The notes under the pieces are model-generated. The model was not told the origin of the DNA and searched no databases. It saw only the letters and a program-made list of their open reading frames with translations. Positions 1-64,000 of a stretch of DNA of 64,000 nt are shown piece by piece. Source of the DNA: Clostridia bacterium (GTDB taxonomy: Bacteria; Bacillota; Clostridia; Christensenellales; Aristaeellaceae); the NCBI GenBank assembly GCA_017395685.1, contig JAFQOD010000077.1, positions 1-64,000 of the forward strand, given 5' to 3'. The stretch's first letter is position 1. Each line of letters opens with the position of its first letter. The position numbers and the translations under genes are program-made.

Positions 1-37
1 CCGCTGTGTATCTCTTGTTCGGTACTCCCTTGGGCAT
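1..37 (-). CDS. IS3-family transposase OrfA, N-terminal 12 codons only
   Basis: On the minus strand an ATG at 37 is preceded by a GGGGAG ribosome site and encodes MPKGVPNKRYTA before the window ends. That start (MPKGVPNKRYT) is characteristic of the HTH-containing OrfA of IS3-type transposases, which binds the terminal repeats; OrfB with the DDE catalytic core would follow by frameshifting. Only the N-terminus is present, so integrity of the element cannot be judged. Confidence 0.7.
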   Translation of the reverse strand, partial: MPKGVPNKRYTA

Positions 38-98
38 AAAATCACTCCCCATTCGTTATTCAGTATACCATACTGTCTAACAAATGGGGAGCAGTTCA
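1..98 (-). mobile_element. End of an IS3-family (IS150-like) insertion sequence, cut by the window edge
   Basis: Read on the minus strand, the element begins at 98 with TGAACTGCTCCCCATTTGTT, which resembles the terminal inverted repeat style of IS3/IS150 elements, and after about 60 nt enters a transposase start whose first residues match the common IS3 OrfA beginning. The rest lies outside the window, so the second end and target duplication cannot be seen. Immediately to the right, from about 101, native sequence resumes in the middle of a terminator arm. Confidence 0.75.
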
Positions 99-100
99 CA

Positions 101-116
101 CGGCAGGCGCTCTTTT
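101..116 (+). terminator. Orphan 3' half of an intrinsic terminator next to the IS end
   Basis: GGCAGGCGCTCTTTTCAT (102-119) closely matches the 3' arm and T-tract of the complete terminator at 1552-1583 after the first cassette. The matching 5' arm (GAGCGCC) is absent; IS sequence stands there instead. This suggests that the IS inserted into the hairpin of a terminator belonging to an earlier gene or cassette. Confidence 0.6.
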
Positions 117-205
117 CATTTTCATCTTTTCCTGATATTATTTTCTAAAAAGGTGGTCAAAACAAAAAACAGAGCGTCTAACTTAGTGAAAGGAGGTGAG
201 CAGCA

Positions 206-730
206 ATGGAGTTGGTGAAGGGCCCGGCTTACTCCCATGAAGAAGTGCTGGCACACATGGTGGCAGAATATGAAGTGATATTGCTGCGCACATGTTACAT
301 GTACCTCCACGACAAGGCGCTTGCAGAGGATGCGACCCAGGAAACCTTCCTGAAAGCATATAAAGCACTGGATTCCTTCCGTGGAGAGAGCAGCGAGAAG
401 ACCTGGCTGATGCGGATTGCCATGAACACCTGCCGGGATATGAAACGCAGCGCCTGGTTTAGGTATATGGATCGCAGCGTGGAGATTGAACGCTTACCAT
501 TACCAGCAAAGGTATTTGAGTTCATGGAAGCGGATGATCTGACACAGGCCATTCTGAAACTGCCGACCAAATACAAGGAAGTTATCCTGCTGCACTTCTA
601 TCAGGACATGACCATGCGCGAGATCGCCAGTGTGCTGGACATATCCGCTTCCACCGTACAAAAACGAGTAAAAGCTGCTTGCAGCAAACTGAAAAAGATG
701 CTTGGGAAGGAGGATTTCTATGAATCATGA
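206..730 (+). CDS. ECF-type RNA polymerase sigma factor (cassette 1)
   Basis: 174-residue sigma-70 family protein of ECF layout. Region 2 lies at about residues 25-95 (YLHDKALAEDATQETFLKAY is the usual 2.2 helix), and region 4 at about 115-165, with LPTKYKEVILLHFYQDMTMR leading into the helix-turn-helix. It starts at an ATG behind a strong AAAGGAGGTGAG site. The next gene begins 11 nt before its stop, so the two are probably translationally coupled. About 60% of residues by eye are shared with the sigma factor at 1674, including the opening residues, so the two are tandem paralogues. By family knowledge it directs core polymerase to a small regulon and is held by the membrane partner encoded next. 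Confidence 0.92.
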   Translation: MELVKGPAYSHEEVLAHMVAEYEVILLRTCYMYLHDKALAEDATQETFLKAYKALDSFRGESSEKTWLMRIAMNTCRDMKRSAWFRYMDRSVEIERLPLPAKVFEFMEADDLTQAILKLPTKYKEVILLHFYQDMTMREIASVLDISASTVQKRVKAACSKLKKMLGKEDFYES

Positions 731-1517
731 GAAAATGCGGGAGCAAGTCCATACAGGCATTGATCGCCAGTGTGCTTCTCTCACCTCTGACCCGTATCGT
801 GTGCAGCGTGTGCTTGCCGCAGCGCATGAAGGGAGAAAAGGAATTGTGATAAGAAAGAATAAACTGATCCTTCTGATCGTGCTTGCAATGCTTCTGCTAT
901 CATCCACCATTGCCCTGGCATGGTCGCTGTCCAGGGAATACTTTTCCGAGATTGCTCAGATCACGCTGACCAGCGGGGATTATGAAAACTGGTCGCTTGA
1001 GGAAAAGCGTTACATGATGACCATCATGGGCAAATACGGCCTGCTCTCCGAAGCTGAAGCGAAAAAACGTGCCCGCCAGAGTGAGAAAGAAATCGATGCA
1101 TTCATGCTTGACAGGTATGCCTTTGAATCTGCGCCTGACAATCTGAGCAACATCAGCATCGACAGAATCGCCTGGGTAGAGATGGGGCCGTATACAGACT
1201 GGGATAACGAAACCTGGGTGTGGTATTCCAAGATGATGTTTGAGGTCGGCTTGTGGACTGAGCATAATGATGTGGATGTCTACGAAACCCCCGGTGATGA
1301 AGCGATCCCGCCTGAGGAAGCCGAGCATTTGGCCGAAGAGCAGCTGCTCTTGCAGGGGTATACCCCAGAGGAGGTCGAGACGGCATGGCGCGTGTGGCAC
1401 TACATGACCCATGCCAGCGACGTCAACAGGGAAGATATGGTCTACTGCTTTACCTTCCGCTTTGCCGATATGTCTGAGGAGTATGTATTTCTGCTGCCTG
1501 ATGGTACACTAAGATAA
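720..1517 (+). CDS. Membrane-anchored anti-sigma-like protein (cassette 1)
   Basis: 265 residues from the ATG at 720, chosen because GGAAGGAGGATTTCT precedes it; the upstream in-frame ATG at 702 lies before that site. A cytosolic N-terminus of about 45 residues (MNHEKMREQVHTG...) is followed by one transmembrane helix at about 48-70 and an extracytoplasmic domain rich in Trp, Tyr and acidic residues. The N-terminal stretch and helix align with the protein at 2191, whereas the outer domains differ. Position after an ECF sigma gene, overlap and topology support an anti-sigma role; no zinc-binding HxxxCxxC motif was seen, so it is not a classical ZAS anti-sigma factor. What the outer domain senses is unknown. 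Confidence 0.7.
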   Translation: MNHEKMREQVHTGIDRQCASLTSDPYRVQRVLAAAHEGRKGIVIRKNKLILLIVLAMLLLSSTIALAWSLSREYFSEIAQITLTSGDYENWSLEEKRYMMTIMGKYGLLSEAEAKKRARQSEKEIDAFMLDRYAFESAPDNLSNISIDRIAWVEMGPYTDWDNETWVWYSKMMFEVGLWTEHNDVDVYETPGDEAIPPEEAEHLAEEQLLLQGYTPEEVETAWRVWHYMTHASDVNREDMVYCFTFRFADMSEEYVFLLPDGTLR

Positions 1518-1551
1518 GATAAAATCAATGCCTAACACCAAACTCGGTTTT

Positions 1552-1583
1552 GAGCGCCCGCCCTTCGGGGCAGGCGTTCTTTT
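1552..1583 (+). terminator. Intrinsic terminator after cassette 1
   Basis: GAGCGCC and GGCGTTC arms enclose an inner CCC-TTCG-GGG hairpin, followed by CTTTTC. It lies 34 nt after the stop of the anti-sigma-like gene. Confidence 0.75.
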
Positions 1584-1673
1584 CATATCGCTATATTTCT
1601 GATAAAATTTTCATAAATTCCGAAAATCGCCTGTTGAGCATCGTCAGTATGAGTGTAAGGAGGTGAGCAGCAG

Positions 1674-2201
1674 ATGGAAACTGTCAAGGGCCCGGACAGC
1701 TCCCAGGAAAAATGGCTAATCCAAATCATTGATCAATATCAGGCATCCCTGCTGCAGATATGCTTCATGTATTTGCATGACAGAACGATGGCAGAGGACG
1801 CCGTGCAGGAAACCTTTTTGAAGGCATACAAATCGATGGCTGCTTTCCGGGGCGAATGCAGCGAAAAAACATGGCTTACCAGGATCGCCATCAACACCTG
1901 CCGGGATATGAAGCGTTCCGCCTGGTTCCGTCATATCGATCGCCGCTTGACCCCGGATGATCTGCCGCCCCTTTCCGTTCAGCCAGCCGATCATTCCGAC
2001 GCCCAGGAATTGGCCCTGGCCATCGTAAAGCTGCCTGCAAAATATAAAGAGGTCATCCTGCTGTACTACTATCAGGATATGACAATGCGGGAAATTGCCC
2101 AGGCGCTGGGCATTGCTGTATCAAGCGTATATGGCAGACTAAAGCAAGCCTGCGAAAAGCTCCGCAAGGTATTGGAAAAGGAGGATGGAGATGGACGATA
2201 G
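1674..2201 (+). CDS. ECF-type RNA polymerase sigma factor (cassette 2)
   Basis: 175 residues, paralogous to the sigma factor at 206 throughout, including the start (METVKGPDSSQEKW) and region 2 (YLHDRTMAEDAVQETFLKAY). Region 4 (LPAKYKEVILLYYYQDMTMR) is well conserved. The ATG follows GTAAGGAGGTGAGCAGCAG, the same leader as cassette 1. Upstream DNA from 1569 to 1674 also resembles that before cassette 1, so gene plus leader were duplicated together. The stop overlaps the start of the partner gene. Region 4 differences suggest that promoter recognition may have diverged, but this is inference. Confidence 0.92.
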   Translation: METVKGPDSSQEKWLIQIIDQYQASLLQICFMYLHDRTMAEDAVQETFLKAYKSMAAFRGECSEKTWLTRIAINTCRDMKRSAWFRHIDRRLTPDDLPPLSVQPADHSDAQELALAIVKLPAKYKEVILLYYYQDMTMREIAQALGIAVSSVYGRLKQACEKLRKVLEKEDGDGR

Positions 2202-3429
2202 AAGGATTCGTGAAAAAGTGCATACTGCCGTTGAACGGCATTGCGCAGCCTCCGGCGTGCAGCCTAATCCCTTCCTTGCCCGGCGGGTGCTGGCCGCAGC
2301 GCAGGCAAAAGGAGAAAAAACTGTGACAAAAAAGTTTTCCATCGGCATCATTTTGGTTATTATCCTGCTGCTGACTACGTTAACCGCCGTTGCCGTGGAA
2401 TGGCTCTCCGGCAGGCAGGTGGTGGAGCAGGTGGCAGTTCCCATCGCCCGGGAAAATGATCAGAAGAATTATTCCCATGAGGAATTGGCCCAGTTGATCG
2501 CTGCCCTCAACGAAAACGGCATCACCCTGGATGAAGGCTCTGCCCTGATGCAGGCTTTCCAGGCCGGCAAGGGATATTGGGAGCGGGATGTGATCCAGGT
2601 TATCTGCACTGCAGCCTTCGGCGGAACCGAAGATACATGGAATATCGAACAAAAGCACTGGTATGGGGAAATGCTGCTGGCCATCGGAGCATGGGAGCAG
2701 AATCTTTGGCTGCTGCCCGGGGAAGGAGAAATGACCCCGGAAGAAGCCCGTGTCCATGGCATAAAAGCGCTGAATGATGCTTTTCAGACAGATCTGCCAT
2801 TGGAGAGCAATGAGAACTGGCTGATCCGGGAAGTATTCGAATTGGTCTGGGATGAAGAAACCCATGCATTCCCCCCGGAAAAGGCGCAATGGTGCTTCTG
2901 GTATACCGATCGAAGCACCGATCGGTTGGAATATTCCGTCACCCTTTCCCGGGATGGGCGGATCATCGATACCTGGCAAAATACCCCCGCACCCCAGGCA
3001 GACGGCCTTCCCTCCCCCACGGTTCCTCCTCTTTACGAAAAAGAGGCAGTTGCCATTGAAATGTACGACAGCGTGATGCACTATTGGCCGGACGAAGTAA
3101 AGATCGAAGTATACGGTGCACCATATGCCATTCCCTCCAAGACAGCTTATGATCAGGCATTGACCATTGCGGAAAAAGCAATTTCCGATTCCTTCGGCCC
3201 GGAGGCCCTGGCACGGCTGGGAGAATATCAAACTGGCCTTATGCATCAGTCAATCAAAGATGCGGAAAACGGCATCACCCAGTGGATCTGGGATTTCATG
3301 ATATCCACTGATCCTGAATTCCTTTCCGATGGATACCGGGTGCAATTCTATCAGACCGTAAACGATCATACCGGTGAAATCTTCACCATGGATTTATGGG
3401 TTGAAACTGCCAATATTGGCAATGGATAA
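2191..3429 (+). CDS. Membrane-anchored anti-sigma-like protein with large outer domain (cassette 2)
   Basis: 412 residues from the ATG at 2191, about 7 nt behind AAGGAG; an ATG at 2185 is also in frame but too close to it. N-terminal cytosolic part (about 1-45) is related to that of the cassette 1 partner (both contain REKVHT/REQVHT and RVLAAA), then one membrane helix at about 48-70, then roughly 340 residues outside. The outer part has repeated EA..A..A helices followed by W/Y-rich strands (for example around residues 180-250 and 310-400) that look PepSY-like. A Pro-rich linker sits near residue 270. Likely sequesters the sigma factor encoded just upstream, with which it overlaps. Ligand unknown. 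Confidence 0.68.
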   Translation: MDDRRIREKVHTAVERHCAASGVQPNPFLARRVLAAAQAKGEKTVTKKFSIGIILVIILLLTTLTAVAVEWLSGRQVVEQVAVPIARENDQKNYSHEELAQLIAALNENGITLDEGSALMQAFQAGKGYWERDVIQVICTAAFGGTEDTWNIEQKHWYGEMLLAIGAWEQNLWLLPGEGEMTPEEARVHGIKALNDAFQTDLPLESNENWLIREVFELVWDEETHAFPPEKAQWCFWYTDRSTDRLEYSVTLSRDGRIIDTWQNTPAPQADGLPSPTVPPLYEKEAVAIEMYDSVMHYWPDEVKIEVYGAPYAIPSKTAYDQALTIAEKAISDSFGPEALARLGEYQTGLMHQSIKDAENGITQWIWDFMISTDPEFLSDGYRVQFYQTVNDHTGEIFTMDLWVETANIGNG

Positions 3430-3457
3430 GCATTCTTTCAATAACACGCAAAAAGAC

Positions 3458-3494
3458 CGGCGGCTCCAAAGGGGGGCCGCCGATCCTTCTTTTT
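3458..3494. terminator. Bidirectional terminator between cassette 2 and ilvE
   Basis: CGGCGGCTCC pairs with GGGGCCGCCG over ten base pairs (two arms 3458-3467 and 3473-3482). Plus-strand T-tract at 3488-3494; on the minus strand the stem is followed by five T (A at 3450-3454). It can end the two convergent operons. Confidence 0.85.
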
Positions 3495-3512
3495 AACGTT
3501 GTTTTTGTTCAA

Positions 3513-4574
3513 TTAAATTTTGCAGGTCCAGTTGTGGGTATCTTCTGCCTGACCCCACTGAATGGCGGTGAGGGTATCATACAGCTTCTGGGTAAGCGCT
3601 CCGATGCCGCCGTCCGCAATCTGATACCGGGCCTGGCCCATGCGCAGTTCGCCAATGGGAGAAACCACCGCAGCAGTGCCGCAGCCCCAGGCTTCCTTGA
3701 GGGTACCATCCTTTATCGCTGCAGAAAGCTCTTCCACCGACAGCAGCCGCTCTTCCACCTTCACGCCCATCTCATTCAGCAGTTCAATGCAGCTCTTGCG
3801 GGTGATGCCGGGCAATACGGAGCCGGTGAGCTGAGGGGTGACCACCGTATCATTGATCAGGAACATCACGTTCATGGCGCCCACTTCTTCAATATACCGG
3901 CGCTCCACGCCATCCAGCCACAGCACCTGGCTGTAGCCCTCGGCGGCTGCCCGGTCGCCTGCACGCATGGAAGCGGCATAATTGCCGCCGCACTTGGCAT
4001 AGCCGGTGCCGCCGCGGACGGCCCGCACATCCCGGGTTTCGATCATGATTTTTACAGGATTCAGGCCTTCCTTATAGTAAGCGCCCACAGGGGATGCGAT
4101 GATGACAAACTTGGCGTTATGGATGGTATGAACACCCAGGGTTTCGTCATTGCCAAAGAGGAAGGGGCGAAGATACAGGCTGGTGCCGGGGGCGGAGGGC
4201 ACCCAATCCTTTTCCACATTCACAAATGCCTTCAGCGCCTGCAGGGATTCCTCCACAGGGATCTGGGGCAGGGAAAGCCGCTCAGCAGAGCTGTTGAGCC
4301 GCTTCATATTCTCTTCCGGCCGGAACAGCTGCACTTCCCCATCGGGACGGCGATAGGCCTTCATGCCTTCAAAAATTTCCGCACCGTAATGGAATACGGT
4401 GGAGGCAGGATGGAGGGTCAGGGGGCCGAAGGGTTCGATACGGGCATTATACCAGCCCTTATCTGCGGCGTAATCCATCACAAACATATGATCGGTGAAA
4501 TGCTTGCCAAAGCCCAGGCTGTTCTGATCGGGCTTTTCCTTGGGGGTAGCTGTCAGATTGATTTTGATATCCAT
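3513..4574 (-). CDS. ilvE: Branched-chain amino acid aminotransferase
   Basis: 353 residues, usual length for the larger class IV (BCAT2-like) enzymes. It interconverts Leu, Ile and Val with their 2-oxo acids using PLP and glutamate/2-oxoglutarate. Visible motifs: HYGAEIFEGMKAYR near residue 62, LYLRPFLFGND in the middle, GGNYAASMRA carrying the region after the PLP lysine (the Lys in GTGYAKCGGNYA), and VLPGITRKSCIELL in the second half. It is the third gene of the minus-strand operon led by the T-box, starting 17 nt after the preceding stop with an AAAAGGAG site. Context links it to branched-chain metabolism. Confidence 0.93.
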   Translation of the reverse strand: MDIKINLTATPKEKPDQNSLGFGKHFTDHMFVMDYAADKGWYNARIEPFGPLTLHPASTVFHYGAEIFEGMKAYRRPDGEVQLFRPEENMKRLNSSAERLSLPQIPVEESLQALKAFVNVEKDWVPSAPGTSLYLRPFLFGNDETLGVHTIHNAKFVIIASPVGAYYKEGLNPVKIMIETRDVRAVRGGTGYAKCGGNYAASMRAGDRAAAEGYSQVLWLDGVERRYIEEVGAMNVMFLINDTVVTPQLTGSVLPGITRKSCIELLNEMGVKVEERLLSVEELSAAIKDGTLKEAWGCGTAAVVSPIGELRMGQARYQIADGGIGALTQKLYDTLTAIQWGQAEDTHNWTCKI

Positions 4575-4591
4575 GATTTTCTCCTTTTCTC

Positions 4592-7069
4592 TTAAGCCGT
4601 CACAATGCTGTCCGCTTTCTGCAGCTTCAGCTTTTCCACGGCGTTTTCCCGCATCTTGTATTTGAGAATCTTGCCTGCCGCATTGGTGGGGAAGGCATCC
4701 ACAAAATCCACATACCGGGGTGTCTTATGCCGGGCCATGTGATCCCGCACATAAGCCTTTAATTCTTCTTCGGTCATGGATTGTCCTTCTTTCAGGATAA
4801 TCACGGCCATAATTTCTTCGCCGTACTGCTCATCAGGCACGCCGATGACCTGTACATCCGACACCTTGGGATGGGTGTAGATAAATTCCTCAATTTCCTT
4901 GGGATAGATATTTTCGCCGCCCCGAATGATCATATCCTTGAGCCGGCCGGTAATGCGGAAATTGCCCTCCGGCGTACGGCAGGCCAGATCGCCCGTATGC
5001 AGCCATCCATCCTTATCGATGGCAGACTGGGTTGCCCTGGGCATTTTATAATAGCCCTTCATGATATTGTAGCCCCGGGCCACAAATTCGCCGGTTTCAT
5101 TATCGGGCATTTCCTCGCCGGTTTCGGGATTGACGATTTTGCATTCAATTTCGGGCAGTGCACGGCCTACAGTACCCACGCGCACCTCCAGAGGATCGTC
5201 GGTGGAGGACATGGTGCAGCCGGGGCTGGCCTCTGTCTGGCCGTAAACGATGGTGATCTCGCTCATATGCATCTTATTTACCACATCCTGCATCACGGAA
5301 ATGGGGCAGGGCGATCCTGCCATGATGCCGGTGCGCATATGGGAAAAATCCGTCTTTTCAAAGTCCGGATGCTCCAGAAGGGCAATGAACATGGTGGGCA
5401 CCCCATGGAACGCTGTGATCTTTTCCTGATGGATACAGGCAAGGGCCGGCTTGGGAGAGAAATAAGGCAGCGGATACAGGCTGGCCCCATGGGTCATGGA
5501 GGCTGTCATGGCCAGCACCATGCCGAAGCAATGGAACATGGGCACCTGGATCATCATCCGGTCAGCGGTGGAAAGATCCATCCGGTCGCCGATGCATTTG
5601 CCGTTATTGACGATGTTATGATGGGTCAGCATAACGCCCTTGGGGAAACCGGTGGTGCCGGAGGTATACTGCATATTGCATACATCGGAGGGCTGCACGC
5701 TCTCTGCCCGGCGCAAAAGCGCTTCCCGGGGGGTGCGGTTGGCTCTCGTCATGGCCTCTTCCCAGGTAAGGCAGCCCTTCATGGCAAACCCTACCGTAAT
5801 GATATTCCGCAGGAAGGGCAGCCGTTTCATATGCAGGGGCTCCCCGGGGGTAGCAGTGGCCAGCTCAGGGCACAGTTCCTGGATGATACCGGCGTAGTCG
5901 GCATCCCGCCAGCCCTCCACCAGAATCAGGGTATGGGTATCGCTCTGGCGCAGCAGGTATTCCGCCTCATGGATCTTATAAGCGGTATTCACCGTTACCA
6001 GCACAGCGCCAATCTTAGTGGTAGCCCAGAAGGCAATATACCACTGGGGCACATTGGTGGCCCATACGGCCACGTGGGCGCCTTTACGCACGCCCATGGC
6101 CATCAGCGCCCGGGCGCATTCATCCACATCCTCCCTGAATTCCTGATAAGTGCGGGTATAATCCAGGGTGGTATAGCGGAAAGCATACTGATCGGGGAAT
6201 TCCTCCACCATCTTATCCAGAAGCTTGGAGAAAGTATAATCAATCAGCGTTTCCTTTTTCCATACATATTTCCCTGTGCCCCGCTTGTTCATATAGAGCT
6301 GATGCCGGGGGCGGCGGGGATCCTTACCAATATTCCGGGCCACGGCGGCATAATGGGAAAGCACCACATCCGCATCCCCCAATGCGCCTTCACCCGGCTG
6401 CCAGTCAAAGGAGAAAAATCCGTCAAAGCTGATGGAGCGCAGGGCGGAAAAAACCTCGGCAAGATTCAGTTCACCTTCTCCCAGCAGCTTTTTTTCCATT
6501 CCGCCATTCTTTTTTACCCCGTCGCACAGATGCACATGGCGGACATAAGCCCCAAGATCGGTAACAATTTCTTCGGCAGATTTACCAACAGCCGCAGCGC
6601 AGGGCACATCCCATACAGCGCCCAGAAAATCCGAGGCGAAGTGATCCAGCAGCATCTTCAGCTTTCCGGTATCAGCATAGATGCCGCAACTGGGCACCAG
6701 CAGGGCAACCCCCGCCTTTTCCGCCATGGGCAGCACAGGGGCAATCCGCTGTACCGCTTCATCCACATCCCCTGCAACCGGCAAAAGCACAAAAGGCGAG
6801 CGGATATCATGGGCAAGCTGGATGAGGGAATGAACCATTTCCTTATTCCATTCCGCATCAGCAGCAATGGCCGAAATGGAAAGGGCGGCTTCATTCAAGC
6901 TCCTTGCAGTATCGCTGAGCCGGGCCGGGGATAAGGGGCCGCCCATACGGATAAACCGGGGCAGGCTGGCAGCGGAAATTTCCAGGCCCTCATAATGCAT
7001 ATCCAGGGCCATCTGTACCGATTGATCCATGGAAAAAGGCCAGCCGCCGGTAGCAAAGCTCAGTTTCAT
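4592..7069 (-). CDS. Fusion of a xylose-isomerase-like TIM barrel and a FadD-type acyl-CoA synthetase
   Basis: 825 residues with two domains. Residues 1 to about 240 resemble the sugar phosphate isomerase/epimerase (AP endonuclease 2) TIM barrel, ending in a typical LGEGELNLAEVFSAL stretch near residue 196. Residues from about 260 form a complete ANL-family adenylating enzyme: P-loop YTSGTTGFPKGV near 468, YGQTEAS, the TGD motif, GRLKDMIIRGGENIYPKEIE, and the C-terminal lysine motif AAGKILK near 800. It should therefore activate a carboxylic acid to an acyl-AMP and acyl-CoA; the acid is unknown. Start ATG overlaps the stop of the LeuA-like gene (ATGA). The ilvE gene follows. The fusion is continuous without a stop or frameshift, and its linker includes KYVWKKETLIDYTF. 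Confidence 0.85.
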   Translation of the reverse strand: MKLSFATGGWPFSMDQSVQMALDMHYEGLEISAASLPRFIRMGGPLSPARLSDTARSLNEAALSISAIAADAEWNKEMVHSLIQLAHDIRSPFVLLPVAGDVDEAVQRIAPVLPMAEKAGVALLVPSCGIYADTGKLKMLLDHFASDFLGAVWDVPCAAAVGKSAEEIVTDLGAYVRHVHLCDGVKKNGGMEKKLLGEGELNLAEVFSALRSISFDGFFSFDWQPGEGALGDADVVLSHYAAVARNIGKDPRRPRHQLYMNKRGTGKYVWKKETLIDYTFSKLLDKMVEEFPDQYAFRYTTLDYTRTYQEFREDVDECARALMAMGVRKGAHVAVWATNVPQWYIAFWATTKIGAVLVTVNTAYKIHEAEYLLRQSDTHTLILVEGWRDADYAGIIQELCPELATATPGEPLHMKRLPFLRNIITVGFAMKGCLTWEEAMTRANRTPREALLRRAESVQPSDVCNMQYTSGTTGFPKGVMLTHHNIVNNGKCIGDRMDLSTADRMMIQVPMFHCFGMVLAMTASMTHGASLYPLPYFSPKPALACIHQEKITAFHGVPTMFIALLEHPDFEKTDFSHMRTGIMAGSPCPISVMQDVVNKMHMSEITIVYGQTEASPGCTMSSTDDPLEVRVGTVGRALPEIECKIVNPETGEEMPDNETGEFVARGYNIMKGYYKMPRATQSAIDKDGWLHTGDLACRTPEGNFRITGRLKDMIIRGGENIYPKEIEEFIYTHPKVSDVQVIGVPDEQYGEEIMAVIILKEGQSMTEEELKAYVRDHMARHKTPRYVDFVDAFPTNAAGKILKYKMRENAVEKLKLQKADSIVTA

Positions 7070-8466
7070 ACCATTTTCTCCTCATAGGCAATTTTATTCA
7101 GGGCATTGATATAGGCACGGATGGCTGCCCCGATAATATCGGTGGAAATCCCTTTGCCGGCATAGATCTTGCCCCCCTTACGCAGCCGCACCAGCGCCTC
7201 GCCCATGGCCTCCCGGTTCTGGGTGACGGAAGCGATCTGGAAATCATCCAGCTCATAATGCTGGCCGATAATCTGTTCGATGGCCAGGAAGGCAGCGTCG
7301 ATGGGGCCGTCCCCGGCGCACAAGCCGGAAAGCTTCTCCCCTGCCTTCTCCAATACGATGTGAGCGGTGGGGGTAATGGCGGTACCTGCATTAATCAGAT
7401 AGCTGCGCAGCCGATAGGTGGGGGGCACCTGCTGGGCCACGGAAAGGATCACGGCCTCCAGTTCCGCCCGGTTCAGCGCACGGCCCTTGGCCTCCCGTTC
7501 CAGGGATTCCTGCACATGGGCCATATCTTCTTCATTCAGATCATAGCCCAGGGCCTTCACCGCTGCGGAAAGAGCCCCAGCATCGGCGCCGGCAGGCAGC
7601 ATGCCCTTGCTGGCATCGGGGAAGGTATGGCCGTCAAAGGGGGTGGCCTTGCCGGGCACGGTGGTAAGCAGAGCAGCCAGCTCCGCCGCCGTGCGGTTGA
7701 CACGGGTGGCATTCAGGCTGCTTTCCAGCTGCAGATCCGCCCCGCGATAGCGCAGGACATGGGCAACGGTGGCGGCATCCAGGCCGCTCTTTTCTTCGCA
7801 TACCGTTTTAATCTCATTGGCGCCCGCCTGCAGCGCAGCCACAGCACAGGCAGCAGCCAGGCCCAGTTCATTGCCGCAGCGCACACCCAGCACCACATTT
7901 TCCCCTATCAGGGCCTTTACCTCTTTCACCCATGCAGCAATCTCTTCCGGCAGGGAAAGCCCGGCAGAATCGCACAGGGTAACCCGCTGCGCCCCGGCAT
8001 CCACTGCCGTTTTGATGGCCTGCAGGGCAAATTCCTTTTCCGCCCGGGTCATATCCTCACAGGCAAATTCCACATCATCGCACAGCGCCCGGGCCTCCTG
8101 TACCCGCTGTCCGATCATTTCGATGACCTTGGGGGGCTTGAGATGGCAGGTATATTCCATCTGGGCACTGGTCACAGGAACCGCCACGATCAGCCGGGGT
8201 TTGGCAGCGCCCTTTACAGCATCCCAGGCCCGTTCCACACTTTCCCTGGTAAAGCCGGTCTGGCAGGCCAGCACGCTGCGCTTGACCACGCCGCACAGGC
8301 TGCGCATCAGCAGCATATCTGCCTCATCCTGGGAAAGCCGGGGCACTTCCACCGTATCCAATCCCAGATGATCCAGCTTTCGGGCAGCCTCCAGCTTTTG
8401 CCTGAAGCCTGCGCCACGGGCAGCAGAGGTATAAAGGGTCTGATCAGAGATGCCGATTTTCCGCAT
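7066..8466 (-). CDS. LeuA/citramalate-synthase-like protein with degenerate active site and intact regulatory domain
   Basis: 466 residues from the ATG at 8466, seated behind AGGAGGAATATATT; an in-frame ATG at 8484 lies before that site. The fold follows 2-isopropylmalate synthase: TIM barrel to about residue 270 (CDDVEFACEDMTR retained), linker, then the LeuA dimer/allosteric domain at about 345-466 with CAGDGPIDAA and GKGISTDIIGA. However, the N-terminal TLRDGEQ motif reads TLYTSAA (residues 10-16) and the metal-binding HxHND reads RCGNE (196-200), so the Asp and both His metal ligands are missing. Claisen condensation by the usual mechanism seems unlikely; a regulatory or altered function is inferred. 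First gene of the T-box operon. Confidence 0.8.
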   Translation of the reverse strand: MRKIGISDQTLYTSAARGAGFRQKLEAARKLDHLGLDTVEVPRLSQDEADMLLMRSLCGVVKRSVLACQTGFTRESVERAWDAVKGAAKPRLIVAVPVTSAQMEYTCHLKPPKVIEMIGQRVQEARALCDDVEFACEDMTRAEKEFALQAIKTAVDAGAQRVTLCDSAGLSLPEEIAAWVKEVKALIGENVVLGVRCGNELGLAAACAVAALQAGANEIKTVCEEKSGLDAATVAHVLRYRGADLQLESSLNATRVNRTAAELAALLTTVPGKATPFDGHTFPDASKGMLPAGADAGALSAAVKALGYDLNEEDMAHVQESLEREAKGRALNRAELEAVILSVAQQVPPTYRLRSYLINAGTAITPTAHIVLEKAGEKLSGLCAGDGPIDAAFLAIEQIIGQHYELDDFQIASVTQNREAMGEALVRLRKGGKIYAGKGISTDIIGAAIRAYINALNKIAYEEKMV

Positions 8467-8510
8467 AATATATTCCTCCTGCATAAATGGGAAATTTCTT
8501 TACTTCAGGG

Positions 8511-8795
8511 AAAAAGAAAAAGTCCCCAAAGCGATTACGCTTCAGGGACGATAAAGCATTCTTTACCGCGGTACCACCCTTTTTGCCGCTTGATAATGCG
8601 GCCCCTTCAGGCTCTCTGTGAAGCCCTGCGCCATGATAACGGGGCGTGCCGGAGCGCCTTACTGAATCCCATCCGTTCAGGCACCCTGCTCAGGAGCGAG
8701 ACAGCCCATCCCTTCCATGATTGGCTTGCACCACCCGCCAACTCTCTGCCATGGGGCCGGGATTGCTTAACTCCGTCAAAGCAATTATGGATATA
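8511..8795 (-). promoter_or_regulatory. T-box leader controlling the LeuA-like/AMP-ligase/ilvE operon
   Basis: Read on the minus strand, the leader contains AGGGTGGTACCGCGG (8580-8566), an exact T-box core, then an antiterminator partner CGTCCCT and an intrinsic terminator: GTCCCTGAAGCG pairs with CGCTTTGGGGAC (8549-8522), followed by TTTTTCTTTTT. Upstream, CCATGGCAGAGAG...CATGG (about 8752-8713) resembles the apical Stem I with the AGAGA bulge. Uncharged tRNA binding should allow readthrough. The specifier triplet lies between about 8717 and 8697 on the minus strand; CTC (Leu) is a candidate there but other triplets fit, so amino acid specificity is unresolved. A leucine or branched-chain signal would suit the genes. 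Confidence 0.93.
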
Positions 8796-8823
8796 ATTTT
8801 ATTCTATTCCATGAATTTGTCAA
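8796..8823 (-). promoter_or_regulatory. Sigma-A-type promoter of the T-box operon
   Basis: Minus strand TTGACA (8823-8818), 16-nt spacer, TAAAAT (8801-8796), placed just before the T-box leader. Confidence 0.75.
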
Positions 8824-8876
8824 GAGCTTTCGCAGTTTTTTGGTTGTATGGAAAATCCGGTTTTCTTTGCACCAGA

Positions 8877-9539
8877 TTATCCTTTGTCCCCATTTCTATC
8901 GGGCAGAAAAGCACCATACAGGGATACCATCGCTGCACTCAGCAGCATACCGCCTATAATATCGCTCAGCCAATGCACCCCAGAATAAAGCCGGCCCAGC
9001 ACGATAAACGCTGTCAGCGCCGCGATACCAAGCGTTAAGCAGCGCTTCAGCATTGTATGACCGATCCGGGCATTGCACTGCATCACAGCCGTTCCCATCA
9101 CAAAAAGGGTAAGCAGCGTGGTAGACGATGGATAGGATGCCTCCAGATGGCCGTCCAGCAGTACCGGCCGGTAATTCACCACCCATTTCTCAAAAAGCAG
9201 ATAGGCTGCCAGCAGCGCCAGATAGAATCCTCCCAGCAGCAGAATATCGGCATCCACTTTCCTTATGCTTTTCCTGCCGATCCACTGGCATAAACCCAGA
9301 ACGCCAAATCCTGCCCCCACGGCCACCGGAATGAGCCCCATCCAATCGGTCAGCACATAGAAGGAAAGATGCACCCCGGTCAGTTCATGGGCCCATTGAT
9401 TCATCTCAGCCAGCCCAACTGCCGTGCCCCGGGGACCAATGGGCTGCACATCCATAGTGCAAACGGCAAGGGTCCATAGCCCGAATGCGATCAGCAGGCC
9501 GGCTGAAATCATCCATTTTATCCATTTCATTTTCTTCAT
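8877..9539 (-). CDS. PAP2-superfamily membrane phosphatase-like protein
   Basis: 220 residues with about five or six membrane helices. Motif 1 is KWVVNYRP near residue 118, motif 3 is GRLYSGVHWLSDI near 185 (His and Asp kept). Motif 2, normally PSGH, reads YPSSTT near 136, so the usual catalytic-assisting His is absent. PAP2 members remove phosphate from lipid or undecaprenyl pyrophosphates at the membrane. The PSST variant is, as I recall, found in related Firmicute proteins, so it may be a subfamily rather than decay. Stands alone between the divergently unrelated T-box operon promoter and an XRE regulator. Confidence 0.85.
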   Translation of the reverse strand: MKKMKWIKWMISAGLLIAFGLWTLAVCTMDVQPIGPRGTAVGLAEMNQWAHELTGVHLSFYVLTDWMGLIPVAVGAGFGVLGLCQWIGRKSIRKVDADILLLGGFYLALLAAYLLFEKWVVNYRPVLLDGHLEASYPSSTTLLTLFVMGTAVMQCNARIGHTMLKRCLTLGIAALTAFIVLGRLYSGVHWLSDIIGGMLLSAAMVSLYGAFLPDRNGDKG

Positions 9540-9639
9540 CCTTTCTTTGCTTTTTCAAAATGTTTCCTCCGTGAAAAGCATAAGAAAAGGCAGAAAAAAG
9601 GACAAGAATCCCTCCGTCACATCCCTGATACGATGCGTA

Positions 9640-10245
9640 TCAGCACATTTTGAACAGCATGATGCCCTTTATCAGCAGAAAAATGAAAGCAAACGCCGCC
9701 GCATAGGGCTGGCGGATCAGGATAAACAGCAAAACCAGGACCGTACCGAAACCGACAGACAGAATATTTCTGTTTCTTCCCCACCAGTTCCATTCTTTCT
9801 TTGCAAGAATGATACGCATTATGCCCAGCAGTGCTGCAGCGATCACCCCGGCCAGGCACAAACCCTTGATGCAGGGAAGAGCCAGTGTTAGCTGAAAAAG
9901 AGAAACTGCCCGGACGGAATCCTCCATTTTTTCCCCGAAAAAGGGAAGAAACAGCATCAGCAGCATGCCGCCATCCATGAAGCCGATCATCCAATCCAGG
10001 GTGCGGCCTTCTTTTTCCCGATGATCCTTTTCAGCGATTGCAAACAATTCATCCCCGGACAGAAGATCATCCAGCGATACAGCAAAAAATCCTGACAGGG
10101 CTTTCAGAGAATCCAGATTGGGCATGCCACGGCCCGATTCCCATTTAGAAACAGCTGTGCGGGATACATACAGCCTCCCGGCCAGTTCCTCCTGGGTCAT
10201 TCCCTTTTGTTTTCTGAGCATTTGTAATTTTTCATTCAATTCCAT
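9640..10245 (-). CDS. XRE-family regulator with C-terminal membrane helices
   Basis: 201 residues. Residues 1-65 form a Cro/CI-type helix-turn-helix (MTQEELAGRLYVSRTAVSKW then GMPNLDSLKALS). After an acidic linker come about four hydrophobic helices (GMLLMLFLPFF, LTLALPCIKGLCLAGV, and two near the C-terminus), so it is probably a DNA-binding protein tethered to the membrane. Many Firmicutes carry such regulators beside transporters or as orphan sensors. No partner gene is adjacent. Target unknown. Confidence 0.85.
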   Translation of the reverse strand: MELNEKLQMLRKQKGMTQEELAGRLYVSRTAVSKWESGRGMPNLDSLKALSGFFAVSLDDLLSGDELFAIAEKDHREKEGRTLDWMIGFMDGGMLLMLFLPFFGEKMEDSVRAVSLFQLTLALPCIKGLCLAGVIAAALLGIMRIILAKKEWNWWGRNRNILSVGFGTVLVLLFILIRQPYAAAFAFIFLLIKGIMLFKMC

Positions 10246-10283
10246 TGCAAGCGCCCTTTACTTACTTTACTTCTTAATAAAAA

Positions 10284-10313
10284 CAGGCACAGCAGATGCA
10301 ACCGCCGTGCCTG
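10284..10313. terminator. Bidirectional terminator between DAK2 gene and XRE promoter
   Basis: CAGGCAC and GTGCCTG arms plus an extra GC pair; followed by TTTTTATT on the minus strand (end of the DAK2 operon) and by ATATTTTTTTT on the plus strand. Confidence 0.8.
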
Positions 10314-10348
10314 GATATTTTTTTGATTTACAATCTGCACCCCGGAAA

Positions 10349-11998
10349 TTATTCCACAGAAATCAGATAGTAATAGAGGGGCTGGCCGCCGGAATGCACT
10401 TCCACATCGCAGTCGGAATAAATTTCTTCGATCTCGGCGGCCAGGGCATTGGCATCCTCTTCCTTGGTATCGGCGCCATAATACACGGTGATCAGGCCGT
10501 CATCCTCGGTAACGATATCCTTCATCAGGGCAAGGGCCACATCCCGGGTATTATCCGATTTTACGGTTACAGCGCCGTTATGCAGGCCGATGATATCCCC
10601 TTCGGTAATGTGCATATTTTCGAATTCGCTATCCCGTACGGCATAGGTGATGGTGCCGGTGCGCACCCGCTGGGCCGCTTCCAGCATACGGCTGGCATTC
10701 TCTTCCGCAGAAAGATCGGGCTGGAAGGCCACCGCAGCGGCAATCCCCATGGCCACATTCTTGGTGGGGATAACCTGCACATTCTTATCATCGCAGATTT
10801 CGGCAGCCTGCTGGGCAGCCAGGATGATATTGCCGTTATTGGGGAAGACAAAAATGGTTTCTGCATTAACGGATTCGATAGCCTTGGCCAGATCCTCAAT
10901 GGAGGGATTCATGGTCTGGCCGCCTTCTACCACGGCATCCACCTGCAGATCACGCAGGATATGGGAGAAACCTTCGCCAAGGGATACGCTGACCATGCCG
11001 TAGGGCTTGGGCGGATCATTCTTGGCCATTTCTTCCTTCTTGCGCAGGTTTTCACGGCGCTGCTCCACCATGTTCTCGATCTTCAGATTCACCAGCTCAC
11101 CCAGTTCCAGGCCGTACTGCAGGGCCTTGCCGGGATCATTGGTATGCACGTGCACCTTCACCAGTTCCAGATCGCCCACCACCAGCACGCAATCGCCGAT
11201 GCGGTTGAGGCGGCGGCGGAAAGCATCCACGTCGTTATCATTGACGCCGGCCTTCAGATGCTGGATCAAAAATTCAGTGCAGTAGGCAAAGGTGATCTCT
11301 TCCAGGGAATCATGATCATCCACAAATTCCACTTCCGCCCCCGCTTCCACAGAATCAGGAAGGGCATCAATGGTTTCGCCACGGAGCACAGCAGCATAGC
11401 CCTGATAGAGCAGCAAGAGGCCCCGGCCGCCGGCATCCACCACGCCCGCCTGCTTGAGCACAGGCAGCATTTCCGTGGTGCGCTTGAGGATGCTTTCACC
11501 GGTGGTGAGAATCACATTGAAAAGGCCTTCATAATCATCGGGCGCAGCCTGGGCCTGCTTCATGGCATCTTCAGCAATCACACGGGCCACGGTCAGGATG
11601 GTGCCCTCCTTGGGCTTCATCACGGCCTTGTAGGCGGTATCTGCGCCGGATTTGAGGGCGCGGGCAAAATCCATGGGAGAGATGGTTTCCAGTCCTTCCA
11701 GCGCACGGGCAAAGCCGCGGTACAGCTGGCTGGTGATAACGCCGGAATTGCCACGGGCACCGCGCAGTGCACCCTTGGCCAGGGCCTCGGCGGCCTGATC
11801 GGCGCGGGCAAACTCCTTCTGGGTCAGTTCGCGGGTTGCGCTGCCCATGGTCAGGGACATATTGGTGCCGGTATCACCATCAGGCACGGGGAATACATTC
11901 AAAGCGTCTACCGCTTCACGGTTTCTTTCCAGTAATGCCGCCCCTGCCAATACCATTTCACGCAGCAGCAGCCCATCAATCGCTTGTACCTGAATCAA
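10349..11998 (-). CDS. DAK2/DegV-associated kinase domain protein, FakA-like
   Basis: 549 residues, typical of FakA (YloV). The N-terminal DhaL-like domain shows VFPVPDGDTGTNMSLT near residue 35, the Mg-ATP binding Asp cluster, and GARGNSGVI near 80. A middle domain and a C-terminal DegV-like domain follow (GGQTMNPS, FPNNGNI). FakA phosphorylates fatty acids bound to FakB so that exogenous fatty acids enter phospholipid synthesis. Upstream and 43 nt away lies the Asp23-like gene, the usual partner order in Firmicutes. No fakB is in the window. Confidence 0.9.
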   Translation of the reverse strand: MIQVQAIDGLLLREMVLAGAALLERNREAVDALNVFPVPDGDTGTNMSLTMGSATRELTQKEFARADQAAEALAKGALRGARGNSGVITSQLYRGFARALEGLETISPMDFARALKSGADTAYKAVMKPKEGTILTVARVIAEDAMKQAQAAPDDYEGLFNVILTTGESILKRTTEMLPVLKQAGVVDAGGRGLLLLYQGYAAVLRGETIDALPDSVEAGAEVEFVDDHDSLEEITFAYCTEFLIQHLKAGVNDNDVDAFRRRLNRIGDCVLVVGDLELVKVHVHTNDPGKALQYGLELGELVNLKIENMVEQRRENLRKKEEMAKNDPPKPYGMVSVSLGEGFSHILRDLQVDAVVEGGQTMNPSIEDLAKAIESVNAETIFVFPNNGNIILAAQQAAEICDDKNVQVIPTKNVAMGIAAAVAFQPDLSAEENASRMLEAAQRVRTGTITYAVRDSEFENMHITEGDIIGLHNGAVTVKSDNTRDVALALMKDIVTEDDGLITVYYGADTKEEDANALAAEIEEIYSDCDVEVHSGGQPLYYYLISVE

Positions 11999-12041
11999 GG
12001 GTTTTCCCTCCGTTCACAGTGGTAAGATGATTCCGCATGGA

Positions 12042-12392
12042 TTATACACGGATGCCTTCCACCGAAATATTGACGGAGCGCACCTTGACCCCCGTCATGC
12101 TTTCCAGCTTGTAGCGGACCACTTCCACAATCCTCTTGCAGACCTCCGCCACAGAGATGCCGTATTCCACCACGATGAACAGATCCACATCCAGTTGATC
12201 ATCCACCAGGCGAACCTGAACGCCCTTGCTCAGGTTTTCACGACCCAGCCATTCCACCAGGCCGTCCTTGGCCCGTTTGGAAGACATGGCCACAATGCCG
12301 TAGCATTCCAGCGCAGCAAAGCCGATCACCTTGAGCAGCACATCCTCAGAAATATAGATCGTGCCAATGTCATTTTTGATTTTGCATTCCAT
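12042..12392 (-). CDS. Asp23/Gls24-family envelope stress protein
   Basis: 116 residues, full Asp23 domain (YISEDVLLKVIGFAALECYG, then VDLFIVVEYGISVAEVCKRI). Members are cytosolic or membrane-associated and are linked to envelope stress and, by repeated gene adjacency (YloU-YloV), to the DAK2 fatty acid kinase; the same adjacency holds here. RBS AAGGAGG precedes the ATG. No membrane segment. Confidence 0.92.
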   Translation of the reverse strand: MECKIKNDIGTIYISEDVLLKVIGFAALECYGIVAMSSKRAKDGLVEWLGRENLSKGVQVRLVDDQLDVDLFIVVEYGISVAEVCKRIVEVVRYKLESMTGVKVRSVNISVEGIRV

Positions 12393-12458
12393 TTTTTACG
12401 AACCTCCTTAGTCGGTCCTGGCCCGGAATGCTGGATTGCATTCCTTGGCTCATTTTAT

Positions 12459-12487
12459 AGTATAATGTATTTTGGCTTCCGATGCAA
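12459..12487 (-). promoter_or_regulatory. Promoter of the Asp23-DAK2 operon
   Basis: Minus strand TTGCAT (12487-12482), 17-nt spacer, TATACT (12464-12459), about 65 nt before the Asp23 start. Confidence 0.6.
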
Positions 12488-12642
12488 GCCCGGAATTAAT
12501 TTTCACGGCAAAAAGCCGGATATTTTCGCATTATATTTGCCACTTTTCATAATTCTCATCTCATTTTGACCATTTTTTGCCTCAGTCTTTCCTTTTGCAA
12601 TGGATCCTCATGCCTTGAAATCAAAGTGCTGGATTCGCAAAA

Positions 12643-12672
12643 ACAGGGATAAGCATTGCTGCCCATCCCTGT
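12643..12672 (-). terminator. Terminator ending the candidate large RNA
   Basis: Minus strand ACAGGGAT and ATCCCTGT arms (8 bp) around a 14-nt loop, then TTTTTGC. Confidence 0.75.
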
Positions 12673-13355
12673 AAAATTGATCGTTCACATCAGCAGAGAA
12701 AAGAAGGATCAGTATCCTTTACGGTCTATTCTGTTTCAGGCGTTTTTCTTGCTGATCCAACTGGTAAATCATTTATTGTTGAAGAAACTATTGCAATATC
12801 ACCTGGTTTGTAAAATTCCTTTTTCGTTCATCCGCTGTATTCCGTTATTCACAGCTGGACGATTCATTCCTCAGCCGGAATTTCCTTCTGCCTCATGACG
12901 CTGCTTGAAATTCATTCAAATGACACGGTTTCAATGTCTTCACGGTCTATTTTGCCTCACTGCAGGCTGATCCGGGCTTCCGGCAGGAATTTGGGAATAA
13001 AGAGGATACAATGCGTTTTTTTGCTGAGAAAATAAGCTCGGCTTCCTTTCATATTTCTTTCCGCTGATTATTTTTCAGAAATCCGTCTTTGATGCAGCAG
13101 AATGCGGAAAGAAAATGATATCGGTTTCTAAGATCAGTTTTCATTTCCGGGTTTCACTTGGAAAGATCTGAACTTGATGAGCCATCCTTTCAGCCCATGG
13201 GAATCCACTCCTCTTTTCCGGTCGGTTGTCTTTGATTGAAGAAGCCTTATTATCACCGGGGCTTCTATCTTCATGGCGATTTGCCATTTATATTACATGC
13301 TTTTTCCCGTTGATCGGCTTGCCGCTGCCAAGGGAAGGTACGCGCGCCGCCCTGA

Positions 13356-13427
13356 TTACTGAAAAGAAACACCAAAATACGCCGGGGAATCCATCCGTGG
13401 CGGTTCAGCCAAATCCATGTTGTTCAT
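13356..13427 (-). CDS. Possible 23-residue peptide near the 5' end of the candidate RNA
   Basis: ATG at 13427 follows GAGAGGAGGAGATTCCC, a very strong ribosome site, and is open for 23 codons to TAA. The peptide starts MNNMDLAEPPRMDS and ends PAYFGVSFQ. It lies about 85 nt after the predicted transcription start, and is enclosed by GCCCTG before and CAGGGC after, which could pair. It could be a leader peptide, a small protein, or an accident of a purine-rich RNA motif; a similar GAGGAGTGGATTCCCATG at about 13213-13196 opens only two codons. Not recognised. Confidence 0.4.
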   Translation of the reverse strand: MNNMDLAEPPRMDSPAYFGVSFQ

Positions 13428-13519
13428 GGGAATCTCCTCCTCTCATTCAGAGCGGGCGGGCGACAGGGCATGAAATAATTTTTGTTGATTTTTTCCTTCA
13501 TTCTCTTATCTTCGCTTTT

Positions 13520-13548
13520 ATAATACAACCTTTCTGGCAATTTGTCAA
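13520..13548 (-). promoter_or_regulatory. Consensus promoter for the candidate large RNA
   Basis: Minus strand TTGACA (13548-13543), exactly 17 nt, TATTAT (13525-13520). It diverges from the plus-strand promoter at 13626. Predicted start near 13513. Confidence 0.75.
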
Positions 13549-13625
13549 CCATTATTTATATCTTTTTCGATTTTTTTATTTTAAATAATTTCTTTCTTTT
13601 TCTCGCTTAATCGAATCCAACCTGC

Positions 13626-13654
13626 TTGTACAGGCGGGCAAAATCGTGTATAAT
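13626..13654 (+). promoter_or_regulatory. Promoter of the mannitol-dehydrogenase-family gene
   Basis: TTGTAC (13626-13631), 17-nt spacer, TATAAT (13649-13654), 48 nt before the ATG at 13703. Confidence 0.7.
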
Positions 13655-13702
13655 GGAAAGAGTGAATCAATCTCTGCAGCAATAAAGGAGGCATATATTC
13701 CC

Positions 13703-15313
13703 ATGAAACTGAATCTTTCCGCCCTGCAACAAAAGCAATGCTGGCTGAATGCCGGTTATTCCCTGCCCTCTTTTGATGTGCATGCCATCGCTGCAAAAAC
13801 CGTCGCTCAGCCTGCGTGGCTGCATCTGGGCGCCGGCAATCTGTTCCGTGCCTTCCCTGCCGCTGCACTGCAGACGCTGCTGGATCAGGGCATTGCCGAC
13901 CGGGGCGTCATTGTTGCCGAATGCTTCGATGGAGATATTATCGATCAGTCCTATGCTCCCTTTGATAATCTTTCCCTGCTGTGCGTGCTGAAAGCCGATG
14001 GCAGCGTAGATAAGAAAGTAATCGCATCCGTAGCCCAGGCCCTTCGCTGCGACGGCAAGAATCCCGCCCATGATGAACGGCTGATGGAGGTGCTTTCCGC
14101 CCCCTCCCTGCAGATGGTATCCTTTACCATTACAGAAAAGGGCTATGCGGTAAAGAATGCCCAGGGCGAGGCCTTGCCCTTCATCCAGGGGGAAATTTTC
14201 GCCCCTCCTGCCCAGGCAAAAACCACCATGGGCAAGCTAACTGCCGGCCTCTTTGCCCGGTTCCAAAAAAATGCCGCCCCCATCGCCCTGGTCAGCATGG
14301 ATAACTGCAGCCACAACGGCGATAAGCTGAAGGACGCCGTGCTTTTCATCGCCAAGGCATGGCTGGAAAGGGGCTTTGTGGAGCAGAGCTTCATTGATTA
14401 TCTCACCGGCGGCCAGGTTTCCTTCCCCATCAGCATGATCGATAAAATCACCCCCCGGCCCGATGAAAAGGTAGCCCAGATGCTCAAGGACAGTGGCTTT
14501 GAGGACGCCGCCCCCATCATCACCGGCCGGAATACCTATACCGCCGCTTACGTAAACGCCGAGGAAACGGAATATCTGGTCATCGAAAATATCTTTCCCG
14601 CCGGCCGGCTGCCCCTGGAAAAGGCGGGTATCTATTTCACCGATCGGGAAACGGTGGATAAGGCCGAAAAAATGAAGGTATGCACCTGTCTGAATCCTCT
14701 GCATACCGCTCTTGCCATCCTGGGCTGCCTGCTGTCCCACACCAGCATCAGCAAGGAAATGCAGGATGAAGATCTGAACAAGCTGGTGCACCGCATCGCC
14801 TATCAGGAGGCCATGCCTGTGGTAGTGGATCCCGGCATCCTCTCCCCCGCCCGGTTTGCCAGCGAAGTGCTGGAAAAGCGCTTCCCCAATCCCTTCATGC
14901 CCGATACCCCCCAGCGCATCGCCACCGATACCTCCCAGAAGCTGCCCATCCGTTTCGGCGAAACGCTGAAGGCCTATCAGGCCAGCGAAACGCTGAATAT
15001 CCATGACCTCAAGTGTATTCCCTTCGTGCTGGCCGCATGGATCCGGTATCTGATGGCCATCGATGATAACGGCAATGCCTTCGCCCCCAGCCCCGATCCG
15101 CTGCTTGCCGAAATGCAGGGTATCCTTTCTTTCCTGAAAATGGGGGAAAAGGTGACCGAATCTCAGCTGATCCCCGTTCTTTCCCGAAAGGATATCTTCG
15201 CTCTGGATCTGAACGAAGCGGGCCTGGCCCCCATCGTGACCGGCTACCTCAATGAAATGCTTGCCGGCCCGGGCGCCATCCGCAAAACGCTGCAGAAGCT
15301 GCTGGCAGAATAA
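13703..15313 (+). CDS. Mannitol dehydrogenase family oxidoreductase (fructuronate reductase/polyol dehydrogenase type)
   Basis: 536 residues from the ATG at 13703 (AAAGGAGG site); the open frame extends to 13646 but without a start signal. The N-terminal Rossmann domain shows LHLGAGNLFRAF near residue 33. The middle has VSMDNCSHNGDKL and ISMIDKITPRPDE, diagnostic of the long-chain mannitol dehydrogenase family, and the C-terminal helical domain follows. Members reduce fructuronate, tagaturonate or fructose with NAD(P)H. Length fits UxuB-like enzymes. No uronate pathway genes are next to it, so the substrate stays open. Single-gene transcript with its own promoter and terminator. Confidence 0.87.
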   Translation: MKLNLSALQQKQCWLNAGYSLPSFDVHAIAAKTVAQPAWLHLGAGNLFRAFPAAALQTLLDQGIADRGVIVAECFDGDIIDQSYAPFDNLSLLCVLKADGSVDKKVIASVAQALRCDGKNPAHDERLMEVLSAPSLQMVSFTITEKGYAVKNAQGEALPFIQGEIFAPPAQAKTTMGKLTAGLFARFQKNAAPIALVSMDNCSHNGDKLKDAVLFIAKAWLERGFVEQSFIDYLTGGQVSFPISMIDKITPRPDEKVAQMLKDSGFEDAAPIITGRNTYTAAYVNAEETEYLVIENIFPAGRLPLEKAGIYFTDRETVDKAEKMKVCTCLNPLHTALAILGCLLSHTSISKEMQDEDLNKLVHRIAYQEAMPVVVDPGILSPARFASEVLEKRFPNPFMPDTPQRIATDTSQKLPIRFGETLKAYQASETLNIHDLKCIPFVLAAWIRYLMAIDDNGNAFAPSPDPLLAEMQGILSFLKMGEKVTESQLIPVLSRKDIFALDLNEAGLAPIVTGYLNEMLAGPGAIRKTLQKLLAE

Positions 15314-15327
15314 AATACAAAATATAT

Positions 15328-15359
15328 GGGCTGCCGTTTTCCAGGCAGCCCGTTTTTTT
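15328..15359 (+). terminator. Terminator after the mannitol-dehydrogenase-family gene
   Basis: GGGCTGCC and GGCAGCCC (8 bp) with an 8-nt loop, then GTTTTTTT. Confidence 0.88.
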
Positions 15360-16743
15360 ATCCGTTGCTTTCATTCAGCTCCGCCCGGAGGATTTCTTCC
15401 GTTTTTGCATCCAGCATCACAGAATAGATGGGATCAATCATCACGGAGCCATCATGCATATCCGTTATCACAGCATCAAAGAAAATGGAATAGACGGCCC
15501 TTCCCTCCAGATCATGGGTATAAACCGAGGGATACAAGGATGATAGATCGTAGCCCTGATCGACCAGCGCTTTCCTTGCCATCTCCACCGCCCTGTCCGG
15601 TGAAATCCAATCCTCCTCCGGCAGGGGCCAATTGCCGCACTGATAGCGCACCTTATCCTCAATCGACCAGAAGATATCATCATTGACACAAACAGGGCAG
15701 GGCGTGAACAGCGGAAAAATGCCTGCATCCTTTGCAAGGGGCTCCAGAGGCAGGAATTTTTCCTCCACCAGGGGGCAATCATTCAGGAAATGATAATGCT
15801 TGCCGCCGTTCCGGTTGAAAAATACCGATTCCATCTCCTGAAGCCGTTCTTTTCCGCGTCTCTGCCAATCATCCATTTCCAGGGCTTTCTTTGCATCTTC
15901 TTCCTTCTTTTTCCGTGCATTCTCCGGGGTGAGCACCCCAAGATCCTCCCAGTCCTCTGTTACCGCCCCTTCCCGGGTCAAAAGCACTGTGTAGGCTGTG
16001 CTCCAGGTGCCCTCCCGGGGGATATAGAAATCCACCTGCCAGCGGGGAATATCATACACATCCGTAATGAAGAAGGAAACCCCTGCTTTATACTGCGCCA
16101 TCTCCGTTTCTGTCACATTCCAGGCCTCCATCACGGCATTTTTCGCCCTTTCTACTGCCGTTTCCCGGGAAATATCCCCTTTCTCCGGCACCAGATCGAT
16201 CCAGGAAAAATCCCCGTACAATCCCTTTTCCCGCTCCATCTGATGGAACCAGGCCCGCTGCTCCAGCGTCCATTCAATGGGCATGCCCCATTCCCTTTCC
16301 GCCATGGTGTAATAATAAAGATATTCATCCTCACCGTAATGCCGGGCGATGATCTCATCCGCCAGCTTTTCCTTTTCTGCATCGGGTACCTGATCGCTTT
16401 CCAGGCGCTTTATTTCCTCATCGGAAACCGCCATGCCATCCTCTTGCATATCGGCAATGAGGCGCAGCTTTGCCGGAAGCTTCCAATCATAAATAAATAC
16501 ATCATTTTTCGCAATCAGATCCATGGCGGTTTCGATATGCTTCCATTCAATGGTCAGGGCGATGGCCGTGGCCATGGCCAGGATCAGCAGAAGGGCGATG
16601 GCAATGACGCCCCATCCGATTTTCTTTTTCACTTTTTGTTCCTCCTGATATTTCAGCTGCACCAGCGTCTTTTCCACGCAGGCAACAAAAGCATCATCCG
16701 CCCGGCCGAAGGCGCGGGATACATCCATCATTTCATTTTTCAT
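15358..16743 (-). CDS. Membrane anti-sigma-like protein with PepSY-like outer repeats and a Cys/His motif (cassette 3)
   Basis: 461 residues from the ATG at 16743, which overlaps the stop of the sigma gene (ATGA). Cytosolic part 1-42, one membrane helix at about 43-65, the rest outside. Two regions (about 185-265 and 375-455) have an EA-rich helix followed by strands ending in a Y.V.L....G pattern, resembling PepSY domains. Between them, near 314-345, HYHFLNDC...TPCPVC gives two His and three Cys that could bind metal or form disulfides. Likely holds the sigma factor encoded upstream; the signal is unknown. Same architecture as the proteins at 720 and 2191 but little similarity beyond the helix. 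Confidence 0.68.
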   Translation of the reverse strand: MKNEMMDVSRAFGRADDAFVACVEKTLVQLKYQEEQKVKKKIGWGVIAIALLLILAMATAIALTIEWKHIETAMDLIAKNDVFIYDWKLPAKLRLIADMQEDGMAVSDEEIKRLESDQVPDAEKEKLADEIIARHYGEDEYLYYYTMAEREWGMPIEWTLEQRAWFHQMEREKGLYGDFSWIDLVPEKGDISRETAVERAKNAVMEAWNVTETEMAQYKAGVSFFITDVYDIPRWQVDFYIPREGTWSTAYTVLLTREGAVTEDWEDLGVLTPENARKKKEEDAKKALEMDDWQRRGKERLQEMESVFFNRNGGKHYHFLNDCPLVEEKFLPLEPLAKDAGIFPLFTPCPVCVNDDIFWSIEDKVRYQCGNWPLPEEDWISPDRAVEMARKALVDQGYDLSSLYPSVYTHDLEGRAVYSIFFDAVITDMHDGSVMIDPIYSVMLDAKTEEILRAELNESNG

Positions 16744-17213
16744 TCCCGATTCGCCTCCTCCCACTGGGTTTTGAGTATATGCCGGGCTTTGTGAATCCGG
16801 GAACTGACCGTGCCCTGGGGCACCCGCAAAACGGATGCGGCCTGGGCGATGGTCATACCCTCCATAAAAATCAATACGGCCGTTATTCTCAGCTTTTCCG
16901 GAAGGGAAAGCATCAGATCATGCAGGGTGGAATCGGCGTCCGGGGGCGGCAGCGCCCCTGCCGGTATATATTCTGACGGCGCCATGCGCTTGTTTTTCCG
17001 CTGGATATTATGGCATTCATTGATCAGAATACGCAGCAGCCATCCCTTCAGCGCCCCGTCATCCTTTAAGGATTTTCTCTTTTCCCATGCCTTTTTCAGC
17101 GCTTCCTGCACTGCATCTTCCCGGTCTGCATGGCTGCGCAGCTGGGCATAGCAGACCCTGTACATGGCTTGGATCTGATCCACAATTGCCCTTTCAAATG
17201 CCTGATCTGTCAT
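16740..17213 (-). CDS. ECF-type RNA polymerase sigma factor (cassette 3)
   Basis: 157 residues. Region 2 at about 15-75 (HADREDAVQEALKKAW, then GWLLRILINECHNIQR), region 4 at about 100-150 with LPEKLRITAVLIFMEGMTIA and the helix-turn-helix AASVLRVPQGTVSSRIHKAR. More distant from the two tandem sigma factors at 206 and 1674 than those are from each other. Translationally coupled with the membrane partner. Start ATG at 17213 has AGGGAGATGT before it. Confidence 0.9.
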   Translation of the reverse strand: MTDQAFERAIVDQIQAMYRVCYAQLRSHADREDAVQEALKKAWEKRKSLKDDGALKGWLLRILINECHNIQRKNKRMAPSEYIPAGALPPPDADSTLHDLMLSLPEKLRITAVLIFMEGMTIAQAASVLRVPQGTVSSRIHKARHILKTQWEEANRE

Positions 17214-17342
17214 AATACATCTCCCTGCCGGTTTTGATCGATCAATATTAAGACGCTGATATGCGGAAAATTCTTCACTTTTTGGATAATTTCTTTTTCC
17301 TTTCCTTTTTCAGCATTGACAACCAGGAAAAGGGGCATTATT

Positions 17343-17915
17343 ATGAAAAAAGCGCCATCAGGCGCAGAGAGGATGATACAATCCATGTATGAAGGAAAGC
17401 TGGTAAGGCTTCGGGCCTTCGATAACGGGGATCTGATGTACTGTCTTTCCTATAGCAATGATTATGAAGTGATGCGAGGGGCCAGCGGCGCAATTCTCTA
17501 TCCCTCCACGGTGGAGGATGAAGCCCGCACCATGGGAAGCAGCACCAGCTTCACCCAGGGGGAATACCAATTCGCCATCGAAACCCTGGCAGAGCGCCGT
17601 TTCATCGGCAAATGCGGCTTTGTAAAGATCAACTGGAAAAACCGGGTGGGGGAACTGGCCATCCTCATCGGCGAAAAAGGAATGCATGGAAAAGGATACG
17701 GCACCGACGCCATCCGCACCTTATGCAAATTCGGTTTTGAGGAACTGAATCTGCATAAGATCAAGGCCACTGTATTCGCTTTCAATGAAAAAGCACTGCG
17801 CTGCTATGAAAAATGCGGCTTTATCCGGGAAGGATTGTTAAAAGAAGAAATGTTCCGGGAAGGCAAGTATCACGATGTGGTGATCATGGGCCTGATCGGG
17901 CACACGGAGGAATAA
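17343..17915 (+). CDS. GNAT-family N-acetyltransferase (RimJ/RimL type)
   Basis: 190 residues from the ATG at 17343 (AAAAGGGG before it). Family members often begin at the equivalent of MYEGKLVRLRAF, so the ATG at 17382 is a serious alternative; a TTGACA...TATTAT pair at 17315-17343 would even force it. The acetyl-CoA loop reads IGEKGMHGKGYGTDA, followed by NLHKIKATVFAFNEKALRCY and EKCGFIREG, typical of RimJ/L-like enzymes. Acetylates an amine on a protein, amino acid or antibiotic; substrate unknown. prmA follows after 3 nt. Confidence 0.88.
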   Translation: MKKAPSGAERMIQSMYEGKLVRLRAFDNGDLMYCLSYSNDYEVMRGASGAILYPSTVEDEARTMGSSTSFTQGEYQFAIETLAERRFIGKCGFVKINWKNRVGELAILIGEKGMHGKGYGTDAIRTLCKFGFEELNLHKIKATVFAFNEKALRCYEKCGFIREGLLKEEMFREGKYHDVVIMGLIGHTEE

Positions 17916-17918
17916 ACC

Positions 17919-18842
17919 ATGGAATACACAGAAGTAACCATTTCCACCAGCACCTATGGCTCTGAAATCATTTCGGATCTGCTGATGCGTCTGGGCGCCG
18001 CCGGCACCCAGATTCTGGACCGGGCAGATCTGCCCGATCCCGATAAGCCCACCGCCAATTGGGAATTGATGGATCAGTCCGTTATCGACGCCATGCCAGA
18101 AGACGTGCAGGTAAAGGCCTGGTTTGATGAAGAAACCCTCAATCAGATCCTCGGCTCTCTAAAGGAGCAGCTATCCCTGCTGAAAAACCCCGGCATGGGG
18201 GATCTTTCCCTTGCCCTGCAGGGGGTAAAGGAAGAAGACTGGGCAGAAAACTGGAAGCAGTATTACAAGCCCTTCCGCCTGGGGGATCACATGGTGGTCA
18301 AGCCCACCTGGGAGCCCTGGGATACCCAGGAAGGGGATCTGATCATCGAAATCGATCCCGGCATGGCCTTTGGCACCGGCACCCATGAAACCACCGCCAT
18401 GTGCGTTGGCCTGATCGAAAAATATTATCAGGGCGGCACACTGCTGGATGTAGGCACCGGCAGCGGTATCCTGGCCATCGCTGCGGCGAGGCTGGGGGCC
18501 AAGGGCATTGTGGCCGTGGATATCGATCCCGACGCGGTGCGGGTAGCCAAAGAAAATGTAGCGCATAACGGCCTGGAAAACGCCATCGACGTGCGGGAAG
18601 GGGATCTGCTTCAGGGCCTTTCCCAGCGATTTGATTTTGCGGTGGCCAATATTCTGGCCCCCGTCATCTGCATGCTGGCCGCACCGCTTAAAAATCACCT
18701 GATGTCCGGGGGCAAATTCATCTGCTCCGGCATCATCGCAGAGGCAGAGGGCGATGTAAATACTGCCCTGCTCTCCGCCGGTTATGTGATCGATGAAATC
18801 CAGCATAAAGGCGATTGGGTGGCCTTTGCCTGCCATGTTTAA
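17919..18842 (+). CDS. prmA: Ribosomal protein L11 methyltransferase
   Basis: 307 residues, normal length. N-terminal substrate-binding domain (about 1-105) and SAM-dependent methyltransferase domain with MAFGTGTHETTAMC, then DVGTGSGILAIAAARLGAKG, VDIDPDAV and VANILAPVI (the NxxxP-like catalytic region). It methylates lysines and the N-terminus of L11. Follows the GNAT gene after 3 nt and overlaps the next transporter gene by 8 nt, so these form one transcript. In many Firmicutes it sits beside dnaJ and rsmE; neither is here. Confidence 0.94.
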   Translation: MEYTEVTISTSTYGSEIISDLLMRLGAAGTQILDRADLPDPDKPTANWELMDQSVIDAMPEDVQVKAWFDEETLNQILGSLKEQLSLLKNPGMGDLSLALQGVKEEDWAENWKQYYKPFRLGDHMVVKPTWEPWDTQEGDLIIEIDPGMAFGTGTHETTAMCVGLIEKYYQGGTLLDVGTGSGILAIAAARLGAKGIVAVDIDPDAVRVAKENVAHNGLENAIDVREGDLLQGLSQRFDFAVANILAPVICMLAAPLKNHLMSGGKFICSGIIAEAEGDVNTALLSAGYVIDEIQHKGDWVAFACHV

Positions 18843-19725
18843 GCAATCCGCCTATCGCAGGGCGCTGCTTTATGCCTTCCTGGCTGCCGCCCTGTATGCG
18901 CTGAATGCCCCTCTTTCCAAGCTGATCATGGGCGAGGATGCAGTGGCCCCTTCCATGATGGCCGGCTTGCTCTATCTGGGGGCAGGGATTGGAATGACCA
19001 CCGTATAGGGCATTCAGAAGGGGATGAAAATCAAGCGGACGGAAGCGCCGCTTACTCCTTCCGATCTGCCCTACACCATTGCCATGATCCTGCTGGATAT
19101 CGCCGCCCCCATTCTGTTGATGCTGGGCATCAAGGGAAGCAGCGCCGCCAGCGCATCTCTGCTCAATAATTTTGAGATCGTGGCCACCAGTTTGATCGCC
19201 CTGCTTCTGTTTCGGGAAAAGATCACCAAAAAGCTGTGGCTGGCCATCGGGCTGGTTACCGCTTCCTCCATTCTGCTGTCCATCGAACGGGGGGAATCCT
19301 TTTCCCTGTCAGCCGGATCGCTGATGGTGCTGGGGGCCTGTATCTGCTGGGGCTTTGAAAATAACTGCACCCGGCGGCTGTCGGAAAAAAATCCCCTGGA
19401 GATCGTCATCGTAAAGGGCTTAGGCTCCGGCGCAGGGGCGTTGATCGTGGCCTTTATCGCCGGTGAAAGCCTTCCCGCCCTCTGGCCCATGGTTTTTTCG
19501 ATGCTGCTGGGCTTTGTGGCCTATGGGCTGAGCATCTTTTTCTATATCTATGCCCAGCGTACCCTGGGCGCCGCCAAAACCAGCGCCTGTTATGCCTTTG
19601 CCCCCTTTATCGGGGCGCTGCTTTCCCTGCTGCTGTTTCAAAGAATCCCGGATTATCTTTTCTGGCTGGCCCTGCCCATCATGATCGCCGGGGCCTGGCT
19701 GGCAGCAGGTGACGGAAGTGAATAA
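18835..19725 (+). pseudogene. EamA/DMT-family transporter gene interrupted by an in-frame TAG
   Basis: The start at 18835 (inside the prmA stop) gives MFKQSAYRRALLYAFLAAAL and the first membrane helices, then a TAG at 19006-19008 after GIGMTTV. The same frame is open again directly after it (GIQKGMKIKRTEAP) and runs to 19725 with about eight more helices, two EamA-type halves and a normal C-terminus. The two parts together have the usual length of about 296 residues. No shift of frame is needed, only a nonsense codon. Other genes here end at TAG (for example at 57468), so it is a genuine stop in this genome. Either a pseudogene, a sequencing error, or a reinitiated protein from the ATG at 19024. 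Confidence 0.8.
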
Positions 19726-19735
19726 TGAATTTCAC

Positions 19736-19768
19736 AAAAAAGCCATCCTCTCGCAATGAAAGGATGGC
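19736..19768. terminator. Terminator between the transporter and the 78-residue gene
   Basis: GCCATCCT (19742-19749) pairs with AGGATGGC (19761-19768). Minus strand T6 follows the stem directly, so it mainly serves the minus-strand genes; on the plus strand the T-rich run is weaker. Confidence 0.78.
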
Positions 19769-19784
19769 TTCCTTTATTTTGTTC

Positions 19785-20021
19785 TTATTTTCCGAACAGG
19801 CCCTTCAGCCCGCCCAGCAGATCACCGGCCTTATCCTTCAGATCATCCAGATCAATCTTGGCCTTCACCGCTTTGATCACGGCTTCCAGCACCTCTTCAT
19901 CCAGATCCAGCTTCAGGGCGTTTTTGATGGTCTTGGCGGGATCAGCCTTGAATTTTTCCATCAGCTGATCATCACCGGCCAGCTTTTCCACGATCTGCTC
20001 AATAATTTTTTCGATATCCAT
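19785..20021 (-). CDS. Small acidic helical protein, 78 residues
   Basis: From the ATG at 20021, behind AGAGGAATAAG, only 1 nt after the stop of the YegP-like gene, so co-translated with it. Sequence begins MDIEKIIEQIVEKLAGDDQL and continues with FKADPAKTIKNAL and LEAVIKAVKAKI, ending GDLLGGLKGLFGK. Almost wholly helical and amphipathic. The central F..DPA.TIK.AL pattern recalls leader peptides of the NHLP type, and a Gly-Gly sits before the last eight residues, but no peptide maturase or exporter is nearby. Function not recognised. Confidence 0.75.
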   Translation of the reverse strand: MDIEKIIEQIVEKLAGDDQLMEKFKADPAKTIKNALKLDLDEEVLEAVIKAVKAKIDLDDLKDKAGDLLGGLKGLFGK

Positions 20022-20022
20022 C

Positions 20023-20397
20023 TTATTCCTCTTCCATGACCACAGCAGCGTCAACGGCATTCTTGCGGACGGATTCCACGCCATTGAGGCAGCTCTTGAG
20101 AGCGGTGTAGCCTTCGGAAGCGCAGATATTCTGGCCGTTCTTGGCCTTCAGGCGGAAGCGGTATTCACCGGCATTATCCTGATATACCTCGAATTTGGGA
20201 TGCTTGAGCACCTGATAGCCTTCTTCGGTCTGGTTTTCCAGATTGGCGATGGGGGCATTGGCAGCCACAGAGGCAATGCCGGCCTTGCAGGTCTGCAGGC
20301 TCTTATACTGCTGAGAAGCGGCAATCACTTCGCCGTTGCCGGCCTTGAGGCGGAAGCTGAATTTATCGTTCTTTTCCCGGATAACAAATTTTCCCAT
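20023..20397 (-). CDS. YegP/DUF1508-family protein with two repeats
   Basis: 124 residues from the ATG at 20397; an upstream TTG at 20403 is in frame but less likely. Two DUF1508 units: residues 1-50 (GKFVIREKNDKFSFRLKAGN then SQQYKSLQTCKAGI) and about 65-115 (KFEVYQDNAGEYRFRLKAKN then SEGYTALKSCLNGV). This family forms a small duplicated alpha-beta fold, widespread and of unknown function. Two-gene operon with the 78-residue protein. Confidence 0.9.
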   Translation of the reverse strand: MGKFVIREKNDKFSFRLKAGNGEVIAASQQYKSLQTCKAGIASVAANAPIANLENQTEEGYQVLKHPKFEVYQDNAGEYRFRLKAKNGQNICASEGYTALKSCLNGVESVRKNAVDAAVVMEEE

Positions 20398-20453
20398 AAT
20401 CAACGCATCCTTTCAGTGAATTTATTTTATTGTACCAATATTCGACCAAAAAT

Positions 20454-20954
20454 TCAATCCTTTTCTTGAATTTCCCCGGTATTTTCCACCCAATCCTTAC
20501 ATACATCCACCCAGCCCCGGGCCTGGGAGGCCCTTTCCAGCTGATCGCAGGTCAATTCCACCGCTGAATGATCATTCCCTGCAGCAGGATAGATGATATC
20601 AAATCGTTTCAAGGAAATATCCAGATAAACCGGCACTTCCCCCTTTACCCCGAAGGGACATACACCGCCCACTGGATGGCCGGTCATTTCTTCCACCAGT
20701 TCATGGGGCAGCATCCGGGCCTTCTCCCCGAACTGCGCCTTGAATTTTCCATTATTCACCCGGGCATCTCCTGCCGCCACCACAATCACGCAGCCATCCT
20801 TTGTGAGAAAAGAAAGGGTTTTTGCGATCATGGCTTCCCGTACCCCCAGGGCCTGGGCCGCCAGGGCAACTGTGGCGCTGGATGAATCGAAAGTGCGCAC
20901 CTTATCCCCATAGCCATAAGGCACCAGATACTCAATAACTTTTTCAAGGGACAT
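20454..20954 (-). CDS. YbaK/ProX-type aminoacyl-tRNA deacylase-like protein
   Basis: 166 residues covering the full YbaK/prolyl-tRNA editing domain: AMIAKTLSF carries the conserved Lys, then VIVVAAGDARVNNGKFK, and GGVCPFGVKGEVPVYLD. Such proteins hydrolyse mischarged tRNA (for example Cys- or Ala-tRNA-Pro). Free-standing, with its own RBS (GGAGGAAAATAT). Divergent from the large repeat protein gene. Confidence 0.9.
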   Translation of the reverse strand: MSLEKVIEYLVPYGYGDKVRTFDSSSATVALAAQALGVREAMIAKTLSFLTKDGCVIVVAAGDARVNNGKFKAQFGEKARMLPHELVEEMTGHPVGGVCPFGVKGEVPVYLDISLKRFDIIYPAAGNDHSAVELTCDQLERASQARGWVDVCKDWVENTGEIQEKD

Positions 20955-21085
20955 ATATTTTCCTCCATATCAGGAATATCTTCTCAATCATATAATGGAA
21001 TAGCCATATTTTTCAATCCCTGTACAAAAAAGAAGCAAAATATCAGATCAATGCAAGATTTTACATTCCTTTTCCCCGCTTTTCA

Positions 21086-21114
21086 TTGACATTCGTGTTC
21101 CTTTGCATTATCAT
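21086..21114 (+). promoter_or_regulatory. Promoter of the large repeat protein gene
   Basis: TTGACA (21086-21091), 17-nt spacer, TATCAT (21109-21114), 42 nt before the ATG. The rest of 20955-21156 shows nothing else clear. Confidence 0.68.
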
Positions 21115-21156
21115 GATTGATGTGAAAATCTGGTTTCAATCGGAGGATAATGCACA

Positions 21157-24100
21157 ATGAAAAGGCAATGGTGGCTGCTGATGCTGCTTACAGCAATGGC
21201 GATGGTAATCTGTGCAGGCTGTGCCCAGGCAGAAGGGGCCCAGATCACCGGTATGGTGTGGGCTGAAAGAGAAATTGACGGCATCATGCAGGAGAATGAA
21301 TATCCTCTTGCCAAGGCCCAGGTTTCTCTGGAGCAGAAAAATGCAGACGGCACAATCCAGGTGCTGGCCATCCAGGAGACCGCAAAGGATGGCATGTTTG
21401 CCTTTGCCGTATCCCAGCACGGGGAATACCGGCTGAGCATTGAGCTGCCCAGCGCCTATCATTTCACCATCCACGGTATCGACAGCGCTGCTCTGCCGGC
21501 CAAAGATAATATCAGCGTTACTCCTTTCTTCACAATAGAAGACGGGCAGATGAAAGAGCTGCTGATCGGCGGTGCCAAGAGCGTCAGCGGCGTTGTCATC
21601 TATGCCTTTGAAGATGTGAACGCCAATGGCGGCCGTATGCAGTCGGAGCCGAAAATCCGCAATGTGTTGGCAGAACTGCTCTATGAATATGACGGCGAAA
21701 CCTACGTCATTGCCTCCGCCACCACCGATAAAAACGGCGAAGCCAGCATCCGTGATATCTCCGCCGGAAATTACAGGCTGCGGGTTACCCTCCCCGAAAA
21801 CTATATGATCGGGCCCATGGGCCTGAAGGTAAATGCCTACTACAATTGCGTACAGCCTACGGAAGGCCAGGTGGCCTATACCGATACCTTTACTGTCGCC
21901 CCCAAATCCTCCCAGGGGCTGGGCATCGGCGTGGTGCGCACCGGCTCTCTTCAGGGCAATATCTGGTATGATCAGGATGGTAACGGCCGCAGCGATAAAA
22001 ACGAACCCGGCCTGGGAGGCGCAAAAATCATCCTCCGTTCCGCCGCCCTTCAGCTCACCCGGGAAACCACCACCGATCAGAACGGTAATTATTCCTTCAA
22101 TCAGCTGCAGCCCGGCGATTATCAATTGACCCTTTCCCTGCCGGAAGGCAAAATTTTTACCCGCCCCGGCGACAGCAAAATCACCGATATCGCCCGGGAA
22201 AGCACCGTCAACGTCAATATCCAGGCTGAATCCACTTTCCAGGCCGGCAAGGTGGGCGCAATGGATGCCACCCAACTCAGCATACTTGCCTATCAGGATA
22301 CTCTGCTGATCAACGGCACCCAGGATGCCCAGGAAGCGCTGCTTCCCGGTGTGGAAATCACCCTCATCCAGGACGGCAAAACCGTTGCCAAAGGCGTAAC
22401 TTCTTCCGACGCCCCCCTCCTCTTTAACACCCTGCGCAGCGGGGATGTCACCCTGCGCTTCGCCCTGCCCCAGGGCCAGCTTTTCTCCCCCAGCACCACC
22501 GATTTGATTCAGGCGTTCCTGCCTGCTGCTCAGGCAGAAACCATCATCACCGTGGGCGCTGAAACACAGGATACTGTCTTCACCGTGGGCGCTGTCCCCG
22601 CCGCCAGCGTATCCGGCATGCTCTTTGAAGATCCCTATAACGAGGGCAGGTATCAGGATGGTTACGCCCTTCTTTCCGGATTTACCGTACAGGCAGTGGA
22701 TGTAGACGGCCAGATTCAGGCCCAGGCCGTTACCGATAATCAAGGCAATTATGCCCTCTATCCCCTGCTGCCCGGCGAATTCACCGTGCATTTCCTGCTC
22801 AATGATCCTTATGTGGCCACGCCTTACAATGATGCTTCCCCTGTTAATAACGCCATCATTGCCCAGACCCCTGAATACGGCGAAACCGCATCCTTCCTTC
22901 TGGTACCTGGTGAAAGCAAGGAAAGCATCAACGCCGGTATCTTCCGGGCAGGCGTGGTAGACGGCTATGTGCTGCTCAACCGCAATCATGATGATCTGCT
23001 CACCAATGAAGGCGGCATGCCCAATGTAACCGTAACACTGCTGGATGAATACGGCGCCCCCTTCTCTGAATTCTCTTACGGCATCACCGATGAGAACGGC
23101 TATTACTACATCAAGGGCGTATTGCCCGGCACCTATTCCCTGCTTTATACCATGCCGGATAACGGCGCCTTCACCACCCCTGTCACCGAAAGCCGGGAAA
23201 TTGAAAGCGCCCCCTTCACCAGCGAAAGCGGTTCGGAAATCCGGATGCAGAATGTGGGCGGTGTGATCACCTCCACCCTGTCCGGAACGGTGCTCCATCA
23301 GGGCGCTGCTCCTGTTCCTGCCCATGTGACCATGACCTCCCAATCCTTCGGGGTCACCTATGAAACGGATACCTGGGAGGATGGCCAGTATATCCTCACC
23401 GGCCTGCGGCCTGATACCTACAATCTGGAGATTAATCTTACCGATCCTGCCGGCTTTGTATTCAATGACGGTGAGGGCTCCCCTGTAGATGCCACTCCCG
23501 CCTCCCATGCCAGTGCTGCCCTGTCCATTGAAATGGGCCAGGATATCCTGGGCGCCAATATTTATGCTTCTCTGCCCGCTTCTGTTCACGGCCTGATCTA
23601 TTATGACGGTGATATGAACGGCAAAATGGATGAAGGGGATTACGGCGCCGAGGAAAGGTATTTCAGCCTCTGGCGCGGGGATAAGATGATTGCCGAGCTG
23701 ATGACGGAGCCCGACGGCACCTTCACCATGGAGCAATTGGTTCCCGGTGAATACACCCTGCAGATGCATCTGGAAAACAATGAAATCCTGGTGGGGCAAG
23801 CTGCCCCTGCATCTTCCCTGTGGACGATTCCCCTCACCATTGAGGACGGGGCCTATATGCAGCCCATTTCCCTGCCCATGCTGCGCTATGCCTCCGTTTC
23901 CGGCCAGTTCTGGAGCCTGGACGGCACCATGAACGGTATTGAAGGCATCGCCATTTCCCTGCTGGATGAACAGGGAACCGTTGTGGGAACCACTGCCAGC
24001 GATGAAGAAGGCAATTTCACCTTCGGCGGTTTGCTTTCCGGCACTTATTCCCTGAGCGCAGAGCTGCCCGATGGCTATCTTTTTGCCAGAGAGCAGGATC

Positions 24101-24636
24101 TTGCCGACAAGGCCAGCATGATTTACAGCCAGGTGGACGGCGCCATCCAGATGCTGCCCATCGATGTCCCCATGGGGGATGATCTTTCCGGGCTGGATAT
24201 CGGCGTGGGCGCCATGGGCGGCATCGGCGATTATGCCTGGCTGGATGCAAACGGAAATGGTATGCAGGATATCGGCGAATCTCCCATGCCCGGCATCCAG
24301 ATTGAATTGTATCAGCACGGCCAGCTGATCGCCAGCACCCAGACCAATGAATACGGCTTCTATAGCCTTTCCGGCCTCTATCCCGGTGCCTATGAAATGA
24401 AGGTAACCATGCACAAGGAACTGAAGGCCACCAAGCATCAGGAGCAGTTCCCCCTGGTGGCCAGCATTCTGCCGGAAGAAAAGGATACCACCCTCACCGT
24501 GGAAGATATCCTGGTGCCCAGCGGCAGCCGCACCCTGCATTACGATCTTGGCTTCCAGTTGCGCAAAAAGAATGTATATCCCGAAGCCATGGATCTGATC
24601 CCTGTCAAGGATTGGCGCCCCTATACGGAACGCTGA
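21157..24636 (+). CDS. Large secreted Cna_B/SdrD_B-type repeat protein
   Basis: 1159 residues. Signal peptide at 1-25 (WWLLMLLTAMAMVICAGC) with a possible lipobox Cys or an AQA cleavage site. The remainder is built of about nine to ten beta-sandwich repeats, each ending in the pattern D.NG.Y.F..L.PG.Y.L. Several begin with Ca-binding-like D.DGNG motifs (DQDGNGRSDKNEPGLGG near 273, DGDMNGKMDEGD near 820, DANGNGMQDIGESPMPG near 1030). Such modules act as stalks or matrix-binding surface proteins. The C-terminus ends VKDWRPYTER with no LPXTG motif, membrane helix or SLH domain, so attachment would depend on the lipobox. ComEA follows. Confidence 0.85.
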   Translation: MKRQWWLLMLLTAMAMVICAGCAQAEGAQITGMVWAEREIDGIMQENEYPLAKAQVSLEQKNADGTIQVLAIQETAKDGMFAFAVSQHGEYRLSIELPSAYHFTIHGIDSAALPAKDNISVTPFFTIEDGQMKELLIGGAKSVSGVVIYAFEDVNANGGRMQSEPKIRNVLAELLYEYDGETYVIASATTDKNGEASIRDISAGNYRLRVTLPENYMIGPMGLKVNAYYNCVQPTEGQVAYTDTFTVAPKSSQGLGIGVVRTGSLQGNIWYDQDGNGRSDKNEPGLGGAKIILRSAALQLTRETTTDQNGNYSFNQLQPGDYQLTLSLPEGKIFTRPGDSKITDIARESTVNVNIQAESTFQAGKVGAMDATQLSILAYQDTLLINGTQDAQEALLPGVEITLIQDGKTVAKGVTSSDAPLLFNTLRSGDVTLRFALPQGQLFSPSTTDLIQAFLPAAQAETIITVGAETQDTVFTVGAVPAASVSGMLFEDPYNEGRYQDGYALLSGFTVQAVDVDGQIQAQAVTDNQGNYALYPLLPGEFTVHFLLNDPYVATPYNDASPVNNAIIAQTPEYGETASFLLVPGESKESINAGIFRAGVVDGYVLLNRNHDDLLTNEGGMPNVTVTLLDEYGAPFSEFSYGITDENGYYYIKGVLPGTYSLLYTMPDNGAFTTPVTESREIESAPFTSESGSEIRMQNVGGVITSTLSGTVLHQGAAPVPAHVTMTSQSFGVTYETDTWEDGQYILTGLRPDTYNLEINLTDPAGFVFNDGEGSPVDATPASHASAALSIEMGQDILGANIYASLPASVHGLIYYDGDMNGKMDEGDYGAEERYFSLWRGDKMIAELMTEPDGTFTMEQLVPGEYTLQMHLENNEILVGQAAPASSLWTIPLTIEDGAYMQPISLPMLRYASVSGQFWSLDGTMNGIEGIAISLLDEQGTVVGTTASDEEGNFTFGGLLSGTYSLSAELPDGYLFAREQDLADKASMIYSQVDGAIQMLPIDVPMGDDLSGLDIGVGAMGGIGDYAWLDANGNGMQDIGESPMPGIQIELYQHGQLIASTQTNEYGFYSLSGLYPGAYEMKVTMHKELKATKHQEQFPLVASILPEEKDTTLTVEDILVPSGSRTLHYDLGFQLRKKNVYPEAMDLIPVKDWRPYTER

Positions 24637-24747
24637 CGAATTCTTTCCCTGTCAAATCCAATCGAAATTCCCGCGGAATCATCTTTTTCTCCCATAAATA
24701 CCAAAGAAAAGGTGAAATGCTGATGATACCAGCCAGGATGATGGCTT

Positions 24748-25152
24748 ATGAGGAATAACGATCTGAACAATCAAAAGGCGCGTCGCTGGGGTGCGGCGCG
24801 CCTGATTCTTATGTTTATAATGGGTTTGATGGGCGGGATATTGCTGTGCCTTGCGGCTGTATCCGGTCTGGATCAGATCCGGCCCTCCATCCCGCTTCCA
24901 AAATCCATGCAATCCACGCCCCTGCCCGTATCTTCCCCTATGGGAAAGCTGGATCTCAACCTGGCTACCCGGACGGAGCTGGAAACGCTGCCCGGCGTAG
25001 GGCCGGTGCTGGCAGAAGCCATTCTGAATTTCAGAAAGGAAAACGGCCGCTTTCACTTCATTGAAGAACTGATGGATGTACCGGGGATCGGAGAAAAGAA
25101 GTTTCTGAATATCCGGGATCTGGTATTCTGTTCACCTGCCGAAGGCCCGTAA
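24748..25152 (+). CDS. comEA: ComEA-like DNA-binding protein with helix-hairpin-helix
   Basis: 134 residues: short cytosolic N-terminus, one membrane helix at about 20-42, Pro-rich linker, then a ComEA-type (HhH)2 domain from about residue 68 (LDLNLATRTELETLPGVGPV, then GRFHFIEELMDVPGIG). ComEA binds incoming DNA outside the membrane for transfer through ComEC, which is also in this window at 29552. The linker is short compared with the B. subtilis protein. Its 3' end overlaps the convergent Nudix gene by 21 nt. Confidence 0.88.
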   Translation: MRNNDLNNQKARRWGAARLILMFIMGLMGGILLCLAAVSGLDQIRPSIPLPKSMQSTPLPVSSPMGKLDLNLATRTELETLPGVGPVLAEAILNFRKENGRFHFIEELMDVPGIGEKKFLNIRDLVFCSPAEGP

Positions 25153-25698
25153 TTTTTCATTCAGCTTGGCGTAAATCCACCGGATCATCCAGGGTTCTGT
25201 ACATTTTTCCAGGGCGTCATCCAATGAAAACCACTGCACCCCCGCATTCTCATCCGCTTTCATGCGGATTTTTTCTTTTTCATCCGCTTCCAGAAGATAG
25301 GTCACATTAAGATGCAAATGGGATGGCACATACTGGCCTCTCTTTTCATGGCCGTCCACGGTAAGGATTTCCAGGGAGAAGATATCATCGGAAAGGGGCC
25401 GGGCATGCACCCCCGTTTCCTCATTGGCCTCTCGCAGGGCCACAGAGAGCAGATCCGCCTCCCCATCCGCATGGCCTCCCGTCCAGGCCCAGGAATCATA
25501 AATCCGGTGGTAGGCCATCAGCACTTTATCCCGGCCGGCATTGGTAACCCAGGCAGAGGCCGTAAAATGCAGAATCAGATTTTTCCTATCCAGAATATCC
25601 GGCATATCCAGGCAGGAAAGCATCACCTGCCGGTCCCTATCCTCCTGCTCATTCCAGGGGATATACCTTTCCAAAGCCACCCGTAATTCTTTCATCAT
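25132..25698 (-). CDS. Nudix hydrolase
   Basis: 188 residues. The Nudix box is complete: GGHADGEADLLSVALREA followed by NEETGV (residues about 75-97), with the catalytic REANEE core. Flanking strands (WVTNAGRDKVLMAYHR) match the IPP-isomerase/ADP-ribose-like branch. Cleaves a nucleoside diphosphate-linked compound; substrate unknown. Follows the esterase gene by 3 nt on the same strand, suggesting an operon. Confidence 0.9.
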   Translation of the reverse strand: MMKELRVALERYIPWNEQEDRDRQVMLSCLDMPDILDRKNLILHFTASAWVTNAGRDKVLMAYHRIYDSWAWTGGHADGEADLLSVALREANEETGVHARPLSDDIFSLEILTVDGHEKRGQYVPSHLHLNVTYLLEADEKEKIRMKADENAGVQWFSLDDALEKCTEPWMIRWIYAKLNEKLRAFGR

Positions 25699-25701
25699 CT
25701 G

Positions 25702-26538
25702 TCACCACAAAAGATGGGCGTCCAGGAACGCCTTGATGCAGCGGATCAGCTCCCCGCTCCAGAAGCTGCCCTCGTGAGGCGCGCCTTCCACCCGGATCAT
25801 ACAAGGCTCCTGGCCGATGGCCTGCATGGCGTCATACATCAGCTGGCACTGTTCAAAGGGCACCAGTTCATCCTTATCCCCATGGGCCAGCAGCATGGGA
25901 GGATACTGCTTATCCTTTTCAATAATGCAGCAAGGGCTCATATCATGCATGACCTGCCAGGGATCGGCGTCCCCAGTCATCTGCTTTACCATATCCGCCC
26001 TCAGATTGGGGGTAATCCCCATCTTCTCCAGCCAGGAAGGGCCAAAGCACTGCACCATGCACTGAACGGAATCGCTGTATTCACTGTATTCTTCCGTCTT
26101 ATACCGTGGATCATCCCCCGTCAGCGCCACCAGCATGGCGGTATTTCCGCCGGAAGAAGTGCCGTAGATACCGATACGTTCAGGATCGACGCCATACTTT
26201 TCCGCATTCGCCCGCAGGAAACGGATGGCGCACTTCACATCCTGCAAAAAAGCAGGGAAGGGATGGCCGTCCAGGCGGCTGCGATGAGTTACCGTCAATA
26301 CTACATAGCCCGCCCTTGCCAGCTCCGCCAACTGGGGAATTTCATAATTGAGATCGGGGCAGGTCCATCCGCTGCCCTGCACAAATACGATGGCCGGGCG
26401 ATTTTTGATCGCATCATTCCAGGGGGTGAACAGCACTGCCTTCAGAGGTGTACCAGTGGCAGTGGAATAAATCACATCCAGATGGGTGCGTGCCATGCCC
26501 TGCAGGGTGGGATTATGGGGCAGCGAAATAATGGGCAT
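25702..26538 (-). CDS. Alpha/beta-hydrolase, acetyl-esterase/lipase-like
   Basis: 278 residues. GSGWTCPDLNYE takes the place of the HGGG oxyanion region; GIYGTSSGGNTAM holds the nucleophile Ser near residue 148; HGDKDELVPFEQC gives the acid Asp and GAPHEGSFW the His. Similar to BD-FAE/xylan esterase-like prolyl-oligopeptidase-type hydrolases, cytosolic, no signal peptide. First gene of a two-gene unit with the Nudix hydrolase. Start ATG at 26538 has AGGAGGAAAAAAT upstream. Confidence 0.87.
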   Translation of the reverse strand: MPIISLPHNPTLQGMARTHLDVIYSTATGTPLKAVLFTPWNDAIKNRPAIVFVQGSGWTCPDLNYEIPQLAELARAGYVVLTVTHRSRLDGHPFPAFLQDVKCAIRFLRANAEKYGVDPERIGIYGTSSGGNTAMLVALTGDDPRYKTEEYSEYSDSVQCMVQCFGPSWLEKMGITPNLRADMVKQMTGDADPWQVMHDMSPCCIIEKDKQYPPMLLAHGDKDELVPFEQCQLMYDAMQAIGQEPCMIRVEGAPHEGSFWSGELIRCIKAFLDAHLLW

Positions 26539-26613
26539 ATTTTTTCCTCCTGTTTATTTCATTTTCTGATATTTTCATTATATCAGCCTCCCCTCATTTC
26601 TGCAAGAAAAACA

Positions 26614-26651
26614 AAAAGACAGGCCTGCATCCATCGCTGCATGCAGGCCTG
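26614..26651 (-). terminator. Terminator after noc
   Basis: CAGGCCTGCAT and ATGCAGGCCTG arms (11 bp), then TCTTTTTG on the minus strand. Confidence 0.88.
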
Positions 26652-26746
26652 CCCATAAGAAGGGGAGAGAGAGGGTAAGCATTGCTGCCTACAATCTGAG
26701 TATATCGGCAGGATGTGTACAAAATTTGAACGAAACGTGAATTATA

Positions 26747-27610
26747 CTAAAAAAGATCGAAAAAGGCCGCTTCATCCCTCTCCCCCTTCAGCCTTCCCCT
26801 TGCCTGGGCAGTTTTGGGAATCAGAATGTGCACATCGGTAAAATGCTCATTCTCATTCATCTTCATCCGCGCTTCCATGCCCGTTTCCTTCATCTGGGCA
26901 ATCACGCTTTTGATGGCATTGAGATACAGCCTGTGATCCCTGACCACATTGATCACTTTTCTGGAGGGCGGCGGAACGGGCAATCGTTTCTGTGCCCGCT
27001 GCACCAGATTTTCCGTTTCCTTTACTGTCAGATGCTGCTGGGCAGCTTGGCGGGCAATACGCTGCCGCCCGCCGGCATCCGGCAGGGAAAGCAGCGCCCT
27101 GGCATGCCTTTCACTGAGCCCCTGTTCAAATATGAAATGCCGCAATTCTTCATCCAGCTTCAACAATCGCAGCTTATTGGCCACCGCCGATGCGCTCTTT
27201 CCCAGCCGCCTTGCCAGGACATCCTGATTCATGCCCTGCTGAAGCAGGCGCTGATATGCCTCTGCTTCCTCAAAATAATGCAGATTCTCCCTTTGGATGT
27301 TTTCGATCACCGCCAGTATTTCGCTTTCCCCTTCCGGGGCGGGGAGAATGAATGCATCCATATGGGTGAAGCCCAGCATCCGGCAGGCCCGGTATCTGCG
27401 CTCCCCCATCACAATTTCATAGCCCTTTTCTACCGCACGAACGCTGATGGGCTGCAATAAGCCGTACTGCCGGATGGAGGAGGCCAGTTCCATCAGGGCA
27501 TAATCATTGAATTCTTTTCTGGGCTGCCGGGGATTGGGGAATATTTCATCCAGCGGCAGCCAGCAGGCCTGGCGGCCATGGCATTCCTGCCCATCATGTA
27601 CAACGCTCAC
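26747..27610 (-). CDS. noc: ParB-family protein, probably nucleoid occlusion factor Noc
   Basis: 287 residues from GTG at 27610, placed 6 nt after AAGGAGG; upstream in-frame ATGs (27616, 27628, 27667) sit on or before that site. ParB/Noc N-domain: LPLDEIFPNPRQPRKEF, then QYGLLQPISVR, YEIVMGERRYRACRMLG and the CTPase-type ENIQRENLHYFEEAEAYQ. The central helix-turn-helix (LARRLGKSASAVANKLRLL) follows. Location directly downstream of rsmG, as in B. subtilis, favours Noc; chromosomal ParB usually lies with parA. A terminator separates it from rsmG, so it may have its own promoter. Confidence 0.82.
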   Translation of the reverse strand: MSVVHDGQECHGRQACWLPLDEIFPNPRQPRKEFNDYALMELASSIRQYGLLQPISVRAVEKGYEIVMGERRYRACRMLGFTHMDAFILPAPEGESEILAVIENIQRENLHYFEEAEAYQRLLQQGMNQDVLARRLGKSASAVANKLRLLKLDEELRHFIFEQGLSERHARALLSLPDAGGRQRIARQAAQQHLTVKETENLVQRAQKRLPVPPPSRKVINVVRDHRLYLNAIKSVIAQMKETGMEARMKMNENEHFTDVHILIPKTAQARGRLKGERDEAAFFDLF

Positions 27611-27731
27611 AACCATCCTCCTTCGCATCCATCCAATCAATCGAGCGCGGCTTTCATCCTGGCGCACCCTCCCCCTGGCTGCCGGGATGATCGCCGCGCT
27701 CTTGCTTTTTACTTTCTATATAAAAATCAAT

Positions 27732-27757
27732 CCTCCTGCCATTTTTCAGGCAGGAGG
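27732..27757 (-). terminator. Terminator after rsmG
   Basis: CCTCCTGCC and GGCAGGAGG arms (9 bp), 8-nt loop, then ATTGATTTTTATA on the minus strand. Confidence 0.82.
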
Positions 27758-27804
27758 AGGAAGAACCGTTCCACATAAATTTTCAGAAACCGCAAAATCC
27801 GCTG

Positions 27805-28518
27805 TCATTTTTTCGCCGCTTTCAGCGGACGCTTGGCAGGAATGCCGTTTTTCCGGGGATATTGGGGAAGGGTTTTTTCTGTTTTATCAATTCGCGCCAG
27901 CACATGCCGGGTATCCATACCGGGAAATGCCATTTCCAGCAGTTCCCCTAGGGCGCCCCCCAGGGCCTGGGCCGCAGCGGCCCCATCCTCCCTTTCCTCC
28001 AGCACCGCAGGGCCTTTCCAGCACAGGGCGCAGCCCCCTTCCTTCACAAAGGGAAGCAGGTATTCGCACAGGATATTGAGAGGCGCCACCGCCCTGGCTG
28101 CCGCCCGGTCGTATTGCTCCCGATGGCTCTCATCCCTGCCCAGCACTTCTGCCCGGTCATTGATCACAGTGACATTTTCAAGGGCCAGTGCCTGGCACAC
28201 GGCAGATAAAAACTGGCAGCGCTTGCCCTGGGCCTCCAGCAGCGTCACCTGCATATCCGGCCGGGCAATGGCCAGAGGCAGCCCGGGAAAGCCTGCGCCG
28301 GTACCCACATCAATCAGCCTTGCCCCCTCCGGGAACAGGCCTTCCTTCGTCAGCGGCAGCAGGGAATCCAGGAAATGCCGGGCGGCCATATCCTTTTCCG
28401 ATACGCTGGTCAGATCCATCCGGGTATTCCAATCCAGCAGCATGCCATGATATTGATTCAGCTTTTCAATAATCTGATCTTCCAATTGCAGCCCGGCTGT
28501 CAGCAGCATATCCTTCAT
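27805..28518 (-). CDS. rsmG: 16S rRNA (guanine527-N7)-methyltransferase
   Basis: 237 residues from the ATG at 28518; the ATG at 28527 is only 1 nt from the AAGGA site and so less likely. GidB fold: NTRMDLTSVSEKDMAARHFL near residue 35, SAM loop DVGTGAGFPGLPLAIARPD, then LEAQGKRCQFL and the AARAVAPLNIL region. Methylates G527 of 16S rRNA. Last gene of the comF-to-rsmG run; starts 5 nt after holA stops. Confidence 0.93.
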   Translation of the reverse strand: MKDMLLTAGLQLEDQIIEKLNQYHGMLLDWNTRMDLTSVSEKDMAARHFLDSLLPLTKEGLFPEGARLIDVGTGAGFPGLPLAIARPDMQVTLLEAQGKRCQFLSAVCQALALENVTVINDRAEVLGRDESHREQYDRAAARAVAPLNILCEYLLPFVKEGGCALCWKGPAVLEEREDGAAAAQALGGALGELLEMAFPGMDTRHVLARIDKTEKTLPQYPRKNGIPAKRPLKAAKK

Positions 28519-28523
28519 CCGAT

Positions 28524-29555
28524 TCATTTCCTTCCTTCTTTCAGGGCCAGAATGCTGAGCATCACATGCTCCAGCGCCCCGGCGTCCATCAGCTGCCCGC
28601 TCTTTACCTGATATTCTGTATCCAGGCACAGCCGGGCCATCCTATTCAGCTGGCCCAGGGTATATCCCCTGGCCAGATCCAGCGTTTTACGCACCGCAAA
28701 GGGCGGAATACCGATCTTTCCGGCGATCTCCCCAGGCTGGGCACCCACACCGGATAAGGCCTTGGCATCCCTGAGCTGCCGGCATTGCCGGCCCAGCAAA
28801 GAAAGCAGCATCAGCCTTTCTTCCCCATCCCTGAGCAGGGCGCTGAGCATGGCCATTGCCCGGGCCCCTTTCCCGGAAAGCAGGGCATCCGCCATATCAT
28901 ATACTTTATATTCTGTGGATTTGATGCAGATAGCGTCAATATCCGCTTCGGTGATTTCTTCTTTTTCCCCTGCATAGGCAATCAGCTTACCGATCTCATT
29001 ATTCAGCAGCGTCAGATCCCTGCCGGCGGAAAACCACAGCCGCTGGCATGCGGAAAGACTGATCTTTTTTCCCTCCCTGCCAAGGGATTTGGCGATCCAC
29101 TGGGCCAGTTCCTGATCCTCCAGAGGATCAAAGGAAACGATCACGGCTTTTTTCTTCAAAAGCTGATAAAATTTCTTTCTTCCGTCTGCCTTTCCCCGGG
29201 CATAAAATACCAGGCATGCCGTCTCCGGCAGCTGGGGCAGATAGCTTTCCAATTGCTTAACGGCGTTATCCTCATCATATTCCTTGGCCTTGCCGTTTTG
29301 CAGCATGGCGCATTCCCGAATTTCAATAAAACGCCTGTCACTGAGGAAAGGCAGCGTTTCCGCCGCAGCAATCAGTGCATCGGGGGCGGGATCGATGAGC
29401 CTGGTATCATTCATGGCGGCAAAATCCCCCCCGGCCACCTTCTCCCGGATGGCCTGCAGGGCAGCCCGCTTGGTGAATTCCTCTTCCCCTTCGAAAAGAT
29501 AGCACCGGGCAATATCGCCTTTTTTCAGCGCCGTAAAAAACTCAGTATGCTTCAT
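28524..29555 (-). CDS. holA: DNA polymerase III delta subunit
   Basis: 343 residues, standard length. Full HolA layout: N-terminal domain with YLFEGEEEFTKRAALQAIRE, a collar domain after residue 210 (LSALLRDGEERLMLLSLLGR), ending with LDTEYQVKSGQ and LEHVMLSIL. Part of the clamp loader that opens the beta ring. Start ATG overlaps the comEC stop (ATGA); the comEC-holA neighbourhood is common in Firmicutes. Confidence 0.92.
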   Translation of the reverse strand: MKHTEFFTALKKGDIARCYLFEGEEEFTKRAALQAIREKVAGGDFAAMNDTRLIDPAPDALIAAAETLPFLSDRRFIEIRECAMLQNGKAKEYDEDNAVKQLESYLPQLPETACLVFYARGKADGRKKFYQLLKKKAVIVSFDPLEDQELAQWIAKSLGREGKKISLSACQRLWFSAGRDLTLLNNEIGKLIAYAGEKEEITEADIDAICIKSTEYKVYDMADALLSGKGARAMAMLSALLRDGEERLMLLSLLGRQCRQLRDAKALSGVGAQPGEIAGKIGIPPFAVRKTLDLARGYTLGQLNRMARLCLDTEYQVKSGQLMDAGALEHVMLSILALKEGRK

Positions 29556-31858
29556 GGTTCAACCCCTTTGGAAAGATAGGGCGTAAGGATAGCCTGCCCA
29601 TCCCGGATGCGGATGTGAATTGCGCCCCAATCCCCCGTATTGTAAACCGAAACGGCTGCATTTTCAAGCCGGGAAAGGGTATCGTGATGGGGCATGGATT
29701 TGCTGCCGGGTCTGGCAGTAATGATGGCTGCCGAAGGGGATACCAGGGAAAGAAATTCCGCCCCGGTGCTTCCCTTACTTCCGTGATGGGATACTTTCAG
29801 CAAATCCGCATCCCGGGCGGCATAGCCTTCAAATTCCCCCGCAATATCGCTGGCAGAGAATAATTTCACCCCGTCCAGATCACAGATCAGGGTAAGGGGA
29901 TAGCGATTGGCATCCTGCGCAGTGCGGATAGCGCCGGAAATGGGCCAGGTGGCCTCAATCCTTACCCGCCCGGTTGCCATCTGATCCCCGGCTGCCCAGA
30001 AACGGATGGGGATATTCCTTTTCTCCAGGCTTTCTCTGAAGGCGGCAGCCTCCCATCCGACGGCCTGATCAAAGGCGGCTTCCGGCAGAATCACTTCCCC
30101 GATTTTCATCTCTGCCTCCAGCAGTTCATTCATCCCCAGAAAATGATCGGTGTGCAGATGGGTGATGATCACACGATCGGCCTGCCTGCCGGTTGCTTTC
30201 AGATAGGATACCACATCGCCCCCGTAATCGCCGGTATCGATCAGAATGGTTTCCCTGCCGTCCAGAATCAGGGCGGCATCCCCCTGGCCCATTTCCAGTT
30301 GCAGATACTGCACATCCCGGCAGATGGTACCCTGCCATGTGCCAATGGAAACCATCAGCGCCGTCACAGCAAGAATAACACGCTTCTTACAGGGCAGTAC
30401 CACATACCGGGTGCAAAGCACAATGGAAAAGACCAGGGAAATAATTACATACCAGGGAAGGGAGGGCATATCCAAAGACGCAAAGGGCAGATTCCCCACC
30501 CATTGAATGGCCCTGGAAATCCAGCCGGCTGCCCAGTTGACGGGTACGGCCAGCCCTTGCCCCAGAGGAAGATAAATACACCCAATCAGCAGCACCAGGG
30601 CATAAGCCGGCAGAAGCAGCCCGAAGATCCAGCATACAACAGGATTGATTACCAGGCCCACCAATGAAAAACGGTGAAAAATCTGGATTGTTGGCAGGAT
30701 GGATCCGGTAGTGGCAGAAATGGTAATGCCGGCCCCCTTCCGAAGGAAACGAAAATGCAGGCAGGAAAGAAGCTTTTCCAATACGGGCCCCAGCATTGCG
30801 ATGCCCAATACTGCCCCGAAGGATAGCTGAAAGCTGGCAGAAAACAAATCCAGCGGCCTGAACAATAAAATCAGCAGAAACGCCGCCGATAAAGTGGTCA
30901 GCCGATCCAATGACCTCCGGGCCACCCTGCGCATTCCAGCCAGCACCAGCAAAACAGAGGCCCGCACCACCGGCGCAGAAAAATTCAGCAGCGCACAATA
31001 CAGCAAAAGAAACAGAGAAAGCACCCATAATCTACCCCTGGGAGACAGCCACTTTCGCAGCAGCATCTGCAGCGCACCGGCCAGCAAACCCACATGCAGC
31101 CCGGATACCGCAAGGATATGAGCTACCCCGGCAGAAGAAAAGCTATCCTGCACATCCTGGGGCAAATGCTCCCTGTTGCCCAGCAAAAGGGCCCCCGGCA
31201 AGGCGCTGCCCTCGCCGAAAACATCCTGTACCTTAGCGGAAAGAAATCCCCGTATCCGGTAAAGAAGGGAGGAAAGGCCCCGGCTGGATACGGCGATGAT
31301 TTCTGCATCCCGGGCCCCGGATACCCCGGCGGCAGCCCCCTTTTGCAAAAGGAACATCCGGAAATCAAAGCCGTACGGATTGGTCTGCCCGCGAGGATGA
31401 TAAAGAGAAGCATGAAAGCGCACTTTTTCCCCGTCTCCTGGCAGAAAAGGTTGATCTTCCTCGTAATAATATGTCCAATATACCTTGGGCAGCGTATAGC
31501 TTGCCCCATCAGCTGTGAAAGTGACGCTTTCCAGATACCCGGCAGCCGTGCCATCCTCCCGGAGAATCACATCCTCGACCACAATTCCTTCCACCTGATA
31601 ATTTCCTTGCGGCGGCAGAACGGGATGGGATGCAATGCCGGAAAGCAGCATACCAAGAAACAGAAAGGACATCATGCCCCCGAGAATCCATCTGCGGCCG
31701 ATCCTGTGCAGAAGACAGGCCATTATCAGGGAAAGAATTATCCCTGCACCAAACAGCCAGGGCACATAGAAAAACCGCACCCCTGCCCATATCCCCGCAC
31801 CGAAAGCCAACGCAGCGGCCACCAGCGGGCGCTGATGATGGAAGGGGCGGATGCTCAC
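29552..31858 (-). CDS. comEC: ComEC/Rec2 DNA internalisation channel
   Basis: 768 residues starting with GTG at 31858, which overlaps the stop of the preceding gene (GTGA). N-terminal hydrophobic region with OB-like domain (DUF4131) at about 30-190, Competence domain with about eight helices at 210-500 (FSSAGVAHILAVSGLHVGLL), and a C-terminal metallo-beta-lactamase-like domain with THLHTDHFLGMNELL near 570 and KVSHHGSKGS near 700. Forms the membrane pore for single-stranded DNA in transformation; the C-terminal domain may degrade the other strand. With ComEA and ComF nearby, competence machinery is partly preserved. Confidence 0.92.
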   Translation of the reverse strand: MSIRPFHHQRPLVAAALAFGAGIWAGVRFFYVPWLFGAGIILSLIMACLLHRIGRRWILGGMMSFLFLGMLLSGIASHPVLPPQGNYQVEGIVVEDVILREDGTAAGYLESVTFTADGASYTLPKVYWTYYYEEDQPFLPGDGEKVRFHASLYHPRGQTNPYGFDFRMFLLQKGAAAGVSGARDAEIIAVSSRGLSSLLYRIRGFLSAKVQDVFGEGSALPGALLLGNREHLPQDVQDSFSSAGVAHILAVSGLHVGLLAGALQMLLRKWLSPRGRLWVLSLFLLLYCALLNFSAPVVRASVLLVLAGMRRVARRSLDRLTTLSAAFLLILLFRPLDLFSASFQLSFGAVLGIAMLGPVLEKLLSCLHFRFLRKGAGITISATTGSILPTIQIFHRFSLVGLVINPVVCWIFGLLLPAYALVLLIGCIYLPLGQGLAVPVNWAAGWISRAIQWVGNLPFASLDMPSLPWYVIISLVFSIVLCTRYVVLPCKKRVILAVTALMVSIGTWQGTICRDVQYLQLEMGQGDAALILDGRETILIDTGDYGGDVVSYLKATGRQADRVIITHLHTDHFLGMNELLEAEMKIGEVILPEAAFDQAVGWEAAAFRESLEKRNIPIRFWAAGDQMATGRVRIEATWPISGAIRTAQDANRYPLTLICDLDGVKLFSASDIAGEFEGYAARDADLLKVSHHGSKGSTGAEFLSLVSPSAAIITARPGSKSMPHHDTLSRLENAAVSVYNTGDWGAIHIRIRDGQAILTPYLSKGVEP

Positions 31859-32568
31859 AGTTCAATCACCAGCCCGTGATGCACTGCCTGTGCACCAGGA
31901 TAGATGACAGCGGCCTCCTGCTGCAATGTTTCCGGGGCATGGCTGTGGGAAAGATGGGTAAGATACAGCTTTTTTGCCCCGGCAGCCCTGGCGAGCCGGG
32001 CCGCCCCGGCGGCACTCATATGAGGCAGTTGATCATGCCATTCCGCCTCCGTAAAGGCGGCATCCGCCAGCAGCACATCGGCATCCCTGGCAAATTCAGC
32101 AAGGCCGGGGCAATCATTGGTATCCCCGGTGAAAACCAGCGTTTTTTCCCCGTCCGTGATCCGAAGGGCGCGACAGGGCACCGGATGGCGAACCGGCAGA
32201 TTGCTGATCTCCAATTCACCGATGGTCAGTTTTTCCGGGTAGGGGCGCACATCAAAGGCCGGGGGCGCAAGCAGCGCACGCATGGGGGACTGATCCTCCG
32301 CCGGTACATAAACGGGCAGCGTCACCCCAACCTTTTCCAGATAATAGCGCATTACCGTAAGATCGCAGGCATGATCATAATGCAGATGGGAAAGCACCAC
32401 CGCAGAAAGATCCTTAGGATCGCATATGCCCACCAGCCGGGACATCACGCCGGAGCCGCAATCCATCAGAATCAGCGTATCATCCTTTTCCACCAGATAT
32501 CCGGAAGATGCGCCCCCCGGCCAGGGCCAGCCGCCGCAGCAGCCCAGAATATGCAGCTTCATCGTCAT
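31855..32568 (-). CDS. Metallo-beta-lactamase-fold hydrolase (RNase Z-like)
   Basis: 237 residues (start at 32568 or at MKLHILGCCGG two codons later). Motif SHLHYDHACDL gives HxHxDH; FTGDTNDCPGL gives the bridging Asp and HLSHSHAP a later His. Layout is that of MBL-fold proteins near RNase Z/phosphodiesterases. Substrate unknown. Lies between the WalJ-like gene and comEC in a tight minus-strand operon. Confidence 0.87.
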   Translation of the reverse strand: MTMKLHILGCCGGWPWPGGASSGYLVEKDDTLILMDCGSGVMSRLVGICDPKDLSAVVLSHLHYDHACDLTVMRYYLEKVGVTLPVYVPAEDQSPMRALLAPPAFDVRPYPEKLTIGELEISNLPVRHPVPCRALRITDGEKTLVFTGDTNDCPGLAEFARDADVLLADAAFTEAEWHDQLPHMSAAGAARLARAAGAKKLYLTHLSHSHAPETLQQEAAVIYPGAQAVHHGLVIEL

Positions 32569-32574
32569 GCTCCT

Positions 32575-33375
32575 TTATTCAATTTCAAATTTCTTGCTCA
32601 CCCGGTCCCGCCAGGCAAGATCCAGATAAATATCCTCATTGACCGCGATGCCCTCACGGCAGAGCCTGTCCATCGCGGTGCATAATGCCAGCTCCGGGGT
32701 GTTGTTTTCTCCGCTGAGATGCCCCAGCAATACCTGCCGCACCCCGGTTTCATAAAGCTGCACCAGGGCGTCGGCGCTGGCCTCATTGGAAAGGTGGCCG
32801 TGGTTGCTTAAAATCCGTTGCTTCAGATATAAAGAATAATGGGGATTTTGCATCAGCAGATCGGGATCATGATTGCTTTCCAGCAGCAGCACATCTACCC
32901 CGGATAGGGTTTTCAGCACTTTTTTCTGCATGTAGCCCATATCGGTGGCGGTGGCGATGCTGCGCCCGCCGTGATATACCCGGTATCCCACAGGATCGGC
33001 GGCATCATGGGGAATGGAAAAGGATTGCACCGCCAGATCCCCGATATAGAAATCCGAATCCGTTTCAAAAATCCGCCGGTTCCTGGGGGCCATCTCCCCC
33101 ACCGACCGGGCCATGGCATTCCAGGTGCGTTCATTGGCGTAAACCGGAATATGATATTTCCGGCTCAAAATCCCCACGCCCTTCACATGATCGCTATGCT
33201 CATGGGTAACCACAATGCCGGCAAGGGTTTCGGGCAGAATGCCGATTTCCTTCAGTGCATTTTCAATGCTTCGCCCCGGCATACCGGCGTCAATCAGGAT
33301 GCGGGTATCCCCCGCCCCCACAAAAATGGCATTCCCGCTGGATCCGCTGAACAGCGGGCAAAAAGTAAAACGCAT
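32575..33375 (-). CDS. WalJ/YycJ-like metallo-beta-lactamase-fold protein
   Basis: 266 residues from the ATG at 33375 (AAAGGAATTATC before it); the longer open frame has no start signal. Begins FCPLFSGSSGNAIFV, then GIVVTHEHSDHVKGVG (HxHxDH), and LLLESNHDPDLL and HGHLSNEASADAL, which are characteristic of YycJ/WalJ. In other Firmicutes this protein lies in the walRK operon and affects DNA replication and cell division control; here it lies in a competence-replication run. Confidence 0.88.
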   Translation of the reverse strand: MRFTFCPLFSGSSGNAIFVGAGDTRILIDAGMPGRSIENALKEIGILPETLAGIVVTHEHSDHVKGVGILSRKYHIPVYANERTWNAMARSVGEMAPRNRRIFETDSDFYIGDLAVQSFSIPHDAADPVGYRVYHGGRSIATATDMGYMQKKVLKTLSGVDVLLLESNHDPDLLMQNPHYSLYLKQRILSNHGHLSNEASADALVQLYETGVRQVLLGHLSGENNTPELALCTAMDRLCREGIAVNEDIYLDLAWRDRVSKKFEIE

Positions 33376-33416
33376 GATAATTCCTTTCTGAGTATCCGAT
33401 GCAGGCGTCTCCTGCA

Positions 33417-34169
33417 TTATATTTTTTGTTTTGATCTCCTGTACACCACCGCAGCGGTGCAAAGGCATACGCTCTCTGCCCCTGCCTCCCTCAGTGCCCG
33501 GGCGCAGAAATGGGCGGTATTGCCACTGGTACGCACGTCATCCAGCAATAGGATTCTTAGTTTTCCCGCATCCTCCCTGCAGGAAAAAGCGCCGGCCACA
33601 TTAAACTGCCTCTCTTCCGGGCTCAGGCGGCTCTGGGGCCTTTGATACCGATCCCGCTGCAGCAGCTGGCGGACGGGAATATTCAGCCGCAGGGACAGGG
33701 CCTGTGCCAGAAGCAGCGCCTGATTGACGCCCCGGAACCGAAAACGCCTTGGGTGCAGCGGCACCGGCACAATACAATCAAAATCCCGGCTCTGCACCGC
33801 ATCCGCCATATATTCCGCCAGGATGGGCAGCGCCTCATCACAGGCATTGAATTTGAAGGCATGAATCAGGGAACGCACCTCCCCTGCATATCGCCAGGGA
33901 GCATATACCCGATCGATATAATTCATCACCCGGGAGGAGCAAAAGCCACATTTTTCGCCCTGCTTCACCGGGGAAAGGCAGCGATTGCAGGCCTGGGGCG
34001 GAATGCGCAGGCCGGAAATGGCGGCACGGCATTTTGCGCACAGGCAATCCTCTTTTGCGGCCCGCCTCGGATCCCCGCAGCACAGGCAATTGGCGCCCCG
34101 GGGAAACAGCAATGAAAGAAATTCTTCTTTCAGGGCAGCAACCCCAGCCTTCATCCTTCCCCTGCCCAT
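33417..34169 (-). CDS. comF: ComF-family phosphoribosyltransferase
   Basis: 250 residues. N-terminal zinc-binding cysteines CLCCGD, CLCAKC, ACNRC and CGFC (residues about 28-78), then a phosphoribosyltransferase domain with FDCIVPVPLHPRRFRFRG and the PRPP loop ILLLDDVRTSGNT near 208. ComF is needed for DNA uptake in transformation, acting in the cytosol with the ComFA helicase (comFA is not in the window). First gene of the minus-strand run. Confidence 0.92.
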   Translation of the reverse strand: MGRGRMKAGVAALKEEFLSLLFPRGANCLCCGDPRRAAKEDCLCAKCRAAISGLRIPPQACNRCLSPVKQGEKCGFCSSRVMNYIDRVYAPWRYAGEVRSLIHAFKFNACDEALPILAEYMADAVQSRDFDCIVPVPLHPRRFRFRGVNQALLLAQALSLRLNIPVRQLLQRDRYQRPQSRLSPEERQFNVAGAFSCREDAGKLRILLLDDVRTSGNTAHFCARALREAGAESVCLCTAAVVYRRSKQKI

Positions 34170-34315
34170 ACTTTCGCCCCTTTCTTTCCTATTCTAACAT
34201 ATTTTTGATCTGATTGCATCCTTTTTTATGATATTGTAAATTCTCCTGCCCTGCTTTGACGGAGGCATGGATAAAATGCTATAATCATGGCATCCCTTTT
34301 CAGGAGGCGTTTTCT

Positions 34316-35413
34316 ATGCCCACCCTTGTCCATCGTTCCATCCGGCATTGCCTTGCCATGATCGCCCCGTTCCGGCCCTCGATACTTTCTGGCAGAGAAG
34401 GGCAAAGGCAATTATACGATTGGTTCCGCGCTCTGTACCAGGGCATGCTGGAAAATCCGGAGGATTACCTGGTTTTCTCCGGGCCCTATGAAGCCTATCT
34501 GGCAAAAAACAAGCAGCGGCTGGATGCCATGCGCAATGAAAAAAATCACTTTTCCGATGCCCGGGAAAGCACATTGCGCAATACCTTTCAGCAGGCCATT
34601 CAGTTTTATGCGCTTTTTCTGTATGAAGCAGGCTGCGCCGCGCTGCAGGAGGAATGCACCCCCTTCCAGCTTTCCCTGCTTCCTGATTCATATCGTCAGA
34701 TCCTGCGAAAAATGGAGAAATTACATGGTCCACAGCATCATCCAGCACGATATGAAAAGCTGAAAAGCCTCGGTGTGCAAATAGAAGAAAGGGATAACAG
34801 GGTACATATCCGCCTGGCGGATCATCCCCAGGCCATGGAGGGCCTTTCCGTCCTTTGTCAGGCGGCAGAAAGCAAGTATAAAAAAATGAATTACCTGCGG
34901 CTGGATTTTTCCAATGCAGGCGGCATTCCTTCCACCCGGGACGCCCTGGATTCCCTGCCCCCGGAATACCGCCATGCCATCCATTTCATGCAGGAAAAAG
35001 CAGCCGCTCTGAATTTGATTACAAAAGAAAAAATCCGTCCTATGCGGGGAATTACCTCCGATTTTGAATGGAAGATCGAATATGCCTGCAAGGGGAAAAA
35101 TATCTGGGGATTCTATGGGGATGATCAAAGCCTCAAAATTTGCCTGTACTTTAATTCCCCGGATAAAATCAGCCGCACGGCCGATATGCTGGAAAAAGAA
35201 TGCCCGCATCTGCTTTCCTGGTATCAGGATCAGTTTGCCCTCAGGGAATGCAAATGCCGCTATAACCGGGCAGTGCATCTTTGCAATATCAAAAAGCGCA
35301 TCTGCGGCCTTTCCAACCGGATGGAAATACTGAATCCCGGGGAACAGGATCTGGAAAACGCAGGGCAGATCCTGAGTCTGCTGCACAGCCCCGGTTTTTC
35401 CAATAATTTCTGA
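34316..35413 (+). CDS. Unrecognised protein with a C-terminal cysteine cluster
   Basis: 365 residues from the ATG at 34316, behind CAGGAGGCGTTTTCT; the open frame upstream lacks a start signal. Mostly soluble, helical N-terminal half (FQQAIQFYALFLYEAGCAAL). The second half has strands including FEWKIEYACKGKNIWGFYGD. Near the end ECKCRYN and VHLCNIKKRICGLSNRMEIL give four Cys spaced CxC-x8-C-x6-C with Arg/Lys, which could bind a metal. I do not recognise the family. Monocistronic, just ahead of the GntR promoter. Confidence 0.7.
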   Translation: MPTLVHRSIRHCLAMIAPFRPSILSGREGQRQLYDWFRALYQGMLENPEDYLVFSGPYEAYLAKNKQRLDAMRNEKNHFSDARESTLRNTFQQAIQFYALFLYEAGCAALQEECTPFQLSLLPDSYRQILRKMEKLHGPQHHPARYEKLKSLGVQIEERDNRVHIRLADHPQAMEGLSVLCQAAESKYKKMNYLRLDFSNAGGIPSTRDALDSLPPEYRHAIHFMQEKAAALNLITKEKIRPMRGITSDFEWKIEYACKGKNIWGFYGDDQSLKICLYFNSPDKISRTADMLEKECPHLLSWYQDQFALRECKCRYNRAVHLCNIKKRICGLSNRMEILNPGEQDLENAGQILSLLHSPGFSNNF

Positions 35414-35472
35414 CAAAATATCCTTACAAAAGCCATAGAATTGTACCATTTTCCCGAAAAACTCCGGATGCC

Positions 35473-35518
35473 TTGACACGATTGTATTTAAATTGTATTA
35501 TGGATACTGTATACAATT
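35473..35518 (+). promoter_or_regulatory. Promoter with GntR-type operator before the gntR-pepF operon
   Basis: TTGACA (35473-35478), 17 nt, TATTAT (35496-35501). A perfect inverted repeat, AATTGTAT (35491-35498) and ATACAATT (35511-35518), covers the -10 and start region, and a further ATTGTAT lies in the spacer at 35481-35487. Such TTGTATACAA-like sites fit FCD-type GntR repressors, so autorepression is inferred. Confidence 0.78.
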
Positions 35519-35540
35519 CTTGTCCGAGGGGGAAGACTTT

Positions 35541-36218
35541 ATGTCCTTTCAGCATTTCGAAACCACCATGGAAAGCCGTCCCATCCGGGATATCGCCTAT
35601 GAACAATTGAAGCACGCCATCATCACAGGTGAAATTCCTGCCGGATCCCGAATCGTGGAAACGGTCTATGCGGAGCAATTGCACATCAGCCGCACTCCCC
35701 TTCGCGAGGCACTGCGCAAGCTGGAAAGAGACGGCCTGGTGGAATATGTGCTGCACCGGGGCGTGGTAGTGCGCGCTTTCACCATCCATGATATTGATGA
35801 AATTTTCACCATCCGCAATGCCATGATGATGCTGCTGCTGCCCTCCATCGTGCAGAATGTGACGGATGAAGCGCTGGATACCCTGCGGGGCATCTTAAAG
35901 GAAATGGATGTGGCCCAGGAAAAGGCGGATGCCGACGCCCTGGCCGTACAGAACCGTGCCTTCCACCGCACCATTGAGCATCTTTCCGATAAAATCCGCA
36001 TTCTCCGGGTGATCGAAAGCCAGGAAGAATATATCACCCGCTTTGCCTCCCTTACCATTGCCTCCATCGTGCGCCGCTCCAATGCCCATCAGGAGCATCA
36101 TCAGATGGTGGATCTGCTTGAAAAAAGGGATCTGGAAGGGCTCAAAACCCTGATGCACCATCACCTGGAGGAAAGCAAGGAAACCTGCCTGCAGGCCGTT
36201 GCCGAAAGAAGATTTTGA
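35541..36218 (+). CDS. GntR-family regulator with FCD ligand domain
   Basis: 225 residues from the ATG at 35541 (GAGGGGGAAGACTTT). Winged helix at 15-75 (AYEQLKHAIITGEIPAGSRI, HISRTPLREALRKLERDGLV), then an all-helical FCD domain from about 90 with the RNAMMMLLLPS helix, FHRTIEHLSDKIRI and AHQEHHQMVDLL, where Asp/His side chains usually bind a metal and an organic acid. 30 nt before pepF and without a terminator between, so it likely controls that operon as well as itself. Ligand unknown. Confidence 0.9.
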   Translation: MSFQHFETTMESRPIRDIAYEQLKHAIITGEIPAGSRIVETVYAEQLHISRTPLREALRKLERDGLVEYVLHRGVVVRAFTIHDIDEIFTIRNAMMMLLLPSIVQNVTDEALDTLRGILKEMDVAQEKADADALAVQNRAFHRTIEHLSDKIRILRVIESQEEYITRFASLTIASIVRRSNAHQEHHQMVDLLEKRDLEGLKTLMHHHLEESKETCLQAVAERRF

Positions 36219-36248
36219 TTTCTCTGTAGAATGAAGGAGGATTTGACC

Positions 36249-38012
36249 ATGAACTGGACCTGGGATCTGACCGTACTTTATCAGGATTTTAACGACCCTC
36301 AGATTGAAAAGGATTTTGCTGCCCTGCAAAACTTATGCGAAAGCACCAAGGGCCTGATGACCGAAGATCATCTTTCTTCTTTGGAAAATATGGTGGATGC
36401 CTTTGAAGAAATCATGCGCCTGGCCAACAGCCTCAGCTCCTTCGCCAGCTTCACCCTGGCCACCGATGCCCAGAATGAACAGGCCCAGCAGCTGATGGAT
36501 AAGCTGATGGTTTATTCCGTGCAGCTTTCCCTGCTCTTTTCTCTGTTTACCCGCTATATCGGCGGCGTGGATGACCTGGAAGCGCTGATTGCAAAGAGCG
36601 AAAAGCTGCAGAAGGTGGATTTCTTCCTGCGCCGTGAAAAGGAAGAAGCCAAGCATCTGATGGATCCTGCCATCGAAGAATGGATGCTGAAGATGTCCCT
36701 CACCGGCGGCGACGCTTTCTCCACCCTCCGGGATAAGCTGGATGCCACCCTGGCCGTGGATTACCGGGGCGAACAGATTCCCCTCTCTGCCGTCCGGGGC
36801 AAAGCCTATGATCCCGACGCCCAGGTACGCAAAGACGCCTACGAGGCCGAAATCGCCTCCTATGCCAAGATCGAAATCCCCATGGCCGCCTGCCTCAACG
36901 CCATCAAGGGCGAAGCGCTGACCATGATCGAAGCCAAGCATTTTGATTCCGTGCTGGACCGCACCCTGAGCCAGTCCAACATGGATCGGGAAACCCTGGA
37001 TGCCATGTTCACCGCCATCCGGGAATCCCTGCCCGCCTTCCGCAAGTATCTGCGCAAGAAGGGCGAAATCCTGGGCCATAAGAACGGCCTGCCCTTCTAT
37101 GATCTGTTTGCCCCCATTGCCTATCCCGGCTATACCCCCAAGACCTATACCATTGAAGAAGCCCGGGAAAAGCTGGTCTATGAAATGGGCAAATTCTCCC
37201 CCGAGCTGGGCGCCTTTATTGCCCATGCTTTTGATAACCGCTGGATCGACGTCTTCCCCAAGGATGGCAAGGGCGGCGGCGCCTTCTGTGCTCCCCTGCA
37301 CCATCTGGATATGAGCCGGGTGTTGACCAATTTCACCGAATCCTTCTCCGATGTATCCACCCTGGCCCATGAGCTGGGCCATGCCTGGCATAACCGCTGC
37401 ATGGCCGGGCTGCCCGTATGCATGATCGATACCCCCATGCCTCTGGCGGAAACCGCTTCCATCTTCAATGAAACGCTGCTTGCCAATGCCTGCATGGAGC
37501 AGGCCGACAAGGATGAAAAATTCACCCTGCTGGAAGGCAATCTGATGGAAACCACCCAGACCATCGTGGATATCTACAGCCGCTTCCTCTTTGAATCCGC
37601 CGTGATCGAAAAGCGGAAGGAACGCACCCTGTCCGTGGCTGAGCTGAAGGATCTGATGCTCTCCGCCCAGGAGCAGAGCTACGGTGACGGCCTGGATCCC
37701 GATATCCGCCATCCCTATATGTGGGCCTGCAAGAGCCATTATTATTCCGCCGGCCTTTCCTTCTATAACTTCCCCTACGCCTTTGGCCAGCTCTTCGGTA
37801 CCGGCGTATACGCCCAGTACAAGGCGGAAGGCCCCTCCTTCGTGCCCAAGTATAATCAGCTGCTCCGCTCCTGCGGCAGCGGTATGATCGCCGATGTGGC
37901 CAAGAGCGTGGGCATTGATGTGCACAGCGTAGATTTCTGGCGTGCATCCCTGAACGTGTATGTAAAGCAGATTGATGAATTCATCGCTCTGGCGGATGAA
38001 ATGATGAAGTAA
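36249..38012 (+). CDS. pepF: Oligoendopeptidase F (M3 metallopeptidase)
   Basis: 587 residues from the ATG at 36249, chosen for the AAGGAGGATTTGACC site. N-terminal oligopeptidase F domain to about 190, M3 catalytic domain after it with the zinc motif TLAHELGHAWHNR near residue 376 and the glutamate ligand region ETASIFNETLL. Cleaves short peptides in the cytosol. Second gene of a plus-strand run controlled by the GntR promoter; the lrp gene begins 19 nt later. Amino acids released may feed the aminotransferase encoded downstream (inference). Confidence 0.93.
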   Translation: MNWTWDLTVLYQDFNDPQIEKDFAALQNLCESTKGLMTEDHLSSLENMVDAFEEIMRLANSLSSFASFTLATDAQNEQAQQLMDKLMVYSVQLSLLFSLFTRYIGGVDDLEALIAKSEKLQKVDFFLRREKEEAKHLMDPAIEEWMLKMSLTGGDAFSTLRDKLDATLAVDYRGEQIPLSAVRGKAYDPDAQVRKDAYEAEIASYAKIEIPMAACLNAIKGEALTMIEAKHFDSVLDRTLSQSNMDRETLDAMFTAIRESLPAFRKYLRKKGEILGHKNGLPFYDLFAPIAYPGYTPKTYTIEEAREKLVYEMGKFSPELGAFIAHAFDNRWIDVFPKDGKGGGAFCAPLHHLDMSRVLTNFTESFSDVSTLAHELGHAWHNRCMAGLPVCMIDTPMPLAETASIFNETLLANACMEQADKDEKFTLLEGNLMETTQTIVDIYSRFLFESAVIEKRKERTLSVAELKDLMLSAQEQSYGDGLDPDIRHPYMWACKSHYYSAGLSFYNFPYAFGQLFGTGVYAQYKAEGPSFVPKYNQLLRSCGSGMIADVAKSVGIDVHSVDFWRASLNVYVKQIDEFIALADEMMK

Positions 38013-38031
38013 TCCGGTAAGGAGGCATTCC

Positions 38032-38523
38032 ATGCAGGCTTTGAAAGCGCAGATACTGGAAATCCTGAATGAAGATTGCCGCACCCCTCTGGAGCGGATC
38101 GCAGTCATGCTGGGCTGCGATCTGCCCCGGGTGGCCCAGGCCCTGGAGGAATTGGAGCAGGATCGGGTGATTCTGCACTACTCCCCCATCATTAACTGGG
38201 ATCGCACCGATAAAGAACGGGTAGAGGCCATGATTGAGGTGAAGGTGACCCCCCAGCGGGATATGGGCTTTGATGCCATCGCCGGCCGGATCTACCGGTT
38301 TGAAGAGGTAAAAAGCGTGTATCTGATGAGCGGCAGCTATGATCTGTTGGTGCTGGTGGAAGCCAGAACCTTAAAGGAGCTGGCACTATTCGTCAGTGAA
38401 AAGCTGAGCCCCCTGGATTCCGTCACCGGCACCTCCACCAGCTTTGTGCTCAAGCGTTACAAGCAGGATGGGGTTATCTTCGTAGGTGAAAGCACCGATA
38501 AACGAATGGCGGTGGCACCGTGA
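38032..38523 (+). CDS. Lrp/AsnC-family regulator
   Basis: 163 residues. N-terminal helix-turn-helix (ILNEDCRTPLERIAVMLGCD, then VAQALEELEQDRVI), and a C-terminal RAM ligand domain from about residue 70 (VEAMIEVKVTPQRDMGFDAI, YLMSGSYDLLVLVEA). Senses amino acids. Overlaps the aminotransferase start by 4 nt (GTGA), a frequently conserved pair in Clostridia. Confidence 0.92.
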   Translation: MQALKAQILEILNEDCRTPLERIAVMLGCDLPRVAQALEELEQDRVILHYSPIINWDRTDKERVEAMIEVKVTPQRDMGFDAIAGRIYRFEEVKSVYLMSGSYDLLVLVEARTLKELALFVSEKLSPLDSVTGTSTSFVLKRYKQDGVIFVGESTDKRMAVAP

Positions 38524-39692
38524 GCAGCCGCTTTGTATCCTCCCGTATCGCCCAGGTGCCTCCCAGCGGCATCCGCCGTTTTTTCGATGTAGCCGGCACC
38601 ATGAAAGACGCCATCTCCCTGGGCGTGGGTGAACCGGATTTCATCACCCCCTATCATATCCGCAGCGCCGCCATTGACAGCCTGCTGGACGGGGAAACCC
38701 AGTATACCCCCAATCTGGGGCTGCTTTCCCTGCGCAAAGAAATTGCCGGATATCTTACTGATCGTTTTTCCGTATCCTATGATCCGGAAAAGGAAATCCT
38801 GGTGACAGTCGGCGCCAGTGAAGCCATCGATCTGGCCCTCAGGGTATGCCTGCGGCCGGGGGATGAAGTAATTCTGCCCGATCCCGGGTATGTGAGCTAT
38901 GCCCCCTGCGTCACCTTTGCCGGCGGCGTGGCGGTGCCCGTTACCACCCGGGCGGAGGATGAATTCCGGCTTACTGCCGCCTCCCTCTCCGCAGCCATTA
39001 CCGAAAAAACCCGGGCGCTCATCTTTCCCTATCCCAATAATCCCACCGGCGCCGTGATGACCCGGGAAGAGATGGAAAAGATCGCCGCCGTGGCAGCACA
39101 GCATGATCTGCTGGTCATCAGCGATGAAATTTATGCCGAACTGACCTACGAAGGAGAAAAAATCGCCTTTTCTTCCCTGCCCGGCATGCGGGAGCGCACC
39201 ATCCTGATCAACGGCTTTTCCAAGGCCTTTGCCATGACCGGCTGGCGGCTGGGCTTTGCCTGCGCCCCCCGTGAAATTCTCTATGAAATGAATAAAATCC
39301 ATCAGTACGCAATCATGTGCGCCCCTCGTCAGGGGCAGGTGGCGGCTTGCCAGGCCCTGAAAAAAGGCCGGGAGAACAGCTATGAAGATGTGGAGGGCAT
39401 GCGCCGCAGCTACGACCGTCGCAGGCGGGTGATGGTGGATGCCCTGCGGAATATGGGCCTTGATTGCTTTGAACCCAAGGGCGCCTTTTATTGCTTCCCC
39501 TCCATCAAAAAGACAGGGCTGACCAGCGAAGAATTCTGCACCCGTCTGCTGAAGGAAGAAAAGGTGGTATGCGTTCCCGGAGATGCCTTCGGCCCCTCCG
39601 GTGCGGGGCACATCCGCTGCTGTTATGCCACTGATCTTCAAAAGATGCTGGAAGCTTTTTCCCGGATGGAGCGCTTCATCCATTCTCTGTAA
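38520..39692 (+). CDS. Class I/II pyridoxal-phosphate aminotransferase
   Basis: 390 residues starting with GTG at 38520. Fold-type I: SLGVGEPDFITPYHIRSAA near the start, TVGASEAIDLALRVCL, FPYPNNPTGAVMT, the Asp of ISDEIYAEL, and the PLP lysine in GFSKAFAMTGWRLGF near 235, ending with the Arg of GAGHIRCCYA. Similar to aspartate/aromatic aminotransferases (PatA, AspC-like). Substrate likely an aromatic or acidic amino acid. Coupled with the Lrp regulator. Confidence 0.92.
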   Translation: MSSRFVSSRIAQVPPSGIRRFFDVAGTMKDAISLGVGEPDFITPYHIRSAAIDSLLDGETQYTPNLGLLSLRKEIAGYLTDRFSVSYDPEKEILVTVGASEAIDLALRVCLRPGDEVILPDPGYVSYAPCVTFAGGVAVPVTTRAEDEFRLTAASLSAAITEKTRALIFPYPNNPTGAVMTREEMEKIAAVAAQHDLLVISDEIYAELTYEGEKIAFSSLPGMRERTILINGFSKAFAMTGWRLGFACAPREILYEMNKIHQYAIMCAPRQGQVAACQALKKGRENSYEDVEGMRRSYDRRRRVMVDALRNMGLDCFEPKGAFYCFPSIKKTGLTSEEFCTRLLKEEKVVCVPGDAFGPSGAGHIRCCYATDLQKMLEAFSRMERFIHSL

Positions 39693-39716
39693 TCCCCAAT
39701 CAATCAGGAGGAAACC

Positions 39717-40883
39717 ATGCGTAAATTCTTATCCTTTCTTCTGGTCATCGCCATGATGGCATCCCTGTGCGTGGCGGCTGTATCCGCCGAAGAGGAAGAA
39801 GAAATCGATCTTTGGGAACTTTTATATACTCCCGCCCCCACCCTGGATCCCAATGCCACTCCCACCCCGGCGCCTACCCCCGTGCCCACCCCTGCCCCGG
39901 TGCTGGAGGCGGATGGCAGCCTGATTCTGACCATCACCGCTGTGGGCGATGTGACCATCGGCCGCAATGTGCAGCACAGCGGCACATCCATTTTTGAAAA
40001 AGAATTGAAAAAACAGGATGGAGATATCAATTTCATTTTCCGCAATGTAAAGGATATCTTTGAGGATGATGATCTGACCATCGCCAATTTCGAAGGCGTG
40101 CTGGCGGATGATTATTCCATTCCCTCCAACAAGCGGGAAAACAGCTATCTTTTCCTGGCCCCGCCCAGCTATGTGGAAGCGCTGACCAATAACAGCGTGG
40201 AGGCCGTCACCATGGAAAATAACCATGTGGGCGATTTCGGCCAGGGCGGTATTGATTCCACCATCTCCGTGATGGAAGAGGCCGGCATCGTATGGAGCAA
40301 CAAGGGAAATATGGGTGTATTCGAAACCCAGGGCGTAAAGATCGCCATGCTCGCCTATCAGACCCTCAATCAGCCCATCTCCTCTGCCGAACTGAAGCTG
40401 GTGGTGGATGATGATATCAAAAAGGCCAAGGAAACCTGCGATCTGGTGATCGTTTCCTTCCATTGGGGCAATGAACTGGATTATTCTCCCCGGGATAATC
40501 AGGTAATGCTGGGCCGGGCGGCCATTGATTCCGGCGCTGATCTGGTGCTGGGCCATCACAGCCACCGCATCAATCCCATTGAGCAGTATAACGGCAAATA
40601 TATTGTCTATTCCCTGGCCAATTGCTCCTTCGCCGGCAATAACAAGCCCAGTGATATGTTCACCTTCATTTTCCAGACCCGTTTCCGCATCAAGAACGGG
40701 GAAATTATCGACAATCCCTTCCGGATCATCCCTGCCCGCATCTCCTCCCGGAAGGATTATAACGATTTTGCCATCACCCCGCTGGATGATCAATCCAATA
40801 TCACCACCGTACTCAATACGCTGCAGAAGAGCAGCAAAAACCTGGATTATGCGGTATCCTCCTATCCTCTGGAGTGGGAATGA
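39717..40883 (+). CDS. CapA-family secreted metallophosphatase-like protein
   Basis: 388 residues. Signal peptide 1-23 (FLSFLLVIAMMASLCVAAVSA), acidic stretch, then a Pro-Thr-Ala linker at about 38-62, then the CapA domain: TAVGDVTIGRNVQH, NFEGVLAD, MENNHVGDFGQGG, VIVSFHWGNELDY and GADLVLGHHSHRINPIE. These match the metal ligands of the poly-gamma-glutamate synthesis CapA/PgsA family. The role outside capsule clusters is unknown; no other pgs genes are here. 55 nt before the LeuB-like gene. Confidence 0.88.
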   Translation: MRKFLSFLLVIAMMASLCVAAVSAEEEEEIDLWELLYTPAPTLDPNATPTPAPTPVPTPAPVLEADGSLILTITAVGDVTIGRNVQHSGTSIFEKELKKQDGDINFIFRNVKDIFEDDDLTIANFEGVLADDYSIPSNKRENSYLFLAPPSYVEALTNNSVEAVTMENNHVGDFGQGGIDSTISVMEEAGIVWSNKGNMGVFETQGVKIAMLAYQTLNQPISSAELKLVVDDDIKKAKETCDLVIVSFHWGNELDYSPRDNQVMLGRAAIDSGADLVLGHHSHRINPIEQYNGKYIVYSLANCSFAGNNKPSDMFTFIFQTRFRIKNGEIIDNPFRIIPARISSRKDYNDFAITPLDDQSNITTVLNTLQKSSKNLDYAVSSYPLEWE

Positions 40884-40938
40884 TCTTCCCCCTTCCGCCC
40901 AATCGCACGATTCCACGGTCTACAAAGGATGATGCATT

Positions 40939-41871
40939 TTGCGCGCAAAAATCATGCTGCTCCCCGGCAGTGAAAAAGGGGAAATACTCTGTTCCCTGGC
41001 GGAAGAAATCCTGATCGAGGTATCCGCCGCCTTTAATCACAGCTTTTCCCTGCTCCGGGAAAAAATCGGCGAGGCATCCATCGCCGCCTATCAGGAAGCA
41101 CTGACCGATGAAACGGTGGAGGCCTGTCAGCAATGCCAGGCCATTTTGCTTTGCGACGGGGAATGTGAAGGGGCGAGGGATCTGTATGACGCCCTCAATC
41201 TGCCCCTCCGCATCCGTTCCTTCTGTATCCCTGAGGCCCTGTGCGGCCGGCATGAGGCCCCCGTTTCCCTGTGGGTGGCCCCGGTGCTTTCCATTGACCC
41301 AGCCACACTGGGCAGCGCCGTAAAATCCGCATTCCGCTTTGCCCAGGAAAAAGAAATCCGCATTGCGCATGTGGCCCCCACCGGCGCAGCCAAAGCGGAA
41401 TGGGACGGCAATATTCAGGTGAACGAGCTTTCCAACCCTGCCATATCCACCGCCTCCCTTTCCGGCCCGGAGGCCGTTTCTGCCATCATTACCGCCCCCA
41501 ATCGTCTGGGGCTGATTCTGTGTCCTCCCTATGCCGGCAGCATGCTGGAGGCTGCCGCATCCGCCCTCTGCCCTTATCCCTTCATGGTGCATGAGGCTGC
41601 ATTTAATGATGCCATCGGCGTATACAGCCCCATCCTGCCCAAAGAGGAAGCGGAGGCTGCCCTTCCCTATGCCTGTGCCCTGGCAGTGGCCAATCTGCTG
41701 CGCACTTCCCTGGGCCTGATGCGGGAGGCAGCCTGCGTGGAGGCAGCTGTCAATAATGTAATTTCCGCCCATCCCGGTCCGGACGGCACCGACGCCCTCT
41801 CCCTGGTGACGCTGATCTGTGAACAGATTGCCATCGCCGGGGAGCTGATGGGAAAGGCGGGCATCCGCTGA
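40939..41871 (+). CDS. Isopropylmalate-dehydrogenase-like protein lacking catalytic residues
   Basis: 310 residues from TTG at 40939 (AAAGGATGATGCATT before it). Overall pattern follows LeuB: N-terminal strand then MLLPGSEKGEI in place of LPGDGIGPEI, then TDETVEACQQCQAILL, LPLRIRS near the substrate arginines, and the C-terminal helices ANLLRTSLGLMREAACVEAAV. But the metal-binding GDILSD stretch reads APNRLGLILCPPYAGS near residue 187, and the catalytic Tyr and Lys regions are not found. The dinucleotide region is also altered. Most likely a non-catalytic or changed-function relative. Overlaps the next gene by one base. The LeuA-like protein at 7066 shows similar decay. Confidence 0.65.
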   Translation: MRAKIMLLPGSEKGEILCSLAEEILIEVSAAFNHSFSLLREKIGEASIAAYQEALTDETVEACQQCQAILLCDGECEGARDLYDALNLPLRIRSFCIPEALCGRHEAPVSLWVAPVLSIDPATLGSAVKSAFRFAQEKEIRIAHVAPTGAAKAEWDGNIQVNELSNPAISTASLSGPEAVSAIITAPNRLGLILCPPYAGSMLEAAASALCPYPFMVHEAAFNDAIGVYSPILPKEEAEAALPYACALAVANLLRTSLGLMREAACVEAAVNNVISAHPGPDGTDALSLVTLICEQIAIAGELMGKAGIR

Positions 41872-42968
41872 TGAATTGGCTGAAACCCGATTATCAGAAC
41901 TGCAGCCTGAATGTAATTTCTTCCATTGCGGGTTATTTGGGTTTATACCTGTCCCATCCCACTCTGCCGCTGCTGGATGACATCCTGAAAGAAAAGCAAT
42001 ATCAGAATATCATCGTGATGCTGTTTGACGGGCTGGGCATGGATGTGATGGAAAAGGCGCTGCCGGAGGATGCCTTCCTCCGCCGCCATACCCATCATTC
42101 TCTTTCCGCTGTATTTCCTTCCACCACCACCAATGCCACCTCCTCCATCGAATGCGGTGCCTCCCCAAGGGAGCATGGATGGCTGGGCTGGACGCTGTAT
42201 TTTCCCCAGCTTCAAAAGCCGGTGGATCTGTTCACCAATCAATCGGAAGGAAAAATCGCCGCAGAATATCATGTGGCCAATCGCTTTATCCCGCGGCAGA
42301 TGATTTTTCCCCGGATCACGGAGGCGGGAAAAGCCGTTGCCAGCTGCGTATCCAAATTCGGGGAAACCCGCATCGGCACGCTGAGCGGCCTGTTTGATAT
42401 GACCCTGGGGCAGGCCCGGGATGAAAAGCGGCGCTATATCTACACTTATTGGGATGAACCGGATCACACCATGCATGATAAGGGCTGCCATCATCCCAAA
42501 ATCCTTGAAAAGGTGCGGGATATCAATGACCGCATGGAAGCATTTTTCCATCAGCTGCCGGAAAATACCCTGCTGATGCTGACGGCAGATCACGGGCTGA
42601 CGGATGGCAAATATCTGCATCTTTCCGATCATCCGGATTTGCGGAACATGCTGCTGCATTCCCCCACCATCGAAAGCAGAGCGGCTTCCCTGCATGTAAA
42701 GCCGGAATACAGGGTGGCTTTCCCCGCCGCATTCCGGGCAGCCTTTGGGGATCATTTCCTGCTGATGGATGGGGAAACCTTCATCCGGGAATATCTGGGA
42801 GATGGAGAAATCCACCCCTCGGTCTATGATTCCGTGGGGGATTATATGGCCCTTTCTGTGGATGAATATTGCCTTTCTATGGAACCGGATCCACATCCAT
42901 TGAAAGGAGTACACGGCGGTCTCACCCCTGAGGAGATGCTGGTGCCGCTGATGATTGCAAAAAAATGA
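41871..42968 (+). CDS. Alkaline-phosphatase-superfamily phosphodiesterase (nucleotide pyrophosphatase type)
   Basis: 365 residues. MLFDGLGMDVME gives the first metal Asp, VFPSTTTNATSSIECG the Thr nucleophile near residue 84, then YTYWDEPDHTMHDKG (Asp/His), LTADHGLTDGK (Asp-His) and GVHGGLTPEEM (His). All elements of the type I phosphodiesterase/NPP fold are present. No signal peptide, so cytosolic. Last gene of the GntR-controlled run, translated by TGATG overlap with the LeuB-like gene. Confidence 0.87.
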   Translation: MNWLKPDYQNCSLNVISSIAGYLGLYLSHPTLPLLDDILKEKQYQNIIVMLFDGLGMDVMEKALPEDAFLRRHTHHSLSAVFPSTTTNATSSIECGASPREHGWLGWTLYFPQLQKPVDLFTNQSEGKIAAEYHVANRFIPRQMIFPRITEAGKAVASCVSKFGETRIGTLSGLFDMTLGQARDEKRRYIYTYWDEPDHTMHDKGCHHPKILEKVRDINDRMEAFFHQLPENTLLMLTADHGLTDGKYLHLSDHPDLRNMLLHSPTIESRAASLHVKPEYRVAFPAAFRAAFGDHFLLMDGETFIREYLGDGEIHPSVYDSVGDYMALSVDEYCLSMEPDPHPLKGVHGGLTPEEMLVPLMIAKK

Positions 42969-43002
42969 ATCCTCCGCCTGATCTTCTTCATGCGGAGGAT
43001 TC
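42967..43002. terminator. Bidirectional terminator between the phosphodiesterase gene and spoIIE
   Basis: GAATCCTCCGC and GCGGAGGATTC arms (11 bp) with 14-nt loop; CTTTTT follows on plus, ATTTTTTTGC on minus. Confidence 0.88.
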
Positions 43003-43005
43003 TTT

Positions 43006-45360
43006 TTATGCAGTTGCGATTTTCTTTCTTTCCGGATGGCGAAGCTCCACCCTGGCGCACAGCACCGTCATATCATCCGGAGGCATGCCATCCTTCTGAA
43101 TGAGAGCGGCCTGCAGCAGGGCATCGGCAATATGCTGGGGAGTATCCTCCAATCCCCTCTGCAAAACAGAAAGGATTTCTTCCTCGGCAGCAAAGGCATC
43201 CGTTACCCCATCGCTCATCATCAGCAGCACATCCCCTTCCCCCAGCATGAAATGATGCTCCATGGGAATGACGTGCTCAATGATGCCCAGCGGCAGCGCC
43301 TCTCCTTCGATCCACTGCATTTTTCTGCCCATGAACAGCACCGAAGCACAAGCGCCCAGCTTATTCATGGCCGCTTCCCCTGTCCATAGATCGATCAGAC
43401 ATAGATCCACCGTGGCAAACTGCTCCCCGCCGGTGGCAGACAGCATGGCCCCATTCACTGCCGTCATGGCCTGGCTGCGGCTGTATCCTGCCTCCATGCA
43501 CAAAGACAGCAGCTCCAGTGTTTTTTTGCTTTCCTCACGGGCCCCTGCGCCATGCCCCATGCCATCGCTGAGGGCCAGCAACATCTTGCCGCCGGGCAGG
43601 GGCCGTGCAAGCACTGCATCCCCGTTATCCAGGGGCTGCAGGGAACGCTGCTTTCTTTCCTGGGGTGCAGCGCAGGCAGTGGCCATGCCGGTATAGACAA
43701 TGAGCGGTGCTTCCTCCTCCATCAGGATCCTGCCCTCTTTCTGCTCCACAATGGAAAGCCGGGCATTGAGCCGGGCGCCGATATGGCGCACCAATTGCTC
43801 GCTCATCATGCTGCGCAGGGAGAGGGATTCATATTTGAGGCATACATGCATCCGCCCATCCACTTTTTTGATAAAGGATGCTTTTCCGGGAAAGCGCAGG
43901 GATTGCAGCACCTCCTCCACCTGCATATGCCAATAGATTTCCTCTTCATCCCGCTGCATTCCCTCCAGGCTGATCTGCTGGGCAGCCTGTGAGAGGGCAG
44001 CCAGATGGGTTTGCAGCATATCCCGTTCATATTCCGCACAGATAGCCCGCTGGGTGCGTTTCCGGTGGCCCTCATCCATTTTTTCCAGCAGGGGCGGAAT
44101 TTTTGATATCCGGGGGCATGCTGTGAAATACTGATTGATAATTTTTAGATAATTTTCCGGATCCTCACCCCGCTGGGCAAGGGCCAGCATGCCTTCCTTG
44201 GTTGCCGCATATTTTTCATGCCAGCAGATGGGCAATTGATCACAATCCTGGCAAAGGGATTCTGCCAGGGCCTCCCCCTCCTCCCTGGGATCGGGCCGAT
44301 CCACCTTGGGATGGGGCAGTGCATCTGCCATTTGGTCGATGGCCCGCACCCACCGCTGCATTTTCAGCCGGGTATAGGCGTTTTCCCGGGGCTGGCTCCA
44401 TCGGATGCGCCGCAGCAGCGCCCCGGCACGCCGCACCGGCTTTTCCGGCAGCAGCAGAAAGATCAGCCCGGCCGCCGCGCCGGCAAGGGCCATCAGGGGC
44501 TGAAAAACAAGCATGGATAAAAATCCGGCCGCCGATATGCCAAGGTAGAAGCCCAGCATGGACAGTATTCTTTTCTTTCCCTGGAATAGCCCTGCAATCA
44601 ATGCGCCGAAGGTAAGGTTGACCAGCATCTGCGCCCCCTGCCCGCCAAGCAGCAGCGCCAGGCCGCAGCCCATTCCGCCGCATAATCCTACCGCGCCCCC
44701 CGCAAGCCACGCCAGCAGCAGCACCGCGAAGCAGGAAATCAGATAGCCCAGATTCATGCCGAATACCACAAGATGCCCCGCCCCGGAAATCATCAGCAGC
44801 AGCGGCAGCAGCATGCACAAAAGATCATCCTCGCTCCATTCCTGCTTTTTTGCCTTCAGCAGCCTGGCAGCCCTGTGCAGTGCCGGCAGAGAAACCAGTC
44901 CCAGCAAAGCCCCCGCAATCAGCAGGATCACCGTCCGTGCTTCCTGAGCGGCAAAAAGCCCCGGCGCCGTCCGGAGGATGAGCAGCGGACCAGTGAGAAG
45001 CATCAGCATTCCTTTTCCCCGCTTTTTGATCATCATCATCGGCCAGCAAAGCAGGCAGGCAATAAACTGCCATTGATCCAGCGGCATATTCCAGCCCACC
45101 CGGAATAAAAATCCAGCCATCAGACCCAATACCGCCCCTTTCGGCTTTATCCCTGCATAGAGCAGAGCCGCCAGGCAGCAAAGGGCATAGGGCGACGGAA
45201 CAGAAAAGCAATAGGCCATGCTCAGCAGAAAAAATCCACCCGCCATGGGCAAACGTATCCAAAGTGCCTTCGCCAGCCGCTTTATCAGCGGAATCATCTT
45301 TCGAATGCATTGCCCCAAGGCAGGCTGCCTGCGACGGGCAGCAGGCTGCACAGTATACAT
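43006..45360 (-). CDS. spoIIE: Stage II sporulation protein E, membrane PP2C phosphatase
   Basis: 784 residues. About ten membrane helices at 35-315 (with KGAVLGLMAGFLFRVGWN), a central regulatory region to about 560 that includes C..C..C-type stretches (ESLCQDCDQLPICWHEKY), and a C-terminal PP2C domain with LALSDGMGHGAGAREESKKT near 605, MTAVNGAMLS and DVLLMMSDGVTDA near 720. SpoIIE dephosphorylates SpoIIAA to release sigma F in the forespore and joins asymmetric division. Single gene with its own terminator. Its presence, with spoIVB at 59240, marks a sporulating lineage. Confidence 0.94.
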   Translation of the reverse strand: MYTVQPAARRRQPALGQCIRKMIPLIKRLAKALWIRLPMAGGFFLLSMAYCFSVPSPYALCCLAALLYAGIKPKGAVLGLMAGFLFRVGWNMPLDQWQFIACLLCWPMMMIKKRGKGMLMLLTGPLLILRTAPGLFAAQEARTVILLIAGALLGLVSLPALHRAARLLKAKKQEWSEDDLLCMLLPLLLMISGAGHLVVFGMNLGYLISCFAVLLLAWLAGGAVGLCGGMGCGLALLLGGQGAQMLVNLTFGALIAGLFQGKKRILSMLGFYLGISAAGFLSMLVFQPLMALAGAAAGLIFLLLPEKPVRRAGALLRRIRWSQPRENAYTRLKMQRWVRAIDQMADALPHPKVDRPDPREEGEALAESLCQDCDQLPICWHEKYAATKEGMLALAQRGEDPENYLKIINQYFTACPRISKIPPLLEKMDEGHRKRTQRAICAEYERDMLQTHLAALSQAAQQISLEGMQRDEEEIYWHMQVEEVLQSLRFPGKASFIKKVDGRMHVCLKYESLSLRSMMSEQLVRHIGARLNARLSIVEQKEGRILMEEEAPLIVYTGMATACAAPQERKQRSLQPLDNGDAVLARPLPGGKMLLALSDGMGHGAGAREESKKTLELLSLCMEAGYSRSQAMTAVNGAMLSATGGEQFATVDLCLIDLWTGEAAMNKLGACASVLFMGRKMQWIEGEALPLGIIEHVIPMEHHFMLGEGDVLLMMSDGVTDAFAAEEEILSVLQRGLEDTPQHIADALLQAALIQKDGMPPDDMTVLCARVELRHPERKKIATA

Positions 45361-45449
45361 TCCTCATCATCCTCTCCCCTGTGGATACATTCATTATAGG
45401 GAAGGGATGGCATTTCCATGTCGATCGAAAGTGCAAAAAATGTAAAAAA

Positions 45450-45474
45450 GAAAGCCATGCATTGCATGACTTTC
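45450..45474 (-). terminator. Terminator after the alpha-amylase gene
   Basis: GAAAG-T-CATGCA paired with TGCATG-G-CTTTC on the minus strand, then TTTTTT. Confidence 0.78.
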
Positions 45475-45499
45475 TTTATCAAAAAACAGTATCCAGCGA

Positions 45500-47122
45500 T
45501 CAGCGCAGAACAACGCTGGTCTGGGCAGAGATGGTCAGCTTTGTCCCCTCCAGCCAGGCCTGGCCCATACCGGCAACGGCCGTAATCTGCCGGAAAGGAA
45601 GATCCGTTGCCTGCAATAGATCCACCGTCAGATCCTTTTCCGTGGTATTATGCACAACAGCTACGGTGCCGCCGTTCCAGGAAGCGGTAAAGCCGCCCAC
45701 CTTGGTGCCCTTGAACGGCAGGGCATGATATTCGCCCCGGGCGATTTCCGGATTGGCCTTTCTGATCATGATCAGCTGCTTATAGTGATTGAGCAGGCTG
45801 GCGCTCATCCCATCCAGATCCTGAACAGTATAGGTGCTTTGCTTTTTATAGGTACTGCCCTCAGGATTCTGTACCGTATCCCCGTCGCCCCACAGCATGG
45901 CCAGGCGCCGGTTGGCATCGGTATTGGCGCCGCCCCGGGAACCCAGAATGCCGATTTCTTCCCCATAATAAATGAAGGGAGAGCCGGGAGAAAGCAGATA
46001 CAAGCTGGCGGCCACATGGGCACGGCCGCTGGCCATGGTCAGGTATCCGGCAGCCCTATCCATATCATGATTGGCAATGAACATCATATTCATGGCCCCA
46101 TCGCTCTTTTCACGGATGTGATTCTGATATTTTTCTATGTAAGCGGTAAACCGGTTCACATCCCCTTCCTTGGCCGTTTCGGCAATGATGCCGGCAGTCT
46201 GGCTGGCGGTGAAATGAAAGCAATTGGTGACCGGCAGATACTGATCAATGATGCCGTCCCCATCCCAAACCTCTGCCACGGTATATACATCCGGCTTCAC
46301 TTTGCGCATTTCGCCGATATACCAATCCCAGAAATCCACGCTGCGCTTATGATCGCCGTAATAAATATATTTGGCGGCATCGAAGCGGAAGCCGTCCACC
46401 CCCAGATCCAGATAATACATGGCCACATCCAACACCAGCTTGCGCACGGCCTCATTATCAAAATTCAGTTCCGGCATGGAATCGGAAAAATTAGCCTCGT
46501 ACAGCAGTTCCCTCCCCGGTACCCGGGCAAAATGCCGGCCCGCCGGAATTGCCTGGCCGGCATCCAGCCAGGTATAGTAATCGTAATAGATATTCCGGGG
46601 ATTCTGCATCAGATGGGCATTACTGAAATTGATGAACCAGCGGCACTGGGTGCTGGTATGATTGATGGGCAGATCCAATATGATCTTCACATCCCGCTCA
46701 TGGCACAGGGCGATCAGTTCCTTCAGATCTTCCATGGTGCCGAACTGAGGATCGATTTCATAATAATCGGCCACATCATATTTGTGATAAGAAGGGGAAG
46801 TAAATATCGGGGTGAGCCACAGACCCTCCACCCCAAGGCTCAATCCATTCTCAGGATCGCCATCATTGAGATAATCCATGCGGTTGATAATGCCCCTCAG
46901 ATCGCCGATGCCATCCCCGTTGGAATCGGAAAAGGAGCCAACAAAAATTTCGTAAAACACCCGGTTGTTATCATTTACCTGCCAATTTTCGGAAAAAGGA
47001 ACATCATTGATGATGGCCTCGCCGTTTTCAGCCGTGGGATACACCTTGATATAAAAATCCTCTGCCATGCAAGCGCCGCACAGCAGCAATACCGCCGCCA
47101 GCGCACATACAAAACGCTTCAT
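45500..47122 (-). CDS. Secreted GH13 alpha-amylase-family enzyme
   Basis: 540 residues from the ATG at 47122 (GGAGGGCAATGCA). Signal peptide MKRFVCALAAVLLLCGACMA, with a possible lipid-attachment Cys at 17 or AXA-like cleavage. GH13 barrel: GLWLTPIFTSPSYHKYD, ILDLPINHTST (region I), DGFRFDAAKYIYYG (nucleophile Asp), YTVAEVWDGD (acid Glu) and ANHDMDRAAG (third Asp). A C-terminal beta domain ends in LTISAQTSVVLR. Cleaves alpha-1,4 glucans outside the cell. The maltooligosaccharide ABC system 1.4 kb away on the other strand is a natural partner. Confidence 0.9.
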   Translation of the reverse strand: MKRFVCALAAVLLLCGACMAEDFYIKVYPTAENGEAIINDVPFSENWQVNDNNRVFYEIFVGSFSDSNGDGIGDLRGIINRMDYLNDGDPENGLSLGVEGLWLTPIFTSPSYHKYDVADYYEIDPQFGTMEDLKELIALCHERDVKIILDLPINHTSTQCRWFINFSNAHLMQNPRNIYYDYYTWLDAGQAIPAGRHFARVPGRELLYEANFSDSMPELNFDNEAVRKLVLDVAMYYLDLGVDGFRFDAAKYIYYGDHKRSVDFWDWYIGEMRKVKPDVYTVAEVWDGDGIIDQYLPVTNCFHFTASQTAGIIAETAKEGDVNRFTAYIEKYQNHIREKSDGAMNMMFIANHDMDRAAGYLTMASGRAHVAASLYLLSPGSPFIYYGEEIGILGSRGGANTDANRRLAMLWGDGDTVQNPEGSTYKKQSTYTVQDLDGMSASLLNHYKQLIMIRKANPEIARGEYHALPFKGTKVGGFTASWNGGTVAVVHNTTEKDLTVDLLQATDLPFRQITAVAGMGQAWLEGTKLTISAQTSVVLR

Positions 47123-47144
47123 TGCATTGCCCTCCATCTTCTGT

Positions 47145-47182
47145 GATAGCAATACTATCGCATGAATCGGATTGCTTGTCAA
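47145..47182 (-). promoter_or_regulatory. Amylase promoter with palindromic operator
   Basis: Minus strand TTGACA (47182-47177), 17 nt, GATAGT (47159-47154). GATAG-N5-CTATC (47159-47145) spans the -10 and start, a possible repressor site distinct from the GCAA-type operator of the transporter operon. Confidence 0.55.
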
Positions 47183-47232
47183 GTGCAGCAAAACATGATA
47201 TAATCCCTTGAACGAAAGGAAGGATTCCATAG

Positions 47233-47712
47233 ATGAAACGCCTTTACACACCCGAGGAAGCCCAGCGCTGGAAGCAGCGCACCTTGCACAGGCTGATTCT
47301 TGCCATCGCCGTATTTGTGACGGCAATCACCACATGCATCATCCTGTGCGGGCAGGTGAATACCGCCAATGCCCAGACGCTGCTTCTGATCATCATCGCC
47401 CTGTCTACCCTGTCCGGCTGGGCCAGCATGCTGCTTTTCTATTTTTCATACGCCCCTGCCAAGGCCCAGTCCATCCATATGCAGGGCATTCTGGCCGGAG
47501 AAGCGGAGTGCGCCGAAGGGATACTGACCCTGCATAAGGACAGCTTCCGCATTCCCAAGAGCATCATCGTCCGCAAGGCCACCCTGCAGACGGCAGAAGG
47601 CCCCCTTTCCCTCAGTGTCAGCGCTGCCCTTGCCCGCCAGTTGCCTGCCGGTGTGCCCCTGCGGGTGGAAACGGTGCGCCGTTTCATCACCGCTTATGAG
47701 GTGATCGCATGA
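47233..47712 (+). CDS. Unrecognised membrane protein with two helices
   Basis: 159 residues. N-terminal basic segment, helices at about 20-43 and 49-71, then a 90-residue soluble C-terminal domain rich in beta pattern (GILTLHKDSFRIPKS, VRKATLQTAEGPLSLSV) that is probably cytosolic. RBS GAAAGGAAGGATTCCATAG. Overlaps the next gene by 4 nt. No family recognised. Confidence 0.75.
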   Translation: MKRLYTPEEAQRWKQRTLHRLILAIAVFVTAITTCIILCGQVNTANAQTLLLIIIALSTLSGWASMLLFYFSYAPAKAQSIHMQGILAGEAECAEGILTLHKDSFRIPKSIIVRKATLQTAEGPLSLSVSAALARQLPAGVPLRVETVRRFITAYEVIA

Positions 47713-48278
47713 AAAAACTGAAAGCATTTTTCGATCTGTTTCCCATGATGCTGCTGTGGCTGGTGCTGAGTATCATCCTGTGGGGATTTGTATTCAATCA
47801 TCTGACGGATGCCCCGCCGGAAAACAAGATCGTTATCTTTATTGATGCAGCCCTGACCGATGAAACCCGCCTGGCCGTGCAGCTGGAGGAAGAAACGGTG
47901 TCCCCCGTCAAAATGGTGCAGGTGCGCCCCTTCAGCTATGCCATGATGGGCGGCGATTCCATTGAGAATGCCGATCTGTATATCGTAGGCGCCTCCCAGG
48001 CGGAAACCTACAGGGATTGGTTTGGCCCCCTGCCCCAAGGGCTGCAAAATGCCGGCGAAGTGATGGAAATGAACGGCATACCCATGGGGGTTAAGGTCTA
48101 TGACGCCGCAACCAGGACGGGCGCCGCCGCAGCCTTCATCCTGTATGAGGATCCATCCAAACCGGCGGAGGATTATTATCTTTTCTGCGGCGTCGGTTCC
48201 CTGCATGTGCCAGCCCATGAAAACGCCTTAGATGATCAGGCCGTTTCCTGCGCCCTGCAGCTGATGAAGCTGCCCTGA
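47709..48278 (+). CDS. Unrecognised single-helix membrane protein
   Basis: 189 residues: N-terminal helix at about 10-32 (FPMMLLWLVLSIILWGFVF), then an extracytoplasmic domain of about 155 residues with a Rossmann-like alternation (NKIVIFIDAALTDETRLAV, NADLYIVGASQAETY) reminiscent of small binding-protein-like folds. Coupled to the gene at 47233 by ATGA overlap, and followed by a terminator, so the two form an operon upstream of, but separate from, the sugar transporter. Function unknown. Confidence 0.75.
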   Translation: MKKLKAFFDLFPMMLLWLVLSIILWGFVFNHLTDAPPENKIVIFIDAALTDETRLAVQLEEETVSPVKMVQVRPFSYAMMGGDSIENADLYIVGASQAETYRDWFGPLPQGLQNAGEVMEMNGIPMGVKVYDAATRTGAAAAFILYEDPSKPAEDYYLFCGVGSLHVPAHENALDDQAVSCALQLMKLP

Positions 48279-48290
48279 TCTTTGCTTTAC

Positions 48291-48316
48291 GCCCATTCTG
48301 CTGTTTCAGAATGGGC
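48291..48316 (+). terminator. Terminator before the sugar ABC operon
   Basis: GCCCATTCTG and CAGAATGGGC arms (10 bp), 6-nt loop, then TGTATTTATT. Confidence 0.72.
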
Positions 48317-48372
48317 TGTATTTATTACAGGAAATATTAATGAATTTTAATATATCTCCTTTCGAAAACATA

Positions 48373-48441
48373 TTGACAAAACGGTAAAAGAATAATAGAA
48401 TGAAGACATCCGGGGTAAGTGTGCTTATGCAATCGTTTGCA
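48373..48441 (+). promoter_or_regulatory. Promoter and LacI/MalR-type operator of the sugar ABC operon
   Basis: TTGACA (48373-48378), 17 nt, TAGAAT (48396-48401). Downstream, TGCAATCGTTTGCA (48428-48441) is a near-perfect palindrome close to the GCAAACGTTTGC sites of MalR/LacI-family repressors, placed about 20-35 nt after the predicted start, where a bound repressor would block polymerase. No lacI-type gene lies in the window. Confidence 0.72.
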
Positions 48442-48511
48442 AAGGTGATTTTTGCCTGCGCATCCATGCTTTGACCGCTTCACCCTAATTAACGAAAGGA
48501 TGGATTCCCTC

Positions 48512-49999
48512 ATGAAGAAGTTCCTCGTTCTCCTCCTGGCTGCCATGATGGTGTTCTCCATGTTCACCACTGCCAGCGCTTCCAGCCTGGCCGGTACCTA
48601 TGACATCACCGTATGGGTTGCCAACGAAATCGTTGATCTGACCAAGGCTCAGATCGAAGAATTCAACAACACCAACGAAATGGGCATTAAGTTCAATGCC
48701 ACCATCGAAGCTGTATCCGAAGCGGATGCCGCTACCCAGATGATCACCGACGTTGCTGCCGGCGGCGATATCTTCTGCTTCGCGCAGGATCAGTTCGCTC
48801 GTCTGGTGCAGGCCGGCGCCCTGGCCAAGCTGGGTGCCCGCGCTGGCGAAACCGTTGGCGCTGCCAACTCTGCCGGCGTTGTTGCCGCTGCTACCGCTGG
48901 CGACACCCTGTATGCCTATCCCCTGACCGCTGATAACGGCTATTTCATGTACTATGACAAGACCGTTATTCCCGAAGAACACATCGATTCTCTGGAAGCC
49001 ATCATCGCTGACTGCGAAGCCGCCCAGAAGTATTTCGCTTTCGAAATGCAGACTTCTGCCTGGTATCTGGCCTCCTTCTTCTTCGCCACCGGTTGCGTTT
49101 CCGAATGGACCATGGACGAAGCCGGCAAGGAATTCGTTTCCGTGCGGGATACCTTCAACAGCCCCGAAGGCCTGATCGCCGTCAAGGGTATGAAGAAGCT
49201 GGTTGATTCTCCCTTCCATCTGTCCTCCTCTCAGGCTTCTGAATTCTCCTCCGGCGCTGCTGTTGTTGTAACCGGCACCTGGAGCTACACCGCCGTTCAG
49301 GAAATCCTGGGCGAAAACATGGGCGTTGCCGATCTGCCTTCCTTCGAAGTGGATGGCCAGTCCTACCACATCGGTTCCTTCAATGGCTGCAAGCTGATGG
49401 GCGTGAAGCCCCAGGTTGACGCCGTGAAGGCCGCCGCTCTGCATCAGCTGGCTCAGTATCTGACCGGCGAAAAGTGCCAGCTCGAACGCTTCGAAAAGCA
49501 TGCTTGGGGCCCCTCCAACCTGAATGCCCAGGCTTCCGACGCCGTACAGGCCAACCCCGGTCTGGTTGCCCTGAATGCTCAGGCTCCCTACTCTCTGCCT
49601 CAGGGCCAGATCCACGGCTCCTGGTGGGATATCGCCAAGGTTATCGGCGATGACGTCAAGGCTGCCAAGGACGAAGCCGGCCTGCAGGCTGCTCTGGACA
49701 ACTACTACAACAAGATCGCTGCCCTGTTCACCATGACCGCCGAAGAAAAGAACGCCTGGGGCGTAATCGGCTCCATCAATGGCGACGTATGGACCATCGA
49801 CCTGCCCATGACCAACACCGACGGCGTGTGGGTAACCGATGAAGCCTATGCCATGGAAGCTGGCGTTGAATTCAAGGTTCGTCAGGGCAAGGCCTGGGAC
49901 AATGCCTTCCCCGCTGACAACTTCAAGGTTGAAGCTGCTGGCACCTACAAGGTTCAGTTCACCGAAGCCACCGGCGCTGTGGAACTGATTGCCCAGTAA
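48512..49999 (+). CDS. Maltooligosaccharide-type ABC transporter binding protein with C-terminal starch-binding-like domain
   Basis: 495 residues from the ATG at 48512. Signal peptide 1-23 (FLVLLLAAMMVFSMFTTASA) with no lipobox Cys, unusual for a Firmicute binding protein. Residues about 28-400 are a MalE-like extracellular solute-binding domain (ITVWVANEIVDLTKAQIEEF, FAQDQFARLVQAGALAKLG, and VVTGTWSY). Residues about 413-495 form an extra beta domain (GVIGSINGDVWTIDLPMT, GVEFKVRQGKAWD, DNFKVEAAGTYKVQF) resembling SusE/SusF-type starch-binding modules. Codon use is unusually biased towards GCT/GTT and AAC, as in highly expressed genes. First gene of the operon with two permeases; a hairpin follows it. 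Confidence 0.87.
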   Translation: MKKFLVLLLAAMMVFSMFTTASASSLAGTYDITVWVANEIVDLTKAQIEEFNNTNEMGIKFNATIEAVSEADAATQMITDVAAGGDIFCFAQDQFARLVQAGALAKLGARAGETVGAANSAGVVAAATAGDTLYAYPLTADNGYFMYYDKTVIPEEHIDSLEAIIADCEAAQKYFAFEMQTSAWYLASFFFATGCVSEWTMDEAGKEFVSVRDTFNSPEGLIAVKGMKKLVDSPFHLSSSQASEFSSGAAVVVTGTWSYTAVQEILGENMGVADLPSFEVDGQSYHIGSFNGCKLMGVKPQVDAVKAAALHQLAQYLTGEKCQLERFEKHAWGPSNLNAQASDAVQANPGLVALNAQAPYSLPQGQIHGSWWDIAKVIGDDVKAAKDEAGLQAALDNYYNKIAALFTMTAEEKNAWGVIGSINGDVWTIDLPMTNTDGVWVTDEAYAMEAGVEFKVRQGKAWDNAFPADNFKVEAAGTYKVQFTEATGAVELIAQ

Positions 50000-50048
50000 T
50001 ATAAACCGCCATTGCACGATTGAATAAATCCTGCCAATGGTAACCCGG

Positions 50049-50081
50049 ACGGCCGGAGCCAATCCATTTGGTTCCGGCCGT
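50049..50081 (+). other. Strong intercistronic hairpin between binding protein and permease genes
   Basis: ACGGCCGGA pairs with TCCGGCCGT, extended inside by five more pairs around a short loop, then TTTCC. It is a weak terminator or an RNA-stabilising stem that would keep binding-protein mRNA in excess over permease mRNA, as is common for such operons. Confidence 0.68.
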
Positions 50082-50106
50082 TTCCATAAAGGAGCGAACA
50101 GCAGGC

Positions 50107-51648
50107 ATGAAGAAATACACCGATCTTGAATTTCTGAAATTATCAAAAGGGAAAAAATTTCTCTACAAGATCACCCGCTTCTTCTGTTCCATTCCTCAGA
50201 AAATTCTGGGGATTTTTGTGGCGTTGTGGAATCTGATCAAAAAGATTGCCTTCGCCGTCAAGGATGAAGCAGCAGATATTTTTTCCACTTTTGTTCACGG
50301 CGACTGGAAAACAAAGGTATCTTTCCTGGTTATGGGCTTTGGCAACCTGGCCCGGGGTCAGATTCTCCGCGGGCTGCTCTTCTTATTGTTTGAAGGGGTA
50401 TTCATTGCCTATATGGTTCTGGCCGGCGGCTACTGGATGAGCATGCTGCCCAGCCTGGGCAAGGTAGGCCCCGAGGAAAAATATGATTTCATCCTGGATA
50501 CCTATTACACCGTCTATAACGATAACAGCTTCAAAATTCTGCTCTACGGCGTGCTGACCATCTTCTTCATCATCGCCTTCATCTATACCTGGCGGGTCAA
50601 TATCCGGCAGAACAAGATGGCAGAAAAGATTCTGGCCAGCGGTAAGAAGCTCAAATCCGGCAAGGATGATATGCGTTCCCTGGTGGATGATCAGTTCCAC
50701 AAGACGCTGATGTCCCTGCCCCTCACCGGCATTCTGATCTTCACCGTCATGCCCATCGTGTTCATGATTCTGGTGGCCTTCACCAATTATGACGGCGCCC
50801 ATGACGGCTATTACAGCAATCTGTTCGGCTGGGTGGGCATGGATAACTTCAACACCATGCTCAACTGGAATGTGAACAGCGGCGGCAGCGTGCAATCCTA
50901 TGCCGCCACCTTCGGCGAAGTGCTGGCCTGGACGCTGATGTGGGCCTTCTTTGCCACCTTCACCAACTATTTCCTGGGCATGTTCGTAGCCATGGCCATC
51001 AACAAAAAGGGCATCAACCTGAAAAAGCTGTGGCGTACCGTATTGGTTATGACCATCGCTATCCCCCAGTTCATTTCCCTGCTGTATGTATCCAAGATGT
51101 TTGCCAAGAACGGCATCATCAATGGTTTCCTGATGAATATGGGCTGGATAGAGCAGGCCCTGCCCTTCTGGGAAGATCCCACCTGGGCCCGGATTACGGT
51201 TATCATCACCAATATCTGGATTGGTATCCCCTATCTGATGCTGATCACCACCGGTATTCTGATGAATATCCCCTCCGACCTGTATGAATCCGCCCGTATC
51301 GACGGCGCCAATCCCTGGCAGCAGTATACCAAGATCACCCTGCCCTACATGCTGTTCGTCACCGGTCCCTACCTGCTGACCAGCTTCACAGGCAATATGA
51401 ATAATTTCAACGTGATCTATCTGCTCACCGGCGGCGCGCCCACCAATCCGGCGGCATCCTCTGCAGCCGGTACCGTAGGCTATACAGACCTGCTGATCAC
51501 ATGGCTGTTCAAGATCACCCAGGGCGCTGAAAGCCAGTATTACCTGGCCTCCGTAGTCGGTATTCTGGTATTCGTGGTGGTCGCATTGATTTCCCTGGTG
51601 GTTTACAATGTGCTGCCCTCCATTAAGAACGAGGAGGATTTCCAGTGA
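50107..51648 (+). CDS. Sugar ABC transporter permease, MalF type
   Basis: 513 residues from the ATG at 50107. A long N-terminal part (about 1-205) has a cytosolic amphipathic segment and two or three extra membrane helices, as in other Firmicute MalF proteins. The binding-protein-dependent transport domain follows, with about six helices and the EAA loop YESARIDGANPWQQYTKITL near residue 395 that contacts the ATPase. Works with the MalG-type permease and the ATPase gene downstream. The next gene starts at its last stop base. Confidence 0.9.
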   Translation: MKKYTDLEFLKLSKGKKFLYKITRFFCSIPQKILGIFVALWNLIKKIAFAVKDEAADIFSTFVHGDWKTKVSFLVMGFGNLARGQILRGLLFLLFEGVFIAYMVLAGGYWMSMLPSLGKVGPEEKYDFILDTYYTVYNDNSFKILLYGVLTIFFIIAFIYTWRVNIRQNKMAEKILASGKKLKSGKDDMRSLVDDQFHKTLMSLPLTGILIFTVMPIVFMILVAFTNYDGAHDGYYSNLFGWVGMDNFNTMLNWNVNSGGSVQSYAATFGEVLAWTLMWAFFATFTNYFLGMFVAMAINKKGINLKKLWRTVLVMTIAIPQFISLLYVSKMFAKNGIINGFLMNMGWIEQALPFWEDPTWARITVIITNIWIGIPYLMLITTGILMNIPSDLYESARIDGANPWQQYTKITLPYMLFVTGPYLLTSFTGNMNNFNVIYLLTGGAPTNPAASSAAGTVGYTDLLITWLFKITQGAESQYYLASVVGILVFVVVALISLVVYNVLPSIKNEEDFQ

Positions 51649-52529
51649 TGAGTGAAAATAATGTCACCGCTCCCGTCAAGCGTCATATGGGCCTGAAAAC
51701 CTCCCGCGCCCTGAGCAATACCGCCATTTACGCCCTGCTGATCTGCATCAGCGTCATCTGGCTGATTCCTTTCGTCTGCATTCTGCTGCAGTCCTTCCGT
51801 GTGGAGCTGAAGGGCCCCGTGGGCTATGTCCTTCCCAAGCAGTGGGGCTTTGATAACTACATCGCCCTGTTCAAGACGGATTTCCCCCGCTGGTATGTGA
51901 ATACCTTCGTATCTGCCCTGATAACGGCCGTATTGCAGACCATCATCGTGCTGTGCATGAGCTATACCCTGTCCCGTTTCCGTTTCAAGATGAGAAAGCC
52001 CCTGATGCGGTTCATGCTGATTCTGGGCATGTTCCCCGGCATGCTCACCATGATCATCCTCTACCGTGTGCTCAGCGATCTGGGCCTGACCCAGGAAAAT
52101 GCTGTGCCTGGCCTGATCCTGGTGTATATTGCCTCCTCCGGTATGGGTTATTATGTATCCAAGGGTTTCTTTGATACCATTCCCAAATCGCTGGATGAGG
52201 CCGCCCGTGTGGACGGCGCCACCCGCTTCCAGGTGCTCAAAAAGATCATCCTGCCCCTTTCCAAGCCCATCGTCATCTATACCATCCTGACTGCCTTCAT
52301 GGGCCCCTGGGGCGACTACGTATTTGCCCAGTATATCTCCTTCGGTACCTCTTCTGGCATGAATGTGGCCGTAGGTATGTATCGCTGGCTGAATCATGAT
52401 CAAATTTCGTCCTCCTACACCATGTTCTGCGCAGGCGGCGTACTGGTTGCCATTCCGGTTACGGCGCTGTTCCTGTGCCTGCAGAAATATTATGTTGAGG
52501 GCGTGACCGGCGGCGCCGTAAAGGGCTAA
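51648..52529 (+). CDS. Sugar ABC transporter permease, MalG type
   Basis: 293 residues from ATG at 51648 (GAGGAGG site), overlapping the MalF-type stop (TGATG); the GTG at 51645 is an alternative. Six membrane helices and the EAA motif LDEAARVDGATRFQVLKKII near residue 182. C-terminus ends YVEGVTGGAVKG, typical of MalG. Partner of the MalF-type permease in import of linear glucans. Confidence 0.92.
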   Translation: MSENNVTAPVKRHMGLKTSRALSNTAIYALLICISVIWLIPFVCILLQSFRVELKGPVGYVLPKQWGFDNYIALFKTDFPRWYVNTFVSALITAVLQTIIVLCMSYTLSRFRFKMRKPLMRFMLILGMFPGMLTMIILYRVLSDLGLTQENAVPGLILVYIASSGMGYYVSKGFFDTIPKSLDEAARVDGATRFQVLKKIILPLSKPIVIYTILTAFMGPWGDYVFAQYISFGTSSGMNVAVGMYRWLNHDQISSSYTMFCAGGVLVAIPVTALFLCLQKYYVEGVTGGAVKG

Positions 52530-52575
52530 GCCCGGTGCTGTCACACTGAAGGAATTTGAAAAGGAGACATAGAGT

Positions 52576-53703
52576 ATGGCAAGCGTAAAGCTGACTGACG
52601 TCAAGAAAATATACGATAACAAAGTGACGGCCGTGCACGATTTCAATCTGGAAATCGCCGATAAGGAATTTGTGGTATTCGTCGGCCCCTCCGGCTGCGG
52701 CAAATCCACCACCCTGCGCATGATCGCCGGCCTGGAAGATATCTCCGACGGTACTGTGGAAATTGACGGCGTTGTGGTCAATGATCTGCAGCCCAAGGAC
52801 CGCGATATCGCCATGGTCTTCCAGAACTACGCCCTCTATCCCCACATGACGGTGTATGATAACATCGCCTTCTCCCTGCGGCTCAAGAAAATGCCCGAGG
52901 ATCAGGTCTATGAAAAGGTCACCAATGCCGCGGAAATTCTGGGTATCACCGAATACCTGACCCGCAAGCCCCGCGCCCTGTCCGGCGGCCAGCGCCAGCG
53001 CGTAGCCATCGGCCGCGCCATGGTGCGCAATGCCAAGGTGTTCCTGATGGACGAACCCCTCTCCAACCTGGATGCCAAGCTGCGCAATCAGATGCGCGCT
53101 GAAATCATCCTGCTGCGCCAGAAGCTGGATACCACCTTCGTCTACGTCACCCATGACCAGACCGAAGCCATGACCCTGGGCGACCGCATCGTCATCATGC
53201 GGGATGGCATCATCGAACAGGTAGGCACCCCCACGGAAGTATTCGAAATGCCCCGCAATATCTTCGTGGCTGAATTCATCGGCGCTCCCAAGATGAATCT
53301 GATCAATACCAAGCTGGAAGCCTCCGGCGGCAAGTATTATGTGCGTCCCTTTGGCGCCAAGATCGAAGTCACCGGCGAAAAGGGCGAAGAGCTGCTGAAT
53401 GCCGGCATCGCTCCCCAGGAGATTACCCTGGGCGTACGTCCCGAACATATGGTGCTTTCTGACGCCAACGACGAATCCGCCATCCCCTGCACCCTGGAAG
53501 TAAATGAAATGATGGGCAGCGAACTGCATCTGCACGTCTATACCGAAGACGGCACTCGGCTGATCGTCCGCATCCCCACCATCAATCTGACCCTGGAACA
53601 GCGCAAGGAACTGGTTTACGGCAAGAAGCTGTATATCACCTTCGAAGGCAAGGTCATGCATTTCTTTGATCAGGAAAAGGGCCTGAATCTGATTTACGGC
53701 TAA
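52576..53703 (+). CDS. Carbohydrate ABC transporter ATPase, MsmX/UgpC/MalK type
   Basis: 375 residues. Walker A GPSGCGKST at about 38, Q-loop VFQNYALYPHMTV, signature LSGGQRQRVAIGRAMV, Walker B VFLMDEPLSNLDA and switch His in VYVTHDQTEAM. C-terminal OB-like TOBE domain from about 240. Such ATPases may serve several sugar importers. Gene adjacent to binding protein and permeases, with RBS AAAAGGAGACATAGAGT. Ends the operon before a strong terminator. Confidence 0.95.
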   Translation: MASVKLTDVKKIYDNKVTAVHDFNLEIADKEFVVFVGPSGCGKSTTLRMIAGLEDISDGTVEIDGVVVNDLQPKDRDIAMVFQNYALYPHMTVYDNIAFSLRLKKMPEDQVYEKVTNAAEILGITEYLTRKPRALSGGQRQRVAIGRAMVRNAKVFLMDEPLSNLDAKLRNQMRAEIILLRQKLDTTFVYVTHDQTEAMTLGDRIVIMRDGIIEQVGTPTEVFEMPRNIFVAEFIGAPKMNLINTKLEASGGKYYVRPFGAKIEVTGEKGEELLNAGIAPQEITLGVRPEHMVLSDANDESAIPCTLEVNEMMGSELHLHVYTEDGTRLIVRIPTINLTLEQRKELVYGKKLYITFEGKVMHFFDQEKGLNLIYG

Positions 53704-53720
53704 ATCATTCCAAGCAAAAG

Positions 53721-53746
53721 GCAGCCCGAAAACGGGCTGCTTTTTT
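53721..53746 (+). terminator. Terminator after the sugar ABC operon
   Basis: GCAGCCCG-AAAA-CGGGCTGC then TTTTTT. Confidence 0.93.
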
Positions 53747-53760
53747 ATTCGAATAAAATA

Positions 53761-53783
53761 CGGCCGGGCAAACAGACCGGCCG
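53761..53783 (-). terminator. Terminator after gltS
   Basis: CGGCCGG and CCGGCCG arms with 9-nt loop, then TATTTTATTCG on the minus strand. Confidence 0.68.
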
Positions 53784-53800
53784 CATGAATGGATTGCTGA

Positions 53801-55240
53801 TTATTCGTCCTTCCATGCCTCCACAGGCTGATTGGCATAGCGCTTTTTGAAAATCCTTCTGCGGAACAGGAAGGTGGTATATGCCAGCCACAGCAGGAAG
53901 AAAAGGGCACAGGCGATTACCGCATTCAGCATGGATTGCCCGGCAAAATTGAGGAACAGCAGCAGCGGCGCAATCATCACCATGGCCGGGAAATTGGAAA
54001 GGATATACAGGCTGGAAGTAGGCGTTCTCAGGCCGGGATCAATTTCCTTCATCAGGATCATGCCGTTGGAGGCGGTACCGGTCATGGTGCCAAAGCTCAT
54101 CAGGAAAAACTCATGTTCAAATCCTTTGAAGCATTCTTTGGCAACCAGGCGGATGTAGATATAGGTAATCACTGCGCCCACCACGCTCAGAATCACAATG
54201 GGCAGAATATAATCCTTGATATCATTGATCTCAATAGCCGCCACGCCGGCAACGATCATCATATCAAAAGAGAAGCCGGAAATACGATCCATCTGATAAT
54301 TGTTGATATATTCCCGATGCATCACATTCTTTTTCCGCAATACCTTGACGATGGCCTTGATCAGCATAGCCGCCAGGGAAGCCCACAGGAAATTGAAGCC
54401 CCAGGCGATGCTGTTGGTGAATTTGGACAGCACTCCAAGCAAGCACATAAAGCCAAAGGAAAGGGCATAGGCCAGCGCAACAAACCCCACCTGAATGGTG
54501 AATTTATCCACCGATTCATTATCCGGGATTTCCTTTCCTTCGGGATCTGCAAAATTCACCTGCTCATCTGCAATACTTCCCTTACGGACATACAGACTGC
54601 CCCGTTTTTTGTGAAGATTGATATACAATACCCCAAATACGGAAGCAACCACAAAACCGATGGAGGCAAGGGACAGGCCGAAGCTGCCGTTGCCGGCGAA
54701 CTGCGCCGCAGGGGTATTGGTGAAATTGATATCCCAGCTCAGGGCATTTCCGGGGCCCTGGCCGTATGCCAGGGGCAGAATCAGGCCGGAAATATAAGAA
54801 ATCATATTTTCACCATTGCAGGTCAGGAGGAATAAAATCAGCGTGATGCCAAGGCCCACAAAGGCCTGCAGCATATAGCATCCGCCCTGCAGCGCGCCAA
54901 ATTCCAGCACCTGGGCCTTATTGGTTTTGTGGGCACTTTTTTCCGTTTTCAGGCTCATGGAGGCAAAGCCCACCGCCAGGCAATGATACGTGATCACCTG
55001 CATCAAACGCTTATCCACCAACACGAAACCAAACTGCTTGAAAATAATATTGACCGCCAGCAGAATAGCGCCGCCCAGCAAGGCAGAAGGAATCATGCAT
55101 TTGCGGAATGCAGGCACAACCCGGCGAACGATGTTCCCGATCATCAGAAATAAAAGCAATAAACCGATCTGAACCACGCACGCCCAGACGGGGCCATAAT
55201 TTGCCAGGGTGAAATCCCAACTGGATGCATAATCTGGCAT
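53801..55240 (-). CDS. GltS-type sodium/glutamate symporter
   Basis: 479 residues with about eleven or twelve membrane helices. Two inverted halves with Gly-rich re-entrant segments: LGGAILLAVNIIFKQFG and QGGCYMLQAFVGLGITLILF early, LPLAYGQGPGNALSWD in the middle, and SFGTMTGTASNGMILMKEID in the second half (the GTGTAxxG-type hairpin). Imports a glutamate-like substrate with sodium. Longer than E. coli GltS (about 400) by an acidic cytosolic loop. Single gene with its own terminator. Substrate not certain. Confidence 0.82.
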   Translation of the reverse strand: MPDYASSWDFTLANYGPVWACVVQIGLLLLFLMIGNIVRRVVPAFRKCMIPSALLGGAILLAVNIIFKQFGFVLVDKRLMQVITYHCLAVGFASMSLKTEKSAHKTNKAQVLEFGALQGGCYMLQAFVGLGITLILFLLTCNGENMISYISGLILPLAYGQGPGNALSWDINFTNTPAAQFAGNGSFGLSLASIGFVVASVFGVLYINLHKKRGSLYVRKGSIADEQVNFADPEGKEIPDNESVDKFTIQVGFVALAYALSFGFMCLLGVLSKFTNSIAWGFNFLWASLAAMLIKAIVKVLRKKNVMHREYINNYQMDRISGFSFDMMIVAGVAAIEINDIKDYILPIVILSVVGAVITYIYIRLVAKECFKGFEHEFFLMSFGTMTGTASNGMILMKEIDPGLRTPTSSLYILSNFPAMVMIAPLLLFLNFAGQSMLNAVIACALFFLLWLAYTTFLFRRRIFKKRYANQPVEAWKDE

Positions 55241-55431
55241 TTCATCTCAACTCCGTTCCTATCCATATTATAAAAAGTATATCGCAGGACAGTTTTTTTG
55301 TCAATCCGCCAGGTTTCTACATATTAAATGTTCATCAATATATCATATTCTTTTCACTGGCATGCTATGAATCAAAGCACAATTCTGATATAATAGCAAC
55401 AGACAATCTATTCCCACCAGGAGGAATGTAC

Positions 55432-56154
55432 ATGAGAAAATTCTGGGGTTTTTATGATAACGGGAACTATAAAGTGGGCTGCAACGGGCAAACCCTGTAT
55501 TTATATGATGCAGAAGGAAATGAGCTTGCCAAATTCCGGGATATCCCCTATGCCTATGGGGGGGCTTTCAAGCCGCAAACCAATATCTTTGTGCTGCGCA
55601 GCACGGAAGGGCGGATTGCCGTCTATGACTGCGATGCCCGGAAACTGCTGTATAAATTCCGGTATTCCAGCGTGGATGGCTGTCAGGATGATTTTTTCTG
55701 TTTTTCCAGGGACGGCGAATCCTTACTGAACATTGAAAGATCGCCGAATAGCCTGCGTTCCCGGCTTTCCATCTATGAAACCCAATCCTTTTCCCTGGTA
55801 AAGCGGCTCTTTGATCAGGATCCATCCCTGGTGCTGGATCATATTGAATGCAGCGAAAATCCCGGCGCCTATGATGTACTTTTCAGCGAACGGAATGAGA
55901 ACGGCATCATCCATAAATCCTATATCGGCGTGCTCGCCCATGATCAGCTGATCCAGATCCAGCCCATTCCCCGCAAAGCAGCTGATTTTCTCGCAAGCTA
56001 CAAATACATTCAGGCACATGGCTTTACGGAAAAAGCCATGAGCTGGTCCGGGCTGCATTATATGGGCTATACCAATGATGAAATCCTGAAATTTAAGGAA
56101 CGGGATTTCACCATTGCCTCTTTTCCACAGATCGCAGATGAATTCGCAAAATAA
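55432..56154 (+). CDS. Unrecognised cytosolic protein, partly beta-propeller-like
   Basis: 240 residues from the ATG at 55432, 7 nt after AGGAGG; the long upstream open frame has no start signal. The N-terminal 150 residues alternate short strands (NYKVGCNGQTLYLYDAEGN, FVLRSTEGRIAVYDCDARKL, FFCFSRDGESLLNI) that look like WD40-type blades. The last 40 residues are helical (MGYTNDEILKFKERDFTIA). No membrane helix or signal peptide. Family not recognised. Alone between gltS and the XRE-TPR gene. Confidence 0.72.
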   Translation: MRKFWGFYDNGNYKVGCNGQTLYLYDAEGNELAKFRDIPYAYGGAFKPQTNIFVLRSTEGRIAVYDCDARKLLYKFRYSSVDGCQDDFFCFSRDGESLLNIERSPNSLRSRLSIYETQSFSLVKRLFDQDPSLVLDHIECSENPGAYDVLFSERNENGIIHKSYIGVLAHDQLIQIQPIPRKAADFLASYKYIQAHGFTEKAMSWSGLHYMGYTNDEILKFKERDFTIASFPQIADEFAK

Positions 56155-56418
56155 AGAAAGGGAGCAGCATCCTTGCCGCTCCCAATTTATATCCTGCCGC
56201 CTCCGGCATATTTTCAAGAAAGATGCGGTATCCCCCGGTAACAACGGGATTGACTCACATGCGCAATTTCTGTCAGGAACAAAAATCGGCATTCGCCTTT
56301 TCAGATACTGAATTCCCCTTCCTCGTGATTGCTTCCAAGGGAGCAATACATTATACTGAAATTGGGAATCACGGCCGACAGAATTTCTGCGATCATTGAT
56401 TTTGAAAGGAAGTCACTC

Positions 56419-57468
56419 ATGAATATAGCGCTCGGCAATAAAATCAAGCAGCTTCGGCTGCAAAAAGGAATTACGCAGGATGCATTGGCAAAAATCCTGA
56501 ATGTTTCTTACCAAACCATCAGCAAATGGGAAAATGATATCTCTATGCCGGATATTCAGCTTCTTCCGGAAATTGCGGTTTACTTTGGCTGCACGATTGA
56601 TGATCTTTTTGATTTTTCTGAACAGGCGAAATTCGAGCGGATTGAAAACATGCTGGAAATGCAGGAAGCCTTAACCCCCGAAGAATTTTCGCAGATTGAT
56701 CAATTTCTGAAAGATCAGGCATGTAAGGATTCATGGAAAAATGATGCCTTTCGCCTGCTGGCAGAACTATATAATCACAAGGCGGATGAACTGAGAAAAA
56801 CTGCAGAACGCTATGCCAAGAAGGCCCTGGAATTAGAACCTGAGCTGAAGCAAAATCACAATAATCTCCAGCGTGCACAGGAGGGAACAATTCCCGATTG
56901 GGATTTTTTCAATCATAGCAAGCGAATCGCCTACTATCAGGATTTCGTGAAAAAGAACCCAACCTACGCAAGAGGGTATCTATGGTTAATGGATGAACTG
57001 ATTGCGGATTACCGTTTGGAGGAAGCCGAATCCGTTTGCGAAACAATGCATTCTATGGATCAGAGCTGCCGCGTTCCATTCTATCAGGGAAGAATTGCCT
57101 GGGTGCGCGGTGAGCATCAAAAGGCAGAATCCATCTGGAAGCAAATGCTTCTGGATTACAGCGATGATTGGCTTGCTTACGCCAATATGGCGGATGCCAT
57201 GGCCTATGCCTGCCGATATGATGAAGCAATTGCCTATTATAGAAAAGCCTTTGAATTGCAGCCGTCCCCCAAATTCACGGATGCCCAGATTACGGCAGCC
57301 CATATTTATGAGCTTCAAGGAAATTATGATGCAGCAATAGCAAGCTGTTACGAACAATTGGAAGTCATGAAAAACGAATGGGGGATCACAGAAAGCTGCG
57401 AGGTTGATCAGGTACGTAAGGAAATAGAACGGCTTCGAAACCTTTCTGCAAATCAAAAAATTCAATAG
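56419..57468 (+). CDS. XRE-family regulator with TPR-like repeats
   Basis: 349 residues from the ATG at 56419 (GAAAGGAAGTCACTC). Residues 1-65 form the helix-turn-helix (IKQLRLQKGITQDALAKILN, TISKWENDISMPDIQLL). An acidic linker and then helical repeats of TPR type from about 110 to 340 follow (KKALELEPELKQNHNNL, RIAWVRGEHQKAESIWKQML, DEAIAYYRKAFELQPSPKF). This layout resembles Rap/PlcR/Rgg-like peptide-sensing regulators, but no signal-peptide gene was found next to it. The 260 nt upstream hold a small GGGAGC/GCTCCC hairpin at about 56160-56184 and nothing else clear. Confidence 0.87.
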   Translation: MNIALGNKIKQLRLQKGITQDALAKILNVSYQTISKWENDISMPDIQLLPEIAVYFGCTIDDLFDFSEQAKFERIENMLEMQEALTPEEFSQIDQFLKDQACKDSWKNDAFRLLAELYNHKADELRKTAERYAKKALELEPELKQNHNNLQRAQEGTIPDWDFFNHSKRIAYYQDFVKKNPTYARGYLWLMDELIADYRLEEAESVCETMHSMDQSCRVPFYQGRIAWVRGEHQKAESIWKQMLLDYSDDWLAYANMADAMAYACRYDEAIAYYRKAFELQPSPKFTDAQITAAHIYELQGNYDAAIASCYEQLEVMKNEWGITESCEVDQVRKEIERLRNLSANQKIQ

Positions 57469-57474
57469 CCAAAG

Positions 57475-57504
57475 GCCCGCATCATCGATGCGGGCTATTC
57501 TTTT
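57475..57504 (+). terminator. Terminator after the XRE-TPR gene
   Basis: GCCCGCAT and ATGCGGGC arms (8 bp), then TATTCTTTTT. Confidence 0.85.
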
Positions 57505-57624
57505 TATCCTGACGTATCCAGCATGTTCTCAATAAAGATGCCGTATCCCCGTGTGAGATCATCCACAAAGACGTGGGTGACCGCGCCGATGATATGCCCG
57601 TTCTGGATGATAGGGCTGCCGCTC
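57504..57624 (-). repeat. Displaced copy of the spoIVB 3' end (left repeat)
   Basis: 57516-57624 matches 59252-59360 in 106 of 109 positions by direct comparison. Read on the minus strand it keeps the spoIVB frame: [15 protein letters not shown] then [20 protein letters not shown] and DTSG stop at 57504. Two of the three differences are synonymous and one is Pro to Leu. It has no start and is a gene fragment. It marks the far end of the chrA island. Confidence 0.92.
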
Positions 57625-57661
57625 TCGAGTGATTGAGGGACAACACCTTAATGCGCGCACA

Positions 57662-57703
57662 ATTTATTTTAGCATTGACTTAAATAAATGCAGGTTCTAT
57701 AAT
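57662..57703 (+). promoter_or_regulatory. Promoter and inverted-repeat operator of the arsR-chrA genes
   Basis: TTGACT (57675-57680), 17 nt, TATAAT (57698-57703). An 8-bp inverted repeat, ATTTATTT (57662-57669) and AAATAAAT (57682-57689), spans the -35, a reasonable site for the ArsR-like repressor encoded next. Confidence 0.72.
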
Positions 57704-57736
57704 TAAGTAAATACTAAAACAAAGAAGGAGGCTGTT

Positions 57737-58066
57737 ATGGAACTTGACCGTATGCTAAAAGCATTGGGAGAACCGATGCGTCTAAAAATATTCCAATCTT
57801 TATTGAAAAGAAAGCATTGTATCCGTTCCCTTTCCAAGAAGTTTGGCATTTCGGAATCTGCGATCTCTCAGCACATGAAAGTAATGAAAGACGCAGGATT
57901 GGTCTATGGTGAGAAATATGGCTATCATACCCACTATCTTCCTTTACAGGATTCTGTGGATTTCCTCACAGAGCAATTTGAGAAGATGCGGGCCGCTTCA
58001 CTTACCGTAGATCGCGATATGACGGTCTGCCAATGCGAATATCGCAAGGAGGGTGAACAAACATGA
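57737..58066 (+). CDS. ArsR-type winged-helix regulator
   Basis: 109 residues. Helix-turn-helix of ArsR type (LKALGEPMRLKIFQSLLKR, FGISESAISQHMKVMKDAGL), then a beta-wing (GEKYGYHTHYLPLQ). The usual metal motif ELCVCDL is replaced by KHCIRSL with one Cys; a C-terminal CQCEY could offer two more thiols. It probably represses itself and the two transporter genes, to which it is coupled by a 4-nt overlap. What it senses is uncertain. Base composition is lower in GC than neighbouring genes. Confidence 0.87.
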   Translation: MELDRMLKALGEPMRLKIFQSLLKRKHCIRSLSKKFGISESAISQHMKVMKDAGLVYGEKYGYHTHYLPLQDSVDFLTEQFEKMRAASLTVDRDMTVCQCEYRKEGEQT

Positions 58067-58641
58067 ATATCTTATGCGATTTATTCCTGACCTTTGCGAA
58101 AATCGGATTGTTTACCTTTGGTGGCGGTTATGCCATGATTTCCATGATCGAAAAGAACTGTGTGGAAAGAAAACAATGGATTACCCACGATGAGATGATG
58201 AATGTGACGGTCATTGCAGAATCTACGCCCGGCCCCATTGCCATCAACTGTGCAACCTTTACCGGATACAAGAAAGCCGGTTTTATTGGGGCATTGGCAG
58301 CAACACTGGGTATGGTTTTTCCATCTTTTGTCATTGTTTATCTGATTTCTATGTTTTTGGACAACTTTCTGGAACTGGTCATAATTGCCAATGCCTTTAA
58401 GGGGATCAAAATCGCCGTTGTCATCTTAATTCTGGATGCAGCTATCACCATGATCAAGAAAATGCACAAGAAAAAACTGCCGATAGCGATTATGGCCTGC
58501 TCCTGCATTGTGATGCTCTGCATCAATCTCTTCGCATGGGATTTTTCCTCGATCAGTCTGATGCTGATTGCTGCAATTGTGAGCCTGGCGATTTTTGTTC
58601 TGAACGGGGCACCCGAACAGAAAGGCGGTGCAAAAAAATGA
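58063..58641 (+). CDS. chrA: Short-chain chromate transporter-like protein, first half
   Basis: 192 residues with about five or six membrane helices. CHR domain signature: FAKIGLFTFGGGYAMISMIE near residue 10, then AESTPGPIAINCATFTGYK near 50. Pairs of such half-size CHR proteins form heterodimers equal to a full-length ChrA, which exports chromate or, in anaerobes, perhaps another oxyanion. Stop overlaps the next start by 4 nt. Confidence 0.9.
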   Translation: MNILCDLFLTFAKIGLFTFGGGYAMISMIEKNCVERKQWITHDEMMNVTVIAESTPGPIAINCATFTGYKKAGFIGALAATLGMVFPSFVIVYLISMFLDNFLELVIIANAFKGIKIAVVILILDAAITMIKKMHKKKLPIAIMACSCIVMLCINLFAWDFSSISLMLIAAIVSLAIFVLNGAPEQKGGAKK

Positions 58642-59195
58642 TTCATCTTGACTTGTTTCTCGGATTCTTAAAAGTCGGATGCTTTGCTTTTGGCGGTGCT
58701 TATGGTGCTATTCCACTGATCCGTGATATCGTAATGTCCTATGGCTGGCTGAGCGATGAGATGCTGGCCTATATGATTGCTGTCAGCGAAAGTACCCCCG
58801 GCCCGATCATGGTCAATCTTGCCACTTACATCGGCAGCAGCCAAGCCGGGTTTCTTGGTGCTGTAATTGCAACACTGGCAGTTGTGCTTCCTTCGTTCCT
58901 GATTATCCTGTTGATAACGGCGTTGCTGAAAACTGCATTGAAAAATAAATATGTTCAAGCAATTCTTCGCGGATTGAAACCTTGCGTAATTGGCATCGTA
59001 TTGGCTACCGGTATTTACATGATGTTGGAAAATTGCTTCGGAACAATCTCTGAAATCAAAGTGAATATGCAGGCAATCGGCATTACTGCACTTTTGGTTG
59101 CTTCTATATTTGGGTACAAGTATTTTGCAAAAAAGAAATTATCCCCTATTGGGCTGATCATTCTTTCGGCAATCTTCGGCATTATTATCTTCTGA
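58638..59195 (+). CDS. chrA: Short-chain chromate transporter-like protein, second half
   Basis: 185 residues from ATG at 58638 (GGCGGTGCAAAAAA before it). Same CHR pattern: LKVGCFAFGGAYGAIPLIRD near residue 10 and SESTPGPIMVNLATYIGSSQ near 48, then about four more helices. Partner of the preceding protein, expected in opposite membrane orientation. Both genes and the regulator form the whole content of the island bounded by the spoIVB repeats. Confidence 0.9.
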   Translation: MIHLDLFLGFLKVGCFAFGGAYGAIPLIRDIVMSYGWLSDEMLAYMIAVSESTPGPIMVNLATYIGSSQAGFLGAVIATLAVVLPSFLIILLITALLKTALKNKYVQAILRGLKPCVIGIVLATGIYMMLENCFGTISEIKVNMQAIGITALLVASIFGYKYFAKKKLSPIGLIILSAIFGIIIF

Positions 59196-59210
59196 AAATA
59201 CATCATAAAG

Positions 59211-59240
59211 GGCAGGGGCAAACACCCCTGCCTTTATAAT
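59211..59240. terminator. Bidirectional terminator between chrA genes and spoIVB
   Basis: GGCAGGGG and CCCCTGCC arms (8 bp), 6-nt loop, followed by TTTATAAT on plus and CTTTATG on minus. Confidence 0.7.
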
Positions 59241-60466
59241 TAGCCCGCCGCATCCAGCATGTTCTCAATAAAGATGCCGTATCCCCGTGTGGGATCATCC
59301 ACAAAAACGTGGGTGACCGCGCCGATGATATGCCCGTTCTGGATGATGGGGCTGCCGCTCATTCCCTGCACGATGCCGCCCGTTCTGGAAAGCAGATCCG
59401 GATCGGTCACATGGATCACCATGGATTTGGCGCCGGGGCTGCTCTGCCGGTTCACATGGGTGATTTCCACCTCGTATTCCCGGATACCGTTGCCATCCAC
59501 AGTGGAAAGAATGGTGGCCGGCCCCGGCTTTATCGTTTCCTGATAGCCCACCGGCAATCCATCCGGATACAGGGGATTGGATACCGGCCTATCCATATCG
59601 CCGTAAATCCCCAATTGGGTATTCAGATCAATATCCCCCAGGATCACCTGATCCCGAAGAAAGGATCCCCGCAGTTCCCCCGGCGTTCCCTTCTGCCCCC
59701 TTCTCACATCCACAATATCCGCCTTCAGCAGCGATCCCATCCGGATGGGCAGCAGCTTGCCCGTATCCCCATCATTGATGGCATGGCCCAGGGCACCGTA
59801 GGATTGATTCTGTGGATTGTAATAGGAAAGGGTACCCACCCCCGCTGTGCTGTCCCTGACCCAGGCGCCGATACGCCATAAACCGGAGGAGGAATCCACC
59901 AGCGGGGTCAGATGGGCCGTATGGCTTTTTCCCTCCCGTTGATAGATGATGGATAATGGTGATCCCTTGGCAGAAGCCACAAGGGAAGATAATTGTTCGC
60001 TGCTGGTCAGCGCCTGACCGTTAATGGATTCCAGCACATCCCCCGGTTTCAGCCCTGCTGCCTGGGCCGGGCTCTGGCCCGATACATCCGAAACACCCAC
60101 CACCAGCACACCCTTTGTAGCCAGCGCCACCCCCACCGCCTGACCGCCGGGGATCAGGCGGATTTCCTCCCGCACATCCACTTCAATCTGACGCACCGGG
60201 AACAGCCCGAACAGATTGACCGTCACCTTTGCCTGCCCCAGATCCTGGGCAGATAAGGTATTCGCCTCCAGCGACACCAGCCTTTCATCCTGGGAGGATA
60301 ATACCGCCACTCCCGCATTCAGATATTGGCTTTCCCCCAGTGTCAGCCGGTATCGATCCGGCAGCGCACGCAATGCCTGGGCCGTTGGCGAAAAAAGCAT
60401 CCACGCCGTCATGGCCAGCAGCATCAGGCCCGCCGTTTTCCTGATCCATCCCCTTCTTTTTTTCAT
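59240..60466 (-). CDS. spoIVB: SpoIVB sporulation signalling peptidase
   Basis: 408 residues from the ATG at 60466 (GAGGGAAGGGC before it); the open frame extends to 60517. N-terminal membrane anchor at about 10-30, a beta-rich segment, a PDZ domain at about 95-180 (GVSDVSGQSPAQAAGLKPGD), and an S55 serine peptidase domain with YGALGHAINDGDTG (His) and [17 protein letters not shown] (Ser). It is released from the forespore to cleave SpoIVFA and so activate sigma K. Usually next to spo0A, which is not here. Its 3' end is duplicated at 57504. Confidence 0.94.
   Translation of the reverse strand: MKKRRGWIRKTAGLMLLAMTAWMLFSPTAQALRALPDRYRLTLGESQYLNAGVAVLSSQDERLVSLEANTLSAQDLGQAKVTVNLFGLFPVRQIEVDVREEIRLIPGGQAVGVALATKGVLVVGVSDVSGQSPAQAAGLKPGDVLESINGQALTSSEQLSSLVASAKGSPLSIIYQREGKSHTAHLTPLVDSSSGLWRIGAWVRDSTAGVGTLSYYNPQNQSYGALGHAINDGDTGKLLPIRMGSLLKADIVDVRRGQKGTPGELRGSFLRDQVILGDIDLNTQLGIYGDMDRPVSNPLYPDGLPVGYQETIKPGPATILSTVDGNGIREYEVEITHVNRQSSPGAKSMVIHVTDPDLLSRTGGIVQGMSGSPIIQNGHIIGAVTHVFVDDPTRGYGIFIENMLDAAG
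59252..59360 (-). repeat. Functional 3' end of spoIVB (right repeat)
   Basis: The last 36 codons of spoIVB except the final few bases. Direct repeat of 57516-57624, same orientation, 1.6 kb apart, with three mismatches in 109 bp. Confidence 0.92.
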
Positions 60467-60715
60467 GCCCTTCCCTCGCTTTTCCGTATTCCCTTTCAAT
60501 GTGCGTGCATCCCGCATTCTTCATACTGGAAATGGGCGTAAGCAATGGAGAATAGCGGAAATGAAATAGAATTCGATGATTCTTTTAATCAAGAATTGTT
60601 CGTGATTATGTTTTTATTCGTATGATTTAATCATTTATTCTGTTTATTTCCCATTTTTCACAAATAAAAATACGAACATTAATAAATATTAATAAATTAT
60701 CATTCAGTTTTTCTA
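60467..60715 (+). promoter_or_regulatory. AT-rich intergenic region with PurBox-like sites before purE
   Basis: ACGAACATTA at 60672-60681 matches the remembered B. subtilis PurR box core, and an inverted copy, TAATCACGAACAATT on the minus strand, lies at 60608-60594. A weaker minus-strand ACGAATAA lies at about 60621-60614. These support PurR/PRPP control of the pur operon. Boxes in B. subtilis are closer together than the 68 bp here. Nothing else clear in the segment. Confidence 0.55.
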
Positions 60716-60744
60716 TTGCATATACTTCCTTTCCATGGTATAAT
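60716..60744 (+). promoter_or_regulatory. Promoter of the pur operon
   Basis: TTGCAT (60716-60721), 17 nt, TATAAT (60739-60744), 53 nt before the purE start. Confidence 0.72.
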
Positions 60745-60796
60745 GCAATTGATTCGCCCCTCAGGGCTGAAAAACCAGGAAAGTGAGCATGCCATT

Positions 60797-61288
60797 ATGA
60801 AAAAAGTGGGAATCATCATGGGCAGCGACAGCGATCTGCCCATCATCCGGAAAGCCACCGATATGCTGACACAGCTGGAAATTCCCTTTGAGGTTCATAT
60901 TTATTCTGCCCACCGCACCCCTGATCAGGCCCGGGATTTTGCCCGGAACGCCCGGGAAAACGGCTTTGGCGTACTGATCGCCGCCGCCGGCATGGCTGCC
61001 CATCTGGCCGGGGCCATCGCCGCCAATACCACCTTGCCCGTCATCGGCATTCCCTGCAAATCCGCCGCTTTGGACGGGATGGACGCCCTGCTTTCCACCG
61101 TCATGATGCCCAGTGGCATCCCAGTCGCTACCGTGGCCATCAACGGCGGCGCCAATGCCGCCCTGCTGGCCGCCCAGATGATCGCCATTGAGGATCAGGG
61201 ATTGGCCGAAAAGCTGAATGCCAAAAGGGCCGCCGACGCCCAGGCCGTTCTGAATAAAGACGCCGCCCTTCAGGCTGAATTTCACTAA
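60797..61288 (+). CDS. purE: 5-(carboxyamino)imidazole ribonucleotide mutase
   Basis: 163 residues from the ATG at 60797; the earlier ATG at 60716 lies inside the promoter. Class I Pur[36 protein letters not shown] with the catalytic His, [18 protein letters not shown] and the GVPCxS-like stretch reading [17 protein letters not shown]. Converts N5-CAIR to CAIR in purine synthesis. purK is not adjacent. First gene of the pur operon. Confidence 0.94.
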
Positions 61289-61309
61289 AACAGATCAAAC
61301 GGAGGAATT

Positions 61310-62734
61310 ATGGGTGGTTTTTTCGGCGCTGTATTAAAGCGTGATGCAATTTCCGATGTATTCTTCGGTACCGATTATCATTCCCATCTGGCCCCCCGCC
61401 GGGGCGGCATGGCCGCATTCGATCCTGCAATCGGCCTGCAGCGGGAAATCCACAATATTGAAAATTCCCCCTTTCGCACCAAATTTGAGGATGTATTCGA
61501 TGAAATGCAGGGCACCGCTGCCATCGGCTGCATCTCCGATTCCGATCCGCAGCCCCTTCTGATCCGCTCCAATCTGGGCACCTATGCCCTTTGCACCATC
61601 GGCGTGATCAATAATGCCAAGGCTTTGATCGATCAGTATCTTTCCTTCTCCGGTGGGCATTTCGGGGCCATGCAGGGGGGCAAGGTCAATTCCACCGAGC
61701 TGGTGGCCGCCATGATCAATCAAAAGAGCGATTTTACCGACGGCATTCGCTTTGCCCAGCAGGTGATCCAGGGCACCGCCTCCATCCTGATCCTCAAGCA
61801 GGACGGCCACATCATTGCCGCCCGGGATAAGATGGGCCGCCTTCCTGTGCTGATTGGCAAAAGCGAGGATGGCTACTGCGTTTCCTTTGAATCCCACGCC
61901 TATCAGAAACTGGGCTATGCCGATGAAAAGGAGCTGGGCCCCGGAGAGATTGTGGAGCTTTCTCCCCATGAAATGATACAGCTTTCCCCCCCTGGAAAGG
62001 AAATGCGCATCTGCTCCTTCCTATGGACGTACTACGGCTATTCCACCGCCTCCTACGAAGGCATCAATGTGGAAACCATGCGTTACCGCAACGGCGAAAT
62101 CATGGCCGAGGCGGATGAAAAAAGCGGCAATAACAAGCAGGTGGATTATGTGGGCGGCGTGCCTGATTCCGGTACCCCTCATGCCATCGGCTATGCCAAC
62201 CGTAGCCATATTCCCTTCGCCCGTCCTTTTATCAAGTATACCCCCACCTGGCCCCGTTCCTTTACCTCCGCCAATAAGGCCCAGCGAAATCAGGTGGCCA
62301 AGATGAAGCAGATCGCCGTCCATGATCTGATCCAGGATAAGAGCCTGCTTTTTGTGGATGATTCCATTGTCCGGGGCACCCAGCTGCAGGAAACGGTGGA
62401 ATTCCTCTATGATAACGGCGCCAAGGCAGTGCATATGCGCTCTGCCTGCCCACCCATCATGTACGGCTGCAAATACCTCAATTTCTCCCGTTCCACCTCC
62501 GATTTGGATCTGATTACCAGGCGCACCATCCTGGAGCTGGAGGGAGAAGAGGGCTTTAACCATCTGGATGAATATGCCGATGCCGGAACAGAGCGGGGCC
62601 AGGCCATGCGCAGGGCCATCTGCGAAAAATTCCATTTCGATTCCCTGGAATTCCAGACCATCGAAGGCGTGGTAAAGGCCATCGGCCTGCCCGCATGCAA
62701 ATTATGCACCTACTGCTGGAACGGAAAAGAATAA
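61310..62734 (+). CDS. Amidophosphoribosyltransferase (PurF) paralogue without the N-terminal catalytic Cys
   Basis: 474 residues. N-terminal Ntn-type glutaminase domain and C-terminal phosphoribosyltransferase domain with the PRPP loop LLFVDDSIVRGTQLQ near residue 345. Also conserved: GCISDSDPQPLL, GRLPVLIGK, GVPDSGTPHAIGYA, YTPTWPRSF. Canonical PurF exposes Cys1 (CGVFG) as glutaminase nucleophile; here the start reads MGGFFGAV with Gly at that place. As I recall, a family with this MGGFFG start is common in Clostridia. It might use ammonia, or act in a regulatory way. Placed between purE and purM, which argues for a purine role. Confidence 0.85.
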   Translation: MGGFFGAVLKRDAISDVFFGTDYHSHLAPRRGGMAAFDPAIGLQREIHNIENSPFRTKFEDVFDEMQGTAAIGCISDSDPQPLLIRSNLGTYALCTIGVINNAKALIDQYLSFSGGHFGAMQGGKVNSTELVAAMINQKSDFTDGIRFAQQVIQGTASILILKQDGHIIAARDKMGRLPVLIGKSEDGYCVSFESHAYQKLGYADEKELGPGEIVELSPHEMIQLSPPGKEMRICSFLWTYYGYSTASYEGINVETMRYRNGEIMAEADEKSGNNKQVDYVGGVPDSGTPHAIGYANRSHIPFARPFIKYTPTWPRSFTSANKAQRNQVAKMKQIAVHDLIQDKSLLFVDDSIVRGTQLQETVEFLYDNGAKAVHMRSACPPIMYGCKYLNFSRSTSDLDLITRRTILELEGEEGFNHLDEYADAGTERGQAMRRAICEKFHFDSLEFQTIEGVVKAIGLPACKLCTYCWNGKE

Positions 62735-62797
62735 TTCCATTTTCAGTCAATGCAGACAGGATTTCGCCAGCCTGCCATGAAAGAAAGGAAGATCATC

Positions 62798-63847
62798 ATG
62801 CACAGCAATTCCAAATCTGATAGTTACGCCGCTGCAGGCGTGGATATTACCGCCGGCTACAAAGCCGTGGAACTGATGAAAAAGCATATCGCCCGCACCC
62901 GGAATGAGGGCTGCCTGGATGATGTAGGCGGTTTCGGCGGCTGCTTTGGATTGCCCGTGGAAGGCATGGAAAAGCCGGTGCTGGTATCCGGTACCGACGG
63001 CTGCGGCACGAAAGTAAAGCTGGCCATCCTGATGGATCAGCACGATACCATCGGCATCGATGCCGTGGCCATGTGCGTAAATGATATCATCTGCTGCGGT
63101 GCCCGTCCCCTTTTCTTCCTGGATTATATCGCCTGCGGCAAGAATATCCCCGAAAAAATCGCCGAAATCGTATCCGGCGTGGCAGAGGGCTGTGTGCAAT
63201 CCGGCGCCGCCCTCATCGGCGGCGAAACGGCGGAGCATCCCGGCCTGATGCCGGTGGATGATTATGATCTGGCTGGCTTTGCCGTTGGCATCGTGGATAA
63301 GAAAAAGATTATCGACAACACCCGGATGCAGGAAGGGGATATGGTCATCGCCCTGCCCTCCACCGGCATTCATTCCAATGGCTTCAGCCTTTGCCGCAAG
63401 GTATTTGATATTGATAACAATCCCCCCTCTCTGTACGAAAAGAGGGAAGAACTGGGGGGCAAAACCATCGCCGAATCCCTCCTCACCCCCACTCGTATTT
63501 ATGTAAAGAGCATCCTGGCGCTGCTGAAAAAGGTGGATGTAAAGGGCATTTCCCACATTACCGGCGGCGGCTTCTATGAAAATATTCCCCGCTCCATTCC
63601 CGATGGCCTGGGCGCAAAAATTGATAAGAGTGCCGTAAAGGTACTGCCCATCTTCGATCTGATTGCAAAGACCGGCAAGATCCCCGAGCGGGATATGTTC
63701 AACACCTATAACATGGGCGTTGGCATGAGCGTGGTGGTACCCGCTGAAGAAGTTAGACTCGCCCTTGAAATCCTGAAGGCCCACGGCGATGACGCCTATG
63801 TCATCGGTGAAATCGTAAAATCCGATGAAAAGGTGATCCTGGCATGA
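62798..63847 (+). CDS. purM: Phosphoribosylformylglycinamidine cyclo-ligase (AIR synthetase)
   Basis: 349 residues from the ATG at 62798 (GAAAGGAAGATCATC). AIRS fold: SYAAAGVDITAGYKAVELMK, VSGTDGCGTKVKLAILMDQH, MCVNDIICCGARPLFFLDYI and GGETAEHPGLMP, then LPSTGIHSNGFSL and ISHITGGGFYENIPR. Makes AIR from FGAM using ATP. Stop overlaps purN start (ATGA). Confidence 0.95.
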   Translation: MHSNSKSDSYAAAGVDITAGYKAVELMKKHIARTRNEGCLDDVGGFGGCFGLPVEGMEKPVLVSGTDGCGTKVKLAILMDQHDTIGIDAVAMCVNDIICCGARPLFFLDYIACGKNIPEKIAEIVSGVAEGCVQSGAALIGGETAEHPGLMPVDDYDLAGFAVGIVDKKKIIDNTRMQEGDMVIALPSTGIHSNGFSLCRKVFDIDNNPPSLYEKREELGGKTIAESLLTPTRIYVKSILALLKKVDVKGISHITGGGFYENIPRSIPDGLGAKIDKSAVKVLPIFDLIAKTGKIPERDMFNTYNMGVGMSVVVPAEEVRLALEILKAHGDDAYVIGEIVKSDEKVILA

Positions 63848-64000
63848 AAAAGACGCGTATTGCCGTGCTGGTATCCGGTGGCGGCACCAATCTGCAGGCC
63901 CTGATCGATGCCCAAATGAGAAATGAGCTGGGGGGCGGCGAAATCGTCGCCGTCATTTCCTCCAAGGAAGGGGCCTTTGCCCTGGAGCGGGCAGCAAAGG
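63844..64000 (+). CDS. purN: Phosphoribosylglycinamide formyltransferase, N-terminal part
   Basis: 52 codons to the window edge. Begins KKTRIAVLVSGGGTNLQALI, the GART N-terminal loop, followed by VAVISSKEGAFALERA. Transfers a formyl group from 10-formyl-THF to GAR. Coupled to purM by ATGA overlap. Catalytic Asn/His/Asp lie beyond the window. Confidence 0.93.
   Translation, partial: MKKTRIAVLVSGGGTNLQALIDAQMRNELGGGEIVAVISSKEGAFALERAAK

Follow-up and report, generated by a model that had tools for sequence, protein, structure and literature searches.

A candidate gene for a stand-alone RNA carrying ribosome start sites from a gut Clostridia bacterium, and a genus-wide structured RNA of similar layout

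The window analyzed here is a 64,000-nt stretch of DNA (contig JAFQOD010000077.1 of assembly GCA_017395685.1) from the genome, denoted G000, of an uncultured rumen-type gut bacterium of the class Clostridia. All coordinates are window positions. The minus strand at 13548-12639, between a sugar-alcohol dehydrogenase-like gene and asp23, carries a unit that looks like a small stand-alone RNA gene with its own promoter, ribosome start sites and terminator (Table 1). Downstream, at 12392-10349 (-), an Asp23-family gene and, behind it, a DAK/FakA-like gene were recognized by eye. A T-box leader (106 bits) was found at 8541-8788 (-), upstream of a LeuA/isopropylmalate-synthase-like gene (8484-7066, also by eye).

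Table 1 Features of the unit on the minus strand of the window.
Feature	Position	Strand	Basis
Promoter TTGACA-17-TATTAT, A/T-rich upstream	13520..13548	-	sequence pattern
Transcript start and leader AAAAGCGAAGATAAGAG; fits leader pattern common to sub-groups A and B of the genus-wide RNA	13503..13519	-	
Closing helix, 5' strand (UUCAUGC); one compensatory change vs L002	13468..13474	-	
GC-rich helix, 5' strand (GUCGCCCGCCC); identical in L002	13454..13464	-	
ORF1 Shine-Dalgarno GAGGAG	13437..13442	-	
ORF1, 23 codons, MNNMDLAEPPRMDSPAYFGVSFQ; L002 version: GTG start, VNNMDLAEPPR..	13356..13427	-	
GC-rich helix, 3' strand	13341..13352	-	
Closing helix, 3' strand (GCAUG..)	13293..13300	-	
Second Shine-Dalgarno GAGGAG	13208..13213	-	
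Second start, Met-Gly-stop (ATGGGCTGA), +313	13190..13198	-	codons read directly
11-bp complement, first strand (chance level)	13104..13114	-	
11-bp complement, second strand (chance level)	13054..13064	-	
Intrinsic terminator: 13-bp hairpin 12672-12643 + TTTT	12639..12672	-	

The initial annotation of this DNA had proposed a large structured RNA transcribed from its own consensus promoter and ending at an intrinsic terminator. We confirmed the promoter, which has 11 of 12 consensus matches and is similar to the tRNA/rRNA promoters of relatives. The terminator was confirmed as well (about -21 kcal/mol); its hairpin was not picked up by a simple scan. The interval was also correctly described as lacking a credible normal gene: the longest ORFs on the minus strand of 13548-12645 have 42-48 codons, and ORF1, with its AUG at +85, is the only one with a good ribosome-binding site. 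The minimum free energy of the unit is somewhat below that of shuffled sequences (z -2.65, n=20 shuffles only).

The evidence given for an ornate fold did not hold up. The 11-bp long-range complement is present, but 16% of dinucleotide shuffles also contain one exact inverted repeat of this length. Both repeated motifs were likewise found in place, but two or more 10-base repeats occur in 26% of dinucleotide shuffles. We rejected GAGGAG..GATTCCCATG as a structural RNA motif: an exact search of the genus lands on the starts of ordinary genes, where it provides the ribosome-binding site and the surroundings of the start codon. The proposed stems and repeats are thus at chance level or are translation signals. 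Its two start sites give the RNA more the look of an mRNA than of an ornate non-coding RNA.

The unit had also been likened to OLE, ROOL and GOLLD, which are large ornate RNAs (PMC12286853). It shares with them a stand-alone organization, a length of several hundred nucleotides, structure and the lack of a known protein product. It differs in its conserved ribosome start sites and in having far fewer supported helices. Covariance-model searches of Rfam, at gathering and relaxed thresholds, found no family, OLE, ROOL and GOLLD included, in the window unit or in seven related loci. The unit resembles 6S RNA (RF00013) in being a stand-alone regulatory RNA gene, but RF00013 gave no match in it, and canonical 6S has a gene of its own in 23 of 29 genomes, among them G000, where it lies on contig C43. 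No tmRNA was found in the window with ARAGORN. The size and strong promoter would suit a diverged OLE, ROOL, GOLLD or other catalogued RNA; given the Rfam result and the separate 6S gene, the chance of this is practically negligible.

We found units between the same two genes in two sister genomes, G022 (locus L002) and G001 (locus L015). Both have a promoter, a short ORF preceded by a Shine-Dalgarno sequence, and a terminator-like hairpin. The window and G022 units are 82% identical over the first ~250 nt (70-90% per 50-column block) and only ~45% identical beyond. Fourfold-site identity between the window and G022 is 56% in the dehydrogenase gene and 74% in asp23. The 5' part of the window unit did not align with L015. 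A second start, ATG or GTG followed by GGC, is located at +313 in the window, +291 in L002 and +307 in L015. Read directly, it continues as GTG GGC TGC TGA in L002 and ATG GGC TGA in L015, placing the stop at codon three in the window and L015, and at codon four in L002. The GC-rich helix around ORF1 is represented by two sequences (window and L002) with few compensatory changes.

These comparisons bear on two other readings of the locus. A decayed protein gene that had retained its promoter and terminator would account for the missing long ORF and for the fast divergence of most of the body between relatives. It would not be expected to leave a first ~250 nt whose conservation exceeds that of the adjacent coding sequence (73% nucleotide identity) or a layout kept in three species, and no parent gene is in evidence; we consider decay very unlikely. 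A long 5' leader controlling the downstream asp23-fakA genes would fit the shared strand, the 250 nt that separate the end of the unit from asp23 in the window, and the presence of asp23 next to the unit in all three genomes. This reading was rejected, and the probability left to it is very slight: the terminator stands between the unit and asp23, and asp23 is preceded by a separate conserved stretch. Most genomes of the genus keep this stretch whether or not they carry the unit.

We searched for further units with a pattern combining promoter and leader, which matched in few genomes and in none of the reversed controls. A start-site pattern then matched once in each of 16 of the 29 genomes of the genus, with zero control matches; in the rest of the family it matched twice, both times at ordinary genes. 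With a covariance model the count rose to 20 of 29 genomes, one copy each. This genus-wide RNA is ~0.42-0.58 kb long and is composed of the same type of promoter (TTGACA-17-TAnnnT), a near-invariant Shine-Dalgarno/start site with the consensus GGAGGNGANNCCCATGGRYCA, a long-range helix, a 3' hairpin and a terminator. The start codon lies about 75-115 nt past the transcript start, or 110-145 nt from the first base of the promoter. The 3' hairpin, CCC-loop-GGGUUnA, precedes the terminator in all 17 members inspected. The genus-wide RNA adjoins varying genes, at genomic places other than that of the window unit, which also speaks against a leader of asp23. At one of its loci (L045, in G014), a transposase-like gene was seen by eye to start soon after the 3' end of the RNA.

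The long-range helix, denoted P2, pairs the stretch from +17 to +30 of the ORF with one located at +145 to +250. For each of the 17 aligned sequences, the downstream strand of P2 scores highest among possible partners of the ORF start, and RNAalifold recovers the helix independently. Its cells are paired in 89.9% of cases, compared with 44-67% when the helix is slid. Double changes were counted in 16 cells against 6.0 in shuffles, and none of 500 shuffles reached the covariation score. Because related sequences may outscore shuffles of this kind, more weight falls on the slid control and on the persistence of P2 in two members that were not used for training. The genus-wide RNA is truly structured, and no catalogued RNA family was found to match it. 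In the open-licence literature we found discovery pipelines and ornate RNAs, and nothing describing the genus-wide RNA or the window unit.

Both the promoter type of the window unit and its start-codon distance match the genus-wide RNA. Its start site reads GGAGGAGATTCCCATG followed by AACAAC, and the exact consensus pattern had no match in G000. A helix comparable to P2 was absent from the window, L002 and L015, and the 3' CCC-GGGUU hairpin was found in 0 of 3 window-type units. With the covariance model the window scored 14.7 bits, in a match confined to the start site. The E value was 0.0024 when 115 kb were searched and 0.057 genome-wide, where generic start sites elsewhere in G000 ranked ahead. 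The sequence profile did not place the unit above generic start-site matches genome-wide either. Given disagreement on all four counts (helix, 3' hairpin, sequence profile, covariance model), we did not file the window unit as a member. A separate, clade-specific RNA with the same style of promoter and start site would explain these results and the different genomic place. On the other side, the leader pattern is common to the window and sub-groups A and B, the layout is the same, and 51 nt are similar to the L004 start region, at an E value of about 4e-4 per genome and in part through the generic start site. We regard an unrelated RNA as an appreciable possibility, though well short of even. 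The window unit is thus either a divergent counterpart of the genus-wide RNA or a look-alike that agrees with it in layout and leader.

We constructed a tree from asp23 and part of the next gene. The genus-wide RNA was carried by 17 of 17 placed genomes of one clade and by 0 of 9 in the sister clade; three further carriers were left out of the tree. The tree is midpoint-rooted, and the presence of the RNA fits the species tree. Within the sister clade, the three genomes with window-type units group together as a subclade. The covariance model found no canonical copy of the genus-wide RNA in these three genomes, which again argues against unrelated units.

Units with the same promoter and leader and with short ORFs were also seen in Neglecta/Neglectibacter and an Oscillospiraceae MAG (L083 970-2049, L086 488-1412 and L080 4977-5321 (minus)). 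L083 and L086 contain the mini-ORF CCAATGTACTAA and a covarying hairpin inside the ORF, and 6S RNA adjoins the unit in L080 and L083. All three match the covariance model at the start site only and are therefore kept as leads only. A class-wide search with the Neglectibacter element did not find it and returned mostly tRNA/rRNA-type promoters, and a phage search with the same element found none. A search of viral contigs with two patterns gave a handful of exact matches among the matches listed. One chicken-gut MAG contig (L082) carries three near-identical promoter/leader/start cassettes, at 4019, 6209 and 7535, each with a different sequence behind.

Alternatively, the RNA could be an mRNA in which the ORF for a lineage-specific micropeptide of 23-30 residues is followed by a long, structured 3' untranslated region. 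A strong Shine-Dalgarno sequence and start are kept (ATG, or GTG in L002), the peptide start MNNMDLAEPPR is nearly identical in the window and L002, and in the alignment of sub-group A the start and stop codons fall in common columns, with gaps that preserve the frame. However, the ORF1 peptides of the window and L015 differ. Amino-acid constraint was measured on sub-groups of the genus-wide RNA, window-type sequences being too few: N/S was near 1 in E and B (the two values being 1.02 and 1.19) and 0.77 in A, with G (0.43) as the exception, and ORF differences were not enriched at third positions. ORFs of ~20 codons are, by our estimate, expected by chance in such U-poor sequence, and on inspection the peptide is hydrophilic, with signs of secretion or membrane insertion absent. 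Constraint on the genus-wide peptide thus appears weak or absent while the start site is near-invariant, and a functional micropeptide appears quite unlikely.

Two known systems offer partial parallels. SgrS and RNAIII are dual-function small RNAs whose peptides are functional. They share with the RNAs described here an own promoter and terminator, a short ORF with a Shine-Dalgarno sequence and a structured non-coding body, but in the present case the start site is kept while the peptide is weakly constrained or unconstrained. In leader-peptide attenuators, the sequence of the short ORF pairs with a downstream strand, as in P2. The RNA here instead ends at a terminator, its neighbours vary, and no regulated gene lies behind it.

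Taken together, the annotated claim of a large RNA with its own promoter stands in part: synteny and the genus-wide RNA back a promoter-to-terminator RNA, but not an ornate fold. Judging from sequence, we tentatively read the unit, at slightly less than even odds, as a stand-alone RNA gene with a transcript of ~0.87 kb, a divergent sister-clade counterpart of the genus-wide RNA or one laid out like it, whose most likely role would be to act in trans as a structured RNA that engages ribosomes. This reading builds on the promoter, the terminator, the conserved start sites, the conserved first ~250 nt and, for the genus-wide RNA, the helix with its compensatory changes and the weak or absent peptide constraint, all of which were directly observed. 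The minus strand of the window would be transcribed into this RNA, and ribosomes would load close to its 5' end, where there are one or two strong start sites. The start-site sequence would itself pair within a GC-rich helix of long range; competition between ribosome loading and helix formation could switch or protect the RNA, which would then act in trans. The window unit may descend from the genus-wide RNA. A further-reaching proposal is a new class of ribosome-docking RNA, in which the start site and not the peptide is selected, the helix at the ORF start is opened by the initiating ribosome, and the window holds a divergent form; we consider this unlikely, though worth stating.

A single-copy RNA that no placed genome of a clade lacks, and that combines a near-invariant ribosome start and little peptide constraint with a covarying helix across the ORF start, sits poorly with the usual split between messenger and non-coding RNA. 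The genus-wide RNA provides 20 examples for asking whether ribosome loading may itself be the working part of a bacterial regulatory RNA.
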